NCBI GenBank assembly: GCA_902776195.1
Contig: CACYPF010000005.1
Coordinates: 1-64,000 of the forward strand
Direction: 5' to 3'
Length of the DNA stretch: 64,000 nucleotides
DNA from: an uncultured Prevotellaceae bacterium
GTDB taxonomy: Bacteria; Bacteroidota; Bacteroidia; Bacteroidales; Bacteroidaceae
Shown: positions 1 through 64,000 of the stretch, piece by piece
Position numbering within the stretch: position 1 is the stretch's first letter
Layout of the letters: each line of letters opens with the position of its first letter
Position numbers and translations under genes: made by a program
The notes under the pieces: model-generated
Told to the model about the DNA's origin: nothing
The model's database searches: none
What the model saw: the letters and a program-made list of their open reading frames with translations, nothing else

Positions 1-114
1 CCCTACTCCACAGAAATGCTGGCAACAGTCATCTGTCATAGCCATCATTATCAGCTGGGCAATATCTGATGCTTGCGCCTTTGTCGCTTCTCTTATCACA
101 ATCATCGTTTTCAT
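1..114 (-). CDS. GNAT-family N-acetyltransferase, partial (window edge)
   Basis: This is the first 38 codons of a gene that runs off the left edge. The frame starts at ATG 114 (a second in-frame ATG lies at 105). It reads VIREAT followed by an acidic and hydrophobic stretch and then MMAMTDDCCQHFCG. That beginning is typical of small Bacteroidota GNAT acetyltransferases, which transfer acetyl from acetyl-CoA to an amine. The acetyl-CoA-binding motif would lie outside the window, so the substrate cannot be inferred. Its start overlaps the remnant of a YgjP-type peptidase C-terminus. A duplicated end of that peptidase gene therefore abuts this start. Confidence 0.7.
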   Translation of the reverse strand, partial: MKTMIVIREATKAQASDIAQLIMMAMTDDCCQHFCGVG

Positions 115-174
115 CCTCTTCCATCTTACATATCTACCTTATTTCTCTTCTGGCTTCCTTCCAACGAGGGAATC
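105..174 (-). pseudogene. Remnant of YgjP/SprT-like peptidase C-terminus
   Basis: Read on the minus strand this stretch gives FPRWKEARREIR, a TAG stop, then ICKMEEDEND. It aligns residue for residue with the end of the intact peptidase at 3048-3611 (YFPRWKDARKETRQICKMEEDDD in pieces), and the nucleotides match as well. It is a decayed second copy of only the last ~20 codons. Homology stops at about 174, where unrelated sequence begins. This is a duplication or deletion scar, not a working gene. Confidence 0.6.
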
Positions 175-216
175 GACAGCCTCCTGGTTCTCCTGTATGT
201 CACCTGTATTGCCATT

Positions 217-844
217 TCAATTTGTCATTAGAATAATCACACCGCTTATGGCGATATACGCATAAACGATGTATCGGAAAATGCGATTGGGAATGCGCTT
301 GAAGACATAGGCTCCAAGGGTTGTTCCGATAACGACTCCACCAAGTCCGAAACAGTAGTCTGTCAGGACGGTCGTGGTGAAGAAGCCGTTATAGGCACGA
401 ACAAAGGTCATCATCACATTGCCAATCAGAAAGTAAGTCTGCGCCATCGCCATATAATGTTCCTTCGAAGGCTCACTCTGGATGAAATAGAGCACGGCTG
501 GCGGACCTTGCATGCCAAAGAAGCCTCCCATTAGTCCGCTCAGTGTACCAGCACCCATCTGGACGCGCTTCGTTGTCGGCAGTTTTATCTTCTGACTGAA
601 CAGCGCAAAATAAATGCTGATAAGGATGAGAGCCATACCCAGGATCCGTTTCAATATGTGGTCTTCCGATGACAGCCGAGGTGGTAATGGCCAGAAGTCC
701 AGAGAGAGTTGTGGCCTCGCCGTATGTAGGCAGGAAGAACGGCAGCATCGTCATGATGAAGATGCCGAAGCCGAAACCCGTGGTGCGCTGCACAAAACTG
801 GCTCCGATGCTCAACAGGAATATGGCTATCACAAGGCTACTCAT
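217..844 (-). pseudogene. TauE/SafE-family permease, frameshifted by an internal deletion
   Basis: Two overlapping minus frames together make a TauE/SafE (sulfite exporter/anion permease) protein. The N-terminal part starts at ATG 844 with GASFVQRTTGFGFGIF and runs to about ...TSAVIGRPHI. The C-terminal part begins in another frame near 655 with LKRILGMALILISIYF and ends at the TGA at 217; it includes the family signature GGFFGMQGPPAVLY. Together they give about 210 residues against roughly 250 for the family. The segment that should lie between GRPHI and KRILG is missing and the frame changes there, so an out-of-frame deletion is inferred. The ATG overlaps the TAG of the HipA fragment upstream by 8 nt. 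Confidence 0.72.
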
Positions 845-1088
845 CTTCTTTCCATTCTCCCCATGCTTTCAGATGACCGATGATGGTTGTCTCCACCCTA
901 CCCGTCCATTCTTCTGACACACCGTATTTCTTAGCAATAGTACGGAAATGCTTCAATGCTCCTACAACATCCCTGATGATTGAGTCTGGTCTGCGTATGC
1001 CATTGTCATGAGCAAACTGGATAACATCTTCACGGGTAATGTTGCGAAGTTTGGCCCTGATGAACAAACAATGATCTTCGTTGGCCAT
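837..1088 (-). pseudogene. HipA-like toxin kinase, C-terminal fragment
   Basis: The 83 codons contain LRNITREDVIQFAHDNGI followed by RRPDSIIRDVVGALKHF. This resembles the C-terminal helical domain of HipA-family serine/threonine kinases, the toxins of HipBA toxin-antitoxin modules. The N-terminal and kinase-core regions (about 300 residues) and any HipB-like antitoxin are absent. Upstream, the sequence switches abruptly at about 1085 to the 5' half of a HAD phosphatase gene. The ATG at 1088 is probably fortuitous, created at the junction. The fragment is unlikely to be active. The family call rests on overall pattern, not on catalytic residues. Confidence 0.5.
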
Positions 1089-1564
1089 GCGTCCATTTCT
1101 TTCATCGTCAGGCCTTTGAAGATTTCCGCCTGCACATACTGAGCCCTGTCATCCATCTCACGGTCTATCAGCTGAGTGTTGTACATACCTGCCTTAGCTC
1201 CTTCACCAAAGCGCCGTAGTTCCTCGGTGGGTGTATAGCTCGTATCGTCGAGCAGACGATGAAGCATCACCAGCCAGTTCATGTAAAAAGGTGCCGTTTC
1301 ACAAAGCAGCGTACCGTCCATATCGAACACGGCAAGACGGTCTCTCACGGGAACATATTGCTCGCTACCCTCAGTAGTCACAGCGGTCACAAATGACTTC
1401 AGCTGTGCCAGAGAGGCAGCATCATTTTTCCAATACTTGAAGTTTCCTTCCTTGTCGACTCGGATTTGTGCCAGTTGCTCACGTGTTGGCTGGGCCGACA
1501 AACATGTGAAACTGAAGCAAATAAAGGTGGCAGCAAGCACCCACTTGTTACATATTATATTCAT
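962..1564 (-). pseudogene. Secreted HAD-superfamily hydrolase, 3'-truncated
   Basis: The frame starts at ATG 1564 with a clear signal peptide (hydrophobic core ending CLSAQ near residue 25). The HAD motif I FDMDGTL, including the nucleophile Asp at residue 81, is followed by a cap-like helical region ending MKEMDAW at residue 160. After that (about position 1084) the frame runs through the HipA fragment in the wrong register and stops at 962. Motifs II-IV of the HAD fold, including the Mg-binding aspartates, are missing. The full-length family (periplasmic haloacid-dehalogenase-like phosphatases) is typically 300 residues or more. I read it as a deletion that joined hipA to this gene and killed both. 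Confidence 0.65.
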
Positions 1565-1658
1565 TTCTTATCTTTAAGATTTAAATTCAATTACAAATAT
1601 ACCATTTTCCACCATATCCACAAGCTAATGACAATAATACTTTGTCCTATTTGTAAAG

Positions 1659-2003
1659 TCAGTCTGTTACCACTTCATTGAAATGTTCCTTACCCCAATC
1701 GATGAGGGCTGTGAGGACCGGCATCAGTGAACGACCTGTCTCTGTCAGCGAGTACTCCACCCGTGGTGGAACCTCTGGAAACACCTCACGATGCACCAGA
1801 TGGCTCTGTTCCAGATTCTTCAAGGTCTGTGAGAGCATCTTCTGGGAACAGTCAGTCATAAAGTGGCGCATCTCATTGAAACGCAACACGCCAGTATCAC
1901 TCCTGTTTAACAGAAATAGCACAAGTAATGACCACTTGTCGCCAAAACGACTGACAACTTGTCTGATGGGACATGCTAAATATTCTGTTTTAATATCTGC
2001 CAT
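1659..2003 (-). CDS. HxlR-family winged-helix transcriptional regulator
   Basis: This 114-residue protein has the full HxlR pattern: an N-terminal CPIRQVVSRFGDKWSLLVL, in which the Cys is the conserved redox-sensing position of many HxlR/HypR proteins, a recognition-helix region FNEMRHFMTDCSQKMLSQTL, and a wing ending in PPRVEYSLTETG. It binds DNA as a dimer and often responds to oxidants or electrophiles. It is divergent from the cupin gene at 2266. A GTTAC-N3-GTAAC palindrome sits just upstream of its own TATCTTTG box (2021-2028), so autoregulation and control of the cupin gene are likely inferences. Confidence 0.88.
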   Translation of the reverse strand: MADIKTEYLACPIRQVVSRFGDKWSLLVLFLLNRSDTGVLRFNEMRHFMTDCSQKMLSQTLKNLEQSHLVHREVFPEVPPRVEYSLTETGRSLMPVLTALIDWGKEHFNEVVTD

Positions 2004-2020
2004 AACTTTTGATTTTGCCC

Positions 2021-2048
2021 CAAAGATAACAAATAGTTACCAAGTAAC
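2021..2048 (-). promoter_or_regulatory. hxlR -7 box and putative operator palindrome
   Basis: The minus strand reads TATCTTTG at 2028-2021, a match to the Bacteroidota -7 box. It is preceded at 2036-2048 by the palindrome GTTAC-CAA-GTAAC. A third GTAAC half-site lies at 2123-2127. No good TTTG is found 19-21 nt upstream, which fits a regulated promoter. Binding by the adjacent HxlR protein is inference. Confidence 0.45.
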
Positions 2049-2148
2049 GGAATTACACTTAGTTAATCTAAGTTAATATTACTTTCGCAGAAGTCCGATA
2101 ACATCACATTTCCTACTTTTTGGTAACTATGTCACTTTTTGGTGCCTT

Positions 2149-2180
2149 CTTGTGGGAATAAAAAAATTGCCGTACTTTTG
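2149..2180 (+). promoter_or_regulatory. Promoter of the cupin gene
   Basis: CTTG (2149-2152), a 20-nt spacer and TACTTTTG (2173-2180) approximate TTTG-N19/21-TAnnTTTG. Two direct copies of ACTTTTTGGT lie just upstream (about 2114-2143) and could be regulator contacts. Confidence 0.45.
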
Positions 2181-2265
2181 CACCCAGTTAAGAACAGGTT
2201 GCGAAGATATTCTGGCTCTGAATTTATTGCCATAAGGAAATAAACAATATATTAAACAGTAAAAA

Positions 2266-2721
2266 ATGAAACAGATTGAGACAATTAAGACGGGTAAGAA
2301 CTACAGCGCAGTAAGCGTGGGTAAGATGGACGAGATTATCGAGCATGTGCTGCCGATGGGACCGAACGTGACGATTAAGGGCAAGGTGTTTGCTGGTCAA
2401 GCAGTGGGTGCTACAGGCAGTGAACTGAGTTTCCAAACACTCGTTCCTGGTCAGGACAGCGGTTTCCTGCACACGCACAAGACCCACGAAGAACTTTATA
2501 TCATCCTGAAGGGCGAGGGTCAGTATCAAGTTGACGGCGAGATTTTCCCCGTTAGTGAAGGTACCATTGTCCGTGTGGCTCCTGATGGTAAGCGTGCGCT
2601 GAAAAACACAAGCAGCGAGAACCTGACTATGCTCTGCATCCAATATAAGGCCAATGCTTTCGGTGAAACAGACAGCCCAATGACGGATGGTGTGATCCTG
2701 CAGGACGAGCTGAAATGGTAA
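2266..2721 (+). CDS. Cupin-domain protein
   Basis: This 151-residue single-domain cupin shows both conserved motifs. Motif 1 is around HTHKTHEELYIILKGEG, with the metal-binding His-x-His and Glu. Motif 2 is PVSEGTIVRVAPDGKRAL, where the usual second His is not obvious. Small cupins of this kind bind a metal and act as isomerases, dioxygenases or quercetinase-like enzymes; no specific reaction can be assigned. It is divergent from an HxlR regulator, a pairing common for stress-inducible enzymes. Its last codons overlap the ATG of a short truncated frame (2715). Confidence 0.82.
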   Translation: MKQIETIKTGKNYSAVSVGKMDEIIEHVLPMGPNVTIKGKVFAGQAVGATGSELSFQTLVPGQDSGFLHTHKTHEELYIILKGEGQYQVDGEIFPVSEGTIVRVAPDGKRALKNTSSENLTMLCIQYKANAFGETDSPMTDGVILQDELKW

Positions 2722-2831
2722 GTGATTATGACCTGAGTCCTACTCCTCCAGAGTTTCTGCACTTTGATCTGATGGCAGGAGAAGTGAGAGAAGGATTCAT
2801 GCCTACGACTTCCAACGCCAAGTCTTTCTGA
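2715..2831 (+). pseudogene. Truncated reading frame overlapping the cupin stop codon
   Basis: ATG 2715 overlaps the cupin TAA (ATGGTAA), the usual arrangement for a translationally coupled second gene. The frame reads MVSDYDLSPTPPEFLHFD and then LMAGEVREGFMP before it ends after 38 codons at 2831, inside the C-terminal remnant of the EamA gene on the other strand. I do not recognise the family. It looks like the 5' end of an operon partner cut off by the rearrangement that also damaged the EamA gene. It may also be a chance frame. Confidence 0.3.
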
Positions 2832-3051
2832 CGATAGCTACGGCAGTCAATGGCTCCAAGGCCCCCATGATTGCCGTCGGTGTAGCTCCTACCTCATGGA
2901 CAGAAATGGTCATCAGCACCGCCATTGAAAAACGGTAAAAGAGGACGGATGACGTATTCACACCCTCCCTATAAAGCGGCAAGGCTCCAAACGGATTTGT
3001 ACCATAGCAGATAGCAGCCAGTATACCGCAAATGATTCCCCTATATTTCAA
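2803..3051 (-). pseudogene. EamA/DMT-family transporter with large internal deletion
   Basis: The 82 codons join two ends of a drug/metabolite transporter. The first is the N-terminal helix CGILAAICYGTNPFGALPLY plus NTSSVLFYRFSMAVLM. The second is a C-terminal stretch TPTAIMGALEPLTAVAI that normally forms TM9, about 230 residues later. The last helix is also lost: the frame degenerates after TAVAI. Full-length EamA permeases have about 300 residues and 10 membrane segments, so this cannot be a transporter. ATG 3051 overlaps the stop of the YgjP-like gene upstream (4-nt overlap), showing that the original start is intact. Confidence 0.68.
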
Positions 3052-3611
3052 TCATCGTCTTCTTCCATTTTACATATTTGTCTTGTCTCTTTGCGGGCAT
3101 CCTTCCAACGGGGAAAATATTTATCCATCAAAGCATGGAAACGGGCATTGTGGCTGGGTTCCAATAGATGACACAGTTCATGAACCACCACATGCTCCAC
3201 ACACCATTCCGGCAATAGCAGGAGATAGACTGAAAAACAGATGCTTCGGTTCTTGACATTGCACACCCCCCAACGGGAAATCATCGCCCTGTAAGAAACT
3301 GACGAGGGGCGTACCCCCATCTCCTCCGAGTGATATTCCACCATCGGACCTATCATGTCTTTCAGCCGTCGGAGAGCTTCATCTGCCTGTGCCCTTGTCT
3401 GCAAGGGCAACTGACTGTAGAACGCGGCTCTGCGCTGCTGATTCTCGTAAGTCTTTTTCCGTGCCTTGCCTATCCATTCACGATGTTCCTCGATAAACCG
3501 TACCACCTCCCGTTTAGGCATACCGATTGGAGCTGACACATGCACATCTCCATTCTTCACGATACGCATCGACATTCTGCTGGTTCGTCTATATGTTATT
3601 TGTATCGTCAT
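3048..3611 (-). CDS. YgjP-like (SprT/M48-type) zinc metallopeptidase
   Basis: This 187-residue protein of the YgjP/DUF45 family carries the zinc-binding motif HELCH in VVVHELCHLLEPSHNARF, where the later His is a plausible third ligand, and the family signature SRWGVCNVKNRSICFS. The N-terminal ITYRRTSRMSMRI with VSAPIGMP matches the usual β-rich lead. Members are about 180-240 residues and cytoplasmic; their biological substrate is unsettled. The gene overlaps the dead EamA gene downstream by 4 nt. A decayed copy of its last codons sits at 105-174, so this end of the gene has been duplicated in the past. Confidence 0.85.
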   Translation of the reverse strand: MTIQITYRRTSRMSMRIVKNGDVHVSAPIGMPKREVVRFIEEHREWIGKARKKTYENQQRRAAFYSQLPLQTRAQADEALRRLKDMIGPMVEYHSEEMGVRPSSVSYRAMISRWGVCNVKNRSICFSVYLLLLPEWCVEHVVVHELCHLLEPSHNARFHALMDKYFPRWKDARKETRQICKMEEDDD

Positions 3612-3644
3612 GCTTTATTCTCTATGCCTTCAAACGATCCGGTT

Positions 3645-5018
3645 TCAATTACTTAAAACAGTTCTTCGTCTTGTCAACAGTATCACTACTAACGTCAGAC
3701 ATTCCGAAACAGGGACGGCAAGCCACATACCTTGTGGAAAGACAAGCATAGGCATCAGAATAAAAGCTGGTACAAGGAATACCAGACCACGAAGAAGCAT
3801 ATATACTGTAGCCCGGGTATTCTGCTCAATGGACTGATAATATCCGATAATGGCGACGTTCAAGGCAAAGAATATCGCTGAGACAGCAAACCATGGAAGT
3901 CCTGCTATGGCAATCTCATAGGGTCTGCTGCCAGCATGAAGGAAAAGACCGATAAGTGGTTTAGCACCAAGTATCAGAACCAATGTTGCCAGTACTCCAC
4001 AGATTGCCGCTGTACGCAGACTAAGCCGGAAAGCCTCCCGTACCCTACCGGTATTGCCTGCACCATAGTTGAAACTGATGATAGGCTGAGCAGACTGTGC
4101 CACGGCATTATTTACCATGAACACGATGGGATAGAGATAACATGCCACGCAGAACGCTGCCACACCATCTTCGCCCAGCTCGCGAATAAATACATAATTG
4201 CCGGCAAGCAATATCATTGACATTGCCAGTTCGCCAAGCATAGAGGAGAAACCGCAGCGAACCATATAGCTAATATTTCGTACCGTCAGATAAAGACTGG
4301 TGAGGGTTAGCCTCAGTTTACAGAGTCTGATGGTCTTTGAGCGGAAAAACATATACCACATAACCATGGCCGAGGCGACACCACAACAAAGCGTTGACGC
4401 AAGGGCACTGCCGGTTACCCCCATGTGCATCGGGAAGACAAAAAGCCAGTCAAGAATGATATTCAGAATACCCGGAATAATCTCTAATGACGCAGCAAAT
4501 TTAGGAGAGCCATCAAGACGAATGACAAAGGTTCCTATCATCTGGCTGATGATGAACACACAACCGGGAAGTATCAGGGTAAGATAGTCCTGTGCCAATT
4601 GCATGAGCACATCGCTGCATCCTAAAAGCCGTAAGAACGGTATGCGAAAGACATAAATCGCTACAGCCAATAAGATCATTAGCAGCGATGCAACCTCAAA
4701 TGCCTGGGTGACATTGATGCCTGCCGCCTTGTTGTTACCCTGTGCAAGATGAATGCTGGCGACTACTGACGCACCCACGCCAAACATCAAGGAGATGCCT
4801 GTTGTTATCAAAAACACAGGCGAGACGATATTGATTGCTGCCAGCGCGTCACTGCCCACACCCTGTCCAACGAAGATACCGTCTGCCACAGTATACAGCG
4901 AAGCAAACACCATGGAGAGCAACGTAGGAATGAAGATGCTCTGGAAAAGCGGTTCTATTTTCGCTTTTCCAAAATCTATACTATCCCTTTTCAGGTTATT
5001 CATCTTTTTTGCCATCAT
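3645..5018 (-). CDS. MATE-family multidrug/cation antiporter
   Basis: This 457-residue polytopic membrane protein has twelve predicted hydrophobic segments in two six-helix halves. The first half carries PTLLSMVFASLYTVADGIFVGQGVG, in which DGIFVG is typical of MATE proteins (given here as overlapping parts). The second begins around YMVRCGFSSMLGELAMSM. MATE exporters use Na+ or H+ gradients to extrude cationic drugs or metabolites across the inner membrane. The sequence resembles the MepA/DinF-like branch common in Bacteroidota, and the substrate is unknown. The ATG lies about 45 nt from the rplI terminator. The gene is intact, unlike several of its neighbours to the left. Confidence 0.88.
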   Translation of the reverse strand: MMAKKMNNLKRDSIDFGKAKIEPLFQSIFIPTLLSMVFASLYTVADGIFVGQGVGSDALAAINIVSPVFLITTGISLMFGVGASVVASIHLAQGNNKAAGINVTQAFEVASLLMILLAVAIYVFRIPFLRLLGCSDVLMQLAQDYLTLILPGCVFIISQMIGTFVIRLDGSPKFAASLEIIPGILNIILDWLFVFPMHMGVTGSALASTLCCGVASAMVMWYMFFRSKTIRLCKLRLTLTSLYLTVRNISYMVRCGFSSMLGELAMSMILLAGNYVFIRELGEDGVAAFCVACYLYPIVFMVNNAVAQSAQPIISFNYGAGNTGRVREAFRLSLRTAAICGVLATLVLILGAKPLIGLFLHAGSRPYEIAIAGLPWFAVSAIFFALNVAIIGYYQSIEQNTRATVYMLLRGLVFLVPAFILMPMLVFPQGMWLAVPVSECLTLVVILLTRRRTVLSN

Positions 5019-5062
5019 ACACAGTACCGGTTTCCTTTACGAAGAGGATAGATAAAATAAAA

Positions 5063-5098
5063 CTGCACATAGTCAAAGCTAATACTGACTATGTGCAG
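5063..5098 (-). terminator. Intrinsic terminator of the rpsF-rpsR-rplI operon
   Basis: A perfect 13-bp inverted repeat, CTGCACATAGTCA/TGACTATGTGCAG, has a 10-nt loop. On the minus strand it is followed by TTTTATTTTAT, directly downstream of rplI. The opposite side also has a short T run, so it could work in both directions. Confidence 0.8.
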
Positions 5099-5137
5099 AC
5101 TTTTAACTTATAATAAATTATCTGCTTTACAGCTTAA

Positions 5138-5674
5138 TTATTCTTCTGCAGCAGATGCCTCTTCTGCAGGAGCCTCAGCAACAGGAGCCTCCACTACGGG
5201 AGCAGCCTCTTCCTTCTTCTCCTCTACAGGAGCGTTCTCAGCAACCACCTTTACAGGGATAGCAACCTCAACCTCCTTATGGAAGTGAACGGTAGCCACA
5301 TAGTCACCGATAGTCTTAGCATCTGTCATCGTGATGATCTTACGATCGATGTCATGACCAAGTTTCTTCAGCTCGTCAGCTACAATGTTTGCATTGACAG
5401 AACCATAGAGCTGACCAGTAGCACTCACCTTAGCAGCGATGCACAGGGCAACACCCTTGATAGCCTCACCCTTCTTCTCAGCCTCAGCCTTGATAGCAGC
5501 GAGCTTGTGAGCCTGCTGTTTCAAGTTCTCTGCGAGAATCTTCTTTGCAGAAGGAGAAGCGATGACAGCCTTACCCTGAGGAATCAGGTAGTTACGACCG
5601 TAACCAGACTTCACGTTTACGATATCGTTCTTATATCCCAGACCGATAATATCTTCTTTCAGTATAATTTCCAT
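5138..5674 (-). CDS. rplI: 50S ribosomal protein L9
   Basis: This 178-residue protein starts MEIILKEDIIGLGYKND with the L9 N-domain signature GYGRNYLIPQGKA. A long connecting helix and the C-terminal rRNA-binding domain follow. L9 binds 23S rRNA at the base of the L1 stalk and helps keep reading frame. The protein is about 30 residues longer than the common ~148 because of a Glu/Ala/Pro-rich acidic tail (residues ~150-178, repeats of EEA/APVE). Low-complexity tails on L9 occur in some Prevotellaceae. It is the third gene of rpsF-rpsR-rplI, 20 nt after the natural rpsR stop. Confidence 0.95.
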   Translation of the reverse strand: MEIILKEDIIGLGYKNDIVNVKSGYGRNYLIPQGKAVIASPSAKKILAENLKQQAHKLAAIKAEAEKKGEAIKGVALCIAAKVSATGQLYGSVNANIVADELKKLGHDIDRKIITMTDAKTIGDYVATVHFHKEVEVAIPVKVVAENAPVEEKKEEAAPVVEAPVAEAPAEEASAAEE

Positions 5675-5694
5675 ATTGTCGTCCTCCTCCTTAT

Positions 5695-5924
5695 TTATTT
5701 CAACATATCAGTTACGTAAGGAAGCAGTGCAATCTGGCGAGCAGCGAGGTACCTGTGATACGGCGGGGAAGAATCTTACCCTGCTCGTTGAGGAACTTCT
5801 TCAGGAACTCGGGATCCTTGTAGTCTACATATTTAATACCACTCTTCTTGAAGCGGCAATACTTCTTCTTCTTTGTGTCGATAGAAGGAGCTGTCAAATA
5901 GCGGATTTCTGTTTCTTGTGCCAT
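5695..5924 (-). pseudogene. rpsR: 30S ribosomal protein S18, C-terminus frameshifted by a ~37-nt gap
   Basis: The frame from ATG 5924 is typical S18 up to [13 protein letters not shown], then reads LARLHCFLT and stops at 5712 (70 residues). In the next frame, nucleotides 5742-5698 encode [15 protein letters not shown] followed by TAA at 5695, the normal end of S18. The conserved segment that should lie between TSL and ARQ (about 12 residues, like KxQRRxAQAVKR) is absent. A 37-nt deletion at about 5742 explains both the gap and the frame change. S18 binds 16S rRNA in the platform with S6 and is normally essential. A true deletion would need another copy, so a sequencing or assembly error is a serious alternative. 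Confidence 0.85.
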
Positions 5925-5926
5925 AG

Positions 5927-6271
5927 TTATGCCTCCTCTTTTTTACCTAATTTGTTACGACGCTTCTCTGCATACTCAGCAGCATACTTGTCGAACTTCA
6001 CTGTCTGGAAACGGATCACTTTCTCGTCACGACGGAAAGCAGTCTCCAAAGTCTTAATCACTGACGGCTCAGCCTTGAACTCTACCAGGAAATAGAAACC
6101 TGTAGACTTCTTCTGAATAGCATAAGCCATCTTCTTCAATCCCCAGGCCTCTTCATTCAAAATCTCTGCACCATTATCGGTGAGGACTTTCTTGAACTTA
6201 GCGACCGTTTCCTTTGTCTGCTCATCAGACAAAACGGGAGTCAAAATGAAAACGGTTTCGTATTGATTCAT
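5927..6271 (-). CDS. rpsF: 30S ribosomal protein S6
   Basis: At 114 residues this is the usual S6 length. The start [18 protein letters not shown] and the central [18 protein letters not shown] are diagnostic of S6, which forms a heterodimer with S18 on the 30S platform. It is first in the operon and ends 2 nt before rpsR. A TACCTTTG box lies on the minus strand at 6327-6320, a plausible -7 element about 50 nt upstream, though no convincing TTTG was found behind it. Confidence 0.96.
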
Positions 6272-6398
6272 ACTACTTAAAAATTAATTATAATTTGATG
6301 TTTTGCAAAATTGCGGGTGCAAAGGTACAAAATATTTATGAATTACACATTACTTTTATAATTTATTTCTTATCTTTGCAGCAAATTTTAACGATTCT

Positions 6399-6575
6399 AT
6401 GAAGAAACAGGCGTCACTGATAGGTATATTGCTGATAGTAGCGGGCACTTTCATACTATTGGCAAGTTACCTGTTGCATCAAACCACGAATCTCCTATTG
6501 TCCATTGGCCTGCTTCTTATAATAATAGGTATTGTGTGCTACATACAAGGAATCAAGCACTCCAACCGCTACTAA
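6399..6575 (+). CDS. Small two-helix membrane protein, unknown function
   Basis: This 58-codon frame runs from ATG 6399 to TAA 6575. It reads MKKQASLIGILLIVAGTFIL, a short linker LASYLLHQTTN, then LLLSIGLLLIIIGIVCYI and a basic tail QGIKHSNRY. Two membrane helices with cytoplasmic ends are predicted. A TATCTTTG -7 box (6371-6378) sits about 20 nt upstream, supporting expression. The gene lies divergent to rpsF and stops exactly against the end of the convergent SGNH hydrolase gene. I do not recognise a named family; similar tiny membrane proteins are common in Prevotellaceae. Confidence 0.6.
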   Translation: MKKQASLIGILLIVAGTFILLASYLLHQTTNLLLSIGLLLIIIGIVCYIQGIKHSNRY

Positions 6576-7250
6576 TCACTTCAACGCAGCTCCTACCTGA
6601 TCGGCAATCTGCCGCATTCCTTTCTGGGAAGGATGTCCCCATTGCTTGTCAATATCATGCAGTTGTATATAAGGCACCTGATAATGATCACAGATGGTCT
6701 TCATGGATGCGGTAATATCATCCGAAAGGATATCGTTGATTATCACATAGAGGTCTGTACCGGGATAACGGTTTTGCAGATGAGCCAACAAATATGCCAT
6801 GGCTGGACGGAACTGGTAGAGGTCGCCGGATTCCCAACCGCTATATTTGAAGTCTCCGACCGGTGATTTTGCCCAAGTGTCGTTTGTTCCACCGAAGACG
6901 AGAATAATGTCTGGCGACCCTAAATGCCAGAGACGGGTACAATAAGAGCGGTCACTATAGTCAGCCTTGTCATACCCCGTATTACAAATAGTAGCACCTG
7001 AGAAGGAGTTATTCTGACAAAGACGATAGCCGCCCTGACGTATCAATTGCTGCCACCACAACTGGCGCACATCCTGCACATCATTATTCTCCGCCTTTTC
7101 CTGCGGATACCATACATAATTACTATCCGGCAAGACATAGCCTTTGAATGTACTGTAAGAATCACCAAGAATGGAGATACCACACTTTGACTGCGCCTGC
7201 ACAACCCCACAGGTGATGGCTGTCAACAAAAAAAAGAATAATCGTCTCAT
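6576..7250 (-). CDS. Secreted SGNH/GDSL hydrolase
   Basis: This 224-residue protein has a signal peptide (hydrophobic LFFFLLTAITCGVVQAQ, cleavage near residue 20). The SGNH blocks are present: GDSYS (block I, catalytic Ser), the Gly of block II around SFSGAT, GGTND (block III, Asn) and GHPSQKG (block V, catalytic His). Such enzymes are periplasmic or surface esterases, lipases or carbohydrate acetyl-esterases. In Bacteroidota they often deacetylate glycans, but the substrate cannot be read from the sequence. A stem-loop terminator at 7277-7306 separates it from the upstream tRNA. Confidence 0.88.
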   Translation of the reverse strand: MRRLFFFLLTAITCGVVQAQSKCGISILGDSYSTFKGYVLPDSNYVWYPQEKAENNDVQDVRQLWWQQLIRQGGYRLCQNNSFSGATICNTGYDKADYSDRSYCTRLWHLGSPDIILVFGGTNDTWAKSPVGDFKYSGWESGDLYQFRPAMAYLLAHLQNRYPGTDLYVIINDILSDDITASMKTICDHYQVPYIQLHDIDKQWGHPSQKGMRQIADQVGAALK

Positions 7251-7276
7251 AACATTAAAAGCTTTAGTTAAACAAA

Positions 7277-7306
7277 AAGCTCACTGAATATCTATTCAAT
7301 GAGCTT
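7277..7306 (-). terminator. Terminator of tRNA-Asp
   Basis: A 14-bp stem AAGCTCATTGAATA/TATTCAGTGAGCTT (one G-U pair, 2-nt loop) is followed on the minus strand by TTTTTG, 10 nt past the tRNA 3' end. Confidence 0.8.
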
Positions 7307-7315
7307 CTTTTCTTG

Positions 7316-7389
7316 CGGTGCGTACGAGACTCGAACTCGTGACCTCCTGCGTGACAGGCAGGCATTCTAACCAACTGAACTAACGCACC
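7316..7389 (-). tRNA. tRNA-Asp (GTC)
   Basis: The minus strand folds as a standard cloverleaf. Its acceptor is GGTGCGT/ACGCACC with discriminator G. The D arm is AGTTCAGTTGGTTAGA, and the anticodon stem CCTGC/GCAGG encloses loop CTGTCAC, which gives anticodon GTC. The T arm contains GTTCGAGTC. CCA is not encoded. A perfect promoter lies 20 nt upstream and an intrinsic terminator downstream, so it is a single-gene transcription unit. Confidence 0.95.
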
Positions 7390-7408
7390 TGTTTCTGTTT
7401 TGCGGGTG

Positions 7409-7439
7409 CAAAGGTATGAAGAAAAATCATATCTGCAAA
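7409..7439 (-). promoter_or_regulatory. Promoter of tRNA-Asp
   Basis: On the minus strand TTTG (7439-7436), a 19-nt spacer and TACCTTTG (7416-7409) match the Bacteroidota consensus exactly. The tRNA 5' end is 20 nt downstream. Confidence 0.8.
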
Positions 7440-7456
7440 ACAATTTGTGTTAAAAT

Positions 7457-7960
7457 TTATAAAATCCTTTGCATTAAAATAGCATCATGATAGTTATGCC
7501 CGTCAAAGAGCCAATGGGTTAAACGTGCTGACTCCTTGAAAGCCAACTTGTTAAACATATTTTTAGCAATCTTGTTTTGCTCATCAACAATCACATAGAC
7601 TTGATGAAGGTGAAGCACTCTCAAAGAATAATGTAACATTTCCTCGATGGCGGCAGTGGCATAACCCTGGCAGCGATACGCAGACTGTATAACGATTCCC
7701 AATTCCGCACGCATGTGCTGAGGGTCAAAATTCACCACATCGGCAATTCCGACCAATTCCCCCTTGTCATTCTCGATGATTAAACGTACCTGTCGGTCGC
7801 TATAGATATCATCATTGGCATGGGCGATATAGTCGTGGAGTGTATATCTTGAATAAGGTACATTTGTTGTCCCCACATTCCACAGAGACACATCATTCTC
7901 AATAGTATAGAGGAGATCCAAATCCTCTGGCTCGATAGCCCTAAGTCTAACCTTTTCCAT
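7457..7960 (-). CDS. GNAT-family N-acetyltransferase (RimJ/SpeG-like)
   Basis: This 167-residue complete GNAT has the start VRLRAIEPEDLDLLYTIEND, the β4 strand ELGIVI, and the acetyl-CoA-binding motif RCQGYATAAIEEML (Q/RxxGxA type). The end NKIAKNMFNKLAFKESARL, where substrate-side aromatic residues follow, is typical of the RimJ/SpeG subgroup that acetylates protein N-termini or polyamines. It overlaps the glycosyltransferase gene upstream by 14 nt, so they share a transcript. Whether it acetylates a sugar nucleotide or a protein is unknown. Confidence 0.85.
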   Translation of the reverse strand: MEKVRLRAIEPEDLDLLYTIENDVSLWNVGTTNVPYSRYTLHDYIAHANDDIYSDRQVRLIIENDKGELVGIADVVNFDPQHMRAELGIVIQSAYRCQGYATAAIEEMLHYSLRVLHLHQVYVIVDEQNKIAKNMFNKLAFKESARLTHWLFDGHNYHDAILMQRIL

Positions 7961-8834
7961 AATAGTCTTTATGAGGATTCACGAAACGGCGCAGCTGTCT
8001 TCCCATCATTTGCAACAGCGCTAACAATGCGCGGAAATAAATAGCAGCCTGGATAGGTAACGAGAACAAAAAGCTCAAATGACCATAATGCTTACGGAAG
8101 AAGATAAGCATCGCCTGGTAGAACACATGAACATAACGGAATGACGACTTCTGGGTTGACTTTCCTTTATAATGGATAATATCGTATGGTAAATACCAGT
8201 TCTGCCAACCTCCATGAATCATACGGTATGACAAATCAATGTCCTCCCCATACATAAAAAAGTCCTCATCCAGAAGACCGATCTGGTCTAATGCCTTACG
8301 CCGCAACATACAATATGCTCCGCTGACGACCTCTATCTGACAAGGTTCGTCCCATGGTAAGTCACTCATGTAATAACGACGGGAAAAGCCCAACATCTTG
8401 AGCATAGCCACCCATGGTGTGGGAATTGCACGCCGTGATTCGGGAGCCGGATTACCAAGATGAGTCAGCATCCGCACCCCTGCCCCACCAGCTTGTGGAT
8501 GAGCATCGAGAAAATCAATACAAGAGCTAATGGTATTCTCGTAGACTATTGTATCAGGATTCAACAGCAACACATATTCTGACTCCGACTGACGGATTGC
8601 CTGATTGTTTGCACGGGAGAAACCCATGTTCTCCTGATTGGCGATAAGACGAACATCCGGGCAATGCTCTTTCAGGTAGCTCACGGTGCTGTCTTTCGAG
8701 CAGTTGTCAACAACAACAACCTCAGCGTCAAGCCGCTCCGTCGCCTTACGGACACTATCGATACACGGCACCAGATAGTCCAGGACGTTATAACTGACTA
8801 TGACGATTGTTATTTTCTTCATGCTCATCTTCAT
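7947..8834 (-). CDS. Family 2 glycosyltransferase
   Basis: This 295-residue GT-A fold enzyme has IVIVSYNVLDYLVPCIDSV (nucleotide-binding start), VVVVDNCSKDST, and the metal-binding DxD-type motif in LLLNPDT. Next come SGAYCMLRRKALDQIG and the acceptor-side EDIDLSYRM (catalytic base region). The C-terminal ~60 residues are hydrophobic and basic, suggesting membrane association. It resembles rhamnosyltransferase-type GT2 enzymes of cell-surface glycan synthesis. Three Met codons open the frame (8834, 8828, 8822), so the start is approximate. The first ~47 nt overlap the membrane-protein gene upstream. Confidence 0.9.
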   Translation of the reverse strand: MKMSMKKITIVIVSYNVLDYLVPCIDSVRKATERLDAEVVVVDNCSKDSTVSYLKEHCPDVRLIANQENMGFSRANNQAIRQSESEYVLLLNPDTIVYENTISSCIDFLDAHPQAGGAGVRMLTHLGNPAPESRRAIPTPWVAMLKMLGFSRRYYMSDLPWDEPCQIEVVSGAYCMLRRKALDQIGLLDEDFFMYGEDIDLSYRMIHGGWQNWYLPYDIIHYKGKSTQKSSFRYVHVFYQAMLIFFRKHYGHLSFLFSLPIQAAIYFRALLALLQMMGRQLRRFVNPHKDYYGKG

Positions 8835-9255
8835 TTTCCTGTCTCACCTCCGACTCACAACGAGCCATTGAAGGATAGACAAAAGGCTGGCATATCAACA
8901 CGATAATGGCAAGATAGCCAAAAGTCGGTTTCATGAATATCTCATAGAAAAGGACGTTAGCCACCAAAGGAATATCAAGGAGTACCAGTCTGAGGACACC
9001 CCATTTCCGCAGAGCCGTCTCTTTCCTGCTCATCAGGTCTTGGTGTATCTGTTTGAACTTAAACAGTCGAAGGGCAAGCCATATTTGAGCCAGAGTCATC
9101 AATTCCATGACGACCGTAATAACAAATTCTTTCTGGGAATCCCCGACTGCGGTTCCCTGCTCCAGAAGTCCCGTCTCAAAGACAAGAAGGACGATAAACG
9201 CAAAGGCTAATGCCCCCACGAATACACCCATTAATATATTATGTGTCTGTTTCAT
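8788..9255 (-). CDS. Integral membrane protein, unknown function
   Basis: This 155-residue protein has four predicted membrane segments (around residues 8-28, 45-66, 88-105 and 113-130). It ends in a hydrophilic tail rich in Glu and His (ENEDEHEENNNRHSQ). I do not recognise the family. The gene sits between recR and the GT2 gene, starts 12 nt after recR has its upstream end in the same direction, and overlaps the GT2 start by 47 nt, so it belongs to the recR-GT2-GNAT transcription unit. A role beside the glycosyltransferase is possible but unsupported. Confidence 0.65.
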   Translation of the reverse strand: MKQTHNILMGVFVGALAFAFIVLLVFETGLLEQGTAVGDSQKEFVITVVMELMTLAQIWLALRLFKFKQIHQDLMSRKETALRKWGVLRLVLLDIPLVANVLFYEIFMKPTFGYLAIIVLICQPFVYPSMARCESEVRQENEDEHEENNNRHSQL

Positions 9256-9266
9256 TTTCTTATGAT

Positions 9267-9881
9267 TTATTTCCCCTCAAAGGGTGTTCTGTTAAGTATC
9301 GAGCGTCCCAGTGTCACCTCGTCCGCATATTCCAGCTCGTCACCGACAGGGATACCTCGTGCGATGACACTCAGTTTCACGTCATAGGATGCCAGTTTGC
9401 GGAAGATATAGAAATTAGTGGTATCCCCCTCCATGGTCGAGCTGAGGGCAAGTATCACCTCCTTGATATCCTCATTGGCAACCCTCTCCACCAACGAGTC
9501 TATTTCCAAGTCGGCAGGTCCTATCCCGTCCATGGGTGAGATGACCCCTCCCAAGACATGGTAGAGTCCTGCATATTGTTGTGTATTCTCCACCGCCATC
9601 ACATCCTGGATATTCTCCACCACACAGATGGTAGATGAGTCACGATGGCTATCCGCACATATCGGGCAGATATCCGAATCGCTGATATTGTGGCAACGGC
9701 GACAATAGTGGACCTCCTGTTTCATTTTACCAATTGCCTCGACAAAAGACTGAACCTCCTCTGGTGTTTGCCGTAACTGGTAAAGAACCAGCCGTAAGGC
9801 GGTCTTCCTTCCGATGCCCGGCAGTTTGGAGAACTCCTGCACAGCCTTCTCAAGCAGTTGTGATGGATATTGTTGTATCAT
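9267..9881 (-). CDS. recR: Recombination mediator protein RecR
   Basis: At 204 residues this is the standard RecR length. The N-terminal helix-hairpin-helix is [15 protein letters not shown]. The Cys4 zinc finger uses Cys60, 63, 72 and 75 (CRRCHN...CPIC). A Toprim domain follows ([12 protein letters not shown]...[11 protein letters not shown]), and the [18 protein letters not shown] end is diagnostic. With RecO (and RecF) it loads RecA onto SSB-coated ssDNA at gaps. It lies 4 nt downstream of the ABC-F gene. Confidence 0.97.
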
Positions 9882-9885
9882 ATTC

Positions 9886-11679
9886 TCAGCTTTCTATCTC
9901 AGACAGTTCCAGCCACCGCATGCCCTTCTCGTCCAATTCTTCTTTGAGTAGAGGCAGACGTTTGCTTTTCTCTGTCAATTCCTCGACACTCAAGGTACCG
10001 CTGCACAACTGTTCTTCTAACAGCCGTTGCTCTTCCTCCAAGGCAGCTATCTCACGCTCCAGCTGTTCCAGTTCGCGTTTCTCCTTATAGGACAGACGGC
10101 GGCGGTCGTCATGGCGGTAGTTTTTGCTAGGAGAACTAGGAGAACTAGTATTACTAGGAGTACTAGGTCTACTAGAAGAACTAGACCCCATCTTCTCCCA
10201 CTCACGGTACTGCGTATAGTTACCGGGGAAGTCCTTTACCTCACCCTGCCCTTTGAACACCAGCAGATGGTCGACGACCTTATCCATGAAATAGCGGTCG
10301 TGGCTCACGACGATGACACAACCGGGGAAGTCTTGCAGGTATTCCTCTAATATCTGCAGGGTCACGATATCCAGGTCGTTCGTCGGTTCGTCGAGCACCA
10401 GGAAGTTGGGGTTGCGCATCAGTACGGTACACAGGTAGAGCTTACGGCGTTCTCCCCCACTCAACTTATATACATAATTATATTGTTGCTCTGGAGTAAA
10501 AAGGAAATACTGCAGTAACTGTGACGCGGAGAGTTTCTTGCCACTCCCCAAGTCGACATAGTCGGCAATGGCAGTGATGACATCTATCACCTTCTGCTGC
10601 TCGTCAAACTGCAAACCCTCCTGCGAGAAATAGCCGAAGCGGACGGTCTCGCCAATCACGATACGTCCCTCGTCCGGCTGCACCTGTCCCAGCAGCATCT
10701 TGATGAAGGTCGACTTCCCCGTGCCGTTATTCCCCACGATACCCATCTTCTCAAAACGGGAGAAGTTATAATAGAAGTCCTTGAGAATGACTATATCATC
10801 GAAACGCTTCGAGATATATTGGCACTCGAAAATCTTGGAGCCGATATACACGTTGTTCGCTTTCAGCCGCAGCTGCCGTTCCTCCATGCGCTGCTTTGCC
10901 ACTTTCTCCAACTCATAGAAAGCGTCCTCACGATAGCGAGCCTTATGACCACGTGCCTGTGGCATCCGTCGCATCCATTCCAGCTCTGTACGATAGAGGT
11001 TGTTGGCACGTGCTATCTCCGCCCGTTTGTTGTCGATACGCTCCTGTCGCTTCTCCAGATAATAGGAGTAATTACCCCGATAGGTATAGATGGTATGGTC
11101 GTCCAACTCCAGGATGACGGAACAGACACGGTCGAGGAAGAAGCGGTCGTGCGTCACCATCAGCAGTGTCTTATTGCCACGTGCCAGGTACCCCTCCAAC
11201 CATTCTATCATCTCCAGGTCGAGATGGTTGGTAGGCTCGTCAAGGATCAGCAGGTCGGGTTCCATCAGCAACACGTTAGCAAGTGCCACACGCTTCTGCT
11301 GTCCACCGCTCAGTTGTCCCATGGGCTGCTGTAAGTCACGTATCTTCAGCTGCGTCAGCACCTGTTTCGCCTTCAGCACCTTCTCCTCCTCGCCATGGTG
11401 GTTGAAACAAGCATCCAGCACACTCTCCTGCGGGTCGAAGTGGGGTGACTGTTCCAAGAAACCGATCGTCAGGTCACGGCGGAAGATGATATCGCCCATA
11501 TCGTGTCCTTCCTTACCTGCAAGTACAGAGAGTAACGTGGATTTTCCCATTCCGTTCTTGGCAATCAGACCCACCTTCTGTCCTTCGGCAATACTGAAAC
11601 TGATATGACTGAACAGGTTCAGTGCACCGAACGACTTCGACAGGTTCTGTACGTCAACGTATGGAGTATCCTTAGCCAT
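9886..11679 (-). CDS. ABC-F ATPase (Uup-like)
   Basis: This 597-residue soluble protein has two ABC ATPase domains and no membrane segments. Domain 1 contains [14 protein letters not shown] (Walker A), [12 protein letters not shown] (signature) and [13 protein letters not shown] (Walker B). Domain 2 contains [28 protein letters not shown] and [12 protein letters not shown]. The linker with [16 protein letters not shown] is the ABC-F interdomain helix pair, and a C-terminal coiled coil (residues ~530-590) matches Uup, which acts in ribosome and DNA-linked processes. A Ser-rich segment (about residues 497-520) before the coiled coil is encoded by a 9-bp tandem repeat and is variable-looking. 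Confidence 0.92.
10126..10190 (+). repeat. 9-bp tandem repeat encoding the Ser-rich linker of the ABC-F protein
   Basis: About seven units of CTAGnnnnA (for example CTAGGAGAA, CTAGTATTA, CTAGGAGTA) run head to tail. Because the period is a multiple of three they stay in frame and encode a Ser/Pro/Thr-rich hinge. CTAG is otherwise rare in coding DNA here. Confidence 0.7.
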
Positions 11680-11688
11680 GCTTTTACT

Positions 11689-12291
11689 TCAATCCTTCAA
11701 TTCTCGATTGATCTGCTCGATATAGTCAAGTACCTCCTCACGACCCTGTTTCTTCTCTGCCGATGTGAGGAAGACAGGGGGCAGCTCCTCCCACGTCTCC
11801 AGAAGTTTCTTCTGATAAGCCTCCACACTCTGGTTCGCTTTATTCGCCGTCAACTTATCTGCCTTGGTGAAGACGATGGCAAAGGGAACACCCGACTGCC
11901 CGAGCCAGTCGATAAACTCCAAGTCGATCTGCTGGGGCTCCAGACGGATATCCACCAGTACGAAGACATTTACCAGCTGCTCCCGCTGCAGGATATAGCC
12001 GCGGATCATCTGATCAAGCCTTGCCACCTCCTTTTTCGAACGCTTGGCATAGCCATAACCAGGGAGATCGACCAGGTACCACTCCTTGTTAATGATAAAG
12101 TGGTTGATCAACAACGTCTTACCCGGTGTTGCCGAGGTCTTGGCAAGTTTCTTGTTATTCGTCAGCATGTTGATCAGACTCGACTTGCCCACATTGGAAC
12201 GACCAATAAAGGCATATTCTGGCTTCGTGTCTTTGGGACACATACTCACCATGGGGGCACTCAGGGAGAATTCTGCTGTCTTGATGTTCAT
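11689..12291 (-). CDS. engB: Ribosome biogenesis GTPase EngB (YihA/YsxC)
   Basis: This 200-residue protein has one TRAFAC GTPase domain: G1 [11 protein letters not shown]2 TPGKTLL, G3 [12 protein letters not shown] (EngB-specific), G4 TKADKL and G5 TSAEK. EngB is needed for late assembly of the 50S subunit. It is the first gene of an operon with the ABC-F gene 9 nt downstream. A perfect promoter (12345-12314) precedes it, and the transcript would start about 15 nt before the ATG. This promoter is nearly identical to the divergent pyrB promoter 590 bp away. Confidence 0.96.
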
Positions 12292-12313
12292 TCTTTTATG
12301 TATTTATAGTTTG

Positions 12314-12345
12314 CAAAGGTACAAATAAGTGAGCAAAATGCCAAA
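12314..12345 (-). promoter_or_regulatory. Promoter of engB
   Basis: On the minus strand TTTG (12345-12342), a 20-nt spacer and TACCTTTG (12321-12314) match the consensus exactly. The whole 37-bp block 12312-12348 is repeated in inverted orientation at the pyrB promoter with 33 identities. Confidence 0.85.
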
Positions 12346-12405
12346 TTTCTTCGCTCATTTCTCATAATTGAGGCATTCCTGGCAAGTTTGAAGTCCCACA
12401 TTACA

Positions 12406-12829
12406 CTACATGTATTTTTTTACCCTTGCAACCGTTGCCGCCTTGCAAAAGTATTTGGAAAACAAGTCGTTACGGTAACAATGAGGTGACAAGGGTGACA
12501 ACGAATGGCGTTTTTGCCCTTAAAATGCGTGTAAAAACGAGTGAAGTCCTCCATGGGAAGCCTTAGGCTTCGGGGGGCAGGAGCCTTAGGCAACAAGGGG
12601 CGAAGCTTTAGGCAACAAGGGGCGAAGCTTTAGGCAACGAGGGTCGAAGGTACGGGCTTCAAAGGATGAAGCTATGGGTTTCGTCAATGAAAACTATATC
12701 ATGTAGAATTGCAATCTACCTTAGTTTACACTGCAAATCAATTTGATTTACTTTGTAATTCAATTTGATTTACTCGGTAATTCAATTTGATTTACTTTGC
12801 AAATCAATTTGATTTACAATGAAAAGAGA
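12406..12829 (+). repeat. Copy A of a two-part intergenic element with a 22-bp register
   Basis: This non-coding element of 424 bp has a second copy at 33333-33733 in the opposite orientation. Part 1 (12406-12556, 151 bp) is a conserved unique segment with CCCTTGCAACCGTTGCC, GGTGACAAGGGTGACAACG and GAGTGAAGTCCTCC. Part 2 (12557-12821) is twelve units of 22 bp (one of 23). Six GC-rich units are based on GAAGCCT-T-AGGCTTC, two are transition units, and four AT-rich units (starting 12734, 12756, 12778, 12800) are based on AAATCAA-T-TTGATTT. Both unit types are palindromes with 7-bp arms around a single T. There is no reading frame of useful length and no transposase. Function is unknown; it fills most of the engB-pyrB gap. 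Confidence 0.85.
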
Positions 12830-12833
12830 CAGG

Positions 12834-12847
12834 GGACACTAGTGTCC
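12834..12847. promoter_or_regulatory. Perfect 14-bp palindrome upstream of pyrB
   Basis: GGACACTAGTGTCC is perfectly self-complementary and lies 56 bp upstream of the pyrB -33 box, just past repeat copy A. Copy B is also followed at the same side by a short palindrome (AAGGA-GATA-TCCTT). It could be an operator or a small hairpin; no T run follows, so a terminator is unlikely. Confidence 0.35.
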
Positions 12848-12903
12848 TAAAAGGAAAAGTAAGACAATAAAGACAGGGAAACAATAAAAACACGGCAAAT
12901 ATA

Positions 12904-12935
12904 TTTGGCATTTTGACCGCTTATTTGTACCTTTG
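12904..12935 (+). promoter_or_regulatory. Promoter of pyrBI
   Basis: TTTG (12904-12907), a 20-nt spacer and TACCTTTG (12928-12935) match the Bacteroidota consensus exactly. It places the transcript start near 12942, which rules out the upstream TTG at 12933 as start codon and supports ATG 12963. Confidence 0.88.
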
Positions 12936-12962
12936 CAGGAAAAACCTATAGGAACACAATAT

Positions 12963-13910
12963 ATGGAAAAGCATGACTTTGTAACCATTGCCGACCTCAC
13001 ACGTGAGAAGATACTCTACATGATTGAGATGGCACAAGAGTTTGAGAAACATCCTAACCGTGAGATACTCAAGGGTAAGGTGGTCGCCACCCTCTTCTTT
13101 GAGCCCTCCACCCGTACCCGTCTGAGTTTCGAGACTGCCGCCAACCGCCTCGGTGCCCGTGTGATCGGTTTCGCCGACCCGAAGATTACAAGCGGTACGA
13201 AGGGAGAGACGCTGAAAGACACCATCTCAATGGTTGCCAACTATGCCGATGTCATCGTCATGCGCCACTTCATCGAGGGTGCCGCACAGTATGCCTCTGA
13301 GGTGACCGAAGTACCTATCGTCAACGCAGGCGACGGTGCTCACCAGCATCCCTCACAGTGTATGCTCGACCTCTATAGCATCTATAAGACACAAGGGACA
13401 CTGGACAACCTCAACATCTACCTGGTTGGTGACCTGAAATACGGTCGTACCGTGCATTCGCTGATCATGGCGATGCGCCATTTCAACCCCACCTTCCATT
13501 TCGTGGCTCCTAAGGAGCTCGCCATGCCTAACGAGTATAAGCTCTACTGTAAGGAGCACGGCATCAAGTTCCAGGAGCATACCGCCTTCAACGAGAAGGT
13601 CATCGCCGATGCCGACATCCTGTATATGACGAGGGTACAGAAGGAGCGTTTCTCCGACCTGATGGAGTATGAGCGGGTGAAGAACGTGTATATCCTTAAC
13701 AACGACATGCTGCGTCTTGCCAAGCCTAACATGAAGATCCTGCACCCGCTGCCCCGTGTCAACGAGATTGCGTATGACGTGGATGACAATCCGCATGCCT
13801 ACTACATCCAACAGGCAGGCAACGGTCTCTTTGCCCGTGAGGCAATCTTCTGTGACGTACTCGGTATCAGCTTAGACGAAGTAAAGAACGATAAAACAAT
13901 TATACAATGA
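12963..13910 (+). CDS. pyrB: Aspartate carbamoyltransferase catalytic subunit
   Basis: From ATG 12963 this gives 315 residues. An upstream TTG (12933) lies inside the promoter and is rejected. It contains the carbamoyl-phosphate loop [13 protein letters not shown], the HPSQ-type aspartate loop [27 protein letters not shown] and the C-terminal HPLPRVNEI, all diagnostic of the class B catalytic chain. It condenses carbamoyl phosphate with aspartate, the first committed step of pyrimidine synthesis. It overlaps pyrI by 4 nt (ATGA). carB lies 15 kb away, so pyrimidine genes are dispersed here. Confidence 0.98.
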
Positions 13911-14353
13911 ACAAGAACCAGATGCTCGTTGCCGCCATCGAGAACGGCACCGTAATAGACCACATACCTTCTGAGAAGACTTATCAGGTGGCACAGTTAC
14001 TGAAACTTGCCGACCTGGGAACACCAGTGACCATCGGCTATAACTTCCCTTCCAAGAAACTGGGAAGGAAGGGATTTATCAAGGTGGAGAACAAATGGTT
14101 TACGGATGAGGAGATATCCCGTCTGTCCGTCGTCGCCCCTAACGTCGTGCTGAACATCATCCATGACTTCGAGGTGGTGGAGAAGAAACCGGTACGCACC
14201 CCTGATGAGATACGGGGCATCGTGAAGTGCAACAATCCCAAGTGTATCACGAATAACGAGCCGATGCTCACCCATTTCCATGTGACGGACGGCATCCTGA
14301 CCTGTCACTACTGCGAGATGGAACAAGACATAAATAAAGTGGAACTCGTCTGA
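13907..14353 (+). CDS. pyrI: Aspartate carbamoyltransferase regulatory subunit
   Basis: This 148-residue regulatory chain has an allosteric domain with GTVIDHIP (nucleotide-binding start) and the zinc domain Cys set KCNNPKC...TCHYCE, which holds the contact with PyrB. It assembles with PyrB into the dodecameric enzyme that CTP inhibits and ATP activates. Its ATG overlaps the pyrB stop. The last codons and the TGA lie inside the terminator hairpin. Confidence 0.98.
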
Positions 14354-14363
14354 GTTCCACTTT
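14336..14363 (+). terminator. Terminator of pyrBI
   Basis: A 12-bp stem AAAGTGGAACTC/GAGTTCCACTTT with a 4-nt loop is followed by TTTCTTTATTT. The pyrI stop codon (14351-14353) lies in the hairpin. Confidence 0.85.
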
Positions 14364-14371
14364 TTCTTTAT

Positions 14372-16018
14372 TTAGTCTGGTGTCGCATAACGCTCACCTG
14401 CCTCCTTGACAATCCTACGGGCAAACGGCTGCGGATAACCCGGACGCTCGACCTTAGCTCCTCTGCCGTACTTATCCCTGAAGAACCGTCCGTTAGCATC
14501 CACGGGTCTGCGTGCCATGTCATTATGACGGACGATGAGGAAGGTCGCCAACTGCTTCCAGCGTGCCAGCATCTGCTGTGCCTGCTGGATGCTGTAGTCG
14601 TTGAGGTATTTCTGCATCTCGGCAGGAGCCATACCTTTTGCCTTTGCCTCTACGGCAGACTGTTGGGTGAGATAGGCATGCTGCAGGGAGTCACGTACCT
14701 GTTTCAGGTCAGGGAACAATGCAGAGTAACGGGGATACACCATATTGCTCACCCAGTTGCATACCCAGAAAGCACTCTTGTCAGAGAACGTGATATCATC
14801 GGCACCCGGAGCATTAAAGCACTCTGGACGGCGGGTCATCGAGCAGTAGATGGGGACATAGGCAACCATATTGCCGTCGTCATTACCGAACCAGAAACAG
14901 CCTCCCACCTCACGGGGTAGCCAGGAACGCATCTGTGACACAAAGGAGAAGGCTGTCTGCTGGGTGGAGATAGGACGCTCGTTGAAGTATTTCTTGCCGT
15001 CCACCTTATAATATAAAGGAGTAGGACGATAGGGCATCTGCCAGATACCACCACCTACGTCGGTAGAGTCAATCTCCATGGCGGTGCCCTCATAGTGGTC
15101 ACGCATGTCGTTCATGACATCCTCGACACTCACCTTATGGTCGGGGACTACCCAAAGGGGCATGTCCTCCGCATCTTTGTCAAGTCCCAAAGCCCATGGC
15201 AGGTAACGCTCCATTCCTTTCTTATGATGGTTAAGGAAACTCCAGGCACGGGCATCACAGATACGACGACCCGAGAAGTCGGGAGCGGCATACGCCATCT
15301 TCCATGAGAAGTCCTCGTCCTTACCGGTGAACCACCCTTTCTTACGGGCGAACTTAATGACATTCTTGGAATAGAGCACGTTCTCCTTGTCCTTCATATT
15401 GAACTTACCGATACGGCTCTGGTTGGCATGCGCACAGATGGCATCATCGGGAATACGCATCGCCACCCATACGGTACGCTCCTTGGAGACGGAACGGTCA
15501 GGACCGCAGCCCTGCATCTCCATGATCCACGCCTCGTTGGGGTCACAGATGGAGAAGGTCTCACCCTCGGAGTAATAGCCGTACTGCTCCACCAATGCCG
15601 TCATGATACGGATAGCCTCACGTGCCGTCTTGGCACGCTGGAGGGTGATATAAATCAGGGATCCGTAGTCGATGACACCCGTAGAGTCCACCATCTCCTC
15701 ACGGCCACCGTAGGTCGTCTCACCGATGGTCACCTGGCATTCGTTGATGTTCCCCACGACATTATAGGTCTCCAAAGCCTCGTCGATCTCTCCCAGGTAC
15801 TTGTTGGTGTCCCACTCATAGACCTGTCGCTTGTCACCTTTCTGGTGCTTAGCGGCAGGATAATGGCACAGAGGCATATAAGAACCATAGGAGTCCGCAT
15901 TATAAGTGCAGATGACGGAACCGTCGGCACTTGCCTTCTTACCTACAATCAAATTGGTACATGCGTTGGCTGTTGCCACCATTGCCATGACAGTCGCCAA
16001 CATTAGAATCTTTTTCAT
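14372..16018 (-). CDS. Secreted C69-family dipeptidase
   Basis: This 548-residue protein has signal peptide LMLATVMAMVATANA cut just before Cys20, which becomes the N-terminal nucleophile of this Ntn-hydrolase family (CTNLIVGKKASADGSV). TYGGREEMVDSTGVIDYG and EAWIMEMQGCG are typical of PepD-like C69 peptidases. It cleaves dipeptides or short peptides in the periplasm. It sits first of a run of minus-strand genes for cell-envelope peptidases (an M23 enzyme follows upstream, 11 nt away). Confidence 0.92.
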   Translation of the reverse strand: MKKILMLATVMAMVATANACTNLIVGKKASADGSVICTYNADSYGSYMPLCHYPAAKHQKGDKRQVYEWDTNKYLGEIDEALETYNVVGNINECQVTIGETTYGGREEMVDSTGVIDYGSLIYITLQRAKTAREAIRIMTALVEQYGYYSEGETFSICDPNEAWIMEMQGCGPDRSVSKERTVWVAMRIPDDAICAHANQSRIGKFNMKDKENVLYSKNVIKFARKKGWFTGKDEDFSWKMAYAAPDFSGRRICDARAWSFLNHHKKGMERYLPWALGLDKDAEDMPLWVVPDHKVSVEDVMNDMRDHYEGTAMEIDSTDVGGGIWQMPYRPTPLYYKVDGKKYFNERPISTQQTAFSFVSQMRSWLPREVGGCFWFGNDDGNMVAYVPIYCSMTRRPECFNAPGADDITFSDKSAFWVCNWVSNMVYPRYSALFPDLKQVRDSLQHAYLTQQSAVEAKAKGMAPAEMQKYLNDYSIQQAQQMLARWKQLATFLIVRHNDMARRPVDANGRFFRDKYGRGAKVERPGYPQPFARRIVKEAGERYATPD

Positions 16019-16029
16019 ACTTTATTCTT

Positions 16030-17385
16030 TTAATCTTTTAGTTTCAATTCATAACTGGCACCCAGTTCCCTGATACGAGTAGTAATCCAACCATCCCGAC
16101 AAACGCCACCCATGTCGTGCCCCCCACTGTCAATATAGAGACGAGAGGTATCCACTCCTTGAGGAATGGCAATACTCAGCTCCGCCCATCCGAATAACGG
16201 ACAGGGCTGCTGGGAAAAGGTGTAACGCTTGGAGACACTCCCCTCGTCTACCTTAGGGACGACCGCCAGACCCTCTTCCACCATTCCTGCAGGGATAGTC
16301 AACTGCATGCCTGGCAGGGAGATCAGGGAGAGTCTGTCATATCGCACATTGCAGCGACTGGCACTCAATGGGGCGACAGGACATTTCTTTCCCGTCACCG
16401 TGAACGTATACCGTGACTCGTTTCCCATAAAGTCACGGAGGATATAAGTAAACTGGTAAGGACGTTCCTCGCAGAACAGTACATAGCCGTTGTTTTCATC
16501 CGCCTGCAGGATAGGCAGGGTCACACCTTCAGGGATGAACGACCGCATATACCATGTCTTGTTATGCAGCCAGTGGTGATAGTCACCCCATGCGTTCACC
16601 TGACGGTTGCTGAAGACGGGGATACGGTGGACATCAGAACGGAACACCTGTTTGTCGTCAACCATCAGGATGGTCTCGCGGATGCCATAATGGTTATAGA
16701 CGTTCTGCATATAGTCGTCAGCCCAGAGGGCAAAACCCACCTTTCCCCATGCCGTCAGCTCCTGCTCAATATGGTTAGAGGAGAAACCGAAGGTCTGTTT
16801 GTTACTACCTCCATTAAACGAACCCTCACCAGCCACAGGACATGCCATCACACTATGAGCTTTCGGAGCCACTGAGTCATTGACAAAGGGAGAGAGGAAA
16901 TCCAATGGATCCATCATATCCCAAGTTCTGGTATCGTGAATCTCCAAATGCAGATGGGGTCCAGTGCTATGCCCGGTATTCCCGCTAATGGCAATCAACT
17001 GCCCCTGGGCAACAGGGAAGTCAAGGGGAGTAAAATGAATATCTATCTGTTCGCCACGCTTTCCGGTGCGATGCACCATCCTCTCCAACTTAGGAGAGAA
17101 CTTTTTCAAGTGGCAATAGATACTCGTATAACCTTCCGGATGGGTAACATAGACCGCATTACCAAAGCCGTCGATACCTACGGTGAGACGACTCACATAA
17201 CCGTCACCAATAGTGTAGATGTGTTTACCTTCCACATTATCAGTTTTGATATCTAATCCGCCATGGAAATGGTTAGGACGGGGCTCACCAAAATTGCCCG
17301 CCAGTGTGATCTGGTAATCCACTGGCGGGTGATATTTCACGTTGGCAACAGCCAACATAGTTCCTATAAAAAGGGCTCCTAACAT
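16030..17385 (-). CDS. M23-family metallopeptidase (LytM domain)
   Basis: This 451-residue envelope protein has an N-terminal hydrophobic segment (LGALFIGTMLAVANV). The LytM domain occupies residues ~25-155, with zinc ligands His41 and Asp45 (HGGLDI) and the HLH pair at 145-147 (GPHLHLEIHD), so the catalytic set is complete. The C-terminal ~290 residues are β-rich and of unknown role, probably partner or glycan binding. M23 enzymes cut peptidoglycan cross-bridges or are inactive amidase activators. The start overlaps the nadC stop by 7 nt. Confidence 0.88.
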   Translation of the reverse strand: MLGALFIGTMLAVANVKYHPPVDYQITLAGNFGEPRPNHFHGGLDIKTDNVEGKHIYTIGDGYVSRLTVGIDGFGNAVYVTHPEGYTSIYCHLKKFSPKLERMVHRTGKRGEQIDIHFTPLDFPVAQGQLIAISGNTGHSTGPHLHLEIHDTRTWDMMDPLDFLSPFVNDSVAPKAHSVMACPVAGEGSFNGGSNKQTFGFSSNHIEQELTAWGKVGFALWADDYMQNVYNHYGIRETILMVDDKQVFRSDVHRIPVFSNRQVNAWGDYHHWLHNKTWYMRSFIPEGVTLPILQADENNGYVLFCEERPYQFTYILRDFMGNESRYTFTVTGKKCPVAPLSASRCNVRYDRLSLISLPGMQLTIPAGMVEEGLAVVPKVDEGSVSKRYTFSQQPCPLFGWAELSIAIPQGVDTSRLYIDSGGHDMGGVCRDGWITTRIRELGASYELKLKD

Positions 17386-18227
17386 GCCTTAAAGCTCATG
17401 TCGAGTCCTTTCACGGAGTGTGTCAAAGCACCTACTGAGATGAAATCAACACCTTGTTCTGCATAGTCACGGATAGTATCGAAGGTAATACCACCACTCG
17501 ACTCTGTCTCGTAGCGACCTGCTATCATATCAACAGCTTTCTTCGTATCGGGCACAGAGAAATTATCGAGCATGATGCGGTCGACACCACCATGGTCAAG
17601 TACCTGCTGTAACTCATCGAAGGAGCGCACCTCAATCTCTATCTTCAGGTCGAGTCCCTTCTCTTTCAGATACTGATGACAGCGGTCTATGGCATTGACA
17701 ATACCTCCGGCAAAGTCGACATGATTGTCTTTCAGCAGGATCATGTCAAACAGCCCGATACGGTGGTTCACGCCACCGCCAATCTTCACTGCCTGCTTCT
17801 CCAGCATACGCATGCCCGGTGTTGTCTTACGGGTATCCAGCACTCTGGTATGGGTTCCTTTCAGGCGCTCTACATAACGGTTGGTCATGGTGGCGATACC
17901 ACTCATACGCTGCATGATGTTCAGCATCAACCGCTCCGTCTGCAACAGGGAACGGACACGTCCGGAGACTATCATGGCGATATCACCTCTCTTCACCTTC
18001 GCGCCATCCTGCATCAGCACCTCCACCTGCATGTCTGGGTCGAAGCGGCGGAACACTTCCTTTGCCACTTCTACACCAGCGAGGATACCGTCTTCCTTGA
18101 TGAGCAGATGCGACTTACCCATCGCATTCTCAGGGATACAACACAGGGTAGTATGGTCGCCGTCTCCGATATCCTCCGCAAAAGAGAGGTCTATCAGACG
18201 GTCTACTAACTCTTCAACACTTAACAT
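17379..18227 (-). CDS. nadC: Nicotinate-nucleotide pyrophosphorylase (carboxylating)
   Basis: This 282-residue QPRTase has AEDIGDGDHTTLCCIP, TRKTTPGMRMLEKQAV, KIGGGVNHRIGLFDMILLKDNH, DNFSVPDTKKAVDM and SSGGITFDTIRDYAEQGVDFIS (split here), covering the phosphoribosyl-pyrophosphate and quinolinate pockets. It converts quinolinate and PRPP to nicotinate mononucleotide in de novo NAD synthesis. nadA and nadB are not in the window. The gene overlaps the M23 gene and lies 7 nt after the barrel-protein gene. Confidence 0.96.
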   Translation of the reverse strand: MLSVEELVDRLIDLSFAEDIGDGDHTTLCCIPENAMGKSHLLIKEDGILAGVEVAKEVFRRFDPDMQVEVLMQDGAKVKRGDIAMIVSGRVRSLLQTERLMLNIMQRMSGIATMTNRYVERLKGTHTRVLDTRKTTPGMRMLEKQAVKIGGGVNHRIGLFDMILLKDNHVDFAGGIVNAIDRCHQYLKEKGLDLKIEIEVRSFDELQQVLDHGGVDRIMLDNFSVPDTKKAVDMIAGRYETESSGGITFDTIRDYAEQGVDFISVGALTHSVKGLDMSFKAC

Positions 18228-18234
18228 AAGCTTT

Positions 18235-18732
18235 TTACTTTTTCAATTTGTACTGGTCTTTGAACAGATATATACCGAAACTTACACCAAGACCGTAGGC
18301 TGAGTCCTCGAATTTCTTAGTAGAGAAATCAATATACAGTTCTGGCTCGATGGTCACCGTACGACTGATGAAGAAGGCATAGCCTAACTGTACACCAGGA
18401 CGGAAATCATTATAGTTGTCAGTATGATAATACTTCAAACTTGCACCCAAGTAAAGACCGTTCTGAATAATATAGTAACGAGCACCGCCACCTAATGTGA
18501 ATACATCGGGAGAGTCTTTCAAATGCTCGTAACCTATCTGTGCGGTAGCCATCAGGTTATCCATAAACAGATAACCAGCTTTGGCACTAATACCCAGATG
18601 GAATTTCTTTGCCTGACTGCTGATATCAAAGCCTGTTAGTCCAGCACCGATATATGCCTTACCCTTCTCAAATTGTGCATTGGCAGACAATGTTGTTGCC
18701 AATACTGCTAACAATAAAATAAACTTCTTCAT
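18235..18732 (-). CDS. Outer-membrane β-barrel protein
   Basis: This 165-residue protein has a signal peptide (FILLLAVLATTLSANA). The mature part alternates short β-strands rich in Tyr and Gly: KGKAYIGAGLTGFDI, SAKAGYLFMDNLMATAQIGY and GVQLGYAFFISRTVTIEPELYI, ending GLGVSFGIYLF. This is the pattern of an eight-stranded OmpA/OmpW-like barrel (porin-family outer membrane protein). No specific cargo is evident. It is cotranscribed with nadC by spacing (7 nt) but unlikely to be related in function. Confidence 0.82.
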   Translation of the reverse strand: MKKFILLLAVLATTLSANAQFEKGKAYIGAGLTGFDISSQAKKFHLGISAKAGYLFMDNLMATAQIGYEHLKDSPDVFTLGGGARYYIIQNGLYLGASLKYYHTDNYNDFRPGVQLGYAFFISRTVTIEPELYIDFSTKKFEDSAYGLGVSFGIYLFKDQYKLKK

Positions 18733-18743
18733 AGCTTAATGAT

Positions 18744-20210
18744 TTATTGACGATTATTCTGATATTTACGATACCATAGGCAGAACCATGACAATGTTAT
18801 CACCATGGTGGACCCTGCTATACTCCAGGTCATACCGACCGGTATTTTGAACAACTGCTCTGAAAGAAGGAAAGTAACACAGACCACTGTCATAAAGATA
18901 GCAGGGATCAGTGTGATGACATACGGTTTCTTTTGTTGTACCAAATAAACCGTGATAGCCCATAACATGAAAACAGACAATGTCTGGTTGCTCCAACCGA
19001 ACCAGCTCCATATCATGTTGAAACCTTCCTTGTCGTTCATCTGCCATATCAGCAATGCCATCACAGCAGCAAACAAAGGAACACAGATGGCAAGACGCTT
19101 GCTGATGCTATGCTGCTCTACCTTGATGAAGTCGGCAATAATCAGACGGGCGGAACGCAATGCGGTATCACCACTGGTAATAGGAGCAGCAACAACACCC
19201 AAAAGGGCAAGTATACCACCGAAGAGTCCCAGCCAGTCGTTACAGATCAGGTTCACCACTGAGGGGGCATCACCTACTGCGGCAGCACCACCGGCAATGG
19301 TCTCATAACCAGGGGTGGGATTGTTATAGAAGAAGAACATTGCCACTGTAGCCCATATCAATGCTACAACACCCTCCGTAATCATCGCACCATAGAAGAT
19401 GGGACGCCCCTGTTTCTCATGCTTCATACAACGTGCCATCAGCGGACTCTGAGTGGCATGGAAGCCACTAATAGCACCACAGGCAATAGTAATGAACAAT
19501 GCGGGGAAAATATTCTTAGGTGTCAAAGCTGGTACACTCAGTCCCTCCCATATCTCGGGAATGTCTGGCATCTTGACGAACAACATCACCATCAGGGCTA
19601 CTGCCATGAACAATAAGGAGAAGGCAAACAACGGATAGATTTTGCCGATAATCTTGTCAATAGGCAGCATCGTGGCAATAATATAATAAATGAAAATAAT
19701 GATAAGCCAGAATGTATACTGCCCCATACTATCCACAACAACGGCAGGTTCCCACATGTCACCTAATATCTTGGCGGGACTGAATACAAAGACGGCACCA
19801 ACCATCAATAAGAGGAATACGGAGAATACCAGCATGACATTCTTTGTTGTCTTACCAAGATAAGTACCAATCAATTCAGGCTGATTGGCACCTCCATGAC
19901 GTACGGAAAGCATACCGCTGAAGTAGTCGTGGGTAGCACCGGCGAAAATACAACCTAACACAATCCACAAATAGGCTGCAGGACCGAACTTGGCACCCAT
20001 GATGGCACCGAAGATAGGACCCGTACCGGCAATATTCAGAAACTGTATCATGAAAATTTTCCAAGGGGGAAGAACCATAAAGTCTACACCATCAGCCTTG
20101 GCAATGGCAGGAGTATCCCGGTCATCTGGACCAAACACACGCTCTACAAAACGTCCGTAAAGCAAATAGCCTAACAAAAGAGCTATTAAACTTAAAGTAA
20201 ATGATATCAT
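18744..20210 (-). CDS. CstA-family carbon starvation/pyruvate transporter
   Basis: This 488-residue protein has about 13 membrane segments. The CstA signatures are DRDTPAIAKADGVDFMVLPP, LNIAGTGPIFGAIMGAKFGP, GATHDYFSGMLSVRHGG, ISGFHATQSPLMARCM and PITSGDTALRSARLIIAD. The family imports pyruvate or peptides. This is the short Bacteroidota form, lacking the C-terminal extension of the ~700-residue Escherichia proteins. It sits divergent from the GHL10 gene, with a TATCTTTG box on the minus strand at 20245-20238. Confidence 0.9.
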   Translation of the reverse strand: MISFTLSLIALLLGYLLYGRFVERVFGPDDRDTPAIAKADGVDFMVLPPWKIFMIQFLNIAGTGPIFGAIMGAKFGPAAYLWIVLGCIFAGATHDYFSGMLSVRHGGANQPELIGTYLGKTTKNVMLVFSVFLLLMVGAVFVFSPAKILGDMWEPAVVVDSMGQYTFWLIIIFIYYIIATMLPIDKIIGKIYPLFAFSLLFMAVALMVMLFVKMPDIPEIWEGLSVPALTPKNIFPALFITIACGAISGFHATQSPLMARCMKHEKQGRPIFYGAMITEGVVALIWATVAMFFFYNNPTPGYETIAGGAAAVGDAPSVVNLICNDWLGLFGGILALLGVVAAPITSGDTALRSARLIIADFIKVEQHSISKRLAICVPLFAAVMALLIWQMNDKEGFNMIWSWFGWSNQTLSVFMLWAITVYLVQQKKPYVITLIPAIFMTVVCVTFLLSEQLFKIPVGMTWSIAGSTMVITLSWFCLWYRKYQNNRQ

Positions 20211-20295
20211 TGTTTTTTATATTTTTAAAACTGACTGCAAAGATACTAATAATTCCTAATTAATTCGTATCTTTGCACCCAAAATTAACAACAAT

Positions 20296-21945
20296 ATGAA
20301 AAAATATGCTTTCATCATATTCCTTTTACTGGGTGCTCTGACACTGAGTTCTCAACCCAAACAGGAACTTCGCGCCGTATGGCTTACCACTTTAGAGGGG
20401 CTTGACTGGCCAAGTTCCAAAGGGACATCAGGTGCAGTTGAACAAAAACAGAAGCAAGAACTTTGCCGTATTCTTGACCAGTTGAAATGTGCTCATGTAA
20501 ATACTGTTCTCTACCAGGCACGTATTCGCGGAACTGTCACCTACCCTTCCCGTATTGAACCTTGGGACGGATGCATCAGTGGCACGTTTGGCACAGCACC
20601 AAATTATGACCCCTTGCAGTTTGCCATAGAGGAAGCCCATAAAAGAGGGATGGAACTGCATGCTTGGGTGGTTACAGTACCCACTGGTAAATGGAAAAGC
20701 TATGGTGCCAAGAAACTACGTCAGACGCATCCTGAACTGATGCGCCGTATCGGGGAGGATGCCTGCATGATTCCAGAGGACTCACGGACAGCTGATTATA
20801 TCTCGTCAATCTGTGAAGAGATTACCAGACGATATGATGTTGATGGCATCCACCTCGACTATATCCGTTACCCTGAGACCTATCCGTTACGTATCTCTCG
20901 CCAACAGGCCCGTGAGAATATCACCCGTATCGTTCGTGCTATCCACCAGAAAGTCAAAGGATTAAAGCCTTGGGTTAAACTGAGTTGTTCTCCATTAGGC
21001 AAGTTTGATGACCTCACTCGTTATCCGAGTGGTGGATGGAATGCGTATAATAAGGTATGCCAGGATGCACAGGGTTGGTTACGAGACGGACTGATGGATC
21101 AACTTTACCCCATGATGTATTATGACGGCAAGCACTATTATCCTTTCGCTGCTGATTGGAGTGAACATCGATATGAGCGTGAGATAGCTGCAGGACTGGG
21201 TATCTACCGACTGATCCGTAGTGAAGGCAACTGGTCGTTGGATGCTATTAAACGCCAGATGCATGTCGCTCGTGACTTAGGACTCGGACATTGTTATTTC
21301 CGTAGCCGTTTCTTAACTGACAACACAAAGGGACTTTACGATTTCGTTTGTGACTTCGACGAATATCCTGCCGTTGTTCCTCCTATGCAAGTTCACCAAC
21401 CAGCTCCACAAGCTCCCACATCTTTGCAAATTGAGCATACCGCCAACGGTGACGAATTAAATTGGAGCGGTGCCAACGATACCAGCAATGGCGATTACCT
21501 GACCTATAATGTCTATGCGTCCACTCATTACCCTGTGGATATCAGCGACGCCAGTAACCTTATAGCTATTCGCCTGATGGATGAGCGACTCTCTGTACGT
21601 CGCTCTACTGATGATACCCCACTCAATTATGTTGTCACAGCCGTAAACCGTTATGGCATTGAGAGCAAACCTGCAAGCACTCATCAGGTCATCACCAACA
21701 CTGGCAGCATGGAAAGTGACTCCGAATTAATTCCCAACGATGGCTATAGTCTGCAAGTACCTCATTTCAATGAACTTCCACAAGCACAACATTTTGCCAT
21801 CTATACGATGCCTGGTAATATCATAGCCATCAAGCCTTTCGGTCACGTAGTCTCTATTTCAGACCTCCCCAAGGGTGTCTATGAACTACGGACCCTCAAT
21901 GACAAAGAAGATACCCACCACGTGGGATATTTCCTGCTGAAGTAG
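20296..21945 (+). CDS. Family 10-like glycosyl hydrolase (GHL10, YngK type)
   Basis: This 549-residue secreted protein has a signal peptide (AFIIFLLLGALTLSSQP). The GHL10 TIM-barrel region (residues ~25-370) includes LRAVWLTTLEGLDWPS, HVNTVLYQARIRG, GMELHAWVVTVPTG and DGIHLDYIRYP. A fibronectin III-like or Ig-like segment follows (residues ~375-470, with NYVVTAVNRYGIESKPA), then a short C-terminal β domain. Members act on peptidoglycan-linked or other glycans in the periplasm; the exact substrate is unknown. A TATCTTTG box (20268-20275) lies 20 nt before the ATG. The stop is 2 nt from the convergent ettA stop. Confidence 0.85.
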   Translation: MKKYAFIIFLLLGALTLSSQPKQELRAVWLTTLEGLDWPSSKGTSGAVEQKQKQELCRILDQLKCAHVNTVLYQARIRGTVTYPSRIEPWDGCISGTFGTAPNYDPLQFAIEEAHKRGMELHAWVVTVPTGKWKSYGAKKLRQTHPELMRRIGEDACMIPEDSRTADYISSICEEITRRYDVDGIHLDYIRYPETYPLRISRQQARENITRIVRAIHQKVKGLKPWVKLSCSPLGKFDDLTRYPSGGWNAYNKVCQDAQGWLRDGLMDQLYPMMYYDGKHYYPFAADWSEHRYEREIAAGLGIYRLIRSEGNWSLDAIKRQMHVARDLGLGHCYFRSRFLTDNTKGLYDFVCDFDEYPAVVPPMQVHQPAPQAPTSLQIEHTANGDELNWSGANDTSNGDYLTYNVYASTHYPVDISDASNLIAIRLMDERLSVRRSTDDTPLNYVVTAVNRYGIESKPASTHQVITNTGSMESDSELIPNDGYSLQVPHFNELPQAQHFAIYTMPGNIIAIKPFGHVVSISDLPKGVYELRTLNDKEDTHHVGYFLLK

Positions 21946-21946
21946 A

Positions 21947-23644
21947 TTATTCCTCCATCAATTTACGATAGCGTGCCCGTTTAGGTTCTTCCAATCCTAA
22001 GCGCTGAGCTTTATTTGTCTCATATTCGGAGTAGTTGCCCTCAAAATAAAAGACATTCCCTTCACCCTCAAAAGCCAAGATATGAGTGCAGATACGATCC
22101 AGAAACCATCTGTCGTGACTGATAATGACAGCACAACCGGCGAAAGCCTCCAGACCTTCCTCCAAAGCTCGGAGCGTATTGACATCGATATCATTGGTAG
22201 GCTCGTCGAGTAGTAGGACATTACCTTCTTGTTTCAGGGCAATAGCAAGGTGCAGACGGTTACGCTCACCACCTGAGAGCACCCCACATTTCTTTTCTTG
22301 ATCGGCACCACTGAAATTGAAACGGGACAGATAAGCACGCACATTAACATCTTTACCACCCATACGGATAGTCTCATTCCCGCCACTCACTACTTCATAT
22401 ACAGACTTATTGGGATCAATATCCTTGTGTTGCTGGTCGACATAACTGAGTTTGACCGTCTCTCCCACATTGAATGTTCCTGCGTCAGCTTGTTCCAGTC
22501 CCATTATCAGACGAAACAAGGTCGTCTTACCAGCACCATTAGGACCTATCACACCCACAATACCGTTGGGGGGCAGCATGAAATTGAGGTCACTGAAAAG
22601 TACCTTTTCATCAAAAGCCTTAGCCACATGGACTGCCTCTATTACCTTATTACCAAGTCGGGGACCGTTAGGAATAAAGATCTCCAGTTTCTCCTCCTTC
22701 TGCTTCTGCTCCTCGTTGAGCATCTTATCATAGGAATTAAGACGTGCCTTACCTTTGGCATGACGCGCTTTCGGAGCCATCCGTACCCACTCCAACTCAC
22801 GCTCCAAGGTCTTACGACGCTTTGATGCGGCTTTCTCTTCCAAGGCAAGTCGTTGACTCTTCTGCTCCAACCATGACGAGTAATTGCCTTTCCAAGGAAT
22901 ACCCTCTCCGCGGTCGAGTTCAAGAATCCACTCCGCCACATCGTCGAGAAAATAGCGGTCGTGGGTAACAGCAATCACCGTTCCTTCGTATTGCTGCAGA
23001 TGTTGCTCCAGCCAGTCAATTGATTCCGCATCAAGATGGTTGGTAGGCTCATCGAGCAACAGCACGTCAGGTTTCTGGAGCAGCAGTCGGCATAAAGCCA
23101 CTCGTCGGCGCTCACCTCCCGACAGGTTCTCGACACTACGGTCACCGGCAGGACAGTTCAGGGCAGCCATGGCACGGTCGAGTTTTGAGTCCATGTTCCA
23201 GGCATCGGTAGAGTCGATGATATCCTGGAGCTCTGCCTGACGAGCCATCAGTTTCTCCATCTTGTCAGCATCCTCATAATACTCTGGCAATCCGAACTTC
23301 ACGTTGATGTCATCGTATTCAGCCAGTGCGTCATACACATGCTGTACACCCTCCATCACATTCTCCTTAACCGTCTTCGTGTCATCCAAAGGTGGGTCCT
23401 GTGGCAGATAGCCCACACTGTAACCGGGACTCCATACCACATTCCCCTGATACTGCTGGTCGAGACCAGCGATAATCTTCATCAGGGTAGACTTACCCGC
23501 ACCATTCAGACCAATGATGCCTATCTTAGCTCCATAAAAGAAACTGAGATAGATATTCTTGAGCACTTGTTTCTGATTCTGCTGGATGGTCTTGCTCACA
23601 CCGACCATCGAGAATATCACTTTCTTATCGTCTACTGTTGCCAT
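21947..23644 (-). CDS. ettA: Energy-dependent translational throttle protein EttA (ABC-F)
   Basis: This 565-residue ABC-F ATPase has Walker A GIIGLNGAGKSTLMKI and GVIGPNGAGKTTLF, signatures LSGGERRRVALC and LSGGERNRLHLA, and Walker [15 protein letters not shown] and LLLDEPTNDIDVNT. The arm and P-site interaction motif region YLEQHLQQYEG with SKRRKTLERELEWVRMAPKAR is characteristic of EttA. EttA binds the ribosomal E site and gates entry into elongation according to the ADP/ATP ratio. It is upstream-separated from the GH9-M3 gene by a short tandem-repeat spacer. Confidence 0.95.
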   Translation of the reverse strand: MATVDDKKVIFSMVGVSKTIQQNQKQVLKNIYLSFFYGAKIGIIGLNGAGKSTLMKIIAGLDQQYQGNVVWSPGYSVGYLPQDPPLDDTKTVKENVMEGVQHVYDALAEYDDINVKFGLPEYYEDADKMEKLMARQAELQDIIDSTDAWNMDSKLDRAMAALNCPAGDRSVENLSGGERRRVALCRLLLQKPDVLLLDEPTNHLDAESIDWLEQHLQQYEGTVIAVTHDRYFLDDVAEWILELDRGEGIPWKGNYSSWLEQKSQRLALEEKAASKRRKTLERELEWVRMAPKARHAKGKARLNSYDKMLNEEQKQKEEKLEIFIPNGPRLGNKVIEAVHVAKAFDEKVLFSDLNFMLPPNGIVGVIGPNGAGKTTLFRLIMGLEQADAGTFNVGETVKLSYVDQQHKDIDPNKSVYEVVSGGNETIRMGGKDVNVRAYLSRFNFSGADQEKKCGVLSGGERNRLHLAIALKQEGNVLLLDEPTNDIDVNTLRALEEGLEAFAGCAVIISHDRWFLDRICTHILAFEGEGNVFYFEGNYSEYETNKAQRLGLEEPKRARYRKLMEE

Positions 23645-23647
23645 AAT

Positions 23648-23690
23648 ATTAAATTCTCAACCCTCAACTCTAAACTCTCAACTCTCAAAG
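23648..23690 (-). repeat. Short tandem repeat spacer (7-bp units)
   Basis: Degenerate head-to-tail units related to TTGAGAG/TTGAGGG/TTTAGAG run between the stop of the GH9-M3 gene and the start of ettA. Similar low-complexity spacers occur at 32657 and 45961. Confidence 0.6.
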
Positions 23691-26600
23691 TCCCCTTGCC
23701 TTGAGCAATCCCGCAGCATCAGGAGCCTGAAGACCTGTGAAATCGGTAAACATCTGCATCAGGTCACGGGTGTTACCACGACTGATGATTTTATCACGGA
23801 ACGACTGACCCACTGCAGGTTTCAGGGCACCACGCTGCGCAAAGCAGTCAGCAATATTCACAGCAAGCACCTCCGTCCACAGATAGCTGTAATAACCTGC
23901 CGCATAACCACCACCCCATACATGATTGAAATAGGAAGTAGAATAACGGGGAGGTATCTGCGTATCCAGCAGTCCGACAGCCTCTAATGCCTTACGCTCA
24001 AAGGCTGGTGCCTCTTCTGCCGTGGGAATCTCCTCCTCACTGAGCATGTGCCATGCCATGTCCAGACAAGTGGCGGCAAGGTTCTCACCTAAAGCATAGG
24101 CTGAGTGGAAATTGATGGAGTTAAGCATCTTACCCTTCAAATCGGCAGGCATGGAAACCCCTGTCACGGCATGCTTCGCATAATGGTCGAAGATCTCCGG
24201 AATGGTGGCGAAGGACTCATTAAACTGCGATGGCATCTCCACGAAGTCACGTGCCACGGCAGTACCACTCAATGCGTTATACTCACAATTGGAGAGGATT
24301 CCATGCAAGGCATGCCCGAACTCATGGAAGAGTGTCGTCACCTCGTCCCATGACAACAGACTGGGCTGTCCTTCAGGAGCCTTGGCATTGTTGCACACAT
24401 TATAAATTAATGGTTTCTGATGACGGAAATGACTCTGCTTAGCAAACGAACTCATCCATGCCCCACCTCTTTTGGTAGGACGACGGAAATAGTCACTATA
24501 GAAAAGCGCCAGCGTCTCGCCATCCTTGTCAATGACCTCAAACACCTTCATATCCAGATGATAGGTGGGGATGTCATGACGACGCTTGAAGGTCAGTCCA
24601 TAAACACGGTTAGCGGCATAGAACACTCCATTCTGCTGTACGCTGTCGACATTGAAATATGGTTTCACATCATCCTCTGACAAAGAGAATTGCTCACTCT
24701 TCATCTTAGCAGAATAATAGAAACGGTCATAGGGTTCCAACTTAAATGACTTACCCATCGACTTACGGGCATAAGTCTCTATCGCCTTGGTCTCTGCGTC
24801 AGCCTTTGGCTTATATTCCTTGATGAGCTGTTTCAAGAACGCATAAGCATTCTCTGGATTCTTAGCCATACGGTTCTCCAATGAATACGCCGCATAGTTC
24901 TTATAACCCATCAGTTTCGCCTTCTCGGCACGCAGCTTTGCCAGCTCCACCACAATGGGAAAAGTATTATACTTCCCTGTACCGTCAGCACGATGGACGG
25001 AAGCCTCATACACCTTACGGCGCAACTCACGGTTGTCAAGACTGGCGAGAATCGGTTGCTGGGTGGTATTGACTATCACAATACAATAAGGAGCCTTACT
25101 TCCACGGTTCTCCGCATCCTTCTTACACTGTGCGATGTCTGCCTCACTAAGACCGGCAAGCTCAGCTTTCGAGTTCACCCAAACGACAGCGCTGTTGGTT
25201 GCCTCCGGCAACATGTTACCCCATTGTTGCTGGAGGTCGGAGATCCGTTTGTTGATTTCCTTCATCCGAGCCATCTTCTCTTTAGACAACAGGGCACCCG
25301 AACGGACAAAATCCTTATAGGTCTCTTCCAAGAGCTTCAGATCCTCACCCTTCAGACTTCCTCTCTCATGGTCATACACATACTTGATGCGCTGAAAGAG
25401 TTTCTCGTTGAACGAGATCTCATTACTCAGGTCAGCAAGCTGCGGCATCACCTTTTTCTGTATCTCTGTAATTTCAGCAGTCTTGTCAGCACTCGTCAGA
25501 CAGAAGAAGACACTGCTCACCTTGTCCAACAACACCCCACTCTGCTCATAGGCGACTATCGTATTCTGGAAAGTAGGAGCTTCCTCATTCTCCACGATAC
25601 GACGAATAGCCTCTCGCTGTTGTTTGATACCTTCCTCTATCGCAGGAAGATAATCGGACGACTGAATCTTACTGAAATCGGGAGCGCCGAAAGGGAGCCT
25701 GCTCTCTTCCAGCAACGGGTTACGTATAGAATATAAATATGCCATCAATGCCATTTTTCCTCGCATCGTCTCACGAGGTGTAAACTCACCATTCACCCAG
25801 AAGTAACGCTGGTTGAAATACGACTCCTGACGAGGCCATCCTCCTTCATTCCATGAAGGGTAACAGGCATTCGTCAACAGACGACCGTCACCACCGTTAT
25901 GTCCTGGCGACCATGTCTCTGTGCCGTTGAAGGGAGTCTGTCCGGGATGGGTACCTGGTGCCCCGTCATTACGACCTGTCGAATAAACATTCTCCAGATG
26001 GCGTTCTCCAAGACCTGTCATCTCTACGATATTGCCGGGGTTACGTCCTAAGCTCCAACCTGCCTCCATATACATCACATCTTCCAATTTCTTGCGTTCT
26101 GCCTCATCATCCGTGAGATAATGGGTAAGCATCACCAACTGGAGGTTCTGAGAGGTCTGCCAACGGTCATCCGTAGCAGCACGACGTGAAGGACGCAACG
26201 ACACCTTATTTATATTATAGGCGGCAGCATGAGCCTTGACACTCGCCTTGAGGTTCTTGTAAAACGCACCATCATGACGGTCATAAGGACAAGTCAGATA
26301 GGCAGCGGCAGCCCATAGCTGATAGTACCCGTCCTTACCCCTTTTGAACAGCGGTGTATGGTCATCCTTAATCTCGCTGCCCTCAATCATGATTTTCTCC
26401 CAAACGGGATCACGGGTGAGGTTATAGAGGAAAGCGGCAGCCATCTGACGGAAGTCCCTGCCTCGCATACGGATACTGCCGATGTCCTGCAGGTCGTCCA
26501 ACTGCTGGTTCTCCTGCCGACTGGCAAAGCGGTATGCCTTGATAGCCTCATCAGTATAGTAGTTCCGCAAGCTGTCGATACCCGCAATACGGAAAGCGTC

Positions 26601-28022
26601 GGCAAGCATCGCACAGTTGGCGGCATTTCCCCACGCTGCCATGGTGGTACATCCTGCTTGGAACATCACCGTCCAGTCTGCACTGGGATTCGTAACACCC
26701 TGTGAGTATGCCTCTCCATCGCGGATGCTGAGGAAGAAGTCCACCTCATTACGCGCCTCGTCTATCAAGTCAGGAATACCATTGCCACTCTCACGGATAC
26801 CCAGATTGTCTTCTGTCAGTCGACCTCCTGAGAGAATATAAGGCAACAGCATGTCATAGATATTACTGATATGGGCAAGATGGCGGTCCCAATCAAAGGC
26901 ATCTGAGTGTCCGCCTATCGCCCCGTTCGTCGTTGGATGCCCCTCCAGTCGATGCTGCCAGAAGACCGATGCCTCTGGTTTCTTGAAATGTGGCTCGTCC
27001 CACACGTCACCCTGTAGCTTACGCCAGTCGGGGTGCCATGGGTGTAAGTCCGTCTTGTATATCTTGAACCCTTTCGGATTGACATCAGCAATAAACTGGG
27101 GCTGGCGAGGCACAGGGAACACATGAGCAGGATCAGCTGGTTCACCCAGTCGCATATAGTAATATCCCCTTACAGAATAGTGGAATGGTTCGAAATACAC
27201 ATTCTCTGCGATATCGAAGTCCATGCTGCATCCGACATCCTCCACCACCAGGCGGTAACGTCCGGGGACAGTCTGCCGGAAATCAATATTCCACACGTCC
27301 GTACCTACAAGGTTCTTCTCACCAGCCTCCTCCTTATAAGCACTGTTCGACTTCCAGAATTTCACGGTACCCACTTGTTCCTTCTTGTGGGTATTCACCT
27401 CATAGAGATAAACTTTCTTACCCTCCCAGGCATGATAGTCACGGGAGCCACCATCTCCCAACCACTGGTAGAGGTCGGCAGCCATATTGTTTTGTGCGGG
27501 ATGATAACCAATGATATTGACATGCACAGCCTCAGACTGCGTGTTCCATACATCAAACAGCACCGTGGCTGTCTGCTGGTCGGAATTCATGTCTTTGGGA
27601 ATGGACACCTCATACGTACAACCTTGTCGCATCGAACGAGGGAGTTTCAAGAACAGCCAATGGTCCAGCTCACTGGTCAGCGTATGGTCGGTATTCATGG
27701 GTTTCGACTTCCGCCAAACCACCTCCGGGCGCTGTTTCTTGAACGCCTTGTCATCCTTGGAAGTGATCAGCCACTGGCTGGCTTTCTGTGCCACCTCAGT
27801 ATTCAACCGCTTGCCAAAGACAAACAGAGTATCATCACCCTCTTCGAAAGAATGACCCAGATAAGCACTCTTACCCGTGCCATTATCCCGATAATGCACC
27901 TCACCATCCTGGAACTGAATCATCAGATAGTCCTTGTCAATGACTTTCAGTCCTATCAGTTTCGTGGCAAGTGCTGGAATAGACAGCATCAATAGTCCTG
28001 CTGCGACAAAAAGTTTTCTCAT
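23685..28022 (-). CDS. GH9 cellulase-like / M3 metallopeptidase fusion, 1445 residues
   Basis: One uninterrupted frame encodes two enzymes that are normally separate. Residues 1-~765 are a secreted GH9 protein with signal peptide, a CelD-type N-terminal Ig-like domain (~20-110 and ~150-290), then the (α/α)6 catalytic part with GGHSDAFDWDRHLAHIS (catalytic Asp pair) and NGEFTPRETMRGKMALMAYL. From NPLLEESRLPFGAPDFSKI (~767) it is an M3 oligopeptidase/dipeptidyl carboxypeptidase with zinc motif HEFGH at 1233-1237. The M3 part starts exactly where mature secreted M3 enzymes start, minus a signal peptide. The join is at about 25725. A loss of the GH9 stop and M3 signal sequence by in-frame deletion would produce this. 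Each half alone has the usual length. Confidence 0.85.
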   Translation of the reverse strand: MRKLFVAAGLLMLSIPALATKLIGLKVIDKDYLMIQFQDGEVHYRDNGTGKSAYLGHSFEEGDDTLFVFGKRLNTEVAQKASQWLITSKDDKAFKKQRPEVVWRKSKPMNTDHTLTSELDHWLFLKLPRSMRQGCTYEVSIPKDMNSDQQTATVLFDVWNTQSEAVHVNIIGYHPAQNNMAADLYQWLGDGGSRDYHAWEGKKVYLYEVNTHKKEQVGTVKFWKSNSAYKEEAGEKNLVGTDVWNIDFRQTVPGRYRLVVEDVGCSMDFDIAENVYFEPFHYSVRGYYYMRLGEPADPAHVFPVPRQPQFIADVNPKGFKIYKTDLHPWHPDWRKLQGDVWDEPHFKKPEASVFWQHRLEGHPTTNGAIGGHSDAFDWDRHLAHISNIYDMLLPYILSGGRLTEDNLGIRESGNGIPDLIDEARNEVDFFLSIRDGEAYSQGVTNPSADWTVMFQAGCTTMAAWGNAANCAMLADAFRIAGIDSLRNYYTDEAIKAYRFASRQENQQLDDLQDIGSIRMRGRDFRQMAAAFLYNLTRDPVWEKIMIEGSEIKDDHTPLFKRGKDGYYQLWAAAAYLTCPYDRHDGAFYKNLKASVKAHAAAYNINKVSLRPSRRAATDDRWQTSQNLQLVMLTHYLTDDEAERKKLEDVMYMEAGWSLGRNPGNIVEMTGLGERHLENVYSTGRNDGAPGTHPGQTPFNGTETWSPGHNGGDGRLLTNACYPSWNEGGWPRQESYFNQRYFWVNGEFTPRETMRGKMALMAYLYSIRNPLLEESRLPFGAPDFSKIQSSDYLPAIEEGIKQQREAIRRIVENEEAPTFQNTIVAYEQSGVLLDKVSSVFFCLTSADKTAEITEIQKKVMPQLADLSNEISFNEKLFQRIKYVYDHERGSLKGEDLKLLEETYKDFVRSGALLSKEKMARMKEINKRISDLQQQWGNMLPEATNSAVVWVNSKAELAGLSEADIAQCKKDAENRGSKAPYCIVIVNTTQQPILASLDNRELRRKVYEASVHRADGTGKYNTFPIVVELAKLRAEKAKLMGYKNYAAYSLENRMAKNPENAYAFLKQLIKEYKPKADAETKAIETYARKSMGKSFKLEPYDRFYYSAKMKSEQFSLSEDDVKPYFNVDSVQQNGVFYAANRVYGLTFKRRHDIPTYHLDMKVFEVIDKDGETLALFYSDYFRRPTKRGGAWMSSFAKQSHFRHQKPLIYNVCNNAKAPEGQPSLLSWDEVTTLFHEFGHALHGILSNCEYNALSGTAVARDFVEMPSQFNESFATIPEIFDHYAKHAVTGVSMPADLKGKMLNSINFHSAYALGENLAATCLDMAWHMLSEEEIPTAEEAPAFERKALEAVGLLDTQIPPRYSTSYFNHVWGGGYAAGYYSYLWTEVLAVNIADCFAQRGALKPAVGQSFRDKIISRGNTRDLMQMFTDFTGLQAPDAAGLLKARGL

Positions 28023-28032
28023 AGCGTGGTCT

Positions 28033-29214
28033 TTATTTAGCCATTTGGTAAATCTTCTCCATATCCTCTGCCTTCAACACTTTGAAACATCCCTTGGTGG
28101 CAGTATAGTTAAAGCTGCATTTGCGAATCATCTCCTTGATCTCGTCGTCCGTTATCTCACGACCAATCAGCTCATGGATATTGATGGGCATACCGATGGC
28201 ATGGTAGAAACGCTCCATCGCCTCGATACCACGGAGGGCAGTACCCTCAGGGTCTGTAAAGTCGTTGGGCACATCCATCACGTTGACGGCAAAGCGGACG
28301 AAACGGCTGACATCCTCCTTATAGACATAACGAGCCCAGCTGGGCCAGATAGCTGCCAAGCCGGCACCATGAGTCACGTCGAACATACCACTCAGCTCAT
28401 GCTCCAGCTGGTGGGTAGCCCAGTCGTCACGGATACCACAGCCTGTCAGTCCGTTATGGGCGATACTGCCACCCCACATGATCTGGGCACGGTAGCGGTA
28501 GTCCTCTGGATTCTTCAACACATAGAAGACACTGTCCTTCATCGTACGCAGCACAGCCTCGGCAATAGCCGTTGTCAGGTCCATGTCCCCGTCATGGGTG
28601 AAATAGCGTTCCATGGTATGCATCATCATGTCCGTCACACCTGCCGCTGTCTGATAAGGAGGCAGCGTATAAGTACGCTCGGGGTTCATGATGGCGAATT
28701 TCGGACGACTGATATTATTGGAATAGCCCAGTTTCACGTCACCGTCCTCATTCGTGATCACAGAAGCCTCACTCATCTCACTGCCCGCTGCGGGAATCGT
28801 CAATACAGAGGCGATGGGCAGACAAGCAACAGCCTCTCTCTTACGGAGATAGAAATCCCATACATCACCTTCGTTGCAAACACCATAGCCAATTGCCTTA
28901 CCGGAGTCAATCACACTACCACCGCCTACGGCAAGGATAAAGTCTACCTGTTGTTCCTTGCAAAGGGCGATACCCTTCCTGACGAGGGACAGACGGGGGT
29001 TAGGAACGACACCTCCTAACTCCACATGGGGTATTCCCCCTTCGTCAAGCAGACGGCAGATCTTATCCAGCAGTCCTGAGCGCTTGGCACTCTGACCACC
29101 ATAGTGAACGAGGACACGGTGTCCGCCATATTTCTTCACCAACTGAGCGACCTGCTCTTCCGACTCTTTTCCGAACACCACTTCTGTAGGTGCGTAATAA
29201 TTGAAATCTTTCAT
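28033..29214 (-). CDS. Iron-containing alcohol dehydrogenase (BdhA/YqhD-like)
   Basis: This 393-residue type III dehydrogenase has NAD(P) motif VGGGSVIDSGKAIG, TIPAAGSEMS, and metal-binding Asp and His residues in TAAGVTDMMMHTMERYF and the HQLEHELSGMFDVTHGAGLA block. It resembles Bacteroidota butanol dehydrogenases (BdhA/YqhD branch), which reduce aldehydes with NADPH, probably detoxifying aldehydes or removing reducing power in fermentation. It lies 10 nt before the GH9-M3 start in the same direction. A TATATTTG box on the minus strand at 29265-29258 is a possible promoter. Confidence 0.92.
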   Translation of the reverse strand: MKDFNYYAPTEVVFGKESEEQVAQLVKKYGGHRVLVHYGGQSAKRSGLLDKICRLLDEGGIPHVELGGVVPNPRLSLVRKGIALCKEQQVDFILAVGGGSVIDSGKAIGYGVCNEGDVWDFYLRKREAVACLPIASVLTIPAAGSEMSEASVITNEDGDVKLGYSNNISRPKFAIMNPERTYTLPPYQTAAGVTDMMMHTMERYFTHDGDMDLTTAIAEAVLRTMKDSVFYVLKNPEDYRYRAQIMWGGSIAHNGLTGCGIRDDWATHQLEHELSGMFDVTHGAGLAAIWPSWARYVYKEDVSRFVRFAVNVMDVPNDFTDPEGTALRGIEAMERFYHAIGMPINIHELIGREITDDEIKEMIRKCSFNYTATKGCFKVLKAEDMEKIYQMAK

Positions 29215-29329
29215 AATACTTAATTCAACAAATGTTTTGTGTTAGTAATTTGGAATGCAAATATACAAATAATTTCTTAAATATTCATACGTTAATCATG
29301 CGCATTAGTATTTTTTATATAAATGATGT

Positions 29330-29360
29330 TTTGTGATTCCCATAAAAATCACTACCTTTG
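29330..29360 (+). promoter_or_regulatory. Promoter of carB
   Basis: TTTG (29330-29333), a 19-nt spacer and TACCTTTG (29353-29360) match the Bacteroidota consensus exactly, about 40 nt before ATG 29400. Confidence 0.85.
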
Positions 29361-29399
29361 CAACCCGAAATGTAGCAATCACAAAAATTTATCTACGAT

Positions 29400-32300
29400 A
29401 TGAAGAAACAATTGAAGAAGGTACTCGTATTAGGTTCGGGTGCCCTTAAAATCGGACAGGCAGGCGAGTTTGACTACTCGGGATCTCAAGCACTGAAGGC
29501 TTTACGCGAAGAAGGTATTTCCTCTGTTCTCGTGAATCCGAACATTGCGACCATCCAGACTTCTGAGGGTATCGCCGACAAGGTGTATTTCCAACCCGTT
29601 ACCACGCATTTCGTCACAGAGATTATCAAGAAGGAGCGTCCTGACGGTATTCTCCTCGCTTTCGGTGGACAGACGGCTCTGAACTGTGGTACGGAACTCT
29701 ATCAGAGCGGAGTACTGAAAGAGTATGGTGTGGAAGTGCTGGGCACCTCTGTAGAGGCGATTATGAACACCGAGGACCGTGACCTCTTCGTCAAGAAGCT
29801 GGCTGAGGTCAATTTGAAAGTACCTGTCTCTCATGCCGTAGAGAACATGGACGATGCTTTGAAGGCTGCCCGTGAGATTGGCTTCCCCATCATGATCCGC
29901 TCAGCATACGCACTGGGTGGTCTGGGCAGTGGTATCTGTCCTGACGAGAAAGCCTTCGTGGAACTTGCTGAGAGTGCCTTCACCTTCGCTCCTCAGATTC
30001 TGGTGGAGGAGTCGCTGAAGGGATGGAAGGAGATTGAGTTTGAGTGCATCCGTGATGCCAACGACCGTTGCTTCACCGTTGCCTCCATGGAGAACTTCGA
30101 CCCCCTCGGCATCCACACTGGTGAGTCTATTGTCGTAGCTCCAACATGCTCATTATCAGAGGAGCAGGTGAAAATGCTACAGGAAATTACGATTAAGTGC
30201 GTGAAGCATCTGGGCATCGTCGGAGAGTGCAACATCCAGTTCGCTTTCAATGCCAACACCAACGACTATCGTATCATTGAGATCAACGCTCGTCTGAGTC
30301 GTTCTTCCGCTCTTGCCTCCAAGGCAACGGGTTATCCCCTCGCCTTCGTGGCAGCCAAGATTGCATTGGGTTACACCCTCGACCAGATTGGTGAGATGGG
30401 TACGACCTCCTCAGCATACGTGGCTCCCAGCCTCGACTATATGATCTGCAAGATTCCCCGTTGGGACCTCACCAAGTTTGCTGGTGTCAGCCGTCATATC
30501 GGTTCCAGCATGAAGTCTGTGGGTGAGATCATGTCTATCGGACGCTCCTTCGAGGAGATGATTCAGAAGGGTCTCCGCATGATCGGACAGGGCATGCACG
30601 GATTCGTGGGCAACGACCACACCAAGTTCGACAACCTGGAGGATGCACTTGCCAATCCTACCGACCTCCGCATCTTTGCCATCGCACAGGCTCTGGAGGA
30701 AGGTTACACCATCGACCATATCGAGGAGCTCACCAAGATTGACAAGTGGTTCCTGGAGCGACTGAAGCATATCGTAGACCTGAAGCATCAGCTGATGGAG
30801 TACAACCAGTTGGAAGACCTGCCCACCTCGTTATTATTAGAGGTGAAGCAGTGCGGCTTCTCCGACTTCCAGATTGCCCGCTTCGTCCTGAAGCCACAGA
30901 CAGGCAATATGGAGAAGGAGAACCTGCAGGTACGCCAGTATCGTAAGTCCAAGGGTATCATGCCTTCCGTAAAGCGCATCCCCACCGTTGCCTCTGAGCA
31001 TCCTGAGCTTACCAACTACTTGTATTTCACCTATACCCATACGCCAGCCTTTGCCACTCCTGATGGCAAGCCATACGCTACCAAGCACGATATCAGCTAC
31101 TATAAGAACGAGAAGTCTGTCATCGTACTAGGGTCCGGTGCCTACCGTATCGGTTCGAGCGTGGAGTTCGACTGGTGTTCGGTGAATGCCATCAACACGG
31201 CACGTAAGCTGGGGTATAAGTCCATCATGATCAACTACAACCCCGAGACGGTATCTACCGACTATGACATGTGCGACCGTTTGTATTTCGACGAGTTGTC
31301 ACTGGAGCGTGTGCTCGATGTTATCGACCTGGAAGAGCCTCGCGGTGTGATTGTCAGCGTGGGTGGTCAGATTCCTAACAACCTCGCCATGAAGTTGTAT
31401 CGTCAGGGCGTTCCCGTCCTGGGTACCAGTCCTGTCAATATCGACCGTGCCGAGAACCGCGACAAGTTCTCTGCCATGCTCGACAAACTGGGTATCGACC
31501 AGCCGGCATGGCGTGCCCTTACCTCTTTCGACGATATCAAGGAGTTCGTTGAGGAGGTAGGCTATCCCGTCCTTGTCCGTCCTTCCTACGTACTCTCAGG
31601 TGCTGCGATGAATGTCTGCTACGATGATGAGGAGCTGCACCGCTTCCTCTCCATGGCAACAGAGGTGTCGAAGGAGTTCCCGGTAGTGGTTTCGAAGTTC
31701 ATGACAGATACCAAGGAGATTGAGTTTGACGCTGTCGCCGACAAGGGTGAGGTCGTTGAGTATGCCATCTCCGAGCATGTGGAGTATGCCGGTGTACACT
31801 CTGGTGATGCCACGATGGTATTCCCTGCACAGCACATCTATTTCTCCACCATCCGTCAGATCAAGAAGATTTCCCGTAAGATTGCGAAGGAGTTGAATAT
31901 CTCCGGACCTTTCAACATCCAGTTCCTTGCCAAGAACCGTGAGGTGAAGGTCATCGAGTGCAACTTGCGTGCTTCCCGTTCGTTCCCCTTCGTATCGAAG
32001 ATTCTGAAGCGTAACTTCATCGAGACAGCGACCAAGATTATGCTGGACGCTCCTTATCAGATACCTGAGAAGAGTGAGTTCGACATCGACCGCATCGGTG
32101 TGAAGGCATCACAGTTCTCGTTTGCCCGTCTGCAGAATGCCGACCCTGTACTGGGTGTCGACATGTCATCAACGGGTGAGGTAGGATGTCTGGGCGACGA
32201 CCTCAACGAGGCAATGCTGAACGCACTGATTGCCACCGGCTATCGCCTTCCAAAGAGCAGCGTGCTGATTTCCAGTGGTGCCGCCAAGGGTAAGGTCAGC

Positions 32301-32660
32301 TTGCTGGAGCCTGCCCGTGAACTCGTGAAGAAGGGTTATAAGGTATATGCCACTGCTGGTACTGCCAAGTTCTTCAATGAGAACGGTGTCGAGGCAACTA
32401 CTGTCTGCTGGCCTGATGAGGATGGAGAGAACAATGTGATGGACATGATAGCCAACCACCAGTTCGACCTCATCGTCAATGTGCCGAAGAACCACACCAA
32501 GCGTGAGTTGACCAATGGTTACCGCATCCGCCGTGGTGCTATCGACCATAATATTCCTCTGATGACGAATGTCCGTCTTGCCAAAGCTTTCATCGAGGCG
32601 TTTACCGCTCTGAAGGAAGAGGACATCAAGATCAAGTCATGGCAGGAGTATAATTCATAG
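29400..32660 (+). CDS. carB: Carbamoyl-phosphate synthase large subunit
   Basis: At 1086 residues it is full length. Two homologous ATP-grasp halves each begin VLVLGSGALKIGQAGEFDYS and VIVLGSGAYRIGSSVEFDW. They are followed by an allosteric MGS-like domain (residues ~950-1086, KVSLLEPARELVKKGYKVYA). It makes carbamoyl phosphate from bicarbonate, ammonia and two ATP, using ammonia tunnelled from CarA, for pyrimidine and arginine synthesis. carA is not adjacent. Codon use is that of a strongly expressed gene. Confidence 0.98.
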   Translation: MKKQLKKVLVLGSGALKIGQAGEFDYSGSQALKALREEGISSVLVNPNIATIQTSEGIADKVYFQPVTTHFVTEIIKKERPDGILLAFGGQTALNCGTELYQSGVLKEYGVEVLGTSVEAIMNTEDRDLFVKKLAEVNLKVPVSHAVENMDDALKAAREIGFPIMIRSAYALGGLGSGICPDEKAFVELAESAFTFAPQILVEESLKGWKEIEFECIRDANDRCFTVASMENFDPLGIHTGESIVVAPTCSLSEEQVKMLQEITIKCVKHLGIVGECNIQFAFNANTNDYRIIEINARLSRSSALASKATGYPLAFVAAKIALGYTLDQIGEMGTTSSAYVAPSLDYMICKIPRWDLTKFAGVSRHIGSSMKSVGEIMSIGRSFEEMIQKGLRMIGQGMHGFVGNDHTKFDNLEDALANPTDLRIFAIAQALEEGYTIDHIEELTKIDKWFLERLKHIVDLKHQLMEYNQLEDLPTSLLLEVKQCGFSDFQIARFVLKPQTGNMEKENLQVRQYRKSKGIMPSVKRIPTVASEHPELTNYLYFTYTHTPAFATPDGKPYATKHDISYYKNEKSVIVLGSGAYRIGSSVEFDWCSVNAINTARKLGYKSIMINYNPETVSTDYDMCDRLYFDELSLERVLDVIDLEEPRGVIVSVGGQIPNNLAMKLYRQGVPVLGTSPVNIDRAENRDKFSAMLDKLGIDQPAWRALTSFDDIKEFVEEVGYPVLVRPSYVLSGAAMNVCYDDEELHRFLSMATEVSKEFPVVVSKFMTDTKEIEFDAVADKGEVVEYAISEHVEYAGVHSGDATMVFPAQHIYFSTIRQIKKISRKIAKELNISGPFNIQFLAKNREVKVIECNLRASRSFPFVSKILKRNFIETATKIMLDAPYQIPEKSEFDIDRIGVKASQFSFARLQNADPVLGVDMSSTGEVGCLGDDLNEAMLNALIATGYRLPKSSVLISSGAAKGKVSLLEPARELVKKGYKVYATAGTAKFFNENGVEATTVCWPDEDGENNVMDMIANHQFDLIVNVPKNHTKRELTNGYRIRRGAIDHNIPLMTNVRLAKAFIEAFTALKEEDIKIKSWQEYNS

Positions 32661-32687
32661 TTTATAGTTCATAGTTTATAGTTCATT
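32657..32687 (+). repeat. 14-bp tandem repeat in the carB downstream spacer
   Basis: CATAGTTTATAGTT occurs twice head to tail and is followed by CAT. It fills the whole gap between the carB stop and the next start codon. Confidence 0.6.
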
Positions 32688-33312
32688 GAGAATTATCTAT
32701 AAATTTTCAGTATTGATTCTCCTGTGCTTGTTGTTCCCCATGGGACTGCAGGCACAGGAGTCTCCTAATGCCCGTCAGGCACGCAGAATGTTTGACCAGG
32801 CGTATAATATGGTATTTGGTCCAGAGGGTTCCCAACTGCATTATGCCGTCAATATCATTGGCATCTACAAGACGGAGGGCACTATCTGGAATAAGGGTAA
32901 GAAGAGTAAGTTCACGGATGAGAAGTATATAGCATGGAATGATGATGTCACTTATTATCGTTTAGAGCGTAAGAAGAAGACTGTCACCATCTATGATGCC
33001 CATTCCGAGAAACGTGACAAATATGCCACTAAGTTTAAGTTTATACCTGACAACTACAATTACAGTATTAAGAACGACCCGGAGAAGGGTTATTATATCA
33101 CGCTGAAGGCAAAGAAGGGTGTGAAAGGTATCAAGGAGGCTCGTGTCCTGCTCGACCACCATACGCACCACCCTATCAATGTCCGTGTGAAAGTGGGCAT
33201 CTTCCATACCACCATCAAGATCACGAACTTCAAAGTGGGCGGCATCCCTGACGACCTGTTTACTTTCCCCCATTCCCAGTATAAGGACTATAAGTTCGTT
33301 GATAAAAGGTAA
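32686..33312 (+). CDS. LolA-like periplasmic protein
   Basis: This 208-residue protein has a signal peptide (FSVLILLCLLFPMGLQAQ). The mature part is β-rich, and its end FKVGGIPDDLFTFP is typical of LolA/LolB-fold proteins (outer-membrane lipoprotein carrier type). In Bacteroidota many such paralogues exist and their cargo is unclear. The only plausible start is TTG 32686, inside a 14-bp tandem repeat. There is no ribosome-binding sequence, so the true ATG may have been lost with that repeat. The gene follows carB by 25 nt. Confidence 0.7.
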   Translation: MRIIYKFSVLILLCLLFPMGLQAQESPNARQARRMFDQAYNMVFGPEGSQLHYAVNIIGIYKTEGTIWNKGKKSKFTDEKYIAWNDDVTYYRLERKKKTVTIYDAHSEKRDKYATKFKFIPDNYNYSIKNDPEKGYYITLKAKKGVKGIKEARVLLDHHTHHPINVRVKVGIFHTTIKITNFKVGGIPDDLFTFPHSQYKDYKFVDKR

Positions 33313-33332
33313 TGTTAAGGATGTTAAGGATA

Positions 33333-33733
33333 TCTCCTTTCATTGTAAATCAAATTGATTTGCAAAGTAAATCAAATTGAATTACCGAGTAAATCAAATT
33401 GATTTACTGAGTAATTTAAATTGAATTGCAAAGTAAACCAAGTTAGATTGCAATTCAGTATGATAGAGTTTTCATTGACGATGCCTAAGGCTTCAATCTT
33501 TGAAGCCCGTACCTTCGCCCTATGGAGCCTAAGGCTTCGACCTTCGCAGCTTAGGGCTTCGTCCCCCGAAGCCTAAGGCTTCACAAGGAGGACTTCACTC
33601 GTTTTTATACGTATTTTATGGGCAAAAACGCCATTCGTTGTCACCCTTGTCACCTCGTTGTTACCGTAATCGACTGATTCTCAAGTAGTGTTGCAAGGTG
33701 GCAACGGTTGCAAGGGTAAAAAACTTTATGTAG
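33333..33733 (-). repeat. Copy B of the 22-bp-register intergenic element
   Basis: This copy of 401 bp is in the opposite orientation to copy A (12406-12829). The array part 33341-33582 is exactly 11 x 22 bp: four AT-rich palindromic units (starting 33341, 33363, 33385, 33407), two transition units and five GC-rich units ending GAAGCCTAAGGCTTC at 33582. The unique part 33583-33733 is 151 bp, the same length as in copy A, and matches it with few substitutions, mostly transitions. Copy A is longer by exactly one 23-bp unit. It has no reading frame. It occupies most of the 600-bp gap between the LolA-like gene and the lipoprotein gene. Confidence 0.85.
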
Positions 33734-33748
33734 CGCGCGTGCGCGCGA
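33732..33748. repeat. Alternating GC palindrome at the edge of copy B
   Basis: GCGCGCGTGCGCGCG is a self-complementary, strictly alternating purine-pyrimidine run, the type that readily adopts Z-DNA. It starts where homology to copy A ends. Nothing comparable is seen in the rest of the window. Confidence 0.6.
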
Positions 33749-33772
33749 GGAATACTGATACCCCTATCAAAC

Positions 33773-33810
33773 AATACGACCGGCAGATTTTCCATTCCGC
33801 CAGTCGTATT
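33773..33810. other. Imperfect 12-bp hairpin, intergenic
   Basis: AATACGACCGGC pairs with GCCAGTCGTATT across a 14-nt loop. No T run follows on either side, so it is not a convincing intrinsic terminator. Nothing else recognisable is seen between here and 33915. Confidence 0.45.
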
Positions 33811-33915
33811 GAACTGTAGTAATCGTATTTGACTAGAAACGGATCATTCAGTCATCGACGAAGTCGCTTGCAAGAGCAAGAGTCCCAAACTTTCCGTCAC
33901 AGCCTCAACAACTGA

Positions 33916-34317
33916 CTATTTTCTAGTCCATGTTGTACCACCTGCTTCATCAGTAGTCATCTTATTCCCACTTATTGTATAATTCCTTGGCTTTGAAGAG
34001 AATTTCTTCCATGTCGTATAAAGAACTCCATTATCGGTATAATACGTTCCACTATCCGAATTATTAAGAGTCAGATTTCCACTATTGTCCTTGAGATACT
34101 CTCTCCACGTGAAGGTCATATCCTTTTCGAAGGTCATCTCTGTGTAAATCAATTCACCTTTTGATGTTTCTTTCTCAACATACCAAGTACCAACAATAGG
34201 ATTTGGCGATGAATTATTATTATCGTCATCATCACCGCCACATGCCAACAAGGCAAAACCACTCAAGAACAAGCCTACCATGAGACTCAACATTGTAAAA
34301 ATCTTCTTTGTCTTCAT
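33916..34317 (-). CDS. Lipocalin-like surface lipoprotein
   Basis: Start chosen at ATG 34317 (MKTKKIFTML), which gives a proper lipoprotein signal peptide; two upstream in-frame ATGs precede it without one. The lipobox LLAC is followed by GGDDDDNN, an acidic stretch of the kind that directs lipoproteins to the cell surface in Bacteroidota. The domain opens with PIVGTWYVEKETSKG and continues as short β-strands ending GTTWTRK, matching lipocalin-like DUF4923/5004-type domains. Ligand unknown. A similar protein is encoded inside the mobile element at 39982. Confidence 0.78.
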   Translation of the reverse strand: MKTKKIFTMLSLMVGLFLSGFALLACGGDDDDNNNSSPNPIVGTWYVEKETSKGELIYTEMTFEKDMTFTWREYLKDNSGNLTLNNSDSGTYYTDNGVLYTTWKKFSSKPRNYTISGNKMTTDEAGGTTWTRK

Positions 34318-34368
34318 AAACATTTTATTAAAAGTTAATAATATTGGATTACTCATTTCATCATATCC

Positions 34369-37209
34369 TTACTTCACAATCACCTTGACGCTCCTATTGC
34401 CAATCTTCACAACCGCAATGGAACCAGCCTTTAGGTTTGTGTTGATAACAGCACGACCATTCTGACTAATAACAGAACCAATCTGTGTGCCATTGATGGC
34501 ATAAGCACTGACCTGCATACCATCATCGGCACCCTGAACACTCAGCACACCGCCCACACTCTGTATCATCACAGCGTTGGCAGGCACGTTGGCTATGCCG
34601 TCGATGATGCCCTCCGTCTTAGGCTCCTGGTCTATCCAGCACAGTGTGGCAGTGACAGTCTCCGAGTTCTCATAGCCAGCCTTTGCCGCATAGACGCTGA
34701 TGTTATAGGTCACGCCCAACTGCACCTCATTGGTGGTATAGGTTCCCATATCCTCGTCTGTGATGCTCGACACACAAGTAGCCCCTTCCGTCTCGCTGCT
34801 GAACGTCAGTTTTCCATTCTGATAGCTGATGGAAGGCTTCTCGCATTTCTTCGTTTCTGGAGTCACAGGCTCGACATCCTCCTGAATATAGAAGAAATCT
34901 TTCCAAGGTGCTGTGGATTGATAAGCAGTCAGGCTGCCATAAGGGATTGTCAATGCACAGTTCCACTTGTTGATATTATCCAGGGCTTGAGTGCCACAAG
35001 TGGGTGGAACTGTACCCCGACTGATTATCTTTACAACAGATTTACAGTCATAGAAAGCCTCACGACCAATACTGTTTAGGTTTGATCCAAGTGTCACCGA
35101 CTCAAGAGCCGTACATCCGTAGAAAGACTTGTCAGCCACACTCGTCACCTCATCACCAATCACCAATTCCTTCAAGCCCGTACTTCCATAAAAAGCAGAC
35201 TCGCCAATTGTTCCCGTGTTGGCAACAGTAGCTTTGAAGTTGCCTGTAATCCCGCTAAAGGCTGATTTGTCGATAAAACCTTTGTTGCATACAGCCAGGG
35301 TGTCCTGAATGTTTGCATCCTTAAATGCAGACTCCGAGATTTTACCCTGATTTGCGATAATGGCTCTTACCAGGCCTGTACACCCTTGGAATGCTGATAT
35401 GCCGATACTTCCATTGTTCTTTATCGACAGATCCTTGATGTTCGTACACTCATAGAAAGCATAGTTACCTATACTACCGTCAAATGACAAATCAAGGTTC
35501 TTTAGAAATAAGTTACGATAGAACGTATAAGGCTTCACTTCTTTCACTGACAATTTTACGTTCTGAAACAGAACTCCGTCTCCTATCTTTATGCTTTCAG
35601 CTTCATCACCATAAATACAGTCTATGGCTTCACATGTACGCTCTGAAGGGCTAACGGGAACATACTTCACACCGTCAACTATAAAGCAGGAACTCAAATA
35701 CGGATAAATGGTCTTAATGTCTGACTTAATAGATGTGTATTGGTCGTTAGACACATAGTTATACGTGCCTATTGCATTGGCATATCCATTCGGAGGTGTG
35801 TTGGTAAGCCAAATGGTTTTCACTGGTTTGTCATTTGCAAAAGCACTACTTCCAATAGACGTTACACCAGTTCCTATAGTCAAAGAACTCAGTGAAGTAC
35901 CTGCAAACGCAGAAGCACCAATACTTGTGACGCTGTTGGGAATCTGTATTACTGTCAGTCCACCACATTTGTTGAATGCCTTTTCTTTGATGGTTTCTAC
36001 TTTTTCTCCAATCTTTACAGATAACAAACCTGTACATCCGTCAAAAGCAGAAGTTCCGATCTCTGTTACCTTGTCGTGAATAGTTAATGCTTTTAATGCA
36101 CTCCATCCATTAAAGGCGTAATTGTTGATGGTAGTAATAGATTCTGGAATGGTCAACTCTGTGATTTCCGTACTCTCATCACTGAACAAATGTCCCGCAA
36201 TTTTTAAAGGATTTGATGTGTCATTACCAAACCCAATTTTGCACCATGCCTCTAAGTCCTTGACTACGACCTGCTGAAGTTTAGTGCACTCAGAAAATGC
36301 AGAATTCCCGACACTTTTGACGCTATACGGTATCAAGATAGACGATAATGCAGTTCCTGAAAATGCAGAGTTGCCAATAGAGGTTATATTATTTGACATA
36401 GTCACAGATTCCAAACCACTACAGCCACTAAATGCGGAACTCCCAATAGTTGTCACTTCTTCACCAAATATAACATCCTTAATGGATTTTAATCCACTAA
36501 ACCAACTGCCTGCTTCTTTACAATGCAAAGTCACACTTGTCAAGCCACTACATCCTTCGAACGCAGAAGAGCCAATGCTCGTCACACTGTTGGGGATGGT
36601 CACAGAGGTCAGGCCACTACAGTCTTTGAACGCAGAATAACGAATACTTGTTACTTCATCTCCAAATATAACATCCTTAATGGATTTTAATCCACTAAAC
36701 CAACTGCCAACTTCTTTACAGTGCAAAGTCACACTCGTCAAGCCACTACAGCCATTGAACGCATTATTCTCGATGCTCGTAACAGAGTTCGGGATGATTA
36801 GACTCGTCAAACTATTACAGTTTCGGAATGCATATTGGTCAATACTCATCACGGAATTGCCAATAATCACACTCGTCAAGCCATTACATTCATTGAATGC
36901 AGACCAACCGATGCTTGTCACAGAATTTGGTATGGATACACTAGTCAAGTCATCTGCTTCGAATGCATTTGCACCAATGCTCGTCACAGAATAATCTTTT
37001 CCATTGTACGTTACGGTAGCAGGGATAACAACATTACCTGAATATACATAATCTCCAGAAGCTACGGATAATTCCGTTTTGTTGTTAGTCCATTTGTAAT
37101 AGATTTTCTTACCATCAGCATTCTCTACCGCAATGTCATAGGCAAAAGCCTTTGCTCCAACCATACTCATGAGCATGGTGAGGAGAAATGTAAGTTTAAA
37201 TTGTTTCAT
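34369..37209 (-). CDS. BspA-like leucine-rich repeat surface protein with T9SS-type C-terminus
   Basis: This 946-residue protein has a signal peptide (FLLTMLMSMVGAKAFA). Residues ~50-770 are about 25 LRR_5 units of 22-24 residues of the form IPNSVTSIGxxAFxxCxxLTSV. A spacer with YQNGKLTFSSETEGATC follows. The C-terminal ~80 residues (VYxINGxxIG-like QVSAYAINGTQIGSV, then GSIAVVKIGNRSVKV) match a type IX secretion sorting domain. BspA proteins bind host or bacterial surface proteins such as fibronectin. Two LRR blocks (DNA near 36480 and 36679) are almost identical, indicating recent internal duplication. Confidence 0.92.
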   Translation of the reverse strand: MKQFKLTFLLTMLMSMVGAKAFAYDIAVENADGKKIYYKWTNNKTELSVASGDYVYSGNVVIPATVTYNGKDYSVTSIGANAFEADDLTSVSIPNSVTSIGWSAFNECNGLTSVIIGNSVMSIDQYAFRNCNSLTSLIIPNSVTSIENNAFNGCSGLTSVTLHCKEVGSWFSGLKSIKDVIFGDEVTSIRYSAFKDCSGLTSVTIPNSVTSIGSSAFEGCSGLTSVTLHCKEAGSWFSGLKSIKDVIFGEEVTTIGSSAFSGCSGLESVTMSNNITSIGNSAFSGTALSSILIPYSVKSVGNSAFSECTKLQQVVVKDLEAWCKIGFGNDTSNPLKIAGHLFSDESTEITELTIPESITTINNYAFNGWSALKALTIHDKVTEIGTSAFDGCTGLLSVKIGEKVETIKEKAFNKCGGLTVIQIPNSVTSIGASAFAGTSLSSLTIGTGVTSIGSSAFANDKPVKTIWLTNTPPNGYANAIGTYNYVSNDQYTSIKSDIKTIYPYLSSCFIVDGVKYVPVSPSERTCEAIDCIYGDEAESIKIGDGVLFQNVKLSVKEVKPYTFYRNLFLKNLDLSFDGSIGNYAFYECTNIKDLSIKNNGSIGISAFQGCTGLVRAIIANQGKISESAFKDANIQDTLAVCNKGFIDKSAFSGITGNFKATVANTGTIGESAFYGSTGLKELVIGDEVTSVADKSFYGCTALESVTLGSNLNSIGREAFYDCKSVVKIISRGTVPPTCGTQALDNINKWNCALTIPYGSLTAYQSTAPWKDFFYIQEDVEPVTPETKKCEKPSISYQNGKLTFSSETEGATCVSSITDEDMGTYTTNEVQLGVTYNISVYAAKAGYENSETVTATLCWIDQEPKTEGIIDGIANVPANAVMIQSVGGVLSVQGADDGMQVSAYAINGTQIGSVISQNGRAVINTNLKAGSIAVVKIGNRSVKVIVK

Positions 37210-37290
37210 AATATTTTATATAAAGATTCATATACTTTACAGAACTTATTGACATCCATATAATATTTAGGGGTGAATAGATAATAGATT

Positions 37291-37686
37291 TTATAAAAAA
37301 AGGTTTGTATTTTGGGGGAGTCCAGAATCAACGGAAGTTCCACAGACCAATTCTAAATTATTCGTGTTAATTAAAGCATATCCACTAATTCTACAAGCGG
37401 AGAATTCTTTGTAATCTAGTTTTTCTTCTCCTACAGTAGATTTCCATATCTTAACAGTTGCAGTACCTTTATAACAATAGTTGCTATCAGGATTGCTGCA
37501 TTCCTTTGCCTCTTCAATAAAAACATTAATAAATTCAGCATTAGGAATAAGCTTTGACCCCAATCGGATATTTTGCTTTTTGAGTATTTCTTTCCTAATT
37601 CTACTTTCAATTGTTTCTTCTACGTTTGGTTTTGAGGAACCTTTTTTGAAAGGTTTTTCAACTTCACTCGATAATAAACCAGCCAT
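37291..37686 (-). CDS. Hypothetical protein, 131 residues
   Basis: This is a hydrophilic protein without signal peptide or membrane segment. The N-terminal third is basic and helical (ETIESRIRKEILKKQN). The rest contains four cysteines (ECSNPDSNYC, SACRISG, ELVCG) and short β-strands. I do not recognise the family. It is more AT-rich than the core genes. It starts a few nucleotides after the 3' half of the split RNA locus, and an in-frame TAG lies 21 nt before the ATG, so this start is fairly secure. It could be a foreign gene. Confidence 0.5.
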   Translation of the reverse strand: MAGLLSSEVEKPFKKGSSKPNVEETIESRIRKEILKKQNIRLGSKLIPNAEFINVFIEEAKECSNPDSNYCYKGTATVKIWKSTVGEEKLDYKEFSACRISGYALINTNNLELVCGTSVDSGLPQNTNLFL

Positions 37687-37703
37687 ACGCCAAAATTTTC
37701 TTG

Positions 37704-37934
37704 CCTATAGCAACCCAGATTCAGCGGTTAGTATTGTTAAACGAAAAGACGTGGGTACTCTACTTCTCGCCTATCCCGCTGCTGGGCTCTCGCATTGCCT
37801 TGACCAGGATAAACAACTCGAGATAGCCCACGCCGAGATATATTGATAATGCCCATTATAACAATAGGCAGGATACAATACACCTGAAGTGGACGTTCCA
37901 GTTGTGTATCTTCTGGTCTTGAATTTGCGAGATT
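37704..37934 (-). ncRNA. 3' part of a structured RNA gene split by the mobile element (candidate)
   Basis: Read on the minus strand this block contains GCCTATT-GTTAT-AATGGGC (7-bp hairpin) and GGGCT-AT-CTCG paired with CGAG-AGCCC. It also has segments complementary to the other side of the mobile element: GAAGATA (37913-37907) with TATCTTC (43687-43681), and AACGTCC (37897-37891) with GGACGTT (43703-43697). Its 3' end (ACCGCTG and GGTTGCT near 37704-37722) can pair with the 5' end of the other half (CAGCGGGT and AGTAGCC). No protein frame explains these pairings. Family not recognised. It may be non-functional now, because its promoter half is 5.7 kb away. Confidence 0.45.
37921..37934. repeat. 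attL candidate (14-bp direct repeat)
   Basis: GAATTTGCGAGATT, 123 nt before the integrase ATG. It is identical to 43659-43672. The sequence lies in the apical loop of the reconstituted RNA hairpin, where the minus strand reads TGAATCTCGCAAATTCA after rejoining. Confidence 0.72.
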
Positions 37935-38057
37935 TTTGCACAACTAACGTAATTGTCTTATTTACTGACGATTAAGAGTGTTTGTAGATTTCTATTTGGA
38001 AAGAAAATAACCCACAAAAAGAACAAATGGAAGTTTAACAAATATAAAAAGCGGCTT

Positions 38058-39617
38058 ATGCAAATATTAAATGATGTAAAAATTAGTTTTAACTTTAATC
38101 TTCGGCATCCGCGCCGGAATGAAAGTACGACACAGATTTATTGTGTGGTAAAGGTGAATAATAAGCAACTGAAAATACCTACTGCCTTAAAAGTTTATTC
38201 GTACCAATGGGATAGACGGAAACAAGAATGTAAGGTGCTTTCCAATATGATAGATAGTGAACGTACCTACAATATTGCAGCCAACTTGAAACTATTTGAA
38301 ATTAAGTGCAAAATTAACGAAATAATTGACTACCTTTGCACCGATGAAACTTCCCACAATGCCACTGAAATAGAAGGATATGTACGGGAATCGCTAACAA
38401 TATATTCAAGTAAAACAGGTATGGCCAACAGAAATGCAGTTCCTCCGAAACGCACTATAACAGCAACAAAATTGCTGAAACAGGCGTTTGATAGTTACTA
38501 TAAAACAAATGGCAATCAAAAGCCATCCACCATTATTGCACAACAAAACAGACTAAAGAAATTCTTTGTCTACATTGCAGAAGCCCAAAAAGGAGATAGC
38601 CTACGTTTATTGACTCAAGAGGGGCTAAATGACTATAAAGAGTGGTTAGTCAATAAGGCTAATGAAAGTGACAAAACAAAAATGGGCGCAAATGCTATTA
38701 ACCAATTTTGCCAACTGATAGCCCGTTTAATAAATGATGTTTTGTCCGTAAAATCAGAATATCGAAGGTACAATATTCAATTGGTAAGGTATGTAACTAT
38801 AACGGACTCAAGAAAGAAAGAGGAAAAATTCAAACGTGCATTGACGAAGAAAGAAGTCAATACATTTATGGCATACAGACCACAGAATGAGAAAGAACAA
38901 GAGATTAAAGACCTGTTTACTCTGCAACTAAATACCGGGGTACGAAAAGGTGATTTAGTTCGTTTAATAAATGGTGAATATATGACTGACGAGGAAGAAC
39001 CGGATTATTTTATTGTTGAGACAGAAAAGGAGGAAATTACTGCAGTTGTGGAATGTGAACACATAGAAGCGTTCAATGGCAAATACCCTAATGGATTGAA
39101 GCAGGTAAATATCAATAGTTCGGCATTTGAAGGTGTCTATAATAATGCCATTAAAACCATCTTCAAGAAATGCGGACTTAGCCAAATAGAACATTATAAA
39201 GAGAATGTTGCAGGCCGAAATGTGGAGAAGTCTGGACCACTAAATGAGTTAATCAGTAACCATTGGCTACGCCACACTTTTATAACGTTCAAACTCCGAG
39301 AGGGTATGCGTCCCGACAGACTTTGCTATATGACAGGACACGCCGATGACCGGATGATTAAAGAGGTCTATGAACATCTAACAAAGACCGACAAGATTAA
39401 GGCAGTAAAAAAGGAAAAAGAACGTATGACAGGCATGGTGGCCGATGACACGTTAGACGGTGAAATTATTGCCGAACAGACAAGAGAAAACTACAAGTTG
39501 AAGAAACAGATAACCAAACTTGAAACGGAAAAGGAAACAAGTGAATTTGATGCTATGACTTTCCTTGAACAAACAAAATACATAAACGACAAAATCAAAC
39601 ATTCCTGCGAAGAATAA
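38058..39617 (+). CDS. Tyrosine recombinase / site-specific integrase
   Basis: Start chosen at ATG 38058 (MQILNDVKISFNFNLR), which gives 519 residues and the usual Arm-type DNA-binding start of Bacteroidota integrases; the frame is open further up to 37953 but without family similarity. A SAM-like core-binding domain spans about residues 140-250. The catalytic domain has NTGVRKGDLVRL (Arg I), HWLRHTF (HxxR) and MTGHADDRMIKEVYEHL (His and nucleophile Tyr). It catalyses integration and excision at att sites. A coiled-coil tail (~460-510) is unusual but occurs in some element integrases. Its position next to the left repeat fits an integrase that recombines this element. Confidence 0.92.
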   Translation: MQILNDVKISFNFNLRHPRRNESTTQIYCVVKVNNKQLKIPTALKVYSYQWDRRKQECKVLSNMIDSERTYNIAANLKLFEIKCKINEIIDYLCTDETSHNATEIEGYVRESLTIYSSKTGMANRNAVPPKRTITATKLLKQAFDSYYKTNGNQKPSTIIAQQNRLKKFFVYIAEAQKGDSLRLLTQEGLNDYKEWLVNKANESDKTKMGANAINQFCQLIARLINDVLSVKSEYRRYNIQLVRYVTITDSRKKEEKFKRALTKKEVNTFMAYRPQNEKEQEIKDLFTLQLNTGVRKGDLVRLINGEYMTDEEEPDYFIVETEKEEITAVVECEHIEAFNGKYPNGLKQVNINSSAFEGVYNNAIKTIFKKCGLSQIEHYKENVAGRNVEKSGPLNELISNHWLRHTFITFKLREGMRPDRLCYMTGHADDRMIKEVYEHLTKTDKIKAVKKEKERMTGMVADDTLDGEIIAEQTRENYKLKKQITKLETEKETSEFDAMTFLEQTKYINDKIKHSCEE

Positions 39618-39681
39618 GACAAAAATCTGTCTGTCCGTGTAGAAATTTCAAAGAAAAGATTTAAATCTGAAATAAAATGAG

Positions 39682-39689
39682 TACCTTTG
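39682..39689 (+). promoter_or_regulatory. -7 box of the lipoprotein operon leader
   Basis: TACCTTTG is present, with only a poor TTTA 18 nt upstream. It would start transcription about 290 nt before the first lipoprotein gene and so include the whole nested hairpin below. Confidence 0.45.
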
Positions 39690-39771
39690 CATCGTAAAAT
39701 TTAAAATGTCTGCCTATGATATAGAAAACAAATAAAGACAAATAGAAAAGATGCGTTAGCAAATATTCTTA

Positions 39772-39888
39772 CTTCTGAAAATCGGGAAAATTTAAAGAAG
39801 CAGTCAGAGTAGATGTTAATGCTCACGTCACGACGTGGGCTTTTAACTCGTATAAGACTGCAAGGTTTATTTCCCGATACCTCAGAAG
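39772..39888. other. 117-nt nested hairpin in the mobile element
   Basis: Five consecutive helices nest without conflict: CTTCTGA/TCAGAAG (39772-39778 with 39882-39888), ATCGGGAAA/TTTCCCGAT (39781-39789 with 39870-39878), GCAGTC/GACTGC (39800-39805 with 39856-39861), GTTAA/TTAAC (39815-39819 with 39843-39847) and GCTCACGTC/GACGTGGGC (39821-39829 with 39832-39840). This makes about 36 base pairs. The inner hairpin plus TTTT (39841-39844) could terminate transcription. A further pair TTAGAC/GTCTAA (39890/39925) follows. It may be an attenuating leader of the lipoprotein genes or a single-strand replication or packaging signal of the element. Confidence 0.65.
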
Positions 39889-39981
39889 ATTAGACGTAGC
39901 GACTGGTCCACGTTTTTCTTTTCTGTCTAACCTCAGTACCTGGGCCACACAATTATTGCAATAATAAAAAATCGGGAAAAA

Positions 39982-40404
39982 ATGAAAACATTAAAAACAA
40001 CTTTAATGCTGTTGGCCATGATGGTTACGGCCATAACCTTCACAGCCTGCGGTGATGATGACGATGACAATGGCGAAGGTAATTCTGCACTTGTCGGTAC
40101 GTGGGATTTAATCTCACTCGTCACAGACGGAAAGGACGAAACGCCTCCTAATGCCTATTGGGTCTTTACGGAAAATAAAGTTACCGTCCATGATAGAACG
40201 GACATTATGAATGGTAATGCTGTTGACTACACTTACGATGCTGGAACCAAAACACTAACTATTGCTTTTGGTGTAGCCAAATACAAAGTTCTGACATTAT
40301 CATCTACCACTCTCAAAATTCAGTCCATCGGCTCAGAAATAGAAGTTGAGTACAATGGTCAAAAACTTGAATATACTGATGTAATAACTTTTAAAAAGCG
40401 ATAA
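39982..40404 (+). CDS. Lipocalin-like lipoprotein (mobile element cargo)
   Basis: This 140-residue protein has a lipoprotein signal peptide (TTLMLLAMMVTAITFTAC) and an acidic run GDDDDDNGEG after the cysteine, predicting surface export. The domain begins ALVGTWDLISLVTDG and has short strands with DYTYDAGTKTLTIAF and VEYNGQKLEYTDVITF, the layout of lipocalin-like DUF4923/5004 proteins. It is related in design to the chromosomal lipoprotein at 33916-34317. It is 3 nt upstream of the next lipoprotein gene, forming a two-gene operon behind the nested hairpin. Confidence 0.78.
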   Translation: MKTLKTTLMLLAMMVTAITFTACGDDDDDNGEGNSALVGTWDLISLVTDGKDETPPNAYWVFTENKVTVHDRTDIMNGNAVDYTYDAGTKTLTIAFGVAKYKVLTLSSTTLKIQSIGSEIEVEYNGQKLEYTDVITFKKR

Positions 40405-40407
40405 GAT

Positions 40408-41268
40408 ATGAAACAAATTAGAAATTATATAGCACTTGTATTAATGTCATGCTTTGTTGCCGCTTTTCAAAGTTGTGCAAATGGAGGCAAGGCCGGAACT
40501 GACGAAAATTCCGTTGAAGGCGCTAAAATGAAAATAGTATTATTCAATGATGATACGGGTTCCATATTTGACGAAAACGAACAAAGAATATGTGGTTTTG
40601 AGTTGTCGGGTGGACGCACTGGAACCATAACCATCCGCACGTCTACAGATATTGATTTGTTTGGTACAAATACACACCGTTTCTACATTCAAGGAAACTA
40701 TGCCTATGCCGAATATGGGGATGCTATTAGAGACCGAACAGAAAACGGAATTCCTGTCAAGAAAGTTGAGCAAGGTAGTGAAATACATTTTTATCTTATA
40801 CCGGGTGCAAACGTAACAAATACACCGAAAGTAACTGAGAAGAAAGAAGAAAGAAAATCGGAAACAACCGAGCGTGAAGTTCCCACCTCTACTAACACTT
40901 GGACGGGGGCATCTTCTATGGATGAATTAAAGCAAAAACTTAATGGAACATATTGGCATTTGAACGACCGGGGAATGATGCGTAAATTTCATTTCTCCAA
41001 TGGTGGTGTAACAATGTACAGCGGATTGGCTAATCGCGGCCAATGGACTGACCAACATTCCTATTCGTCTTATGAAGTTAAAATGCATCGTGATACAGAT
41101 GGAAATAATTTTGTTGCTGTCTCTTTTGGTGGTGAAGATGAAAAGATGGAATACCGGGGCTTTTCAATGGCATTTGCAAAAAGATGTATGATAGTTGTCT
41201 TATTCCAATTTGGAAATCCCGTAGGACAACTAAAGTATGGAGATTATAATTGGAGTGATGAACTATAA
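40408..41268 (+). CDS. Lipoprotein of unknown function (mobile element cargo)
   Basis: This 286-residue protein has signal peptide and lipobox (LVLMSCFVAAFQSC at residues ~12-24). The N-terminal domain (30-130) has IVLFNDDTGSIFDENEQR and DLFGTNTHRFYIQGNYAYAE. A Lys/Glu/Thr linker (~135-165) leads to a C-terminal β domain containing LNGTYWHLNDRGMMRKF and SGLANRGQWTDQHSY. I do not recognise either domain. It follows the lipocalin-like gene by 3 nt and ends at a hairpin terminator, so the two are expressed together. A cell-surface role (exclusion, adhesion or immunity) is only a guess. Confidence 0.62.
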   Translation: MKQIRNYIALVLMSCFVAAFQSCANGGKAGTDENSVEGAKMKIVLFNDDTGSIFDENEQRICGFELSGGRTGTITIRTSTDIDLFGTNTHRFYIQGNYAYAEYGDAIRDRTENGIPVKKVEQGSEIHFYLIPGANVTNTPKVTEKKEERKSETTEREVPTSTNTWTGASSMDELKQKLNGTYWHLNDRGMMRKFHFSNGGVTMYSGLANRGQWTDQHSYSSYEVKMHRDTDGNNFVAVSFGGEDEKMEYRGFSMAFAKRCMIVVLFQFGNPVGQLKYGDYNWSDEL

Positions 41269-41277
41269 TGTTGAGAG

Positions 41278-41295
41278 GGGTTGCGATTGCAACCC
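41278..41295. terminator. Terminator between lipoprotein operon and serine recombinase
   Basis: GGGTTGC/GCAACCC stem with a 4-nt loop lies between two convergent genes. The T run is weak (TTCTT) on the plus side, and there are few T residues on the minus side. Confidence 0.5.
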
Positions 41296-41298
41296 TTC

Positions 41299-41961
41299 TT
41301 AATAATCCCTTGCTATAAGCCTTTTCACACTCTCTGCTGAATGACTTCCACCCCTTGAAGTCTTATAGCCGTGTTCGTTCAGATAACGTGCAATCTGCGA
41401 GAAATTAGACCATCCTTCCTTCTGTAATTGCCGAATGGCTGAAAGGCTCTGAATGTTGTTAGTGTTTGTCTGGGCCTTCCGTTTAATGGTGGTCGTAGCC
41501 TTTTCAATTTCTGCCGTTGTGAAAATACGTGGATTGCCGAGGCTATACCCTTGGGCTTTCTTGGCAGCAAGGGCGGCTTTTGTGCGTTTGGAAATTAGGA
41601 GGCGTTCCTGCTCTGCGAGACCTGAATATATCGCAAGTGTTAGAACATCATTAACCATTGGCATATCGAGGGCACGAAACTTGATGCTGTTTTCACGCAA
41701 GGCGAAAATAAATGAAACCTTACGACTCAGGCGGTCAAGTTTCGCAAGAAGCAATACCGCATTTTCGCGTTTACAGGCATAAAGTGCTTTCTCGAGTTCC
41801 GGCCGTGCATCGTTCTTACCGGATTCCTGCTCTTGATATTCGGCAATCAGTTCGGCATCAGCCTCAGCCTTGATAAAATTGTGAACAGCCTCAGCCTGTG
41901 CCTCAAGTCCGAGATTCTGACGCTTGGTAGATGTGCGATAGTATGCGATGTACTTTGTCAT
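41299..41961 (-). CDS. Serine recombinase (resolvase/invertase family)
   Basis: This 220-residue protein has an N-terminal catalytic domain KYIAYYRTSTKRQNLGLEAQ with nucleophile Ser11, and LLLAKLDRLSRKVSFIF containing the active-site arginines. The C-terminal helix-turn-helix is WSNFSQIARYLNEHGYKTSRG. It cuts and rejoins DNA through a 5'-phosphoserine link, resolving cointegrates or inverting segments. Within this element it most likely resolves multimers or replaces the integrase in some step. It is driven by a perfect promoter (42020-41990). Confidence 0.9.
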   Translation of the reverse strand: MTKYIAYYRTSTKRQNLGLEAQAEAVHNFIKAEADAELIAEYQEQESGKNDARPELEKALYACKRENAVLLLAKLDRLSRKVSFIFALRENSIKFRALDMPMVNDVLTLAIYSGLAEQERLLISKRTKAALAAKKAQGYSLGNPRIFTTAEIEKATTTIKRKAQTNTNNIQSLSAIRQLQKEGWSNFSQIARYLNEHGYKTSRGGSHSAESVKRLIARDY

Positions 41962-41989
41962 AACTTTAAACTAATTGATTTTTCTGATG

Positions 41990-42020
41990 CAAAGGTACGA
42001 ATAAAATTTTATTTCACAAA
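41990..42020 (-). promoter_or_regulatory. Promoter of the serine recombinase
   Basis: On the minus strand TTTG (42020-42017), a 19-nt spacer and TACCTTTG (41997-41990) match the host consensus exactly, so the element is adapted to Bacteroidota transcription. Confidence 0.8.
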
Positions 42021-42181
42021 ACCTAAACGTTCATTTAATATTTGTGAAGCATATTTTTAACATTATTTATACCCAATACCCTTAAACATATGTGATAGAA
42101 AATTCATAAAAAAGACTTGATTAACCTACTAACCTCTGCTATTTATAATGTGAAAGGGTACATTAGCCCTGCATTAATATA

Positions 42182-43027
42182 ATGACAAATATAAAATACA
42201 GATTTAGGATTGACCGCTTAGAGGTCAGTTACACAGCATCGGAGGACGTGCTTGAGTCACTGTCAGAATTGGCAGAAGGTTGTTTCGGAGAAGAATATCA
42301 AGATAACGTAAAACTTGTTAGGGTAGATAGCCGGAACTATAAGAATGAATTTGAGGTGTACACCATTAGCGAAACCGGATGGCAGGCATATGGACTATTG
42401 CAGTTTGGAAGTCCTAACCCACATCGTCAATATGTATATCTGTCTGTCTTGAATGAAAGGTTATATGACGGTGGGCTGCACCTGCTGACGTACATTGAAA
42501 GCGTGTTGCACCTATCGTTCTTAAGGGTGTCGAAACTTGATATTGCCTTAGATGCTAATTGGAACTTGGTACGCAGTTTTTATCGGATATGGCGAAATCC
42601 TGATTATGCTTTTATACTCCTGGGCCATCGTACCATTGAGGATATGACAGAGAATATAAGTGAAATGATACACATTAGTACAGGAACACGAAAAAACATT
42701 AGTAAAAACCGCTCTTTCAGCCTTTCTAACAGCGAAAACAGCCTCAGCCTTACAGGATATAACAAAAGCAACGAAATTGCAGCGACAAAGAAAAAGTACA
42801 TAGCAGATGCTACGGAGTTCAAGAAGATTTACCGGCTTGAAGTACGAATGTCAAGTTACAAGGAGGTTAGAAAAACACTTGGTACATTGCCGATGAATGA
42901 TGAAGAACTTTATTGCAGGCTGACAGATGAAAATACATTGTTGAGGCTGTTTGTCACTTGCTTGTCCCGATTGATAAGAGTTAAGCAAGGGCGCAAGGTG
43001 TATGGTTTGTTGGAGTGTTTGACATAA
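42182..43027 (+). CDS. Replication initiation protein (Rep_trans-like)
   Basis: This 281-residue protein has features of the replication-initiation-factor family (Rep_trans, used by rolling-circle plasmids, filamentous phages and some integrative elements). These are an N-terminal FRIDRLEVSYTA, the core LRVSKLDIALDANWNLVRSFY, then LTGYNKSNEI and YRLEVRMSSYKEVRKTL. It would nick the element's origin and start single-strand replication. The catalytic Tyr is not identified with certainty; the Tyr in GYNKSNE is a candidate. The upstream 220 nt hold divergent promoters for this gene and the recombinase and no other gene. Confidence 0.7.
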   Translation: MTNIKYRFRIDRLEVSYTASEDVLESLSELAEGCFGEEYQDNVKLVRVDSRNYKNEFEVYTISETGWQAYGLLQFGSPNPHRQYVYLSVLNERLYDGGLHLLTYIESVLHLSFLRVSKLDIALDANWNLVRSFYRIWRNPDYAFILLGHRTIEDMTENISEMIHISTGTRKNISKNRSFSLSNSENSLSLTGYNKSNEIAATKKKYIADATEFKKIYRLEVRMSSYKEVRKTLGTLPMNDEELYCRLTDENTLLRLFVTCLSRLIRVKQGRKVYGLLECLT

Positions 43028-43114
43028 AAGTCAAGTTGAAAGCAAAAGAATTGATACTATTTCCCCCTTGAATGGGGGATTTTCTTTTCCGGCTCTGCTT
43101 TTTCAATCTATTGG

Positions 43115-43297
43115 TTAATTGGCTGAGGCTGTCCGTTTTTGGGCATAATACTCTTTAAGAGACTTTGAAATTTTCTCTTTTGTCTCGTCGCTCACCGGAT
43201 GGTTTTTCATGGCCCTGCTAATGTGCCATTTGTGGGTGGCTGTCTTGCTCCGATGCAGGAGCCTCATTGATATTCTGCGTTTGGTATCACTATTCAT
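43115..43297 (-). CDS. Small basic NUMOD3-like DNA-binding protein
   Basis: This 60-residue, strongly basic protein ends HPVSDETKEKISKSLKEYYA, which matches the NUMOD3-type helix motif (SxETKxKISxSLK) found as a DNA-binding module in homing endonucleases and in small phage or plasmid proteins. The N-terminal half MNSDTKRRISMRLLHRSKTA is Arg-rich. Without a nuclease domain it may act as a regulator or excisionase-like accessory factor of the element. The short length and low complexity leave room for a chance frame. Confidence 0.5.
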   Translation of the reverse strand: MNSDTKRRISMRLLHRSKTATHKWHISRAMKNHPVSDETKEKISKSLKEYYAQKRTASAN

Positions 43298-43442
43298 TAT
43301 TGAAGTGGTTATATCTATAAATATTGCCGTTAGAGGATAGTAAGTCCATATTTTGCAGAAAATTTTTGCCGGAAAAAATCCGGAGCAATCCGTTCTATAG
43401 TATTTAGGTTAGGAGGCTCACGTACTCAATCTGAGTGCGGGA

Positions 43443-43519
43443 ATACCTTGGTAAACAGATAGTTACTTTCGACATTGCAACAAAATTGCTACTGAAACCC
43501 TTACCAATAACTAAGGTAT
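43443..43519. other. Long-range stem in the right end of the element
   Basis: ATACCTT-GGTAA (43443-43454) pairs with TTACC...AAGGTAT (43501-43505 and 43513-43519), and GCAA-N5-TTGC nests inside. It lies in a 360-nt gene-free stretch (43298-43658) that also has CCGGA-N5-TCCGG near 43372. A replication origin, arm-type integrase sites or a terminator are possible. Nothing else is recognised in the stretch. Confidence 0.45.
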
Positions 43520-43658
43520 GGTGTAAATGTTATTAAATACTAAAGAATTTGGCAGGAATCTAATAAATCCCTATATTTGCAAAAGAACAGGGTAAAATAT
43601 CAATTCCATTTGGAAAGAAACAAGCATCTGATTTTCAATAAATTAAATCTCATTACGG

Positions 43659-43672
43659 GAATTTGCGAGATT
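43659..43672. repeat. attR candidate (14-bp direct repeat)
   Basis: GAATTTGCGAGATT, identical to 37921-37934, is at the transition from AT-rich element DNA to the 5' half of the split RNA locus. Confidence 0.72.
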
Positions 43673-43755
43673 CAGCAGCCGAAGATAACGTTCGTAAACG
43701 TCCTTTTTACCACAAAATATTGACCCGCTGTCCCTTTCAGGCTACTTCGAGTCAG
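43659..43755 (-). ncRNA. 5' part of the split structured RNA gene (candidate)
   Basis: A perfect promoter on the minus strand (43789-43759) starts a transcript at about 43753 that has no ATG or ribosome-binding sequence. The sequence contains AGTAGCC, which can pair with GGCTGCT (43674-43680) or with GGTTGCT of the distant 3' half. It also has CAGCGGGT, GGACGTT-TACG-AACGTT and TATCTTC, several complementary to 37891-37934. The RNA would be about 310 nt when whole. It is not tmRNA or RNase P RNA by the conserved cores I know; a 6S-like RNA cannot be excluded. Confidence 0.45.
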
Positions 43756-43758
43756 TTG

Positions 43759-43789
43759 CAAAGATAGGAATAATTTCTTAAAACACAAA
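43759..43789 (-). promoter_or_regulatory. Promoter of the split RNA gene
   Basis: On the minus strand TTTG (43789-43786), a 19-nt spacer and TATCTTTG (43766-43759) match the consensus exactly. No protein-coding start follows within 60 nt. Confidence 0.75.
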
Positions 43790-43998
43790 ATAAATTAAAA
43801 AGAAAACATGCTTCGAGTGAAGATTTTGGTAGGGATAGGAACACATTGTACGCTTACGGTTACGACAATAGATGATTTTGGTTTCTTGACGAGCCGAGTA
43901 ATTTGTATTTTTAGATTAATATTTGAGAGGATAACCGAAATATTCACTATCTTTGCACCTGAAAAATAATGAATGAGCAAGTTTTTTGTTGGTTTCCT

Positions 43999-44028
43999 TT
44001 TGCATTTCACTTGTTTTTTGTAACTTTG
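43999..44028 (+). promoter_or_regulatory. Promoter of the phoH operon
   Basis: TTTG (43999-44002), an 18-nt spacer and TAACTTTG (44021-44028) lie 27 nt before phoH. A second -7 box TATCTTTG (43948-43955), with TTTG 22 nt upstream, may add a longer transcript. The region 43790-43998 shows no other gene. Confidence 0.6.
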
Positions 44029-44054
44029 CAATCTCATAAGAAAATAACGTTATT

Positions 44055-45032
44055 TTGATAGAGAAGCATATTGTATTAGAGGATATAGACCCTGTTGTCT
44101 TTTACGGCACAGGGAATGCCCATTTGCAGATGATGAAGGCATTGTATCCGAAACTGAGGATTGTGGCACGCGACAATGTCATCCGTATACTGGGTGATGA
44201 GGAGCAGATGGCCGCCTTTGAGGAGAGTGCCGAGAAGATGCGACAGCACGTACTGAGATTCAACGCACTGAAGGAAGAGGATATCCTGGACATCGTCAAG
44301 GGGCACCGTACGAAGGACGAGGTGCCGGAGGGAGTTGTCTGCTACTCCATGTCGGGACGAGCTATCAAGGCACGTTCGGAGAACCAGCAAAAGCTCATCG
44401 ATGCCTATGAGCAGAACGACATGGTGTTTGCCGTAGGACCGGCTGGAACAGGTAAGACCTACCTTAGCATCGCACTCGCCGTGAAGGCACTGAAAGAGAA
44501 GACGGCGAAGAAGATCATCCTCTCCCGCCCTGCCGTGGAGGCAGGTGAGAAACTGGGATTCCTGCCTGGTGACATGAAGGATAAGATTGACCCATACCTC
44601 CAACCGTTATATGATGCCTTGGAGGACATGCTGCCACAGGTGAAGCTGCAGGACATGATGGAGAAACATGTCATCCAGATAGCCCCACTCGCTTTTATGC
44701 GAGGCAGGACACTGAGCGATGCCGTCGTCATTCTCGACGAGGCACAGAACACCACCCCGCAGCAGATCCGTATGTTCCTGACCCGCATGGGATGGAACAC
44801 GAAGATGATCATCACGGGTGACATGACACAGATAGACCTTCCGAAGTCACAACTCTCTGGACTAGTGGAGGCACTACGCATCCTGAAAGACGTGGAGGGT
44901 ATCGGGGTCGTGGAACTGGGACGCAAAGATATCGTTCGCCATAAGCTGGTGACACGTATCGTCAATGCCTACGAACGATTTGACAAAGAAAACAAAATCA
45001 AGATAAACAATGAAAGCATTAACAAAGACTGA
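44055..45032 (+). CDS. phoH: PhoH-like ATPase
   Basis: This 325-residue protein has an N-terminal KH-like part (residues 1-110) and a P-loop ATPase domain: [11 protein letters not shown] (Walker A), [38 protein letters not shown] (Walker B) and the MTQIDLP end. PhoH proteins are linked to RNA metabolism and ribosome maturation, often beside ybeY or era. The start is TTG 44055; the conserved N-terminus [13 protein letters not shown] follows directly, so no ATG alternative exists. A 29-codon hydrophobic frame (ATG 43969) ends overlapping this TTG. Confidence 0.92.
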
Positions 45033-45960
45033 CTTCAATTTCGAAGGACAAAAGAGTGTTTACCACGGAAAAGTCCGTGACGTGTATAACATCAACGACG
45101 ACCTGATGGTGATGGTTGCCACTGACCGTATCTCGGCTTTCGATGTCATCCTTCCGAAAGGTATTCCTTTCAAGGGACAGGTACTCAACCAGATTGCCGC
45201 TAAGTTCCTGGATGCCACCAGTGACATCTGTCCGAACTGGAAGCTGGCTACTCCCGACCCCATGGTCACCGTAGGTCTGAAGTGTGAGGGCTTCCGTGTG
45301 GAGATGATTATCCGCAGCATCCTGACAGGCAGTGCATGGCGTGAGTATAAGAACGGATGCCGTGAACTGTGTGGCGTGAAACTACCCGAGGGTATGAAGG
45401 AGAACGAGCGTTTCCCCGAGCCTATCATCACTCCTACCACCAAAGCCGACGAGGGTCATGACCTGAACATCTCGAAAGAAGAGATCATCGCACAGGGTAT
45501 CGTCAGTGCTGAGGACTATGCCGTGATGGAGGACTATACCCGCAAGCTCTTTGCCCGTGGTCAGGAGATTGCTAAGAAGCAGGGTCTTATCCTGGTAGAT
45601 ACGAAATATGAGTTCGGCAAGCGTGATGGCAAGGTATACCTCATCGACGAGATACACACTCCCGACTCCAGCCGTTACTTCTATGCTGACGGCTATGAGG
45701 AGAAACTCGCCAAGGGTGAGCCACAGAAACAGCTCTCCAAGGAGTTCGTACGCCAGTGGCTTATCGAGCACAACTTCATGAACGAGCCCGGACAGGTGAT
45801 GCCGGAGATTACCGACGAATATGCAGAGAGCGTGAGTGACCGTTATATCGAGCTCTACGAGCATATCATCGGTGAGAAGTTCGAGAAGGCTGGCGATAAT
45901 GATGATATCGCTGCCCGTATCGAGAAGAATGTCAGTGAGTATCTGAAATCAAGGAAATAG
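45010..45960 (+). CDS. purC: Phosphoribosylaminoimidazole-succinocarboxamide synthase
   Basis: This 316-residue SAICAR synthetase has [68 protein letters not shown] and [14 protein letters not shown]. It joins CAIR and aspartate with ATP in purine synthesis. It is the longer form common in Bacteroidota. The start overlaps the phoH end by 23 nt, so they share a transcript. purM lies 3.4 kb downstream in the same direction. Confidence 0.97.
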
Positions 45961-45999
45961 TAGGTATAGTACCTATAGTAACTATAGTGCCTATAGTAT
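45961..45999 (+). repeat. 9-bp tandem repeat upstream of menG
   Basis: Units TACCTATAG, TAACTATAG and TGCCTATAG, preceded by TAGGTATAG, fill the purC-menG gap up to the ATG. The units are direct repeats of period 9 and each contains CTATAG or a close variant. Confidence 0.65.
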
Positions 46000-46732
46000 G
46001 AATTATAAACAAGAGACGATAAACCCCTACCATGAGGGTGAGAAGACGACGCAGGTGGAGCAGATGTTTGACAACATCGCCCCCACCTACGACACCCTTA
46101 ACCATCGTCTCTCATGGGACATTGACAAGGGATGGCGCAAGAAAGCGATACGCCAGTTAGCACCCTATCAGCCCCAGGCGATTCTCGACATCGCCACAGG
46201 TACCGGAGATTTCGCCATCCTCTCCGCAGAAATGCTGAAGCCAACACGTCTGGTGGGGGCAGACATCAGCGAGGGGATGATGGAGATTGGCAGGAAGAAG
46301 GTGACAGAGAAAGGATTGCAGGATATCATCTCCTTCGAGAAGGAAGACTGTCTGCACCTCTCCTATGCCGACAACACCTACGACGCTGTGACAGCGGCTT
46401 TCGGTATACGCAACTTCTCTAACCTTGACCAAGGACTGAAGGAGATGTGCCGCGTTTTGAAGACGGGGGGACATCTGAGCATCGTGGAACTGACGACACC
46501 CGTGAGTTTCCCGATGAAGCAGCTCTTCCATATCTACTCCCATACGGTACTGCCTGTCTATGGGCGACTCATCTCCAAAGACACCTCTGCCTACTCCTAT
46601 CTCACCAAGACCATCGAGGCATTCCCGCAAGGAGAGCAGATGGTGGAGATTCTGAGAAAGGCAGGGTTCAGGGAGGCAACTTTCAAACGACTGACTTTTG
46701 GTATCTGCACGATGTATTTTGCAACTAAATAA
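45998..46732 (+). CDS. menG: Demethylmenaquinone methyltransferase
   Basis: This 244-residue class I SAM methyltransferase of the UbiE/MenG family has [33 protein letters not shown] (SAM-binding), [20 protein letters not shown] and [19 protein letters not shown] with the family end MYFATK. It performs the last step of menaquinone synthesis. Bacteroidota respire with menaquinone, so MenG is the appropriate name. The start follows a 9-bp tandem repeat spacer. menA is 12 kb downstream in the window. Confidence 0.95.
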
Positions 46733-46757
46733 TCAATAAAGGAAAGGAAAAGAAATT

Positions 46758-47504
46758 ATGAACAAGTACGGACTCATCGGTTACCCGCTAGGACACTCGT
46801 TCTCTATCAGTTACTTCAACCAGAAGTTTCAGGATGAAGGCATCGACGCTGTGTACGAGAACTACGAGATTCCCAACATCGACGCACTCCCCGAGGTGCT
46901 TGGATCTAACCCTGAACTTAAAGGGCTCAACGTGACCATCCCCTATAAGGAGAAGGTCATTCCCTTCCTCGACAACATCTCACCAGAGGCTCGTGCCATC
47001 GGTGCGGTAAATGTAATACGTGTGACCCATCGCGGCAGTAAAATCGAACTGAAAGGCTATAACTCTGACGTGATCGGATTCACCAAGAGTATTGAGCCTA
47101 TGTTGGATAAGAAATGGCATCAGAAAGCATTGATACTCGGAACAGGAGGTGCCTCAAAGGCCATTGACTACGGACTGCGCAACCTCGGACTGGAGACGGT
47201 CTTCGTCAGCCGTTATGAGCGTCCGGGCACTATTCAATACAAGAATATTACGCCTGAGGTGGTGAAAGAGTATAATGTGATTGTGAACTGCACCCCCGTG
47301 GGGATGTATCCAAAGACAGAGGTGTGTCCCGAACTACCTTATGATGCCATGGACAGTCACACCATTCTCTATGACCTTATCTATAATCCTGACGAGACGC
47401 TCTTCATGAAACGAGGTGCCGAATACGGTGCCAACGTGAAAAACGGACTGGAGATGCTGCTCCTGCAGGCTTTCTCCTCATGGGAGTTCTGGCACGAGAA
47501 ATAA
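46758..47504 (+). CDS. aroE: Shikimate dehydrogenase
   Basis: This 248-residue protein has substrate motifs YPLGHSFSISYFN, LKGLNVTIPYKEKV and GYNSDVIGF, the NADP motif LILGTGGASKAIDYGLRNLG, and NCTPVGMYP. It reduces 3-dehydroshikimate to shikimate. It is slightly short for the family (~270) but all catalytic segments, including the Lys in PYKEK and Asp in NSD, are present. It follows menG by 25 nt. Confidence 0.95.
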   Translation: MNKYGLIGYPLGHSFSISYFNQKFQDEGIDAVYENYEIPNIDALPEVLGSNPELKGLNVTIPYKEKVIPFLDNISPEARAIGAVNVIRVTHRGSKIELKGYNSDVIGFTKSIEPMLDKKWHQKALILGTGGASKAIDYGLRNLGLETVFVSRYERPGTIQYKNITPEVVKEYNVIVNCTPVGMYPKTEVCPELPYDAMDSHTILYDLIYNPDETLFMKRGAEYGANVKNGLEMLLLQAFSSWEFWHEK

Positions 47505-47513
47505 ACGATTGAT

Positions 47514-48689
47514 ATGACTACGACTTTTATCTATTTCCTCGGTTTCATTGCCCTGTTGATAGGAGGCGGTTTCACCATCACTCGACGGTGGGACTATACC
47601 CCTTATACGGCTCTGATGCAGAAGACAATGGATATCAAAGACCTCGTAGCACAATACAACAATGCCATCACTGACCTGGAATGGCAGTATAAACAAGACA
47701 GCATAGGCTCCAAGCGTAAATACTCTAAGCTGTATCAGAACCTGGCTCGTGAGTATATGCATAAGCGCCACCAGTTGACAGCGACATGGGAGAAGATGAA
47801 TCCCGCCTGGTGCAAGGCACGCAGGACTTGGGGATGGATATTCCTGATTGGTCTTGGAGCAGCTTTCCTCTTTTGCTCATACTCCCTCCCTACCAAAGAC
47901 AGCCCCTCCTCTTCCGTCGTGAATACAACAGAGGAAAGATATTGGAATGCGGAGACTATTCCCATGCCACACCTACAGGATGCCAGCCAATACGTTTCCA
48001 ACCCAGACCAGATATTATCACAACCGACAGTGGACCAGATGAACCAGACATTCCTGCGTCTCGACAAGGAACTGGGTATTGAATCGGCAGTCATCATCGT
48101 CAACCATATTGAGAATGACGACCCCTTCCGTTTTGCCCAAGACGTAGGTAACAAATATGGTGTGGGAAAGAATGACCGGGGACTGATGGTGGTGGTCGGC
48201 TACCTTGACCATAGCATCAATATCTCACCGGGAAGAAGTCTTGAGGGGGATTTGACAGATGTGGAATGCCGTCGTCTCCAACAAGAATATGTGATTCCTG
48301 CCATGCGTGCTGAGATGCCCGACAGCGGCATGCTCTATCTTACTGATGCCATCTATGCCACCATGCAGAAAAAGGAGTTGCCACAGATGTCATCCCTGAC
48401 CAGTGAGAGTGAGGAATTAGACAATGAGATAGCTGCCACTATTGGTATGTATATGCTCTTCTTCATCGCATGGTGTCTGTTCTTCTTACGCCTCAACAAC
48501 AAGTATCAATGGCTCACCCTTGTCGGAATGTCACACATACGCTCTAACCCATTCTATGAGGCCCCATCTGGAGGAGGTGGCGGATTCTATGGTGGAGGCG
48601 GTGGCTTCTCCGGAGGGGGCGGAGGTTTCAGTGGCGGTTCCTTCGGAGGAGGCTCCTTCGGTGGCGGCGGTGCCACGTCAAGATGGTAA
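47514..48689 (+). CDS. TPM-domain membrane protein
   Basis: This 391-residue protein has an N-terminal membrane segment (residues ~5-22), a coiled region (30-90) and a second membrane segment (~105-125). The TPM domain (~150-280) contains YVSNPDQILSQPTVDQMNQ, AVIIVNHIE and GLMVVVGYLDHSINISPGRS. A further membrane segment (~318-335) and a glycine-rich tail GGGGGFYGGGGGFSGGGGG complete it. TPM/LemA gene pairs are common; TPM proteins may act as phosphatases or photosystem-repair-like chaperones. The lemA gene lies 40 nt downstream. Confidence 0.85.
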   Translation: MTTTFIYFLGFIALLIGGGFTITRRWDYTPYTALMQKTMDIKDLVAQYNNAITDLEWQYKQDSIGSKRKYSKLYQNLAREYMHKRHQLTATWEKMNPAWCKARRTWGWIFLIGLGAAFLFCSYSLPTKDSPSSSVVNTTEERYWNAETIPMPHLQDASQYVSNPDQILSQPTVDQMNQTFLRLDKELGIESAVIIVNHIENDDPFRFAQDVGNKYGVGKNDRGLMVVVGYLDHSINISPGRSLEGDLTDVECRRLQQEYVIPAMRAEMPDSGMLYLTDAIYATMQKKELPQMSSLTSESEELDNEIAATIGMYMLFFIAWCLFFLRLNNKYQWLTLVGMSHIRSNPFYEAPSGGGGGFYGGGGGFSGGGGGFSGGSFGGGSFGGGGATSRW

Positions 48690-48729
48690 TATCAGTCGAA
48701 ATAACAAAATAACGTAATAAATTAGAATT

Positions 48730-49317
48730 ATGAAAATCAGCAAATCACTAATCGCCATTATCGCAGTCGTCGTCATCATCGGCGCATGGGCTGCCAGTGC
48801 TTACAACTCAATGGTTGGTGTGCAGGAACAGGCAACAACGGCATTAGCCAATGTACAGTCAACCTATCAGCGTCGTGCCGACCTGATCCCTAACCTCGTG
48901 GAGACCGTCAAGGGCTATGCCGCTCATGAGAAGCAGACCCTGGAGGATGTTGTGGCTGCCCGCACAAAGGCAACATCCATCAACCTCGATGCTTCTACGC
49001 TGACACCTGAGAAACTGAAGGAGTTCCAGCAGGCACAGGGTGAACTGGGCAGTGCCCTCGGTCGCTTGATTGCCATTCAGGAGAACTATCCTGACCTGAA
49101 AGCCAATGAGAACTTCCGTGACTTACAGGTACAACTGGAGGGGACAGAGAACCGTATCAACGAGGCACGCAATAAGTACAACCAGGCTGTCCAGACCTAT
49201 AATGTGGAGATTCGTTCTTTCCCCAAGAACATCTTTGCCGGTATCTTCGGCTTTGCCAAGATGGATAAGTTTGAGGCAGAGGCTGGAGCGGAGAAAGCAC
49301 CACAGGTTAAGTTTTAA
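48730..49317 (+). CDS. LemA family protein
   Basis: This 195-residue protein has one N-terminal membrane anchor (LIAIIAVVVIIGAWAAS) and a four-helix LemA domain with the signature STYQRRADLIPNLVETVKGYA. AIQENYPDLKANENF, QLEGTENRINEARNKYNQ and IRSFPKNIFAGIFGF are strictly typical. The family's function is unsettled; it is almost always beside TPM-domain genes, as here, which suggests a membrane-associated complex. Confidence 0.92.
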   Translation: MKISKSLIAIIAVVVIIGAWAASAYNSMVGVQEQATTALANVQSTYQRRADLIPNLVETVKGYAAHEKQTLEDVVAARTKATSINLDASTLTPEKLKEFQQAQGELGSALGRLIAIQENYPDLKANENFRDLQVQLEGTENRINEARNKYNQAVQTYNVEIRSFPKNIFAGIFGFAKMDKFEAEAGAEKAPQVKF

Positions 49318-49337
49318 CTGATAATTGAGGATTATAA

Positions 49338-50504
49338 ATGACTGATAACAGATATATGATGCGCGGTGTGAGCGCCGCCAAGGAAGACGTACATAACGCC
49401 ATCAAGAACATTGACAAGGGAATCTTCCCACAGGCTTTCTGTAAGATTATACCGGACATCTTGGGTGGCGACCCTGAGTATTGTAATATCATGCATGCTG
49501 ACGGGGCTGGTACAAAGTCGAGTCTTGCCTATATGTATTGGAAGGAGACGGGTGATCTCTCCGTATGGAAGGGTATCGCACAGGATGCTATCGTAATGAA
49601 TACCGACGACCTGCTCTGTGTGGGTGCCGTTGATAATATCCTTGTCAGCAGTACCATCGGACGTAATAAGATGCTGGTGCCCGGTGAGGTCATCTCTGCC
49701 ATTATCAACGGTACGGATGAGTTGCTTGCCGAACTGCGTGAGATGGGGATTGGCATTTATCCTACTGGTGGTGAGACGGCAGACGTGGGCGACCTTGTCC
49801 GCACCATCATCGTCGACTCTACCGTCACCTGCCGTATGAAACGCAGTGATGTTATCGACAATGCCAATATCCGTCCGGGGGATGTCATCGTAGGACTCTC
49901 CAGCACAGGACAGGCAACCTACGAGAAACGCTATAACGGCGGTATGGGCAGCAATGGTCTGACCTCCGCACGTCATGATGTTTTCGCCAAGTATCTTGCC
50001 GAGAAATATCCCGAGAGCTTTGACCATGCCGTACCCGATGAGTTGGTATATAGTGGTAAGTATCAATTGACAGATGCCGTAGAGGGTTCTCCTGTGGATG
50101 CCGGTCAGTTAGTGCTCTCCCCCACCCGCACCTATGCTCCTGTCATCAAAAAACTGTTGGACGAACTACGCCCAGAGATTCATGGTATGGTACACTGCAC
50201 CGGTGGTGCCCAGACGAAAGTTCTGCACTTCGTCAACGACAACTGCCGTGTCATCAAGGACAACATGTTCCCCGTACCTCCCCTCTTCCATGCCATCCAT
50301 GAGTGCTCCGGTACTGACTGGAAGGAGATGTACCAGGTATTCAACATGGGACACCGCATGGAAATCTATGTACGTCCGGAAATCGCTGACAAGGTCATTG
50401 CCCTGTCCAAGTCATTCAATATCGACGCACAGGTCATCGGACATATTGAGGAAGGTAAGAAGAGCCTGACTATACAAAGTGAGTTTGGCACCTTCGATTA
50501 CTAA
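49338..50504 (+). CDS. purM: Phosphoribosylformylglycinamidine cyclo-ligase
   Basis: This 388-residue AIR synthetase of the longer Bacteroidota type has DILGGDPEYCNIMHADGAGTKS, NTDDLLCVGAVDNILVSSTIG, YPTGGETADVGDLVRTI, PGDVIVGLSSTGQATYE and GMGSNGLTSARH (sequences cut to parts). It closes the imidazole ring of AIR using ATP. It is 21 nt after lemA and ends at a strong terminator, so it closes the phoH-purC-menG-aroE-TPM-lemA-purM unit. Confidence 0.95.
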   Translation: MTDNRYMMRGVSAAKEDVHNAIKNIDKGIFPQAFCKIIPDILGGDPEYCNIMHADGAGTKSSLAYMYWKETGDLSVWKGIAQDAIVMNTDDLLCVGAVDNILVSSTIGRNKMLVPGEVISAIINGTDELLAELREMGIGIYPTGGETADVGDLVRTIIVDSTVTCRMKRSDVIDNANIRPGDVIVGLSSTGQATYEKRYNGGMGSNGLTSARHDVFAKYLAEKYPESFDHAVPDELVYSGKYQLTDAVEGSPVDAGQLVLSPTRTYAPVIKKLLDELRPEIHGMVHCTGGAQTKVLHFVNDNCRVIKDNMFPVPPLFHAIHECSGTDWKEMYQVFNMGHRMEIYVRPEIADKVIALSKSFNIDAQVIGHIEEGKKSLTIQSEFGTFDY

Positions 50505-50523
50505 TCAATAGTTTCTCGTAAAC

Positions 50524-50558
50524 AAAAGGGTGGTTTCTCGCAAGGAAACCGCCCTTTT
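50524..50558 (+). terminator. Terminator after purM
   Basis: AAAAGGG-TGGTTTC pairs with GAAACC-GCCCTTTT across a 7-nt loop, with the T run built into the stem. It can serve the convergent DUF4293 gene as well. Confidence 0.85.
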
Positions 50559-50590
50559 GTCGTATGGATACTGATTGTCTATTCTTATAC

Positions 50591-51043
50591 TTATCTAATC
50601 CTGTCTGCAGCACGTACCAGTCGCTCGTCAGCCTGTATCCCCTTGCGAGCCATAAAAAGAAGAATAGCCACTACAGCAGGGAACGAGGAAGCCATCTCTA
50701 AATGGAAGTTGGCGGCATCAGGTGCCAACTGCTTGCTGACCACAATCATCGAGATATACCATAACACCATGATAAAGATGTTGACCATACATAGGCGAGC
50801 CTGCAAAGGGCGACGCTTATAAAGGAATATGGTACATACGCTCAACGTAGCAGATAGAATCATCAGAATGAACAACGGACAAGGAATAAAAGTAGTAGCA
50901 TTATTCTGTCCTATTGCCCATAGGCTAAAAATACGCCATGTGGTCATTCCCTCATAAGATACAGCAGCTAACTGCATGCACAATGAGAGGATACCAAAAA
51001 CGGCAGCAAGAAACAGGAATATCGTTTGTTTACGCTGTATCAT
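50591..51043 (-). CDS. DUF4293 membrane protein
   Basis: Start chosen at ATG 51043 (MIQRKQTIFLFLAAVFG), the usual beginning of the DUF4293 family, giving 150 residues; the frame extends 17 codons further upstream without similarity. It has four membrane segments (about residues 8-28, 55-75, 80-98 and 103-122) and a basic tail. The family is restricted to Bacteroidota and has no known function. It is the third gene of bamD-rpoZ-DUF4293, 5 nt after rpoZ, an order widely kept in the phylum. Confidence 0.88.
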   Translation of the reverse strand: MIQRKQTIFLFLAAVFGILSLCMQLAAVSYEGMTTWRIFSLWAIGQNNATTFIPCPLFILMILSATLSVCTIFLYKRRPLQARLCMVNIFIMVLWYISMIVVSKQLAPDAANFHLEMASSFPAVVAILLFMARKGIQADERLVRAADRIR

Positions 51044-51047
51044 AAGA

Positions 51048-51395
51048 TTACAAACGCTCCTCCTGGACCATAGCCTGATCACGGGCAGGATCACGCCAAT
51101 ATACCTTATCCTCTATGAACTCCTGAGTTGCCAACAGTGTGGGTTTGGGGAGTTTCTCATAATAACGTGAGATCTCTATCTGTTCACGGTTCTCGAACAC
51201 TTCCTCCAGAGAATCGTTATAAGAGGCGAACTCAGCCAGTTTCTTACTCAGATCTTCTTTTATCTGAACACTAATCTGATTAGCACGCTTCGAAATAATT
51301 GCTACACTCTCATAAATGTTGCCAGTCTCATCACAGAGATCCATGATGTTACGGGTCACTGTGTTGACGGGCGCTTTTGACTTTTTGTAATCCAT
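51048..51395 (-). CDS. rpoZ: RNA polymerase omega subunit (Rpb6-type)
   Basis: This 115-residue protein of the Bacteroidota Rpb6/omega family has PVNTVTRNIMDLCDETGNIYE, then SVAIISKRANQISVQIKEDL (cut), with the ARA/KRANQI motif that grips the β' subunit and a divergent C-terminal tail. It stabilises RNA polymerase. It lies between bamD (3 nt) and the DUF4293 gene (4 nt). Confidence 0.92.
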   Translation of the reverse strand: MDYKKSKAPVNTVTRNIMDLCDETGNIYESVAIISKRANQISVQIKEDLSKKLAEFASYNDSLEEVFENREQIEISRYYEKLPKPTLLATQEFIEDKVYWRDPARDQAMVQEERL

Positions 51396-51398
51396 ATA

Positions 51399-52226
51399 TT
51401 AATCTTTTGTTATTTTTTTACATTTAGTGATAAACTTCTCAGCAGTAGCACACTCCTTAGACTCTGGATATTCATTGAGGAAACCATAACACTCATCCTC
51501 TGCGTCACGATAACGTTCCAGTCGTCTCTCCTCAGAACTATTCTCTGCCAAATAGTATTTGCTTTTCATAATAAGTACAGAGAATTTCTCTCTTATCTTT
51601 GTATAAGGATAATTTTTCAATGCGTTTTGAGCTGTAATAATACATGCTTCGTAGTTACTCTCCGTATTTGCATTGATATTTCCAAAATATCCTCCTAAAT
51701 TATAATAAAGTTGCGCAGAAAGGTATTCCTTCTGCACTAAATTATCCTGCAAATCAAATAAACGCTTCTGCGCTATGGATCTCAATTCTGAATCAGGATA
51801 AAGATCCAGAAACTGCTGGTATGCATTAATTGCCCCAATAGTTGGTGTCTGGTCCAAACGGGGCTCCGGTGCACTTTTATAAAGTGATTGACCAACATAA
51901 AATGAAGCCTGCTCAGCAAAATTACCCTTCGGATAACTTGAATAATATTTCTTGAAGGTAGCACTTGCGGATTCATAATCTCTATTGCAGTATTGCGACA
52001 TACCTAACAAATAAAGACATTCTTGTGCATTGTCCCTTCCTTTCTGGAGCATTACCAAATCTTGAAGTAACGAACTAGCCTGTTGAAATTTACCCATAGC
52101 AAAACACTGCTTGGCGTATTCATACTTGTAATCGTTATCCGCAGTCTTATAAACCTTATTAAACTCCGAGGCACAACTACTCAAAAGAGCAGCCAAACAG
52201 AGTATCAAGAGATTGCTTTTCTTCAT
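51399..52226 (-). CDS. bamD: Outer membrane assembly lipoprotein BamD
   Basis: This 275-residue lipoprotein has signal and lipobox LLILCLAALLSSCAS (Cys near 18). Five TPR-like repeats (residues ~25-265) include DYKYEYAKQCFAMGKFQQASSLL, YESASATFKKYYSSYPKGNFAE and LIMKSKYYLAENSSEERR (cut where long), the usual outer-membrane protein assembly lipoprotein fold. With BamA it inserts β-barrel proteins. It is first in its operon; a perfect promoter lies at 52277-52247. Confidence 0.93.
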   Translation of the reverse strand: MKKSNLLILCLAALLSSCASEFNKVYKTADNDYKYEYAKQCFAMGKFQQASSLLQDLVMLQKGRDNAQECLYLLGMSQYCNRDYESASATFKKYYSSYPKGNFAEQASFYVGQSLYKSAPEPRLDQTPTIGAINAYQQFLDLYPDSELRSIAQKRLFDLQDNLVQKEYLSAQLYYNLGGYFGNINANTESNYEACIITAQNALKNYPYTKIREKFSVLIMKSKYYLAENSSEERRLERYRDAEDECYGFLNEYPESKECATAEKFITKCKKITKD

Positions 52227-52246
52227 CCTTTATCAAATTTGACATG

Positions 52247-52277
52247 CAAAATTAGTTATTTTTCCGTTAATTCCAAA
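52247..52277 (-). promoter_or_regulatory. Promoter of bamD-rpoZ-DUF4293
   Basis: On the minus strand TTTG (52277-52274), a 19-nt spacer and TAATTTTG (52254-52247) fit TTTG-N19-TAnnTTTG. Confidence 0.75.
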
Positions 52278-52353
52278 GGAAAACGAATGAAATTTAGCAA
52301 TTATCCAACGATTATAACGTTTGTTACGAAGAAATTTCGTACTTTTGCATGTT

Positions 52354-54384
52354 ATGAACTTCAATCTTACATCAAAATACAAGCCGACAGGCGACCAGCC
52401 AGAAGCTATCCGACAACTCACTGACGGTTTAAACCGTGGAGACAAATCACAAGTACTATTGGGAGTGACAGGGTCAGGCAAAACGTTTACAATGGCAAAT
52501 GTTATTGCAAATATAAACCGTCCCACACTGATTCTTTCACATAACAAGACGCTCGCAGCCCAGTTGTATGAGGAAATGAGAGGTTTCTTTCCTGATAACG
52601 CCGTTGAGTATTATGTCAGCTATTATGACTATTACCAACCTGAGGCATATTTACCTACGACTGACACCTATATAGAGAAAGACCTTGCCATCAACGAAGA
52701 GATTGACCGCCTTCGGCTCCGTGCGGTAAGTGCCTTACTTTCAGGAAGGAAAGACGTTATCGTTGTATCTTCTGTTAGTTGTATATACGGCATGGGAAGT
52801 CCTGTCGCTTTGCATGAAAACGTCATTGAGATTCACAAGGGTCAAATCCTTGATCGCAATGCTTTGTTAAGAAAATTAGTCGCGGCTCTCTATGTAAGGA
52901 ATGACATAGAACTGAAACGTGGATGTTTCCGTGTAAAAGGTGATACCGTTGATATCGCCATGGCATATAATGAAGCTGTTCTCCGTATTACTTTCTGGGA
53001 TGACGAGATTGATGCCATAGAAGAGTTGGATGCCATGACCATGGACAGGCTTGCTTCTTTTGAAGAATATAAACTCTATCCTGCGAATCTTTTCATGACA
53101 TCACAAGAACAGACCAACATCGCCATCCGACAGATACAAGATGACTTGGTAAAACAAGTGGCATTCTTTGAGGAAATCGGTGACAGTATCAAGGCACAAC
53201 GTATCAAAGAGCGCGTGGAATACGACATGGAAATGATCAAGGAACTGGGACATTGTTCCGGCATTGAGAACTATTCCCGCTATTTTGACGGCAGACAAGC
53301 AGGTGAACGCCCCTACTGCCTGCTTGATTTCTTCCCAGAGGACTACCTCATGTTCATTGACGAAAGTCATGTCAGTGTTCCTCAGATTAGTGCTATGTAT
53401 GGAGGTGACAGAGCACGTAAGACCAACCTCGTAGAATTTGGCTTCCGTCTTCCTGCAGCTTTCGACAATCGTCCTCTCACCTTTGAAGAGTTCCAACAGA
53501 TGACCAATCAGGTTGTTTACGTCAGTGCCACCCCCGCAGATTATGAGTTGAATGAGGCTGAAGGCATTGTCGTTGAGCAAGTAATCCGTCCGACAGGATT
53601 GTTAGACCCAGAGATAGAAGTCCGCCCGACAGAGAATCAAATAGACGACCTCATGGACGAGATCCTCACAAGAGTCCATCAGAAAGAAAGGGTTTTGGTA
53701 ACGACTCTTACCAAGCGAATGGCAGAAGAATTGAGTGAGTATCTTTTGAACCATGGAATTCAGACAGCCTATATCCACAGCGAGGTAAACACCCTTGATC
53801 GTGTCAAGATTCTTGAGAATCTGCGAAACGGCACTTATGATGTATTGGTTGGTGTCAACCTCCTCCGTGAGGGACTTGACTTGCCCGAAGTCTCACTGGT
53901 AGCCATCTTAGACGCAGACAAAGAAGGTTTCCTTCGTTCCCACCGCTCTCTGACTCAGACAGCTGGCCGAGCCGCACGTAACATCAATGGCAAGGTGATC
54001 ATGTACGCCGATACCATTACCGCATCCATGCAACTCACTATTGACGAGACGGCACGTCGCCGTATGAAACAGATGCGCTACAACGAGGAACACGGTATAA
54101 CACCGAAACAGATTGAGAAAGCACTTAAACAAAGCGATTTGCAACAATATACAGAAACTGGAGCCGACAGACCTGCAGCTCAGTCTGTGTATATCAGTCC
54201 GATGGAGCAAGGAGCTTTTGCCGCCGATCCTATCGTACAACGAATGACCAGACCTCAATTAGAGAAGAGTATTGCCGAGACAACGCGACTCATGAAAGAA
54301 GCGGCAAAAAAACTCGATTTCCTGCAAGCTGCCCAATACCGAGACGAAATCCTACGGTTACAGAAAGAACTCGAATTAAAATAA
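52354..54384 (+). CDS. uvrB: Excinuclease ABC subunit B
   Basis: ATG 52354 (MNFNLTSKYKPTGDQPEAI) gives 676 residues; the TTG 11 codons upstream is rejected. It contains GVTGSGKTFTMANV (Walker A), the damage-clamping β-hairpin YYVSYYDYYQPEAYLPTTDTY (cut to YYDYYQPEAYLP), CSGIENYSRYF, FIDESHVSVPQI, NLLREGLDLPEV, QTAGRAARN and a C-terminal UvrC-binding coiled coil. It verifies damage and loads UvrC in nucleotide excision repair. A TACTTTTG box (52340-52347) lies 6 nt before the ATG, so translation may be leaderless. Confidence 0.97.
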   Translation: MNFNLTSKYKPTGDQPEAIRQLTDGLNRGDKSQVLLGVTGSGKTFTMANVIANINRPTLILSHNKTLAAQLYEEMRGFFPDNAVEYYVSYYDYYQPEAYLPTTDTYIEKDLAINEEIDRLRLRAVSALLSGRKDVIVVSSVSCIYGMGSPVALHENVIEIHKGQILDRNALLRKLVAALYVRNDIELKRGCFRVKGDTVDIAMAYNEAVLRITFWDDEIDAIEELDAMTMDRLASFEEYKLYPANLFMTSQEQTNIAIRQIQDDLVKQVAFFEEIGDSIKAQRIKERVEYDMEMIKELGHCSGIENYSRYFDGRQAGERPYCLLDFFPEDYLMFIDESHVSVPQISAMYGGDRARKTNLVEFGFRLPAAFDNRPLTFEEFQQMTNQVVYVSATPADYELNEAEGIVVEQVIRPTGLLDPEIEVRPTENQIDDLMDEILTRVHQKERVLVTTLTKRMAEELSEYLLNHGIQTAYIHSEVNTLDRVKILENLRNGTYDVLVGVNLLREGLDLPEVSLVAILDADKEGFLRSHRSLTQTAGRAARNINGKVIMYADTITASMQLTIDETARRRMKQMRYNEEHGITPKQIEKALKQSDLQQYTETGADRPAAQSVYISPMEQGAFAADPIVQRMTRPQLEKSIAETTRLMKEAAKKLDFLQAAQYRDEILRLQKELELK

Positions 54385-54461
54385 ATTATCATAATTTATT
54401 AGGCAGTTATGTTGATAATTCGTATTTTTGCAGTCAAAATGATTAATAACAGACAATAAAT

Positions 54462-55088
54462 ATGAAACATTTTGCATGGATGCTGGTCTTAGCGAGCATT
54501 CCTATGACCAGTTTTGCCCAAAACACTTGGGATCAAAAAGAAACAAAGAAAGAAGCCGTTGAGAAGGTGGTGGTGGCAAAGCCCAACCCCGACCAGAAAT
54601 ATTTACAAGGTGCCGTGCCTTTAGTGGATGGCAAGGTCGTGTTCAGTAAGACATTTGATGCTCCAGGCAAATCTGCCTTTCAATTATATAATATTGTAGG
54701 ACGGTTCTTCCAGGATGTCATTCATGAGCCCAACCAGATCAATAGTGATTTTGTAAAAGCAGACACCACCGATTATGAACTGGGTGCCAGATACGAGGAA
54801 TGGCTGGTGTTCAGAAGTAATGCCATCTCCCTTGACCGTACTCGTTTCTACTACGTCCTGAAAGCTAACTGTCAAGACGGAAAGGTCACCATGGAGATGT
54901 CGCATATCAAGTATTTTTATGAGGAAGAGCGTAACCCACAGCGTTATAAGGCAGAAGAGTGGATTACCGACAAGGAAGCTGTGAATAAGAAAAACACAAA
55001 ATTGTTGCCTCTCACAGGTAAATTCCGTCGTAAGACCATTGACCGTAAGGATTACCTGTTCAACAAAATTGAAGGTTTGCTGAAATGA
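54462..55088 (+). CDS. DUF4468 (TBP-like fold) secreted protein
   Basis: This 208-residue protein has a signal peptide (WMLVLASIPMTSFAQ) and the Bacteroidota DUF4468 domain around residues 50-150: VPLVDGKVVFSKTFDAPGKS, QLYNIVGRFFQDV and TRFYYVLKANCQDGKVTMEM. The family adopts a TATA-binding-protein-like fold and occurs in the periplasm; its role is unknown. A -7-like TATTTTTG (54423-54430) precedes it. Its stop overlaps the ATG of a small membrane-protein gene, followed by a porin gene, so the three form an operon. Confidence 0.85.
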   Translation: MKHFAWMLVLASIPMTSFAQNTWDQKETKKEAVEKVVVAKPNPDQKYLQGAVPLVDGKVVFSKTFDAPGKSAFQLYNIVGRFFQDVIHEPNQINSDFVKADTTDYELGARYEEWLVFRSNAISLDRTRFYYVLKANCQDGKVTMEMSHIKYFYEEERNPQRYKAEEWITDKEAVNKKNTKLLPLTGKFRRKTIDRKDYLFNKIEGLLK

Positions 55089-55258
55089 GACTCCTCCGTA
55101 ATATCCTCAATACGATATTCATCATCGGTGCCGCTACTGGTATGGTGCTCTTTTACATGGGACACAAGGACACAGGTACCTATATTATTATAGCCGCCAT
55201 GGCATTCAAGTTCATTGAGGTCGTGGTTCGCTTACTCAAACTTGAAGACAGAAATTGA
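55085..55258 (+). CDS. Small two-helix membrane protein in the porin operon
   Basis: This 57-codon frame has ATG 55085 overlapping the DUF4468 stop (ATGA) and TGA 55258 overlapping the porin start (TTGA). It reads MRLLRNILNTIFIIGAATGM, VLFYMGHKDTGTYIII, AAMAFKFIEVVVRLLKLEDRN: two membrane helices joined by a short loop. The overlaps on both sides argue strongly that it is a real, translationally coupled gene. No family known to me. Confidence 0.7.
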   Translation: MRLLRNILNTIFIIGAATGMVLFYMGHKDTGTYIIIAAMAFKFIEVVVRLLKLEDRN

Positions 55259-57615
55259 AGACACAATCACTTATCCTGATACTCTTGGCATGCATGGCAA
55301 CCGCTATGCATGCACAAGTTTATAACCAGATTGACGAGACGGGCATGATTACTCAGCGAGACGAGAGTAATGGGAATTTTAATCCTAACCGCCGCGACTC
55401 TGTACAAAATAAAGAGATTCCCCGTGGGGTCCGTGTATGGACTATTGACCGCCGCTTCGGAGATGTCCGTCCTGCGGAGCTGGACACTATGCCCCATCTC
55501 TATCCAAACACTATTTTCAACACGGGAGTCTATGGAGAATACAACACGACGGGTAATAACTACACGCCCCGCTTGAGCCGTATCTTCATCGACCGTAAGA
55601 TGACCAGTGACTTCCTGTTCACACAACCTTATGACTACACCACGAAAGAGCCTGATAATTTCCTGTTTGTCAACACACTGTCTCCTTATACGAATATCAG
55701 TTATGACAACTGCGGTAATAAGCAGAATGGTGAGGACCATATTGATGCCAAATTTGCCATCAATGCCAACAAACGACTGGGACTCGGCTTTGACTTAGAC
55801 TATCACTATGCCCGCGGTTATTACCAGAACCAAAGCAACTCTCATTTCCGTGCTTCCTTCTTCGGATCATATATTGGTGACCGCTACCAGATGCATACCC
55901 TTTTCTCTACCTATCACCGCAAGTTAGCAGAGAACGGCGGTATAACCAACGATAATTACATTACCCATCCAGAGAGTTTTGATGATCAGTTTAGTGAGGA
56001 GGAGATTCCGACTGTTCTCTCCAAGAACTGGAACCGTAATAACTCCATCCATTTCTTCCTCTCCCATCGCTACAATATCGGTTTTTATCGTAAGGTAAAA
56101 ATGACGGATGAAGAAATCAAGGCACGCCAATTTGCTGCAGCTTCAGCAAAAGAGAAACAGGAACGTGAGAACAAAGAAAAGAATAATGACCCTGACGTTG
56201 GACGTAAAAATGGCAAGATAGCAGAGAGCATTCCGGCTGGTCGTCCAGAGAATGCCCGTATTGCCGGAGATCTTCCCAAAGACGGTGGCAAACCAATCAT
56301 GAATGACTCCACCCGTATCAAAGTAGACTCCCAGGAGAAAATGGACAGTTTGATGGCAGCCCAAGCACATCAAGATTCTATAGATGCCACTATGAAACGG
56401 GAGTACGTGCCTGTCACCAGTTTCATCCATACCCTTGACCTTAATAGCCATAGCCGTATTTATCAAGCATACATTAGTCCTACTGACTATTATCTCGATA
56501 CGTTTTACAACTATAATGACGAGAGCAAATATAGTAATGACTCTATCTATGACCAGTATAAATACCTCTCTGTCAAGAATACCTTTGCCGTTGCACTCCT
56601 TGAAGGCTTCAATAAATATGCCAAGGCAGGATTAAAAGGTTTCTTCAGCTATGAATACCGTCGGTTCAAGATGCCCGATGTTCAGGATGACAGCGACACC
56701 TATTTTCTGAACACATGGACGGGACACTGTCTCAGTGTCGGAGGAGAACTGTCCAAGACTCAGGGAAAGACCCTTCATTACAATATCTCAGCCGATTATT
56801 GCATGACAGGAATGGATGCAGGCTCTTTGAAGTTGGATGCTCTCGCTGACCTTAACTTCCCTCTTTTGGGTGATACTGTGCAATTGGCTGCAAAGGCATT
56901 TTTCTACCGCACAAAGGCGAGGTTCTTCCAAGAAAACTTCCACTCTAAGCACCTGTGGTGGGACAAGGACCTGAGTGCGGAAACAAGAGCACATATCGAA
57001 GGACGTTTCTCCTTTCCCAAGACACGTACCCAACTTCGCGTTGCCGTTGACGAGATAAAAAACTACACCTATTTCGGCATCAATTACGCTATGACAGCTA
57101 CGGATGATGTTGACGGACGCGCTGACATGACAGCAAGTATCTATCAGGAAAGCGGTAATATTAATATACTGACCGTACAGCTTCGGCAGGACTTCCGTGT
57201 AGGTATTCTCAACTGGGAGAATGTGATAACGTACCAGAACTCCAGCAATAAGGAAGTACTACCCCTGCCTGCCCTGAATATCTTCACGAACCTCTACATC
57301 AAGTTCAAAATCGCAAGAGTCCTGAGTGTGGAGTTAGGTGGTGATGCTTATTTCTTCACGAAATACTACGCCCCCGACTATGTACCCCAGTTAGGACAGT
57401 TTGCTGTTCAGAAGAACGAGGACAGCCGTATAGAATTAGGTGGCTATCCCTTTGTGGATGTCTATGCCAATTTCCATTTGAAGCGTGCCCGCTTCTTTGT
57501 GATGATGAGTCATGTGAATAATGCTTCTGGCAACAAGATGATGTTCCTGACCCCCCACTATCCCACAAATGGCAATGTGCTTCGCTTTGGCGTTTCCTGG
57601 AATTTCTATAACTAA
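55255..57615 (+). CDS. Putative porin (Bacteroidota Porin_10 type)
   Basis: This 786-residue outer-membrane protein has a signal peptide (SLILILLACMATAMHAQ). A conserved start is DRRFGDVRPAELDTMPHLYPN and GEYNTTGNNYTPRLSRIFIDR. Long β-barrel regions flank a hydrophilic Lys/Glu/Asn insertion (residues ~285-380), and the last strand NVLRFGVSWNFYN has a terminal aromatic suited to Bam-mediated insertion. It matches the putative porin family found beside DUF4468/lytic genes. Substrate unknown. The start is TTG 55255; no ATG is near. Confidence 0.85.
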   Translation: MKTQSLILILLACMATAMHAQVYNQIDETGMITQRDESNGNFNPNRRDSVQNKEIPRGVRVWTIDRRFGDVRPAELDTMPHLYPNTIFNTGVYGEYNTTGNNYTPRLSRIFIDRKMTSDFLFTQPYDYTTKEPDNFLFVNTLSPYTNISYDNCGNKQNGEDHIDAKFAINANKRLGLGFDLDYHYARGYYQNQSNSHFRASFFGSYIGDRYQMHTLFSTYHRKLAENGGITNDNYITHPESFDDQFSEEEIPTVLSKNWNRNNSIHFFLSHRYNIGFYRKVKMTDEEIKARQFAAASAKEKQERENKEKNNDPDVGRKNGKIAESIPAGRPENARIAGDLPKDGGKPIMNDSTRIKVDSQEKMDSLMAAQAHQDSIDATMKREYVPVTSFIHTLDLNSHSRIYQAYISPTDYYLDTFYNYNDESKYSNDSIYDQYKYLSVKNTFAVALLEGFNKYAKAGLKGFFSYEYRRFKMPDVQDDSDTYFLNTWTGHCLSVGGELSKTQGKTLHYNISADYCMTGMDAGSLKLDALADLNFPLLGDTVQLAAKAFFYRTKARFFQENFHSKHLWWDKDLSAETRAHIEGRFSFPKTRTQLRVAVDEIKNYTYFGINYAMTATDDVDGRADMTASIYQESGNINILTVQLRQDFRVGILNWENVITYQNSSNKEVLPLPALNIFTNLYIKFKIARVLSVELGGDAYFFTKYYAPDYVPQLGQFAVQKNEDSRIELGGYPFVDVYANFHLKRARFFVMMSHVNNASGNKMMFLTPHYPTNGNVLRFGVSWNFYN

Positions 57616-57616
57616 C

Positions 57617-58249
57617 CTATCGTTCTTCCAGGAATATCCTATCGAATTCTTTCCGCAAAGCAGCAGGCTGGACTATTAGCGAGCGTAACTCATTCAGGTT
57701 ACGCTCGTTTTCTGACCCTTGAATCCATAGGCGAATATAGCCGTTGACGGAGTATTTCTCATTCATATGTTGACAGAAGCGTTTCCAATGTCCTTCCTGG
57801 TCCATCTCGGGATAATTGGCTAGTCCAAACTGTATGGTACGGCGAATCACTGTTTCTGGGGCAAGGTCACGATCAGCCTCCGCCACAATCTTACCATATA
57901 TACTACGAGGGGCATGTGAGGCCGAGGCACGATGGTCTTCAACAGCCTCCTTCATCACTTTGATCTGTTCGGGAGAAAACCATCGCTTTAGCCTTGCATC
58001 CTGAATCAATATCTTACCACTTGTTATATGATGGATAGCCCGTGGACCACTAAGCCCCAGATCATGATAGGCGGCAATGACATACACCATATTCATATCG
58101 GCTCCAGTCTGGCGAGCCAATGTCATAGAATTACGGATGACACGAGTTACATGACTCAAGTTATGCGCTTTGTCAAATGCCGTATAACGAGGTAATATTT
58201 GTGTTTCCACAAACTCCACAAGATCAAGACTGGCCGTATTATTTATCAT
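57617..58249 (-). CDS. HD-domain phosphohydrolase-like protein
   Basis: ATG 58249 (MINNTASLDLVEFVE) gives 210 residues; the frame is open 21 codons further up, but that stretch overlaps the divergent menA promoter. HD-domain residues are present: His in KAHNLSHVTRV, His-Asp in AAYHDLG, His in AVEDHRASAS and Asp in VAEADRDLAP. These proteins hydrolyse phosphomonoesters or nucleotides with metal ions. The substrate is not clear. It converges with the porin gene, 1 nt apart. Confidence 0.85.
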   Translation of the reverse strand: MINNTASLDLVEFVETQILPRYTAFDKAHNLSHVTRVIRNSMTLARQTGADMNMVYVIAAYHDLGLSGPRAIHHITSGKILIQDARLKRWFSPEQIKVMKEAVEDHRASASHAPRSIYGKIVAEADRDLAPETVIRRTIQFGLANYPEMDQEGHWKRFCQHMNEKYSVNGYIRLWIQGSENERNLNELRSLIVQPAALRKEFDRIFLEER

Positions 58250-58267
58250 CAGAAAGTGGTTAAAATG

Positions 58268-58299
58268 TTTGCAAATATACACATTATTCTTTACTTTTG
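58268..58299 (+). promoter_or_regulatory. Promoter of menA
   Basis: TTTG (58268-58271), a 20-nt spacer and TACTTTTG (58292-58299) match the consensus exactly. It supports the menA start at 58327, not the upstream frame start. Confidence 0.8.
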
Positions 58300-58326
58300 C
58301 AAGAAGTTTCAAGTAAAAAGATCATT

Positions 58327-59238
58327 ATGAGCGATATCGCAATTAAACAAAACTCCCTTCGTGCATGGATTCTCGCTGCACGTCCCAAAACATTATCAGG
58401 GGCTGCCGTTCCTGTTCTTATCGGACTTTCACTAGCTTATACCGATGCTTCAACGTATGGTGAAAATGTCTTTAGTTGGACTGCAGCAGTTCTCTGCATG
58501 CTCTTCGCACTCATCATGCAGATAGACGCTAATTTCATCAATGATTTCTTCGATTATACCCGTGGTAATGATGATGCAGCCACCCGCCTTGGTCCTTTAA
58601 GGGCATGTACACAGGGGTGGGTCAGCACTGATGCGATGAAAAGGGCGATAGCCTCCACAACCTGTGCCGCTTGCGTTATCGGATTACCTCTTGTATATTA
58701 TGGTGGACTAGAGATGATTCTCATAGGAGCTCTCTGTGTGGTGTTCTGCTTTCTCTATACCACTCACCTATCCTATCTGGGACTGGGTGATGTGCTGGTA
58801 CTTTTGTTTTTCGGCATAGTACCTGTCTGCATCACTTATTATGTACAGCTGCACACCATTACCCCGGAGGTATTCATCGCCTCCGTCGCCTGCGGCTTGG
58901 TCATCGATGCTCTCCTGATAGTCAACAATTATCGAGACCGTGACAATGACCGCCGTGACAGTAAAATGACACTGGTGGTACGGATTGGCGAACAAGCAAC
59001 GGAATCGCTCTACTTGGGAATAGGAATAGCAGCCTGCTTGATGGGAGTCACCTTCTGGATGAATGGCCACATACTTGCCTTCATCCTACCTTTTGTCTAC
59101 CTGCTGCTGCATGTCTATACATGGCTGAAGATGAAACGTATACACCACGGCAAACAACTCAACGAGTGTCTGGCGGAAACGGCACGTAACATTCTTGTCT
59201 ACGGACTTACAGTTGCGGCGGGGTTGCTCCTTCTCTGA
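58327..59238 (+). CDS. menA: 1,4-dihydroxy-2-naphthoate polyprenyltransferase
   Basis: ATG 58327 (MSDIAIKQNSLRAWI) gives 303 residues. This UbiA-superfamily membrane enzyme has nine predicted helices, with RPKTLSGAAVPVLIG, the first Asp-rich motif QIDANFINDFFDYTRGNDDA and the second motif VNNYRDRDNDRRDSKMTL, which bind Mg-prenyl-diphosphate. It attaches the polyprenyl tail in menaquinone synthesis, the step before MenG (45998). Confidence 0.95.
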   Translation: MSDIAIKQNSLRAWILAARPKTLSGAAVPVLIGLSLAYTDASTYGENVFSWTAAVLCMLFALIMQIDANFINDFFDYTRGNDDAATRLGPLRACTQGWVSTDAMKRAIASTTCAACVIGLPLVYYGGLEMILIGALCVVFCFLYTTHLSYLGLGDVLVLLFFGIVPVCITYYVQLHTITPEVFIASVACGLVIDALLIVNNYRDRDNDRRDSKMTLVVRIGEQATESLYLGIGIAACLMGVTFWMNGHILAFILPFVYLLLHVYTWLKMKRIHHGKQLNECLAETARNILVYGLTVAAGLLLL

Positions 59239-59386
59239 TAAAGAACCACCACAGAGCGACCATAATGGCTATCAGGATAATAGTGAAGACTGACTTGAAG
59301 AGACAGCCTGCGATTTTCTTCACTACCACAATACCGATGATGACCATCACCAGCAATACAATATAATAGGTAATATTATTGTCCAT
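59207..59386 (-). CDS. Small two-helix membrane protein, unknown function
   Basis: This 59-codon frame runs from ATG 59386 to TAA 59207. It reads MDNNITYYIVLLVMVIIGIV, VVKKIAGCLFKSVFTIIL, IAIMVALWWFFIREG and a short tail. Two strongly hydrophobic helices and a Lys-Lys turn are seen. It overlaps the 3' end of menA by 32 nt on the opposite strand and starts 9 nt after the RluA gene, whose transcript it probably shares. Not recognised. Confidence 0.6.
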   Translation of the reverse strand: MDNNITYYIVLLVMVIIGIVVVKKIAGCLFKSVFTIILIAIMVALWWFFIREGATPPQL

Positions 59387-59395
59387 AACTCATCA

Positions 59396-60289
59396 TCATT
59401 TGAATATCTGTCGGAAAGTAACGGGTATAGGGGTCTCAAACTCCATCCGCTCATGAGTAACGGGATGTTCCATACACAAGAGGAAGGCATGCAGACAGAG
59501 ACGGTGTAACGGGTCATCGCCATTACCATATTTCACATCACCACAGACAGGATGTCCCATGTCAGCGGCATGAACACGGATTTGATTCTTACGACCCGTC
59601 TCCAGTTTAAACTCCACCAAGGAGTAATCTGTCGTGCGGTCTAATACCTGGAAATGGGTGACGGCATACTTTCCTCCATTGTCTACCGGTGACGAATAGG
59701 TGACGTAAGCCTTATTATCTTTCAGCCAATTAGCGATGGTCCCCTCGTTCTGCTCCATCTCTCCGCTCAGCACAGCCACATAACGGCGGTCATACACGAT
59801 CTCATGCCAATAATGCTCCAGTGCCTGCTCGGTGTCTATATCTTTCGCATAAACCATCAGCCCTGAGGTGTCACGATCCAGACGGTGTACCACATGCGCC
59901 GTACATTTCTGATGAGATTTCTTGAAATAATCGTCCAACACCGTCTTCACATTGAGTGACGAGTGTCCTGCTGCCATAGAGAGTATACCATATTGCTTCT
60001 CTATGACGATAATCCAGCGGTCCTCATAGACAATTTTCAGCCAACGGCTCTTGAACTGGGTCTGATTGCGTTTCGTCTTACTCACGGCAACCTTCATACC
60101 GGGTTTCAATGGAAAGTCAAACTGACTCACGGTCTTCCCATTCACACGGATACCCCTGCCCTGCAGCGTCAATTTAATCTTATTACGACTCTGTTTCACG
60201 TTTTCAAGCAGGAACTCCAACAACGGTTGTTCCTTTTCCACTACAAAATGGTCGTATTCCCCTTGTTGATTATACGGATTATATCTCAT
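59396..60289 (-). CDS. RluA-family pseudouridine synthase
   Basis: This 297-residue protein has an N-terminal S4-like domain (PLLEFLLENVKQSRNKIKLTL, cut, with GRGIRVNGKTV). The catalytic domain has HVVHRLDRDTSGLMVYAK, holding the catalytic Asp, and LVEFKLETGRKNQIRVHAADM. It isomerises uridines in 23S rRNA or tRNA; the exact target position cannot be told. Full length. Confidence 0.92.
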   Translation of the reverse strand: MRYNPYNQQGEYDHFVVEKEQPLLEFLLENVKQSRNKIKLTLQGRGIRVNGKTVSQFDFPLKPGMKVAVSKTKRNQTQFKSRWLKIVYEDRWIIVIEKQYGILSMAAGHSSLNVKTVLDDYFKKSHQKCTAHVVHRLDRDTSGLMVYAKDIDTEQALEHYWHEIVYDRRYVAVLSGEMEQNEGTIANWLKDNKAYVTYSSPVDNGGKYAVTHFQVLDRTTDYSLVEFKLETGRKNQIRVHAADMGHPVCGDVKYGNGDDPLHRLCLHAFLLCMEHPVTHERMEFETPIPVTFRQIFK

Positions 60290-60309
60290 ATCTTATCTAC
60301 AGTCTAAAT

Positions 60310-60987
60310 TTAATAAACCCGTGGACCGAAGATGGCAGTACCGACACGTACCATAGTACTGCCCTCATCAACAGCAATAGGATAGTCATGACTCATACCC
60401 CATGAGCGTTCGCAGAACGACGGGTCGTCAGCAAAGTACTGAGCTTTAAGCTCATCAAACAGGTTCTTTGCAATCTGGAATTCCGAACGGATTTGTTGCA
60501 CGTCCTCCACATATGATGCCATCATCATCAAACCACATATACGGACATGCTTCAAATCACGCCATTCACCATCGGCAAGTAATTGGCGACAGGAATCAGG
60601 GGTCAGTCCGTATTTTGTTTCCTCCTCTGCGATATGAAGTTCCAGAAGCACATCGATAATCCTCCCGTTCTTCGACGCTTGCCTGTCTACCTCTTTTAAG
60701 AGTTTGAAAGAGTCAACCGCCTCAATCATAGAGATGTAAGGGGCAATATATTTCACCTTATTAGTCTGTAAATGACCGATGAAATGCCAACGGATATCCT
60801 TAGGCAACGACTCCACTTTCTGCCGCAACTCTTGTTCATGGCTCTCTCCGAAGATACGCTGTCCCTCCTCATAGGCAGCCATAATATATTCATTGGGGTG
60901 ATACTTACTAATAGCCACAAGGCGTACACCCTGTGGCAAATTTGCAAGTACTTTTTTCAAATTCCCTTTAACGTCGTAGTCCATCAC
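60310..60987 (-). CDS. YggS-family PLP-binding protein (PLPBP)
   Basis: This 225-residue COG0325 protein has the PLP-lysine segment VRLVAISKYHPNEYIMAAYE, GESHEQELRQKVESLP, WHFIGHLQTNKVKYIAP, and the end GMSHDYPIAVDEGSTMVRVGTAIFG. It holds pyridoxal phosphate without a known enzyme activity and keeps vitamin B6 pools balanced. It overlaps the DUF4494 gene upstream by 4 nt. Confidence 0.94.
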   Translation of the reverse strand: MMDYDVKGNLKKVLANLPQGVRLVAISKYHPNEYIMAAYEEGQRIFGESHEQELRQKVESLPKDIRWHFIGHLQTNKVKYIAPYISMIEAVDSFKLLKEVDRQASKNGRIIDVLLELHIAEEETKYGLTPDSCRQLLADGEWRDLKHVRICGLMMMASYVEDVQQIRSEFQIAKNLFDELKAQYFADDPSFCERSWGMSHDYPIAVDEGSTMVRVGTAIFGPRVY

Positions 60988-61463
60988 CGCTCCATTTCAG
61001 GTTTATCGTCCTGACTGGTCTTTCCGTATTCAAAGACATCCATCAGCGATGTCTCTGTAACACTGGCGATAACATAGTCAATCATCGTACCTCCCATCAC
61101 TTCCTCGATATTGTTGACCGCACCTTTCAGTGTTCCTGCATGCACGAGGTAGTTTACACTGCTACGCTTTTCTTTCTCCGTCTTCTCATCTATGGTAATA
61201 AACTGCAGTTTAGTCTTATACCAACGGTCGGCAGAAGGGTCATCACTAAAAAAAATTTCCTTGTAGGGAGCTATCTTGATATCTTTAACAGTGAACTCAC
61301 CACTGATATAAGACGACATTTCTTCCATGATGCGCTTTTCTGCCTCTGTAAAACTGAGTGCATCAACAGTATATGTCTCGTTCACTTTCTTTTGCAGACC
61401 ATCTTCCATGGTCTTCTCGTAGTTGATTTTACATTCAAACCAAATTGCTGTTCTTGATCTCAT
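60984..61463 (-). CDS. DUF4494 protein
   Basis: This 159-residue soluble protein of the Bacteroidota DUF4494 family has AIWFECKINYEKTMEDGLQK near the start, then YTVDALSFTEAEKRIMEEM and FFSDDPSADRWYKTKLQFIT. No function is known. The widespread DUF4494-yggS order in the phylum, seen here with a 4-nt overlap, suggests a coupled role. Confidence 0.88.
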   Translation of the reverse strand: MRSRTAIWFECKINYEKTMEDGLQKKVNETYTVDALSFTEAEKRIMEEMSSYISGEFTVKDIKIAPYKEIFFSDDPSADRWYKTKLQFITIDEKTEKEKRSSVNYLVHAGTLKGAVNNIEEVMGGTMIDYVIASVTETSLMDVFEYGKTSQDDKPEMER

Positions 61464-61501
61464 ATTGCTAATTTTTCGATATTTCAGTATGTTTGTACCA
61501 A

Positions 61502-62743
61502 TTATTTCTGAATTCCACGACTGTTAGACCCTCCAAGTTCTTTCTTTTTCTGCTCAGTAATACGTTCAATAATCTCTGTCGCTATCAACTGGCTTCTGGA
61601 AGGATCGAGTGACGACTCTCCAGCTATTTTCTCTTGGGCTTTCATCAGTTCCTGAATTGTTGACTCACTCTGTGACATGAAATTCTTTTCCGTGACATTC
61701 ATGTGCTCCTTATTATATATATTAGAAAGGATTTTCTCTGCAGCCGCTGTATATCGTTTACGGAAGATTGCTTCCGCTTTTGCCTGATACTCCTCCTGTG
61801 ACCGTTGCTCAATAGCCACTAAAGAGTCACCATCACCGGTAACGCCAAGTTCTTCTGGACTAAAGCCATCATCAATCAGGTCATCGGTTGCCTGACGAGG
61901 TGCTGGTTTTACGAACTCGACAGGATTACTCTCCGGCATCATATCGAAATAGAGAGCAATCACCAGTCCTGCAATAGCTACAGCTATGAATCCCGTCAGT
62001 AAAGAACGGTAGGTGTTACGCTTCCTATTTATATTCCTAAGCATCTCGTCTGGAGTATTGAAGCGATCTTCGGGAGAGTCACTAACAGCCTTCTTCACCA
62101 CCTTACGCAACTCCAACGGCATGTCTGCCTGGTCAAAGACTTTCTGCAAAAGGCGTCCTATAGAATATATGTCACAACGATTATCTATCGTTCCGTTGCT
62201 CATTACCTCAGGAGCCACATACTCCTCCGACCCGTCATGGTAGAGCTGACCTGGATCACTCATGGAGATGTAGTGAGAACCTACGTGTGACAAGAGTACT
62301 GCATTATCTCCTTTGCGAAGAAACACTGTCTCTGGTGAATAGCATACACCAAAGACACCCTGTGAGTGAAGATAAGAGGCCGTTTCTAACAACTGTCGAG
62401 TAAACTCCTCAATAAAATTGGGCTCAGCGACAATGGAAGGATTATCATTCAACACATGTTTTAATGGCTGATATTGTCCCTGCTCCAACTCTAACCGGAT
62501 AATATCATGACCTTCGGCTTGGGGACGGAAATGCAGGATATGCTGATTTGTCAAGGAAGCATTCTGCTCACATTCCTTTTTAAGTGCCTCACTAAAGTTG
62601 ATATTATTGTTCAACTCAGGATAAATATCAATGACACTACGGTATTTTCCATCTATCTGCTGGCGATAATAATCACCTATCGGCAAACAAGTTTTGTTGA
62701 GTTTTCCGTCTTTCCTTGATGCCAAAAGCTCTTCGTAATTCAT
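61502..62743 (-). CDS. Membrane-anchored pseudokinase-like protein
   Basis: This 413-residue protein has a kinase-like N-terminal half (1-240), a membrane helix at 246-266 and a C-terminal periplasmic domain (~300-413, helical, Glu/Lys-rich). Kinase features kept are VAPEV (177-180, APE) and CDIYSIGRLL (190-199, subdomain IX). The catalytic HRD is replaced by GVCYSPETV (132-140) and DFG by LSHVGSH (151-157), and there is no clear glycine loop or VAIK lysine, so phosphotransfer is unlikely. It may be a signalling scaffold in the envelope. A perfect promoter lies upstream, divergent from the aminotransferase promoter. Confidence 0.8.
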   Translation of the reverse strand: MNYEELLASRKDGKLNKTCLPIGDYYRQQIDGKYRSVIDIYPELNNNINFSEALKKECEQNASLTNQHILHFRPQAEGHDIIRLELEQGQYQPLKHVLNDNPSIVAEPNFIEEFTRQLLETASYLHSQGVFGVCYSPETVFLRKGDNAVLLSHVGSHYISMSDPGQLYHDGSEEYVAPEVMSNGTIDNRCDIYSIGRLLQKVFDQADMPLELRKVVKKAVSDSPEDRFNTPDEMLRNINRKRNTYRSLLTGFIAVAIAGLVIALYFDMMPESNPVEFVKPAPRQATDDLIDDGFSPEELGVTGDGDSLVAIEQRSQEEYQAKAEAIFRKRYTAAAEKILSNIYNKEHMNVTEKNFMSQSESTIQELMKAQEKIAGESSLDPSRSQLIATEIIERITEQKKKELGGSNSRGIQK

Positions 62744-62765
62744 AATTTATGTTTGTTTGGATGCG

Positions 62766-62797
62766 CAAAAGTAAGCATTATTTCTGAAAAACGCAAA
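62766..62797 (-). promoter_or_regulatory. Promoter of the pseudokinase gene
   Basis: On the minus strand TTTG (62797-62794), a 20-nt spacer and TACTTTTG (62773-62766) match the consensus exactly. It is divergent from the next promoter, 7 nt away. Confidence 0.8.
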
Positions 62798-62803
62798 AAT
62801 TAT

Positions 62804-62834
62804 TTTGTATTTATCTTTAATTAATGTACCTTTG
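62804..62834 (+). promoter_or_regulatory. Promoter of the aminotransferase gene
   Basis: TTTG (62804-62807), a 19-nt spacer and TACCTTTG (62827-62834) match the consensus exactly, 28 nt before ATG 62862. Confidence 0.85.
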
Positions 62835-62861
62835 CACCTGATTTACGTAAATTAGACAACA

Positions 62862-64000
62862 ATGCCAGAAATATCTGTTCGTGGCTTGGAGATGCCAGAA
62901 TCACCGATTCGTAAACTAGCTCCACTTGCCGCAGCCGCCAAGAAACGGGGTACTCATGTGTACCATTTGAATATCGGACAGCCAGACCTGCCTACACCAC
63001 AGGTGGGACTTGATGCACTGAAGACCATTGATCGTAACATTCTCGAATATTCCCCTTCACAAGGCTATTTGAGTTATCGTGAGAAATTAGTCAGCTATTA
63101 TGCAAAATATAACATTAACGTAACTGCTGATGACATCATCATCACATCGGGTGGCAGTGAGGCTGTACTTTTCGCATTTCTTTCATGCCTTAACCCTGGG
63201 GATGAGATTATTGTGCCGGAACCAGCCTATGCCAACTATATGGCATTCGCAATATCTGCTGGGGCTAAAATCCGTACCATTGCCACAACCATTGAGGAGG
63301 GATTCTCTCTTCCAAAAGTGGAGAAATTTGAAGAATTGATCAACGATCGCACCCGCGCTATTATGATCTGTAACCCCAATAACCCTACCGGCTATCTATA
63401 TACTCGCCGGGAGATGCAGCAGATTCGTGACCTGGTAAAGAAATACGACCTATATCTATTCTCCGACGAAGTGTACCGTGAGTATATTTATACTGGTTCC
63501 CCATATATTTCTGCCTGCCATCTGGAAGGAATAGAACAGAATGTAATACTGATCGACTCTGTCTCAAAGCGCTATTCTGAATGTGGTATCCGTATCGGTG
63601 CCCTTATAACCAAGAATGCAGAGGTACGCAAAGCCGTGATGAAGTTCTGCCAAGCACGTCTGTCTCCACCTCTTATTGGACAGATTGTAGCAGAAGCATC
63701 ACTGGATGCCCCCGAAGAATATTACCGTGACGTATATGATGAGTACGTAGAGCGACGCAAATGTCTCATTGATGGTTTAAACCGTATACCTGGTGTTTAT
63801 TCTCCTATTCCGATGGGAGCTTTCTACACAGTAGCAAAACTACCTGTCGATGATGCGGAGAAATTCTGTCGTTGGTGTCTGGCTGAATTCGAATATGAGA
63901 GAGAAACTGTCATGATGGCTCCTGCTGCAGGATTCTACACCACTCCTGGTGCCGGAATTGATCAGGTCCGTATAGCTTACGTGCTGAAAAAGGAAGACCT
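62862..64000 (+). CDS. Class I/II PLP-dependent aminotransferase, partial (window edge)
   Basis: The frame starts at ATG 62862 and runs off the right edge after about 379 codons; 15-20 residues are missing. Fold-type I aminotransferase features are HLNIGQPDLPTPQVGLD, EYSPSQGYLSYREKL, ITSGGSEAVLFAFLSCL (PLP phosphate), ICNPNNPTGYLYT, YLFSDEVYREYIY and SVSKRYSECGIRIG with the PLP lysine. It resembles aspartate/aromatic aminotransferases (AspC/AlaT-like) in Bacteroidota; the amino acid specificity cannot be told. Confidence 0.92.
   Translation, partial: MPEISVRGLEMPESPIRKLAPLAAAAKKRGTHVYHLNIGQPDLPTPQVGLDALKTIDRNILEYSPSQGYLSYREKLVSYYAKYNINVTADDIIITSGGSEAVLFAFLSCLNPGDEIIVPEPAYANYMAFAISAGAKIRTIATTIEEGFSLPKVEKFEELINDRTRAIMICNPNNPTGYLYTRREMQQIRDLVKKYDLYLFSDEVYREYIYTGSPYISACHLEGIEQNVILIDSVSKRYSECGIRIGALITKNAEVRKAVMKFCQARLSPPLIGQIVAEASLDAPEEYYRDVYDEYVERRKCLIDGLNRIPGVYSPIPMGAFYTVAKLPVDDAEKFCRWCLAEFEYERETVMMAPAAGFYTTPGAGIDQVRIAYVLKKED

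Follow-up and report, generated by a model that had tools for sequence, protein, structure and literature searches.

A modular intergenic element of Prevotella built on a 22-bp register that recurs in unrelated tandem arrays of the genus

Two copies of a modular element in the window

The window is the whole stretch of DNA analysed here, 64,000 nucleotides from an uncultured Prevotellaceae bacterium, and it contains two copies of a repeated element on opposite strands, copy A at 12406-12829 (+) and copy B at 33333-33733 (-). Copy A lies in a divergent intergenic region, flanked on one side by a GTPase gene (11689-12291, -; Pfam MMR_HSR1), which we take to be of the YsxC/EngB type, and on the other by a gene of the aspartate/ornithine carbamoyltransferase family, read as pyrB (12933-13910, +; Pfam OTCace_N and OTCace). 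Copy B occupies a convergent intergenic region between a gene without a Pfam match (32686-33312, +) and a lipocalin-like gene (33916-34356, -); a BspA-type leucine-rich repeat protein is encoded nearby, at 34369-37209. The coordinates, the opposite orientation and the non-coding character of the two copies are as the original prediction gave them, no open reading frame of at least 80 amino acids being present within either. An Rfam search of the window at gathering scores returned a single match, a tRNA at 7316-7389. A promoter and terminator scan of site A yielded three promoter-like sequences versus 1.7 in shuffles and one terminator-like sequence versus 0.4, figures of which no use is made below.

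Both copies begin with a head of 151 bp, at 12406-12556 (+) in copy A and at 33583-33733 (-) in copy B. The first ~110 bp of the copy A head form a long hairpin, ACCCTTGnnACC...GGTnnCAAGGGT. The two heads are identical at 130 of 151 bases, and the differences comprise 11 transitions and 10 transversions, so that the excess of transitions first proposed is not borne out for the heads. The head is followed by GC-type units built on GAAGCCT-T-AGGCTTC, six in copy A (12557-12689, +) and five in copy B (33473-33582, -). Two 22-bp transition steps come next (12690-12733, +, with related sequence in other copies; 33429-33472, -), and then four AT-type units on AAATCAA-T-TTGATTT (12734-12821, +; 33341-33428, -), an array that is also found elsewhere without a head. 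TRF detects the arrays of A and B independently. The order of GC-type, transition and AT-type units is the same in both copies, and the stepping in 22 bp proved correct, amounting to exactly 242 bp in copy B and being interrupted in copy A by a single 23-bp step from unit 1 to unit 2. The two palindromes do not, as had been supposed, keep quite the same phase: their dyads are 1 bp off the exact 22-bp register, and the last GC-type 15-mer precedes the first AT-type 15-mer of the AAATCAA type by 67 bp in copy A and by 89 bp in copy B, both of which equal 22n+1.

Copy B, but not copy A, has a 5' extension module (33734-33830, -), made up of a tract of alternating GCGC and of a hairpin whose arms are AATACGAC...GTCGTATT. 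When 33700-33830 was used as a query against its own genome, 21 of the 28 rows returned (itself included) entered the 5' module and the other seven covered the start of the head only. Alternating purine-pyrimidine GCGC tracts, possibly Z-DNA, form the left edge of many copies, including the one in the window at 33734-33750 but not copy A.

Dispersal, turnover and relatives in design

The original prediction described two copies. In the genome from which the window comes (2.97 Mb, 42 contigs), 56 rows match at E <= 0.001, and A and B belong to a set of at least 11 near-full copies; the count is approximate, because one palindromic AT array may match in either orientation and so fill more than one row, as happened in some cases, and because the scoring covered 40 of 59 first-look candidates. 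The head is present in all 11 near-full copies, while the tail motif GGAGGCATCC follows seven of them and its exact form occurs in neither A nor B. Several of these tails are succeeded by an inverted repeat around CTGATAGATTGACAGAT. Head-only and AT-array-only copies are present as well. One copy (L016) is accompanied by two short arrays in which TCTAGA returns every 10 bp, at 1074-1139 and 247-292 of its locus, the first lying beyond the tail.

Five of 60 genomes drawn from the genus, the window's own included, contain a match. One of them, G035, has composite copies with two rows near full length, another has AT-type arrays only, and two (G047, G027) match weakly. A 25-base head motif was scanned for exact matches over 84,980 genomes, a set that may lack the closest records to the window's genome. 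It occurs in 30 stretches, which belong to four Prevotella or Prevotellaceae metagenome-assembled genomes, namely RUG037 (18), UBA2755 (10), RUG11506 (1) and RUG12503 (1); the RUG genomes are of rumen origin. The element is therefore not confined to A and B, being a dispersed family in its own genome, in RUG037 and in UBA2755. At seven of the ten UBA2755 loci (L140, L148, L150, L154, L156, L160, L167) runs of N fall within the head near the hairpin, as if the hairpin had halted assembly or sequencing. An origin from a plasmid, phage or virus was rejected, since blastn gave no match among 72,556 records of plasmids and 50,697 of phages, and the exact head motif is absent from viral contigs. The element is a modular, non-coding intergenic mosaic of hairpin head, GC-type 22-mers, transition, AT-type 22-mers and variable tail, dispersed within a small group of Prevotella.

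The history of individual sites can be followed in G035, a sister species whose sequence is 98% identical in the pyrB block and 92% identical in the GTPase block. The element is present in both species, with a different interior, at site B (L079) and at five further locus pairs (L005/L086, L010/L084, L009/L087, L019/L083 and L008/L035); shared sites are over-represented in this comparison because, site B apart, the loci compared were fetched for containing a match. Among five sites of the window's genome tested through their flanks (A, B, L006, L011 and L017), B alone was shared. Site A is occupied in the sister species by other repeats. At L006 the syntenic junction of the sister species lacks a segment of ~1.5 kb (478-2001) that comprises a gene and the element; another contig of that species matches most of the gene portion. 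L011 coincides with an apparent synteny break, its downstream flank lying near the start of another contig, and the flanks of L017 match at no more than 75-79%, which makes their orthology doubtful. Neither a clean empty site nor a target duplication was found in the comparison at A, L006, L011 and L017. Twelve alignable pairs contain 28 gaps of at least 4 bp, among them one each of 21, 22, 42 and 44 bp. Both sister species therefore retain some sites, with a different interior in each; some copies, then, have existed long enough to be shared, and interiors change fast.

In design, though apparently not in sequence, the element resembles BrickBuilt, BOX and BIME. BrickBuilt is the closest, with PINSR, BOX, BIME/REP and the Neisserial intergenic mosaic elements (NIME) as further relatives in kind, and none agrees in every feature tested. 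BrickBuilt is a MITE of Porphyromonas gingivalis with 19 dispersed intergenic copies in one strain, each composed of a leader, a tandem array of a single 23-nt unit family and a tail, with IS5-family-like terminal inverted repeats, unit gain and loss between strains, and partial copies (PMC4596501). For P. gingivalis W83, repeats of 41, 23 and 22 nt are also mentioned there and ascribed to an earlier paper (PMC4596501). The features in common are dispersed intergenic copies, a leader, an array of units of nearly equal length, a tail, unit gain and loss and partial copies; a head in 11/11 and a GGAGGCATCC tail in 7/11 of the near-full copies correspond to leader and tail. The present element differs in its 22-bp units (TRF), in having at least two unrelated unit families per copy, in its head-only copies and in its hosts. 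Its ends differ too: in place of an IS5-type terminal inverted repeat (GAGACCTTTGCA), the left ends read by eye are CTACATAAAG, CTACATGTA, CTACACGTAA or the GCGC extension.

The BOX elements have a unit length other than 22 bp. Those of Streptococcus pneumoniae share with the present element a modular head, variable central tandem modules, a tail, stem-loop potential and dispersal, but they have terminal inverted repeats, target duplications and different sequences (PMC3049150). REP/BIME elements are likewise intergenic palindrome mosaics, for which binding of gyrase and IHF and maintenance of palindromes by complementary changes have been reported (PMC2817692). Unlike them, the element here consists of 22-bp direct repeats rather than alternating REPs, and the RAYT (Y1) transposase was not found: PF01797 has no match in the window's genome (93.55% complete), though it is present in 5 of 14 control genomes. 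PINSR of Prevotella intermedia and P. nigrescens is a Prevotella lineage-specific, non-coding intergenic repeat as well; it is a 188-bp sequence without terminal inverted repeats, present in 177-184 copies in other species (PMC4755523). NIME too are repeat and palindrome mosaics between genes and have been linked to rearrangements, but they consist of 20-bp dRS3 inverted repeats around 50-150-bp units, and the available extract of that account mentions no 22-bp register (PMC9778887). Two other candidates were set aside. In a CRISPR array the units would not stand head-to-tail without spacers as they do here, and plasmid iterons would adjoin a rep gene on a plasmid, but Pfam identifies no such gene among the four neighbours (for one it gives no match at all), and the plasmid records cited above hold no match.

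The 22-bp period across the genus

The period of intergenic tandem arrays was surveyed in 20-kb stretches, 77 of them (1,540 kb) from seven genomes of the genus and 23 (460 kb) from eight other genera of the family. Two controls were added, 24 stretches (480 kb) spread over six further families of the order and, from E. coli K-12, five 50-kb stretches (250 kb). Genes were masked by a simple rule (open reading frames of at least 80 amino acids, longest first), and genus and family are the kinship labels of the genome collection. In the seven genus genomes 52 of 129 intergenic arrays have a period of 22 bp, and the share is 39 of 56 when the count is limited to periods of 15-50 bp and to 2.3 or more copies. 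These belong to 21 unrelated families, as opposed to four or fewer at any other period; arrays of 21 bp also occur, in four families. Family counts are preferred because the arrays within one genome are not all independent, a dependence that binomial and Poisson figures ignore.

Period 22 extends to the other genera of the family, with 5 of 13 arrays in four of the eight genomes. It was found in none of 11 intergenic arrays from the six other families and in neither of the two from E. coli; both controls contain few arrays, and E. coli with its two is a weak one. Had the other families the genus rate, their first 20 stretches should have contained 9.8 arrays of 22 bp; none was observed. Self-match lags tell the same story: multiples of 11 account for the best lag in 47 of the 73 genus intergenic regions having one and in 6 of 8 in the other genera, versus 0 of 3 in the 24 stretches from other families, E. 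coli showing no self-match lag at all. Fragmentary assembly is not the cause of the peak, since G016, G024, G045 and G088 are single contigs.

In a set of arrays that takes in the window and the other genera too, the share of period 22 rises with copy number, from 15/44 below 2.3 copies to 31/45 at 2.3-3.5 and 15/19 above. Arrays of 22n bp are present in 49 genus regions, seven of which hold at least two arrays, in six cases with unrelated units; in four regions (L228, L232, L244, L246) unrelated arrays stand no more than 25 bp apart, a design as in A and B. Across the genus samples 22 bp is thus the commonest period of intergenic tandem arrays and is represented by many unrelated sequences. 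Nor do the arrays behave as variable satellite DNA without phase conservation, for relatives show the 22-bp period again with other sequences and other numbers of units, which marks the register as the durable feature. Borg tandem repeats offer a parallel, being many unrelated arrays that arise independently in one lineage; their lengths vary, however (18, 20 and 21 nt, for example), their units are perfect and they occur in open reading frames too (PMC9879509).

Dyads, placement and the origin of the register

Consensus units of 22 bp are dyadic above chance. For 57 units, drawn from the 61 period-22 arrays as those whose consensus has exactly 22 letters (the window and other genera included) and representing 29 families, the mean best-dyad score is 4.19, versus 3.34 (sd 0.14) in shuffled units; 11 units score at least 6, whereas the shuffles average 2.0 such units and never exceed 7. 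In many 22-bp families the dyads are weak. Within the GC-type family, units were collected by a GAAG/GGAG rule and 27 distinct, head-to-tail 15-mers were chosen, unrelated strings and reverse complements being excluded. In these, dyad pairing extends to 85.7% of cells (76.7% on average in shuffles) and 20 cells are changed on both sides (shuffled mean 7.6), values reached by none of 500 shuffles, although the rows are related and their choice may favour dyads. Sliding the partner position lowers the pairing. Two of the five covariation measures, double-change pairs and pair types, are not above the shuffles (reached in 274 and 430 of 500, respectively).

Strong dyads occupy 0.32-0.38% of positions in four genus samples and 0.32% in the other families, and they are not enriched at 22 bp from a dissimilar dyad in G000 (the window's genome), G016, G045, G024 or the six other families. 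A general rule of one 15-bp dyad per 22 bp, extending even between dissimilar units, is accordingly unsupported in these five samples. By type of region, 15 of the 111 convergent regions contain arrays, as do 25 of the 333 tandem and 4 of the 139 divergent ones; convergent and divergent frequencies differ at p = 0.003 and the two other contrasts have p = 0.06-0.08. Within tandem regions no end bias is seen, the mean relative position being 0.50.

The dyadic units, and a length equal to two helical turns, are compatible with the protein-binding array that was first suggested, putative as the binding itself is. The reading tentatively preferred here, held with a little less than even confidence, is that the arrays are helically phased dyad sites with two 11-bp turns per unit. 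Unit length would be set by the geometry of the DNA, as two turns of ~11 bp, a value suggested by the number 22 itself and by the companion periods 11, 33, 44 and 66. The genomic periodicity of eubacteria is 11 bp. Herzel in 1999 and Schieg and Herzel in 2004, both among the references of PMC3940949, reportedly treated genomic periodicities of 10-11 bp as a sign of supercoiling. Each imperfect dyad might then serve as a single site where a dimeric DNA-binding protein attaches, or as a single topology-sensitive fold, and successive sites would lie on the same side of the helix, within intergenic regions where promoters are few. Spread and turnover may proceed by recombination between dispersed modules together with unit gain and loss, rather than by an enzyme encoded in the element. 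Several of the observations count against phased dyads: the position of copy A in a divergent region, the 1-bp offset between GC- and AT-type dyads, strong dyads that are neither commoner in the genus samples nor enriched at 22 bp from a dissimilar dyad, the 21-bp arrays, the many families with weak dyads, the two covariation measures at shuffle level and the absence of end bias in tandem regions.

The main rival, nearly as likely although somewhat improbable taken by itself, is a mutational process of fixed length, wherein an enzyme or replication process of the lineage duplicates ~22 bp whatever the sequence, for example by filling in staggered nicks or by slippage in steps of fixed size, and the resulting arrays serve no function. 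We know of no candidate enzyme for such a 22-bp duplication. Many unrelated families (21) of one length are what this process would produce, arrays of fewer than 2.3 copies already peak at 22 (15/44), and the peak is missing in the six other families (0/11) and, within the limits of two arrays, in E. coli. But a blind process would predict neither the sharpening of the peak at higher copy number, nor units that are dyadic above chance, nor the scarcity of arrays in divergent regions, unless selection removes copies.

It is unlikely that the element is a MITE that has its ends within the head (and tail) and is mobilised in trans by the transposase of an insertion sequence, its 22-bp arrays being passengers or transposase-binding sites as in BrickBuilt. 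Copies are dispersed, intergenic and without an open reading frame of at least 80 amino acids, and that at L006 is missing from the syntenic junction of the sister species. The head-only copy L046 forms one long hairpin with clear terminal inverted repeats, CCTACATAAA...TTTATGTGG, and folds at -51.9 kcal/mol versus a shuffled mean of -25.6 (z -7.7). These properties give partial support to one suggestion of the original prediction, a non-autonomous mobile repeat; no clean empty site, target duplication or parent transposase was found, the Y1 family being the one searched for in the genome. In addition, left ends are variable (CCCTACA... or the GCGC extension), several sites are common to the sister species, and a MITE would leave the genus-wide 22-bp arrays of other sequence unexplained.

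A transcribed structured RNA with repeated hairpins, riboswitch-like or a small RNA, is very improbable. Copy A does fold better than its shuffles (z -4.0) and the head-only copy strongly so (z -7.7), but Rfam returned no match for the element, and among 29 aligned heads (of 47 distinct heads found) none of the 21 pairs of the consensus stem has a compensatory change, so that the hairpin may be an inherited form rather than a selected RNA. The structured RNA once proposed gains little from these results, and it is further opposed by wobble-type changes on both strands of the GC-type units and by the free variation of unit number and families. Ordinary satellite turnover without a length rule, with A and B as a local duplication, would account for the differing unit numbers but is scarcely credible, being contradicted by the dispersed copies and the genus-wide period peak.

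A length of exactly 22 bp, common to 21 unrelated families in the samples of one genus and seen in four of the eight other genera, points to a means of measuring DNA, be it a bound protein, a helix under torsion or an enzyme. The length of a tandem repeat is usually regarded as an accident of slippage. It is possible, if somewhat doubtful, that the Bacteroidaceae, above all Prevotella, possess a sequence-independent 22-bp ruler, under which unit length is kept and sequence turns over between genomes. Such a ruler, if real, would be a bacterial parallel to the eukaryotic satellites whose unit length is set by the nucleosome, and it would imply an unrecognised architectural protein, a torsional constraint or a length-measuring enzyme common to the family. 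In the literature searched, largely open-access texts, no description of the element or of a 22-bp rule in Prevotella was recognised.

Intergenic arrays of other periods were encountered in the same samples. A second class, with a period of 7 or 14 bp, is present in several genus genomes (L174, L177, L179, L201, L230) and in the window at 32649-32686 and 23655-23688. In G016 an array of 41-bp units (L198:15066-15261), a length on record for P. gingivalis repeats as well, runs to 4.8 copies, and its unit holds two palindromes.
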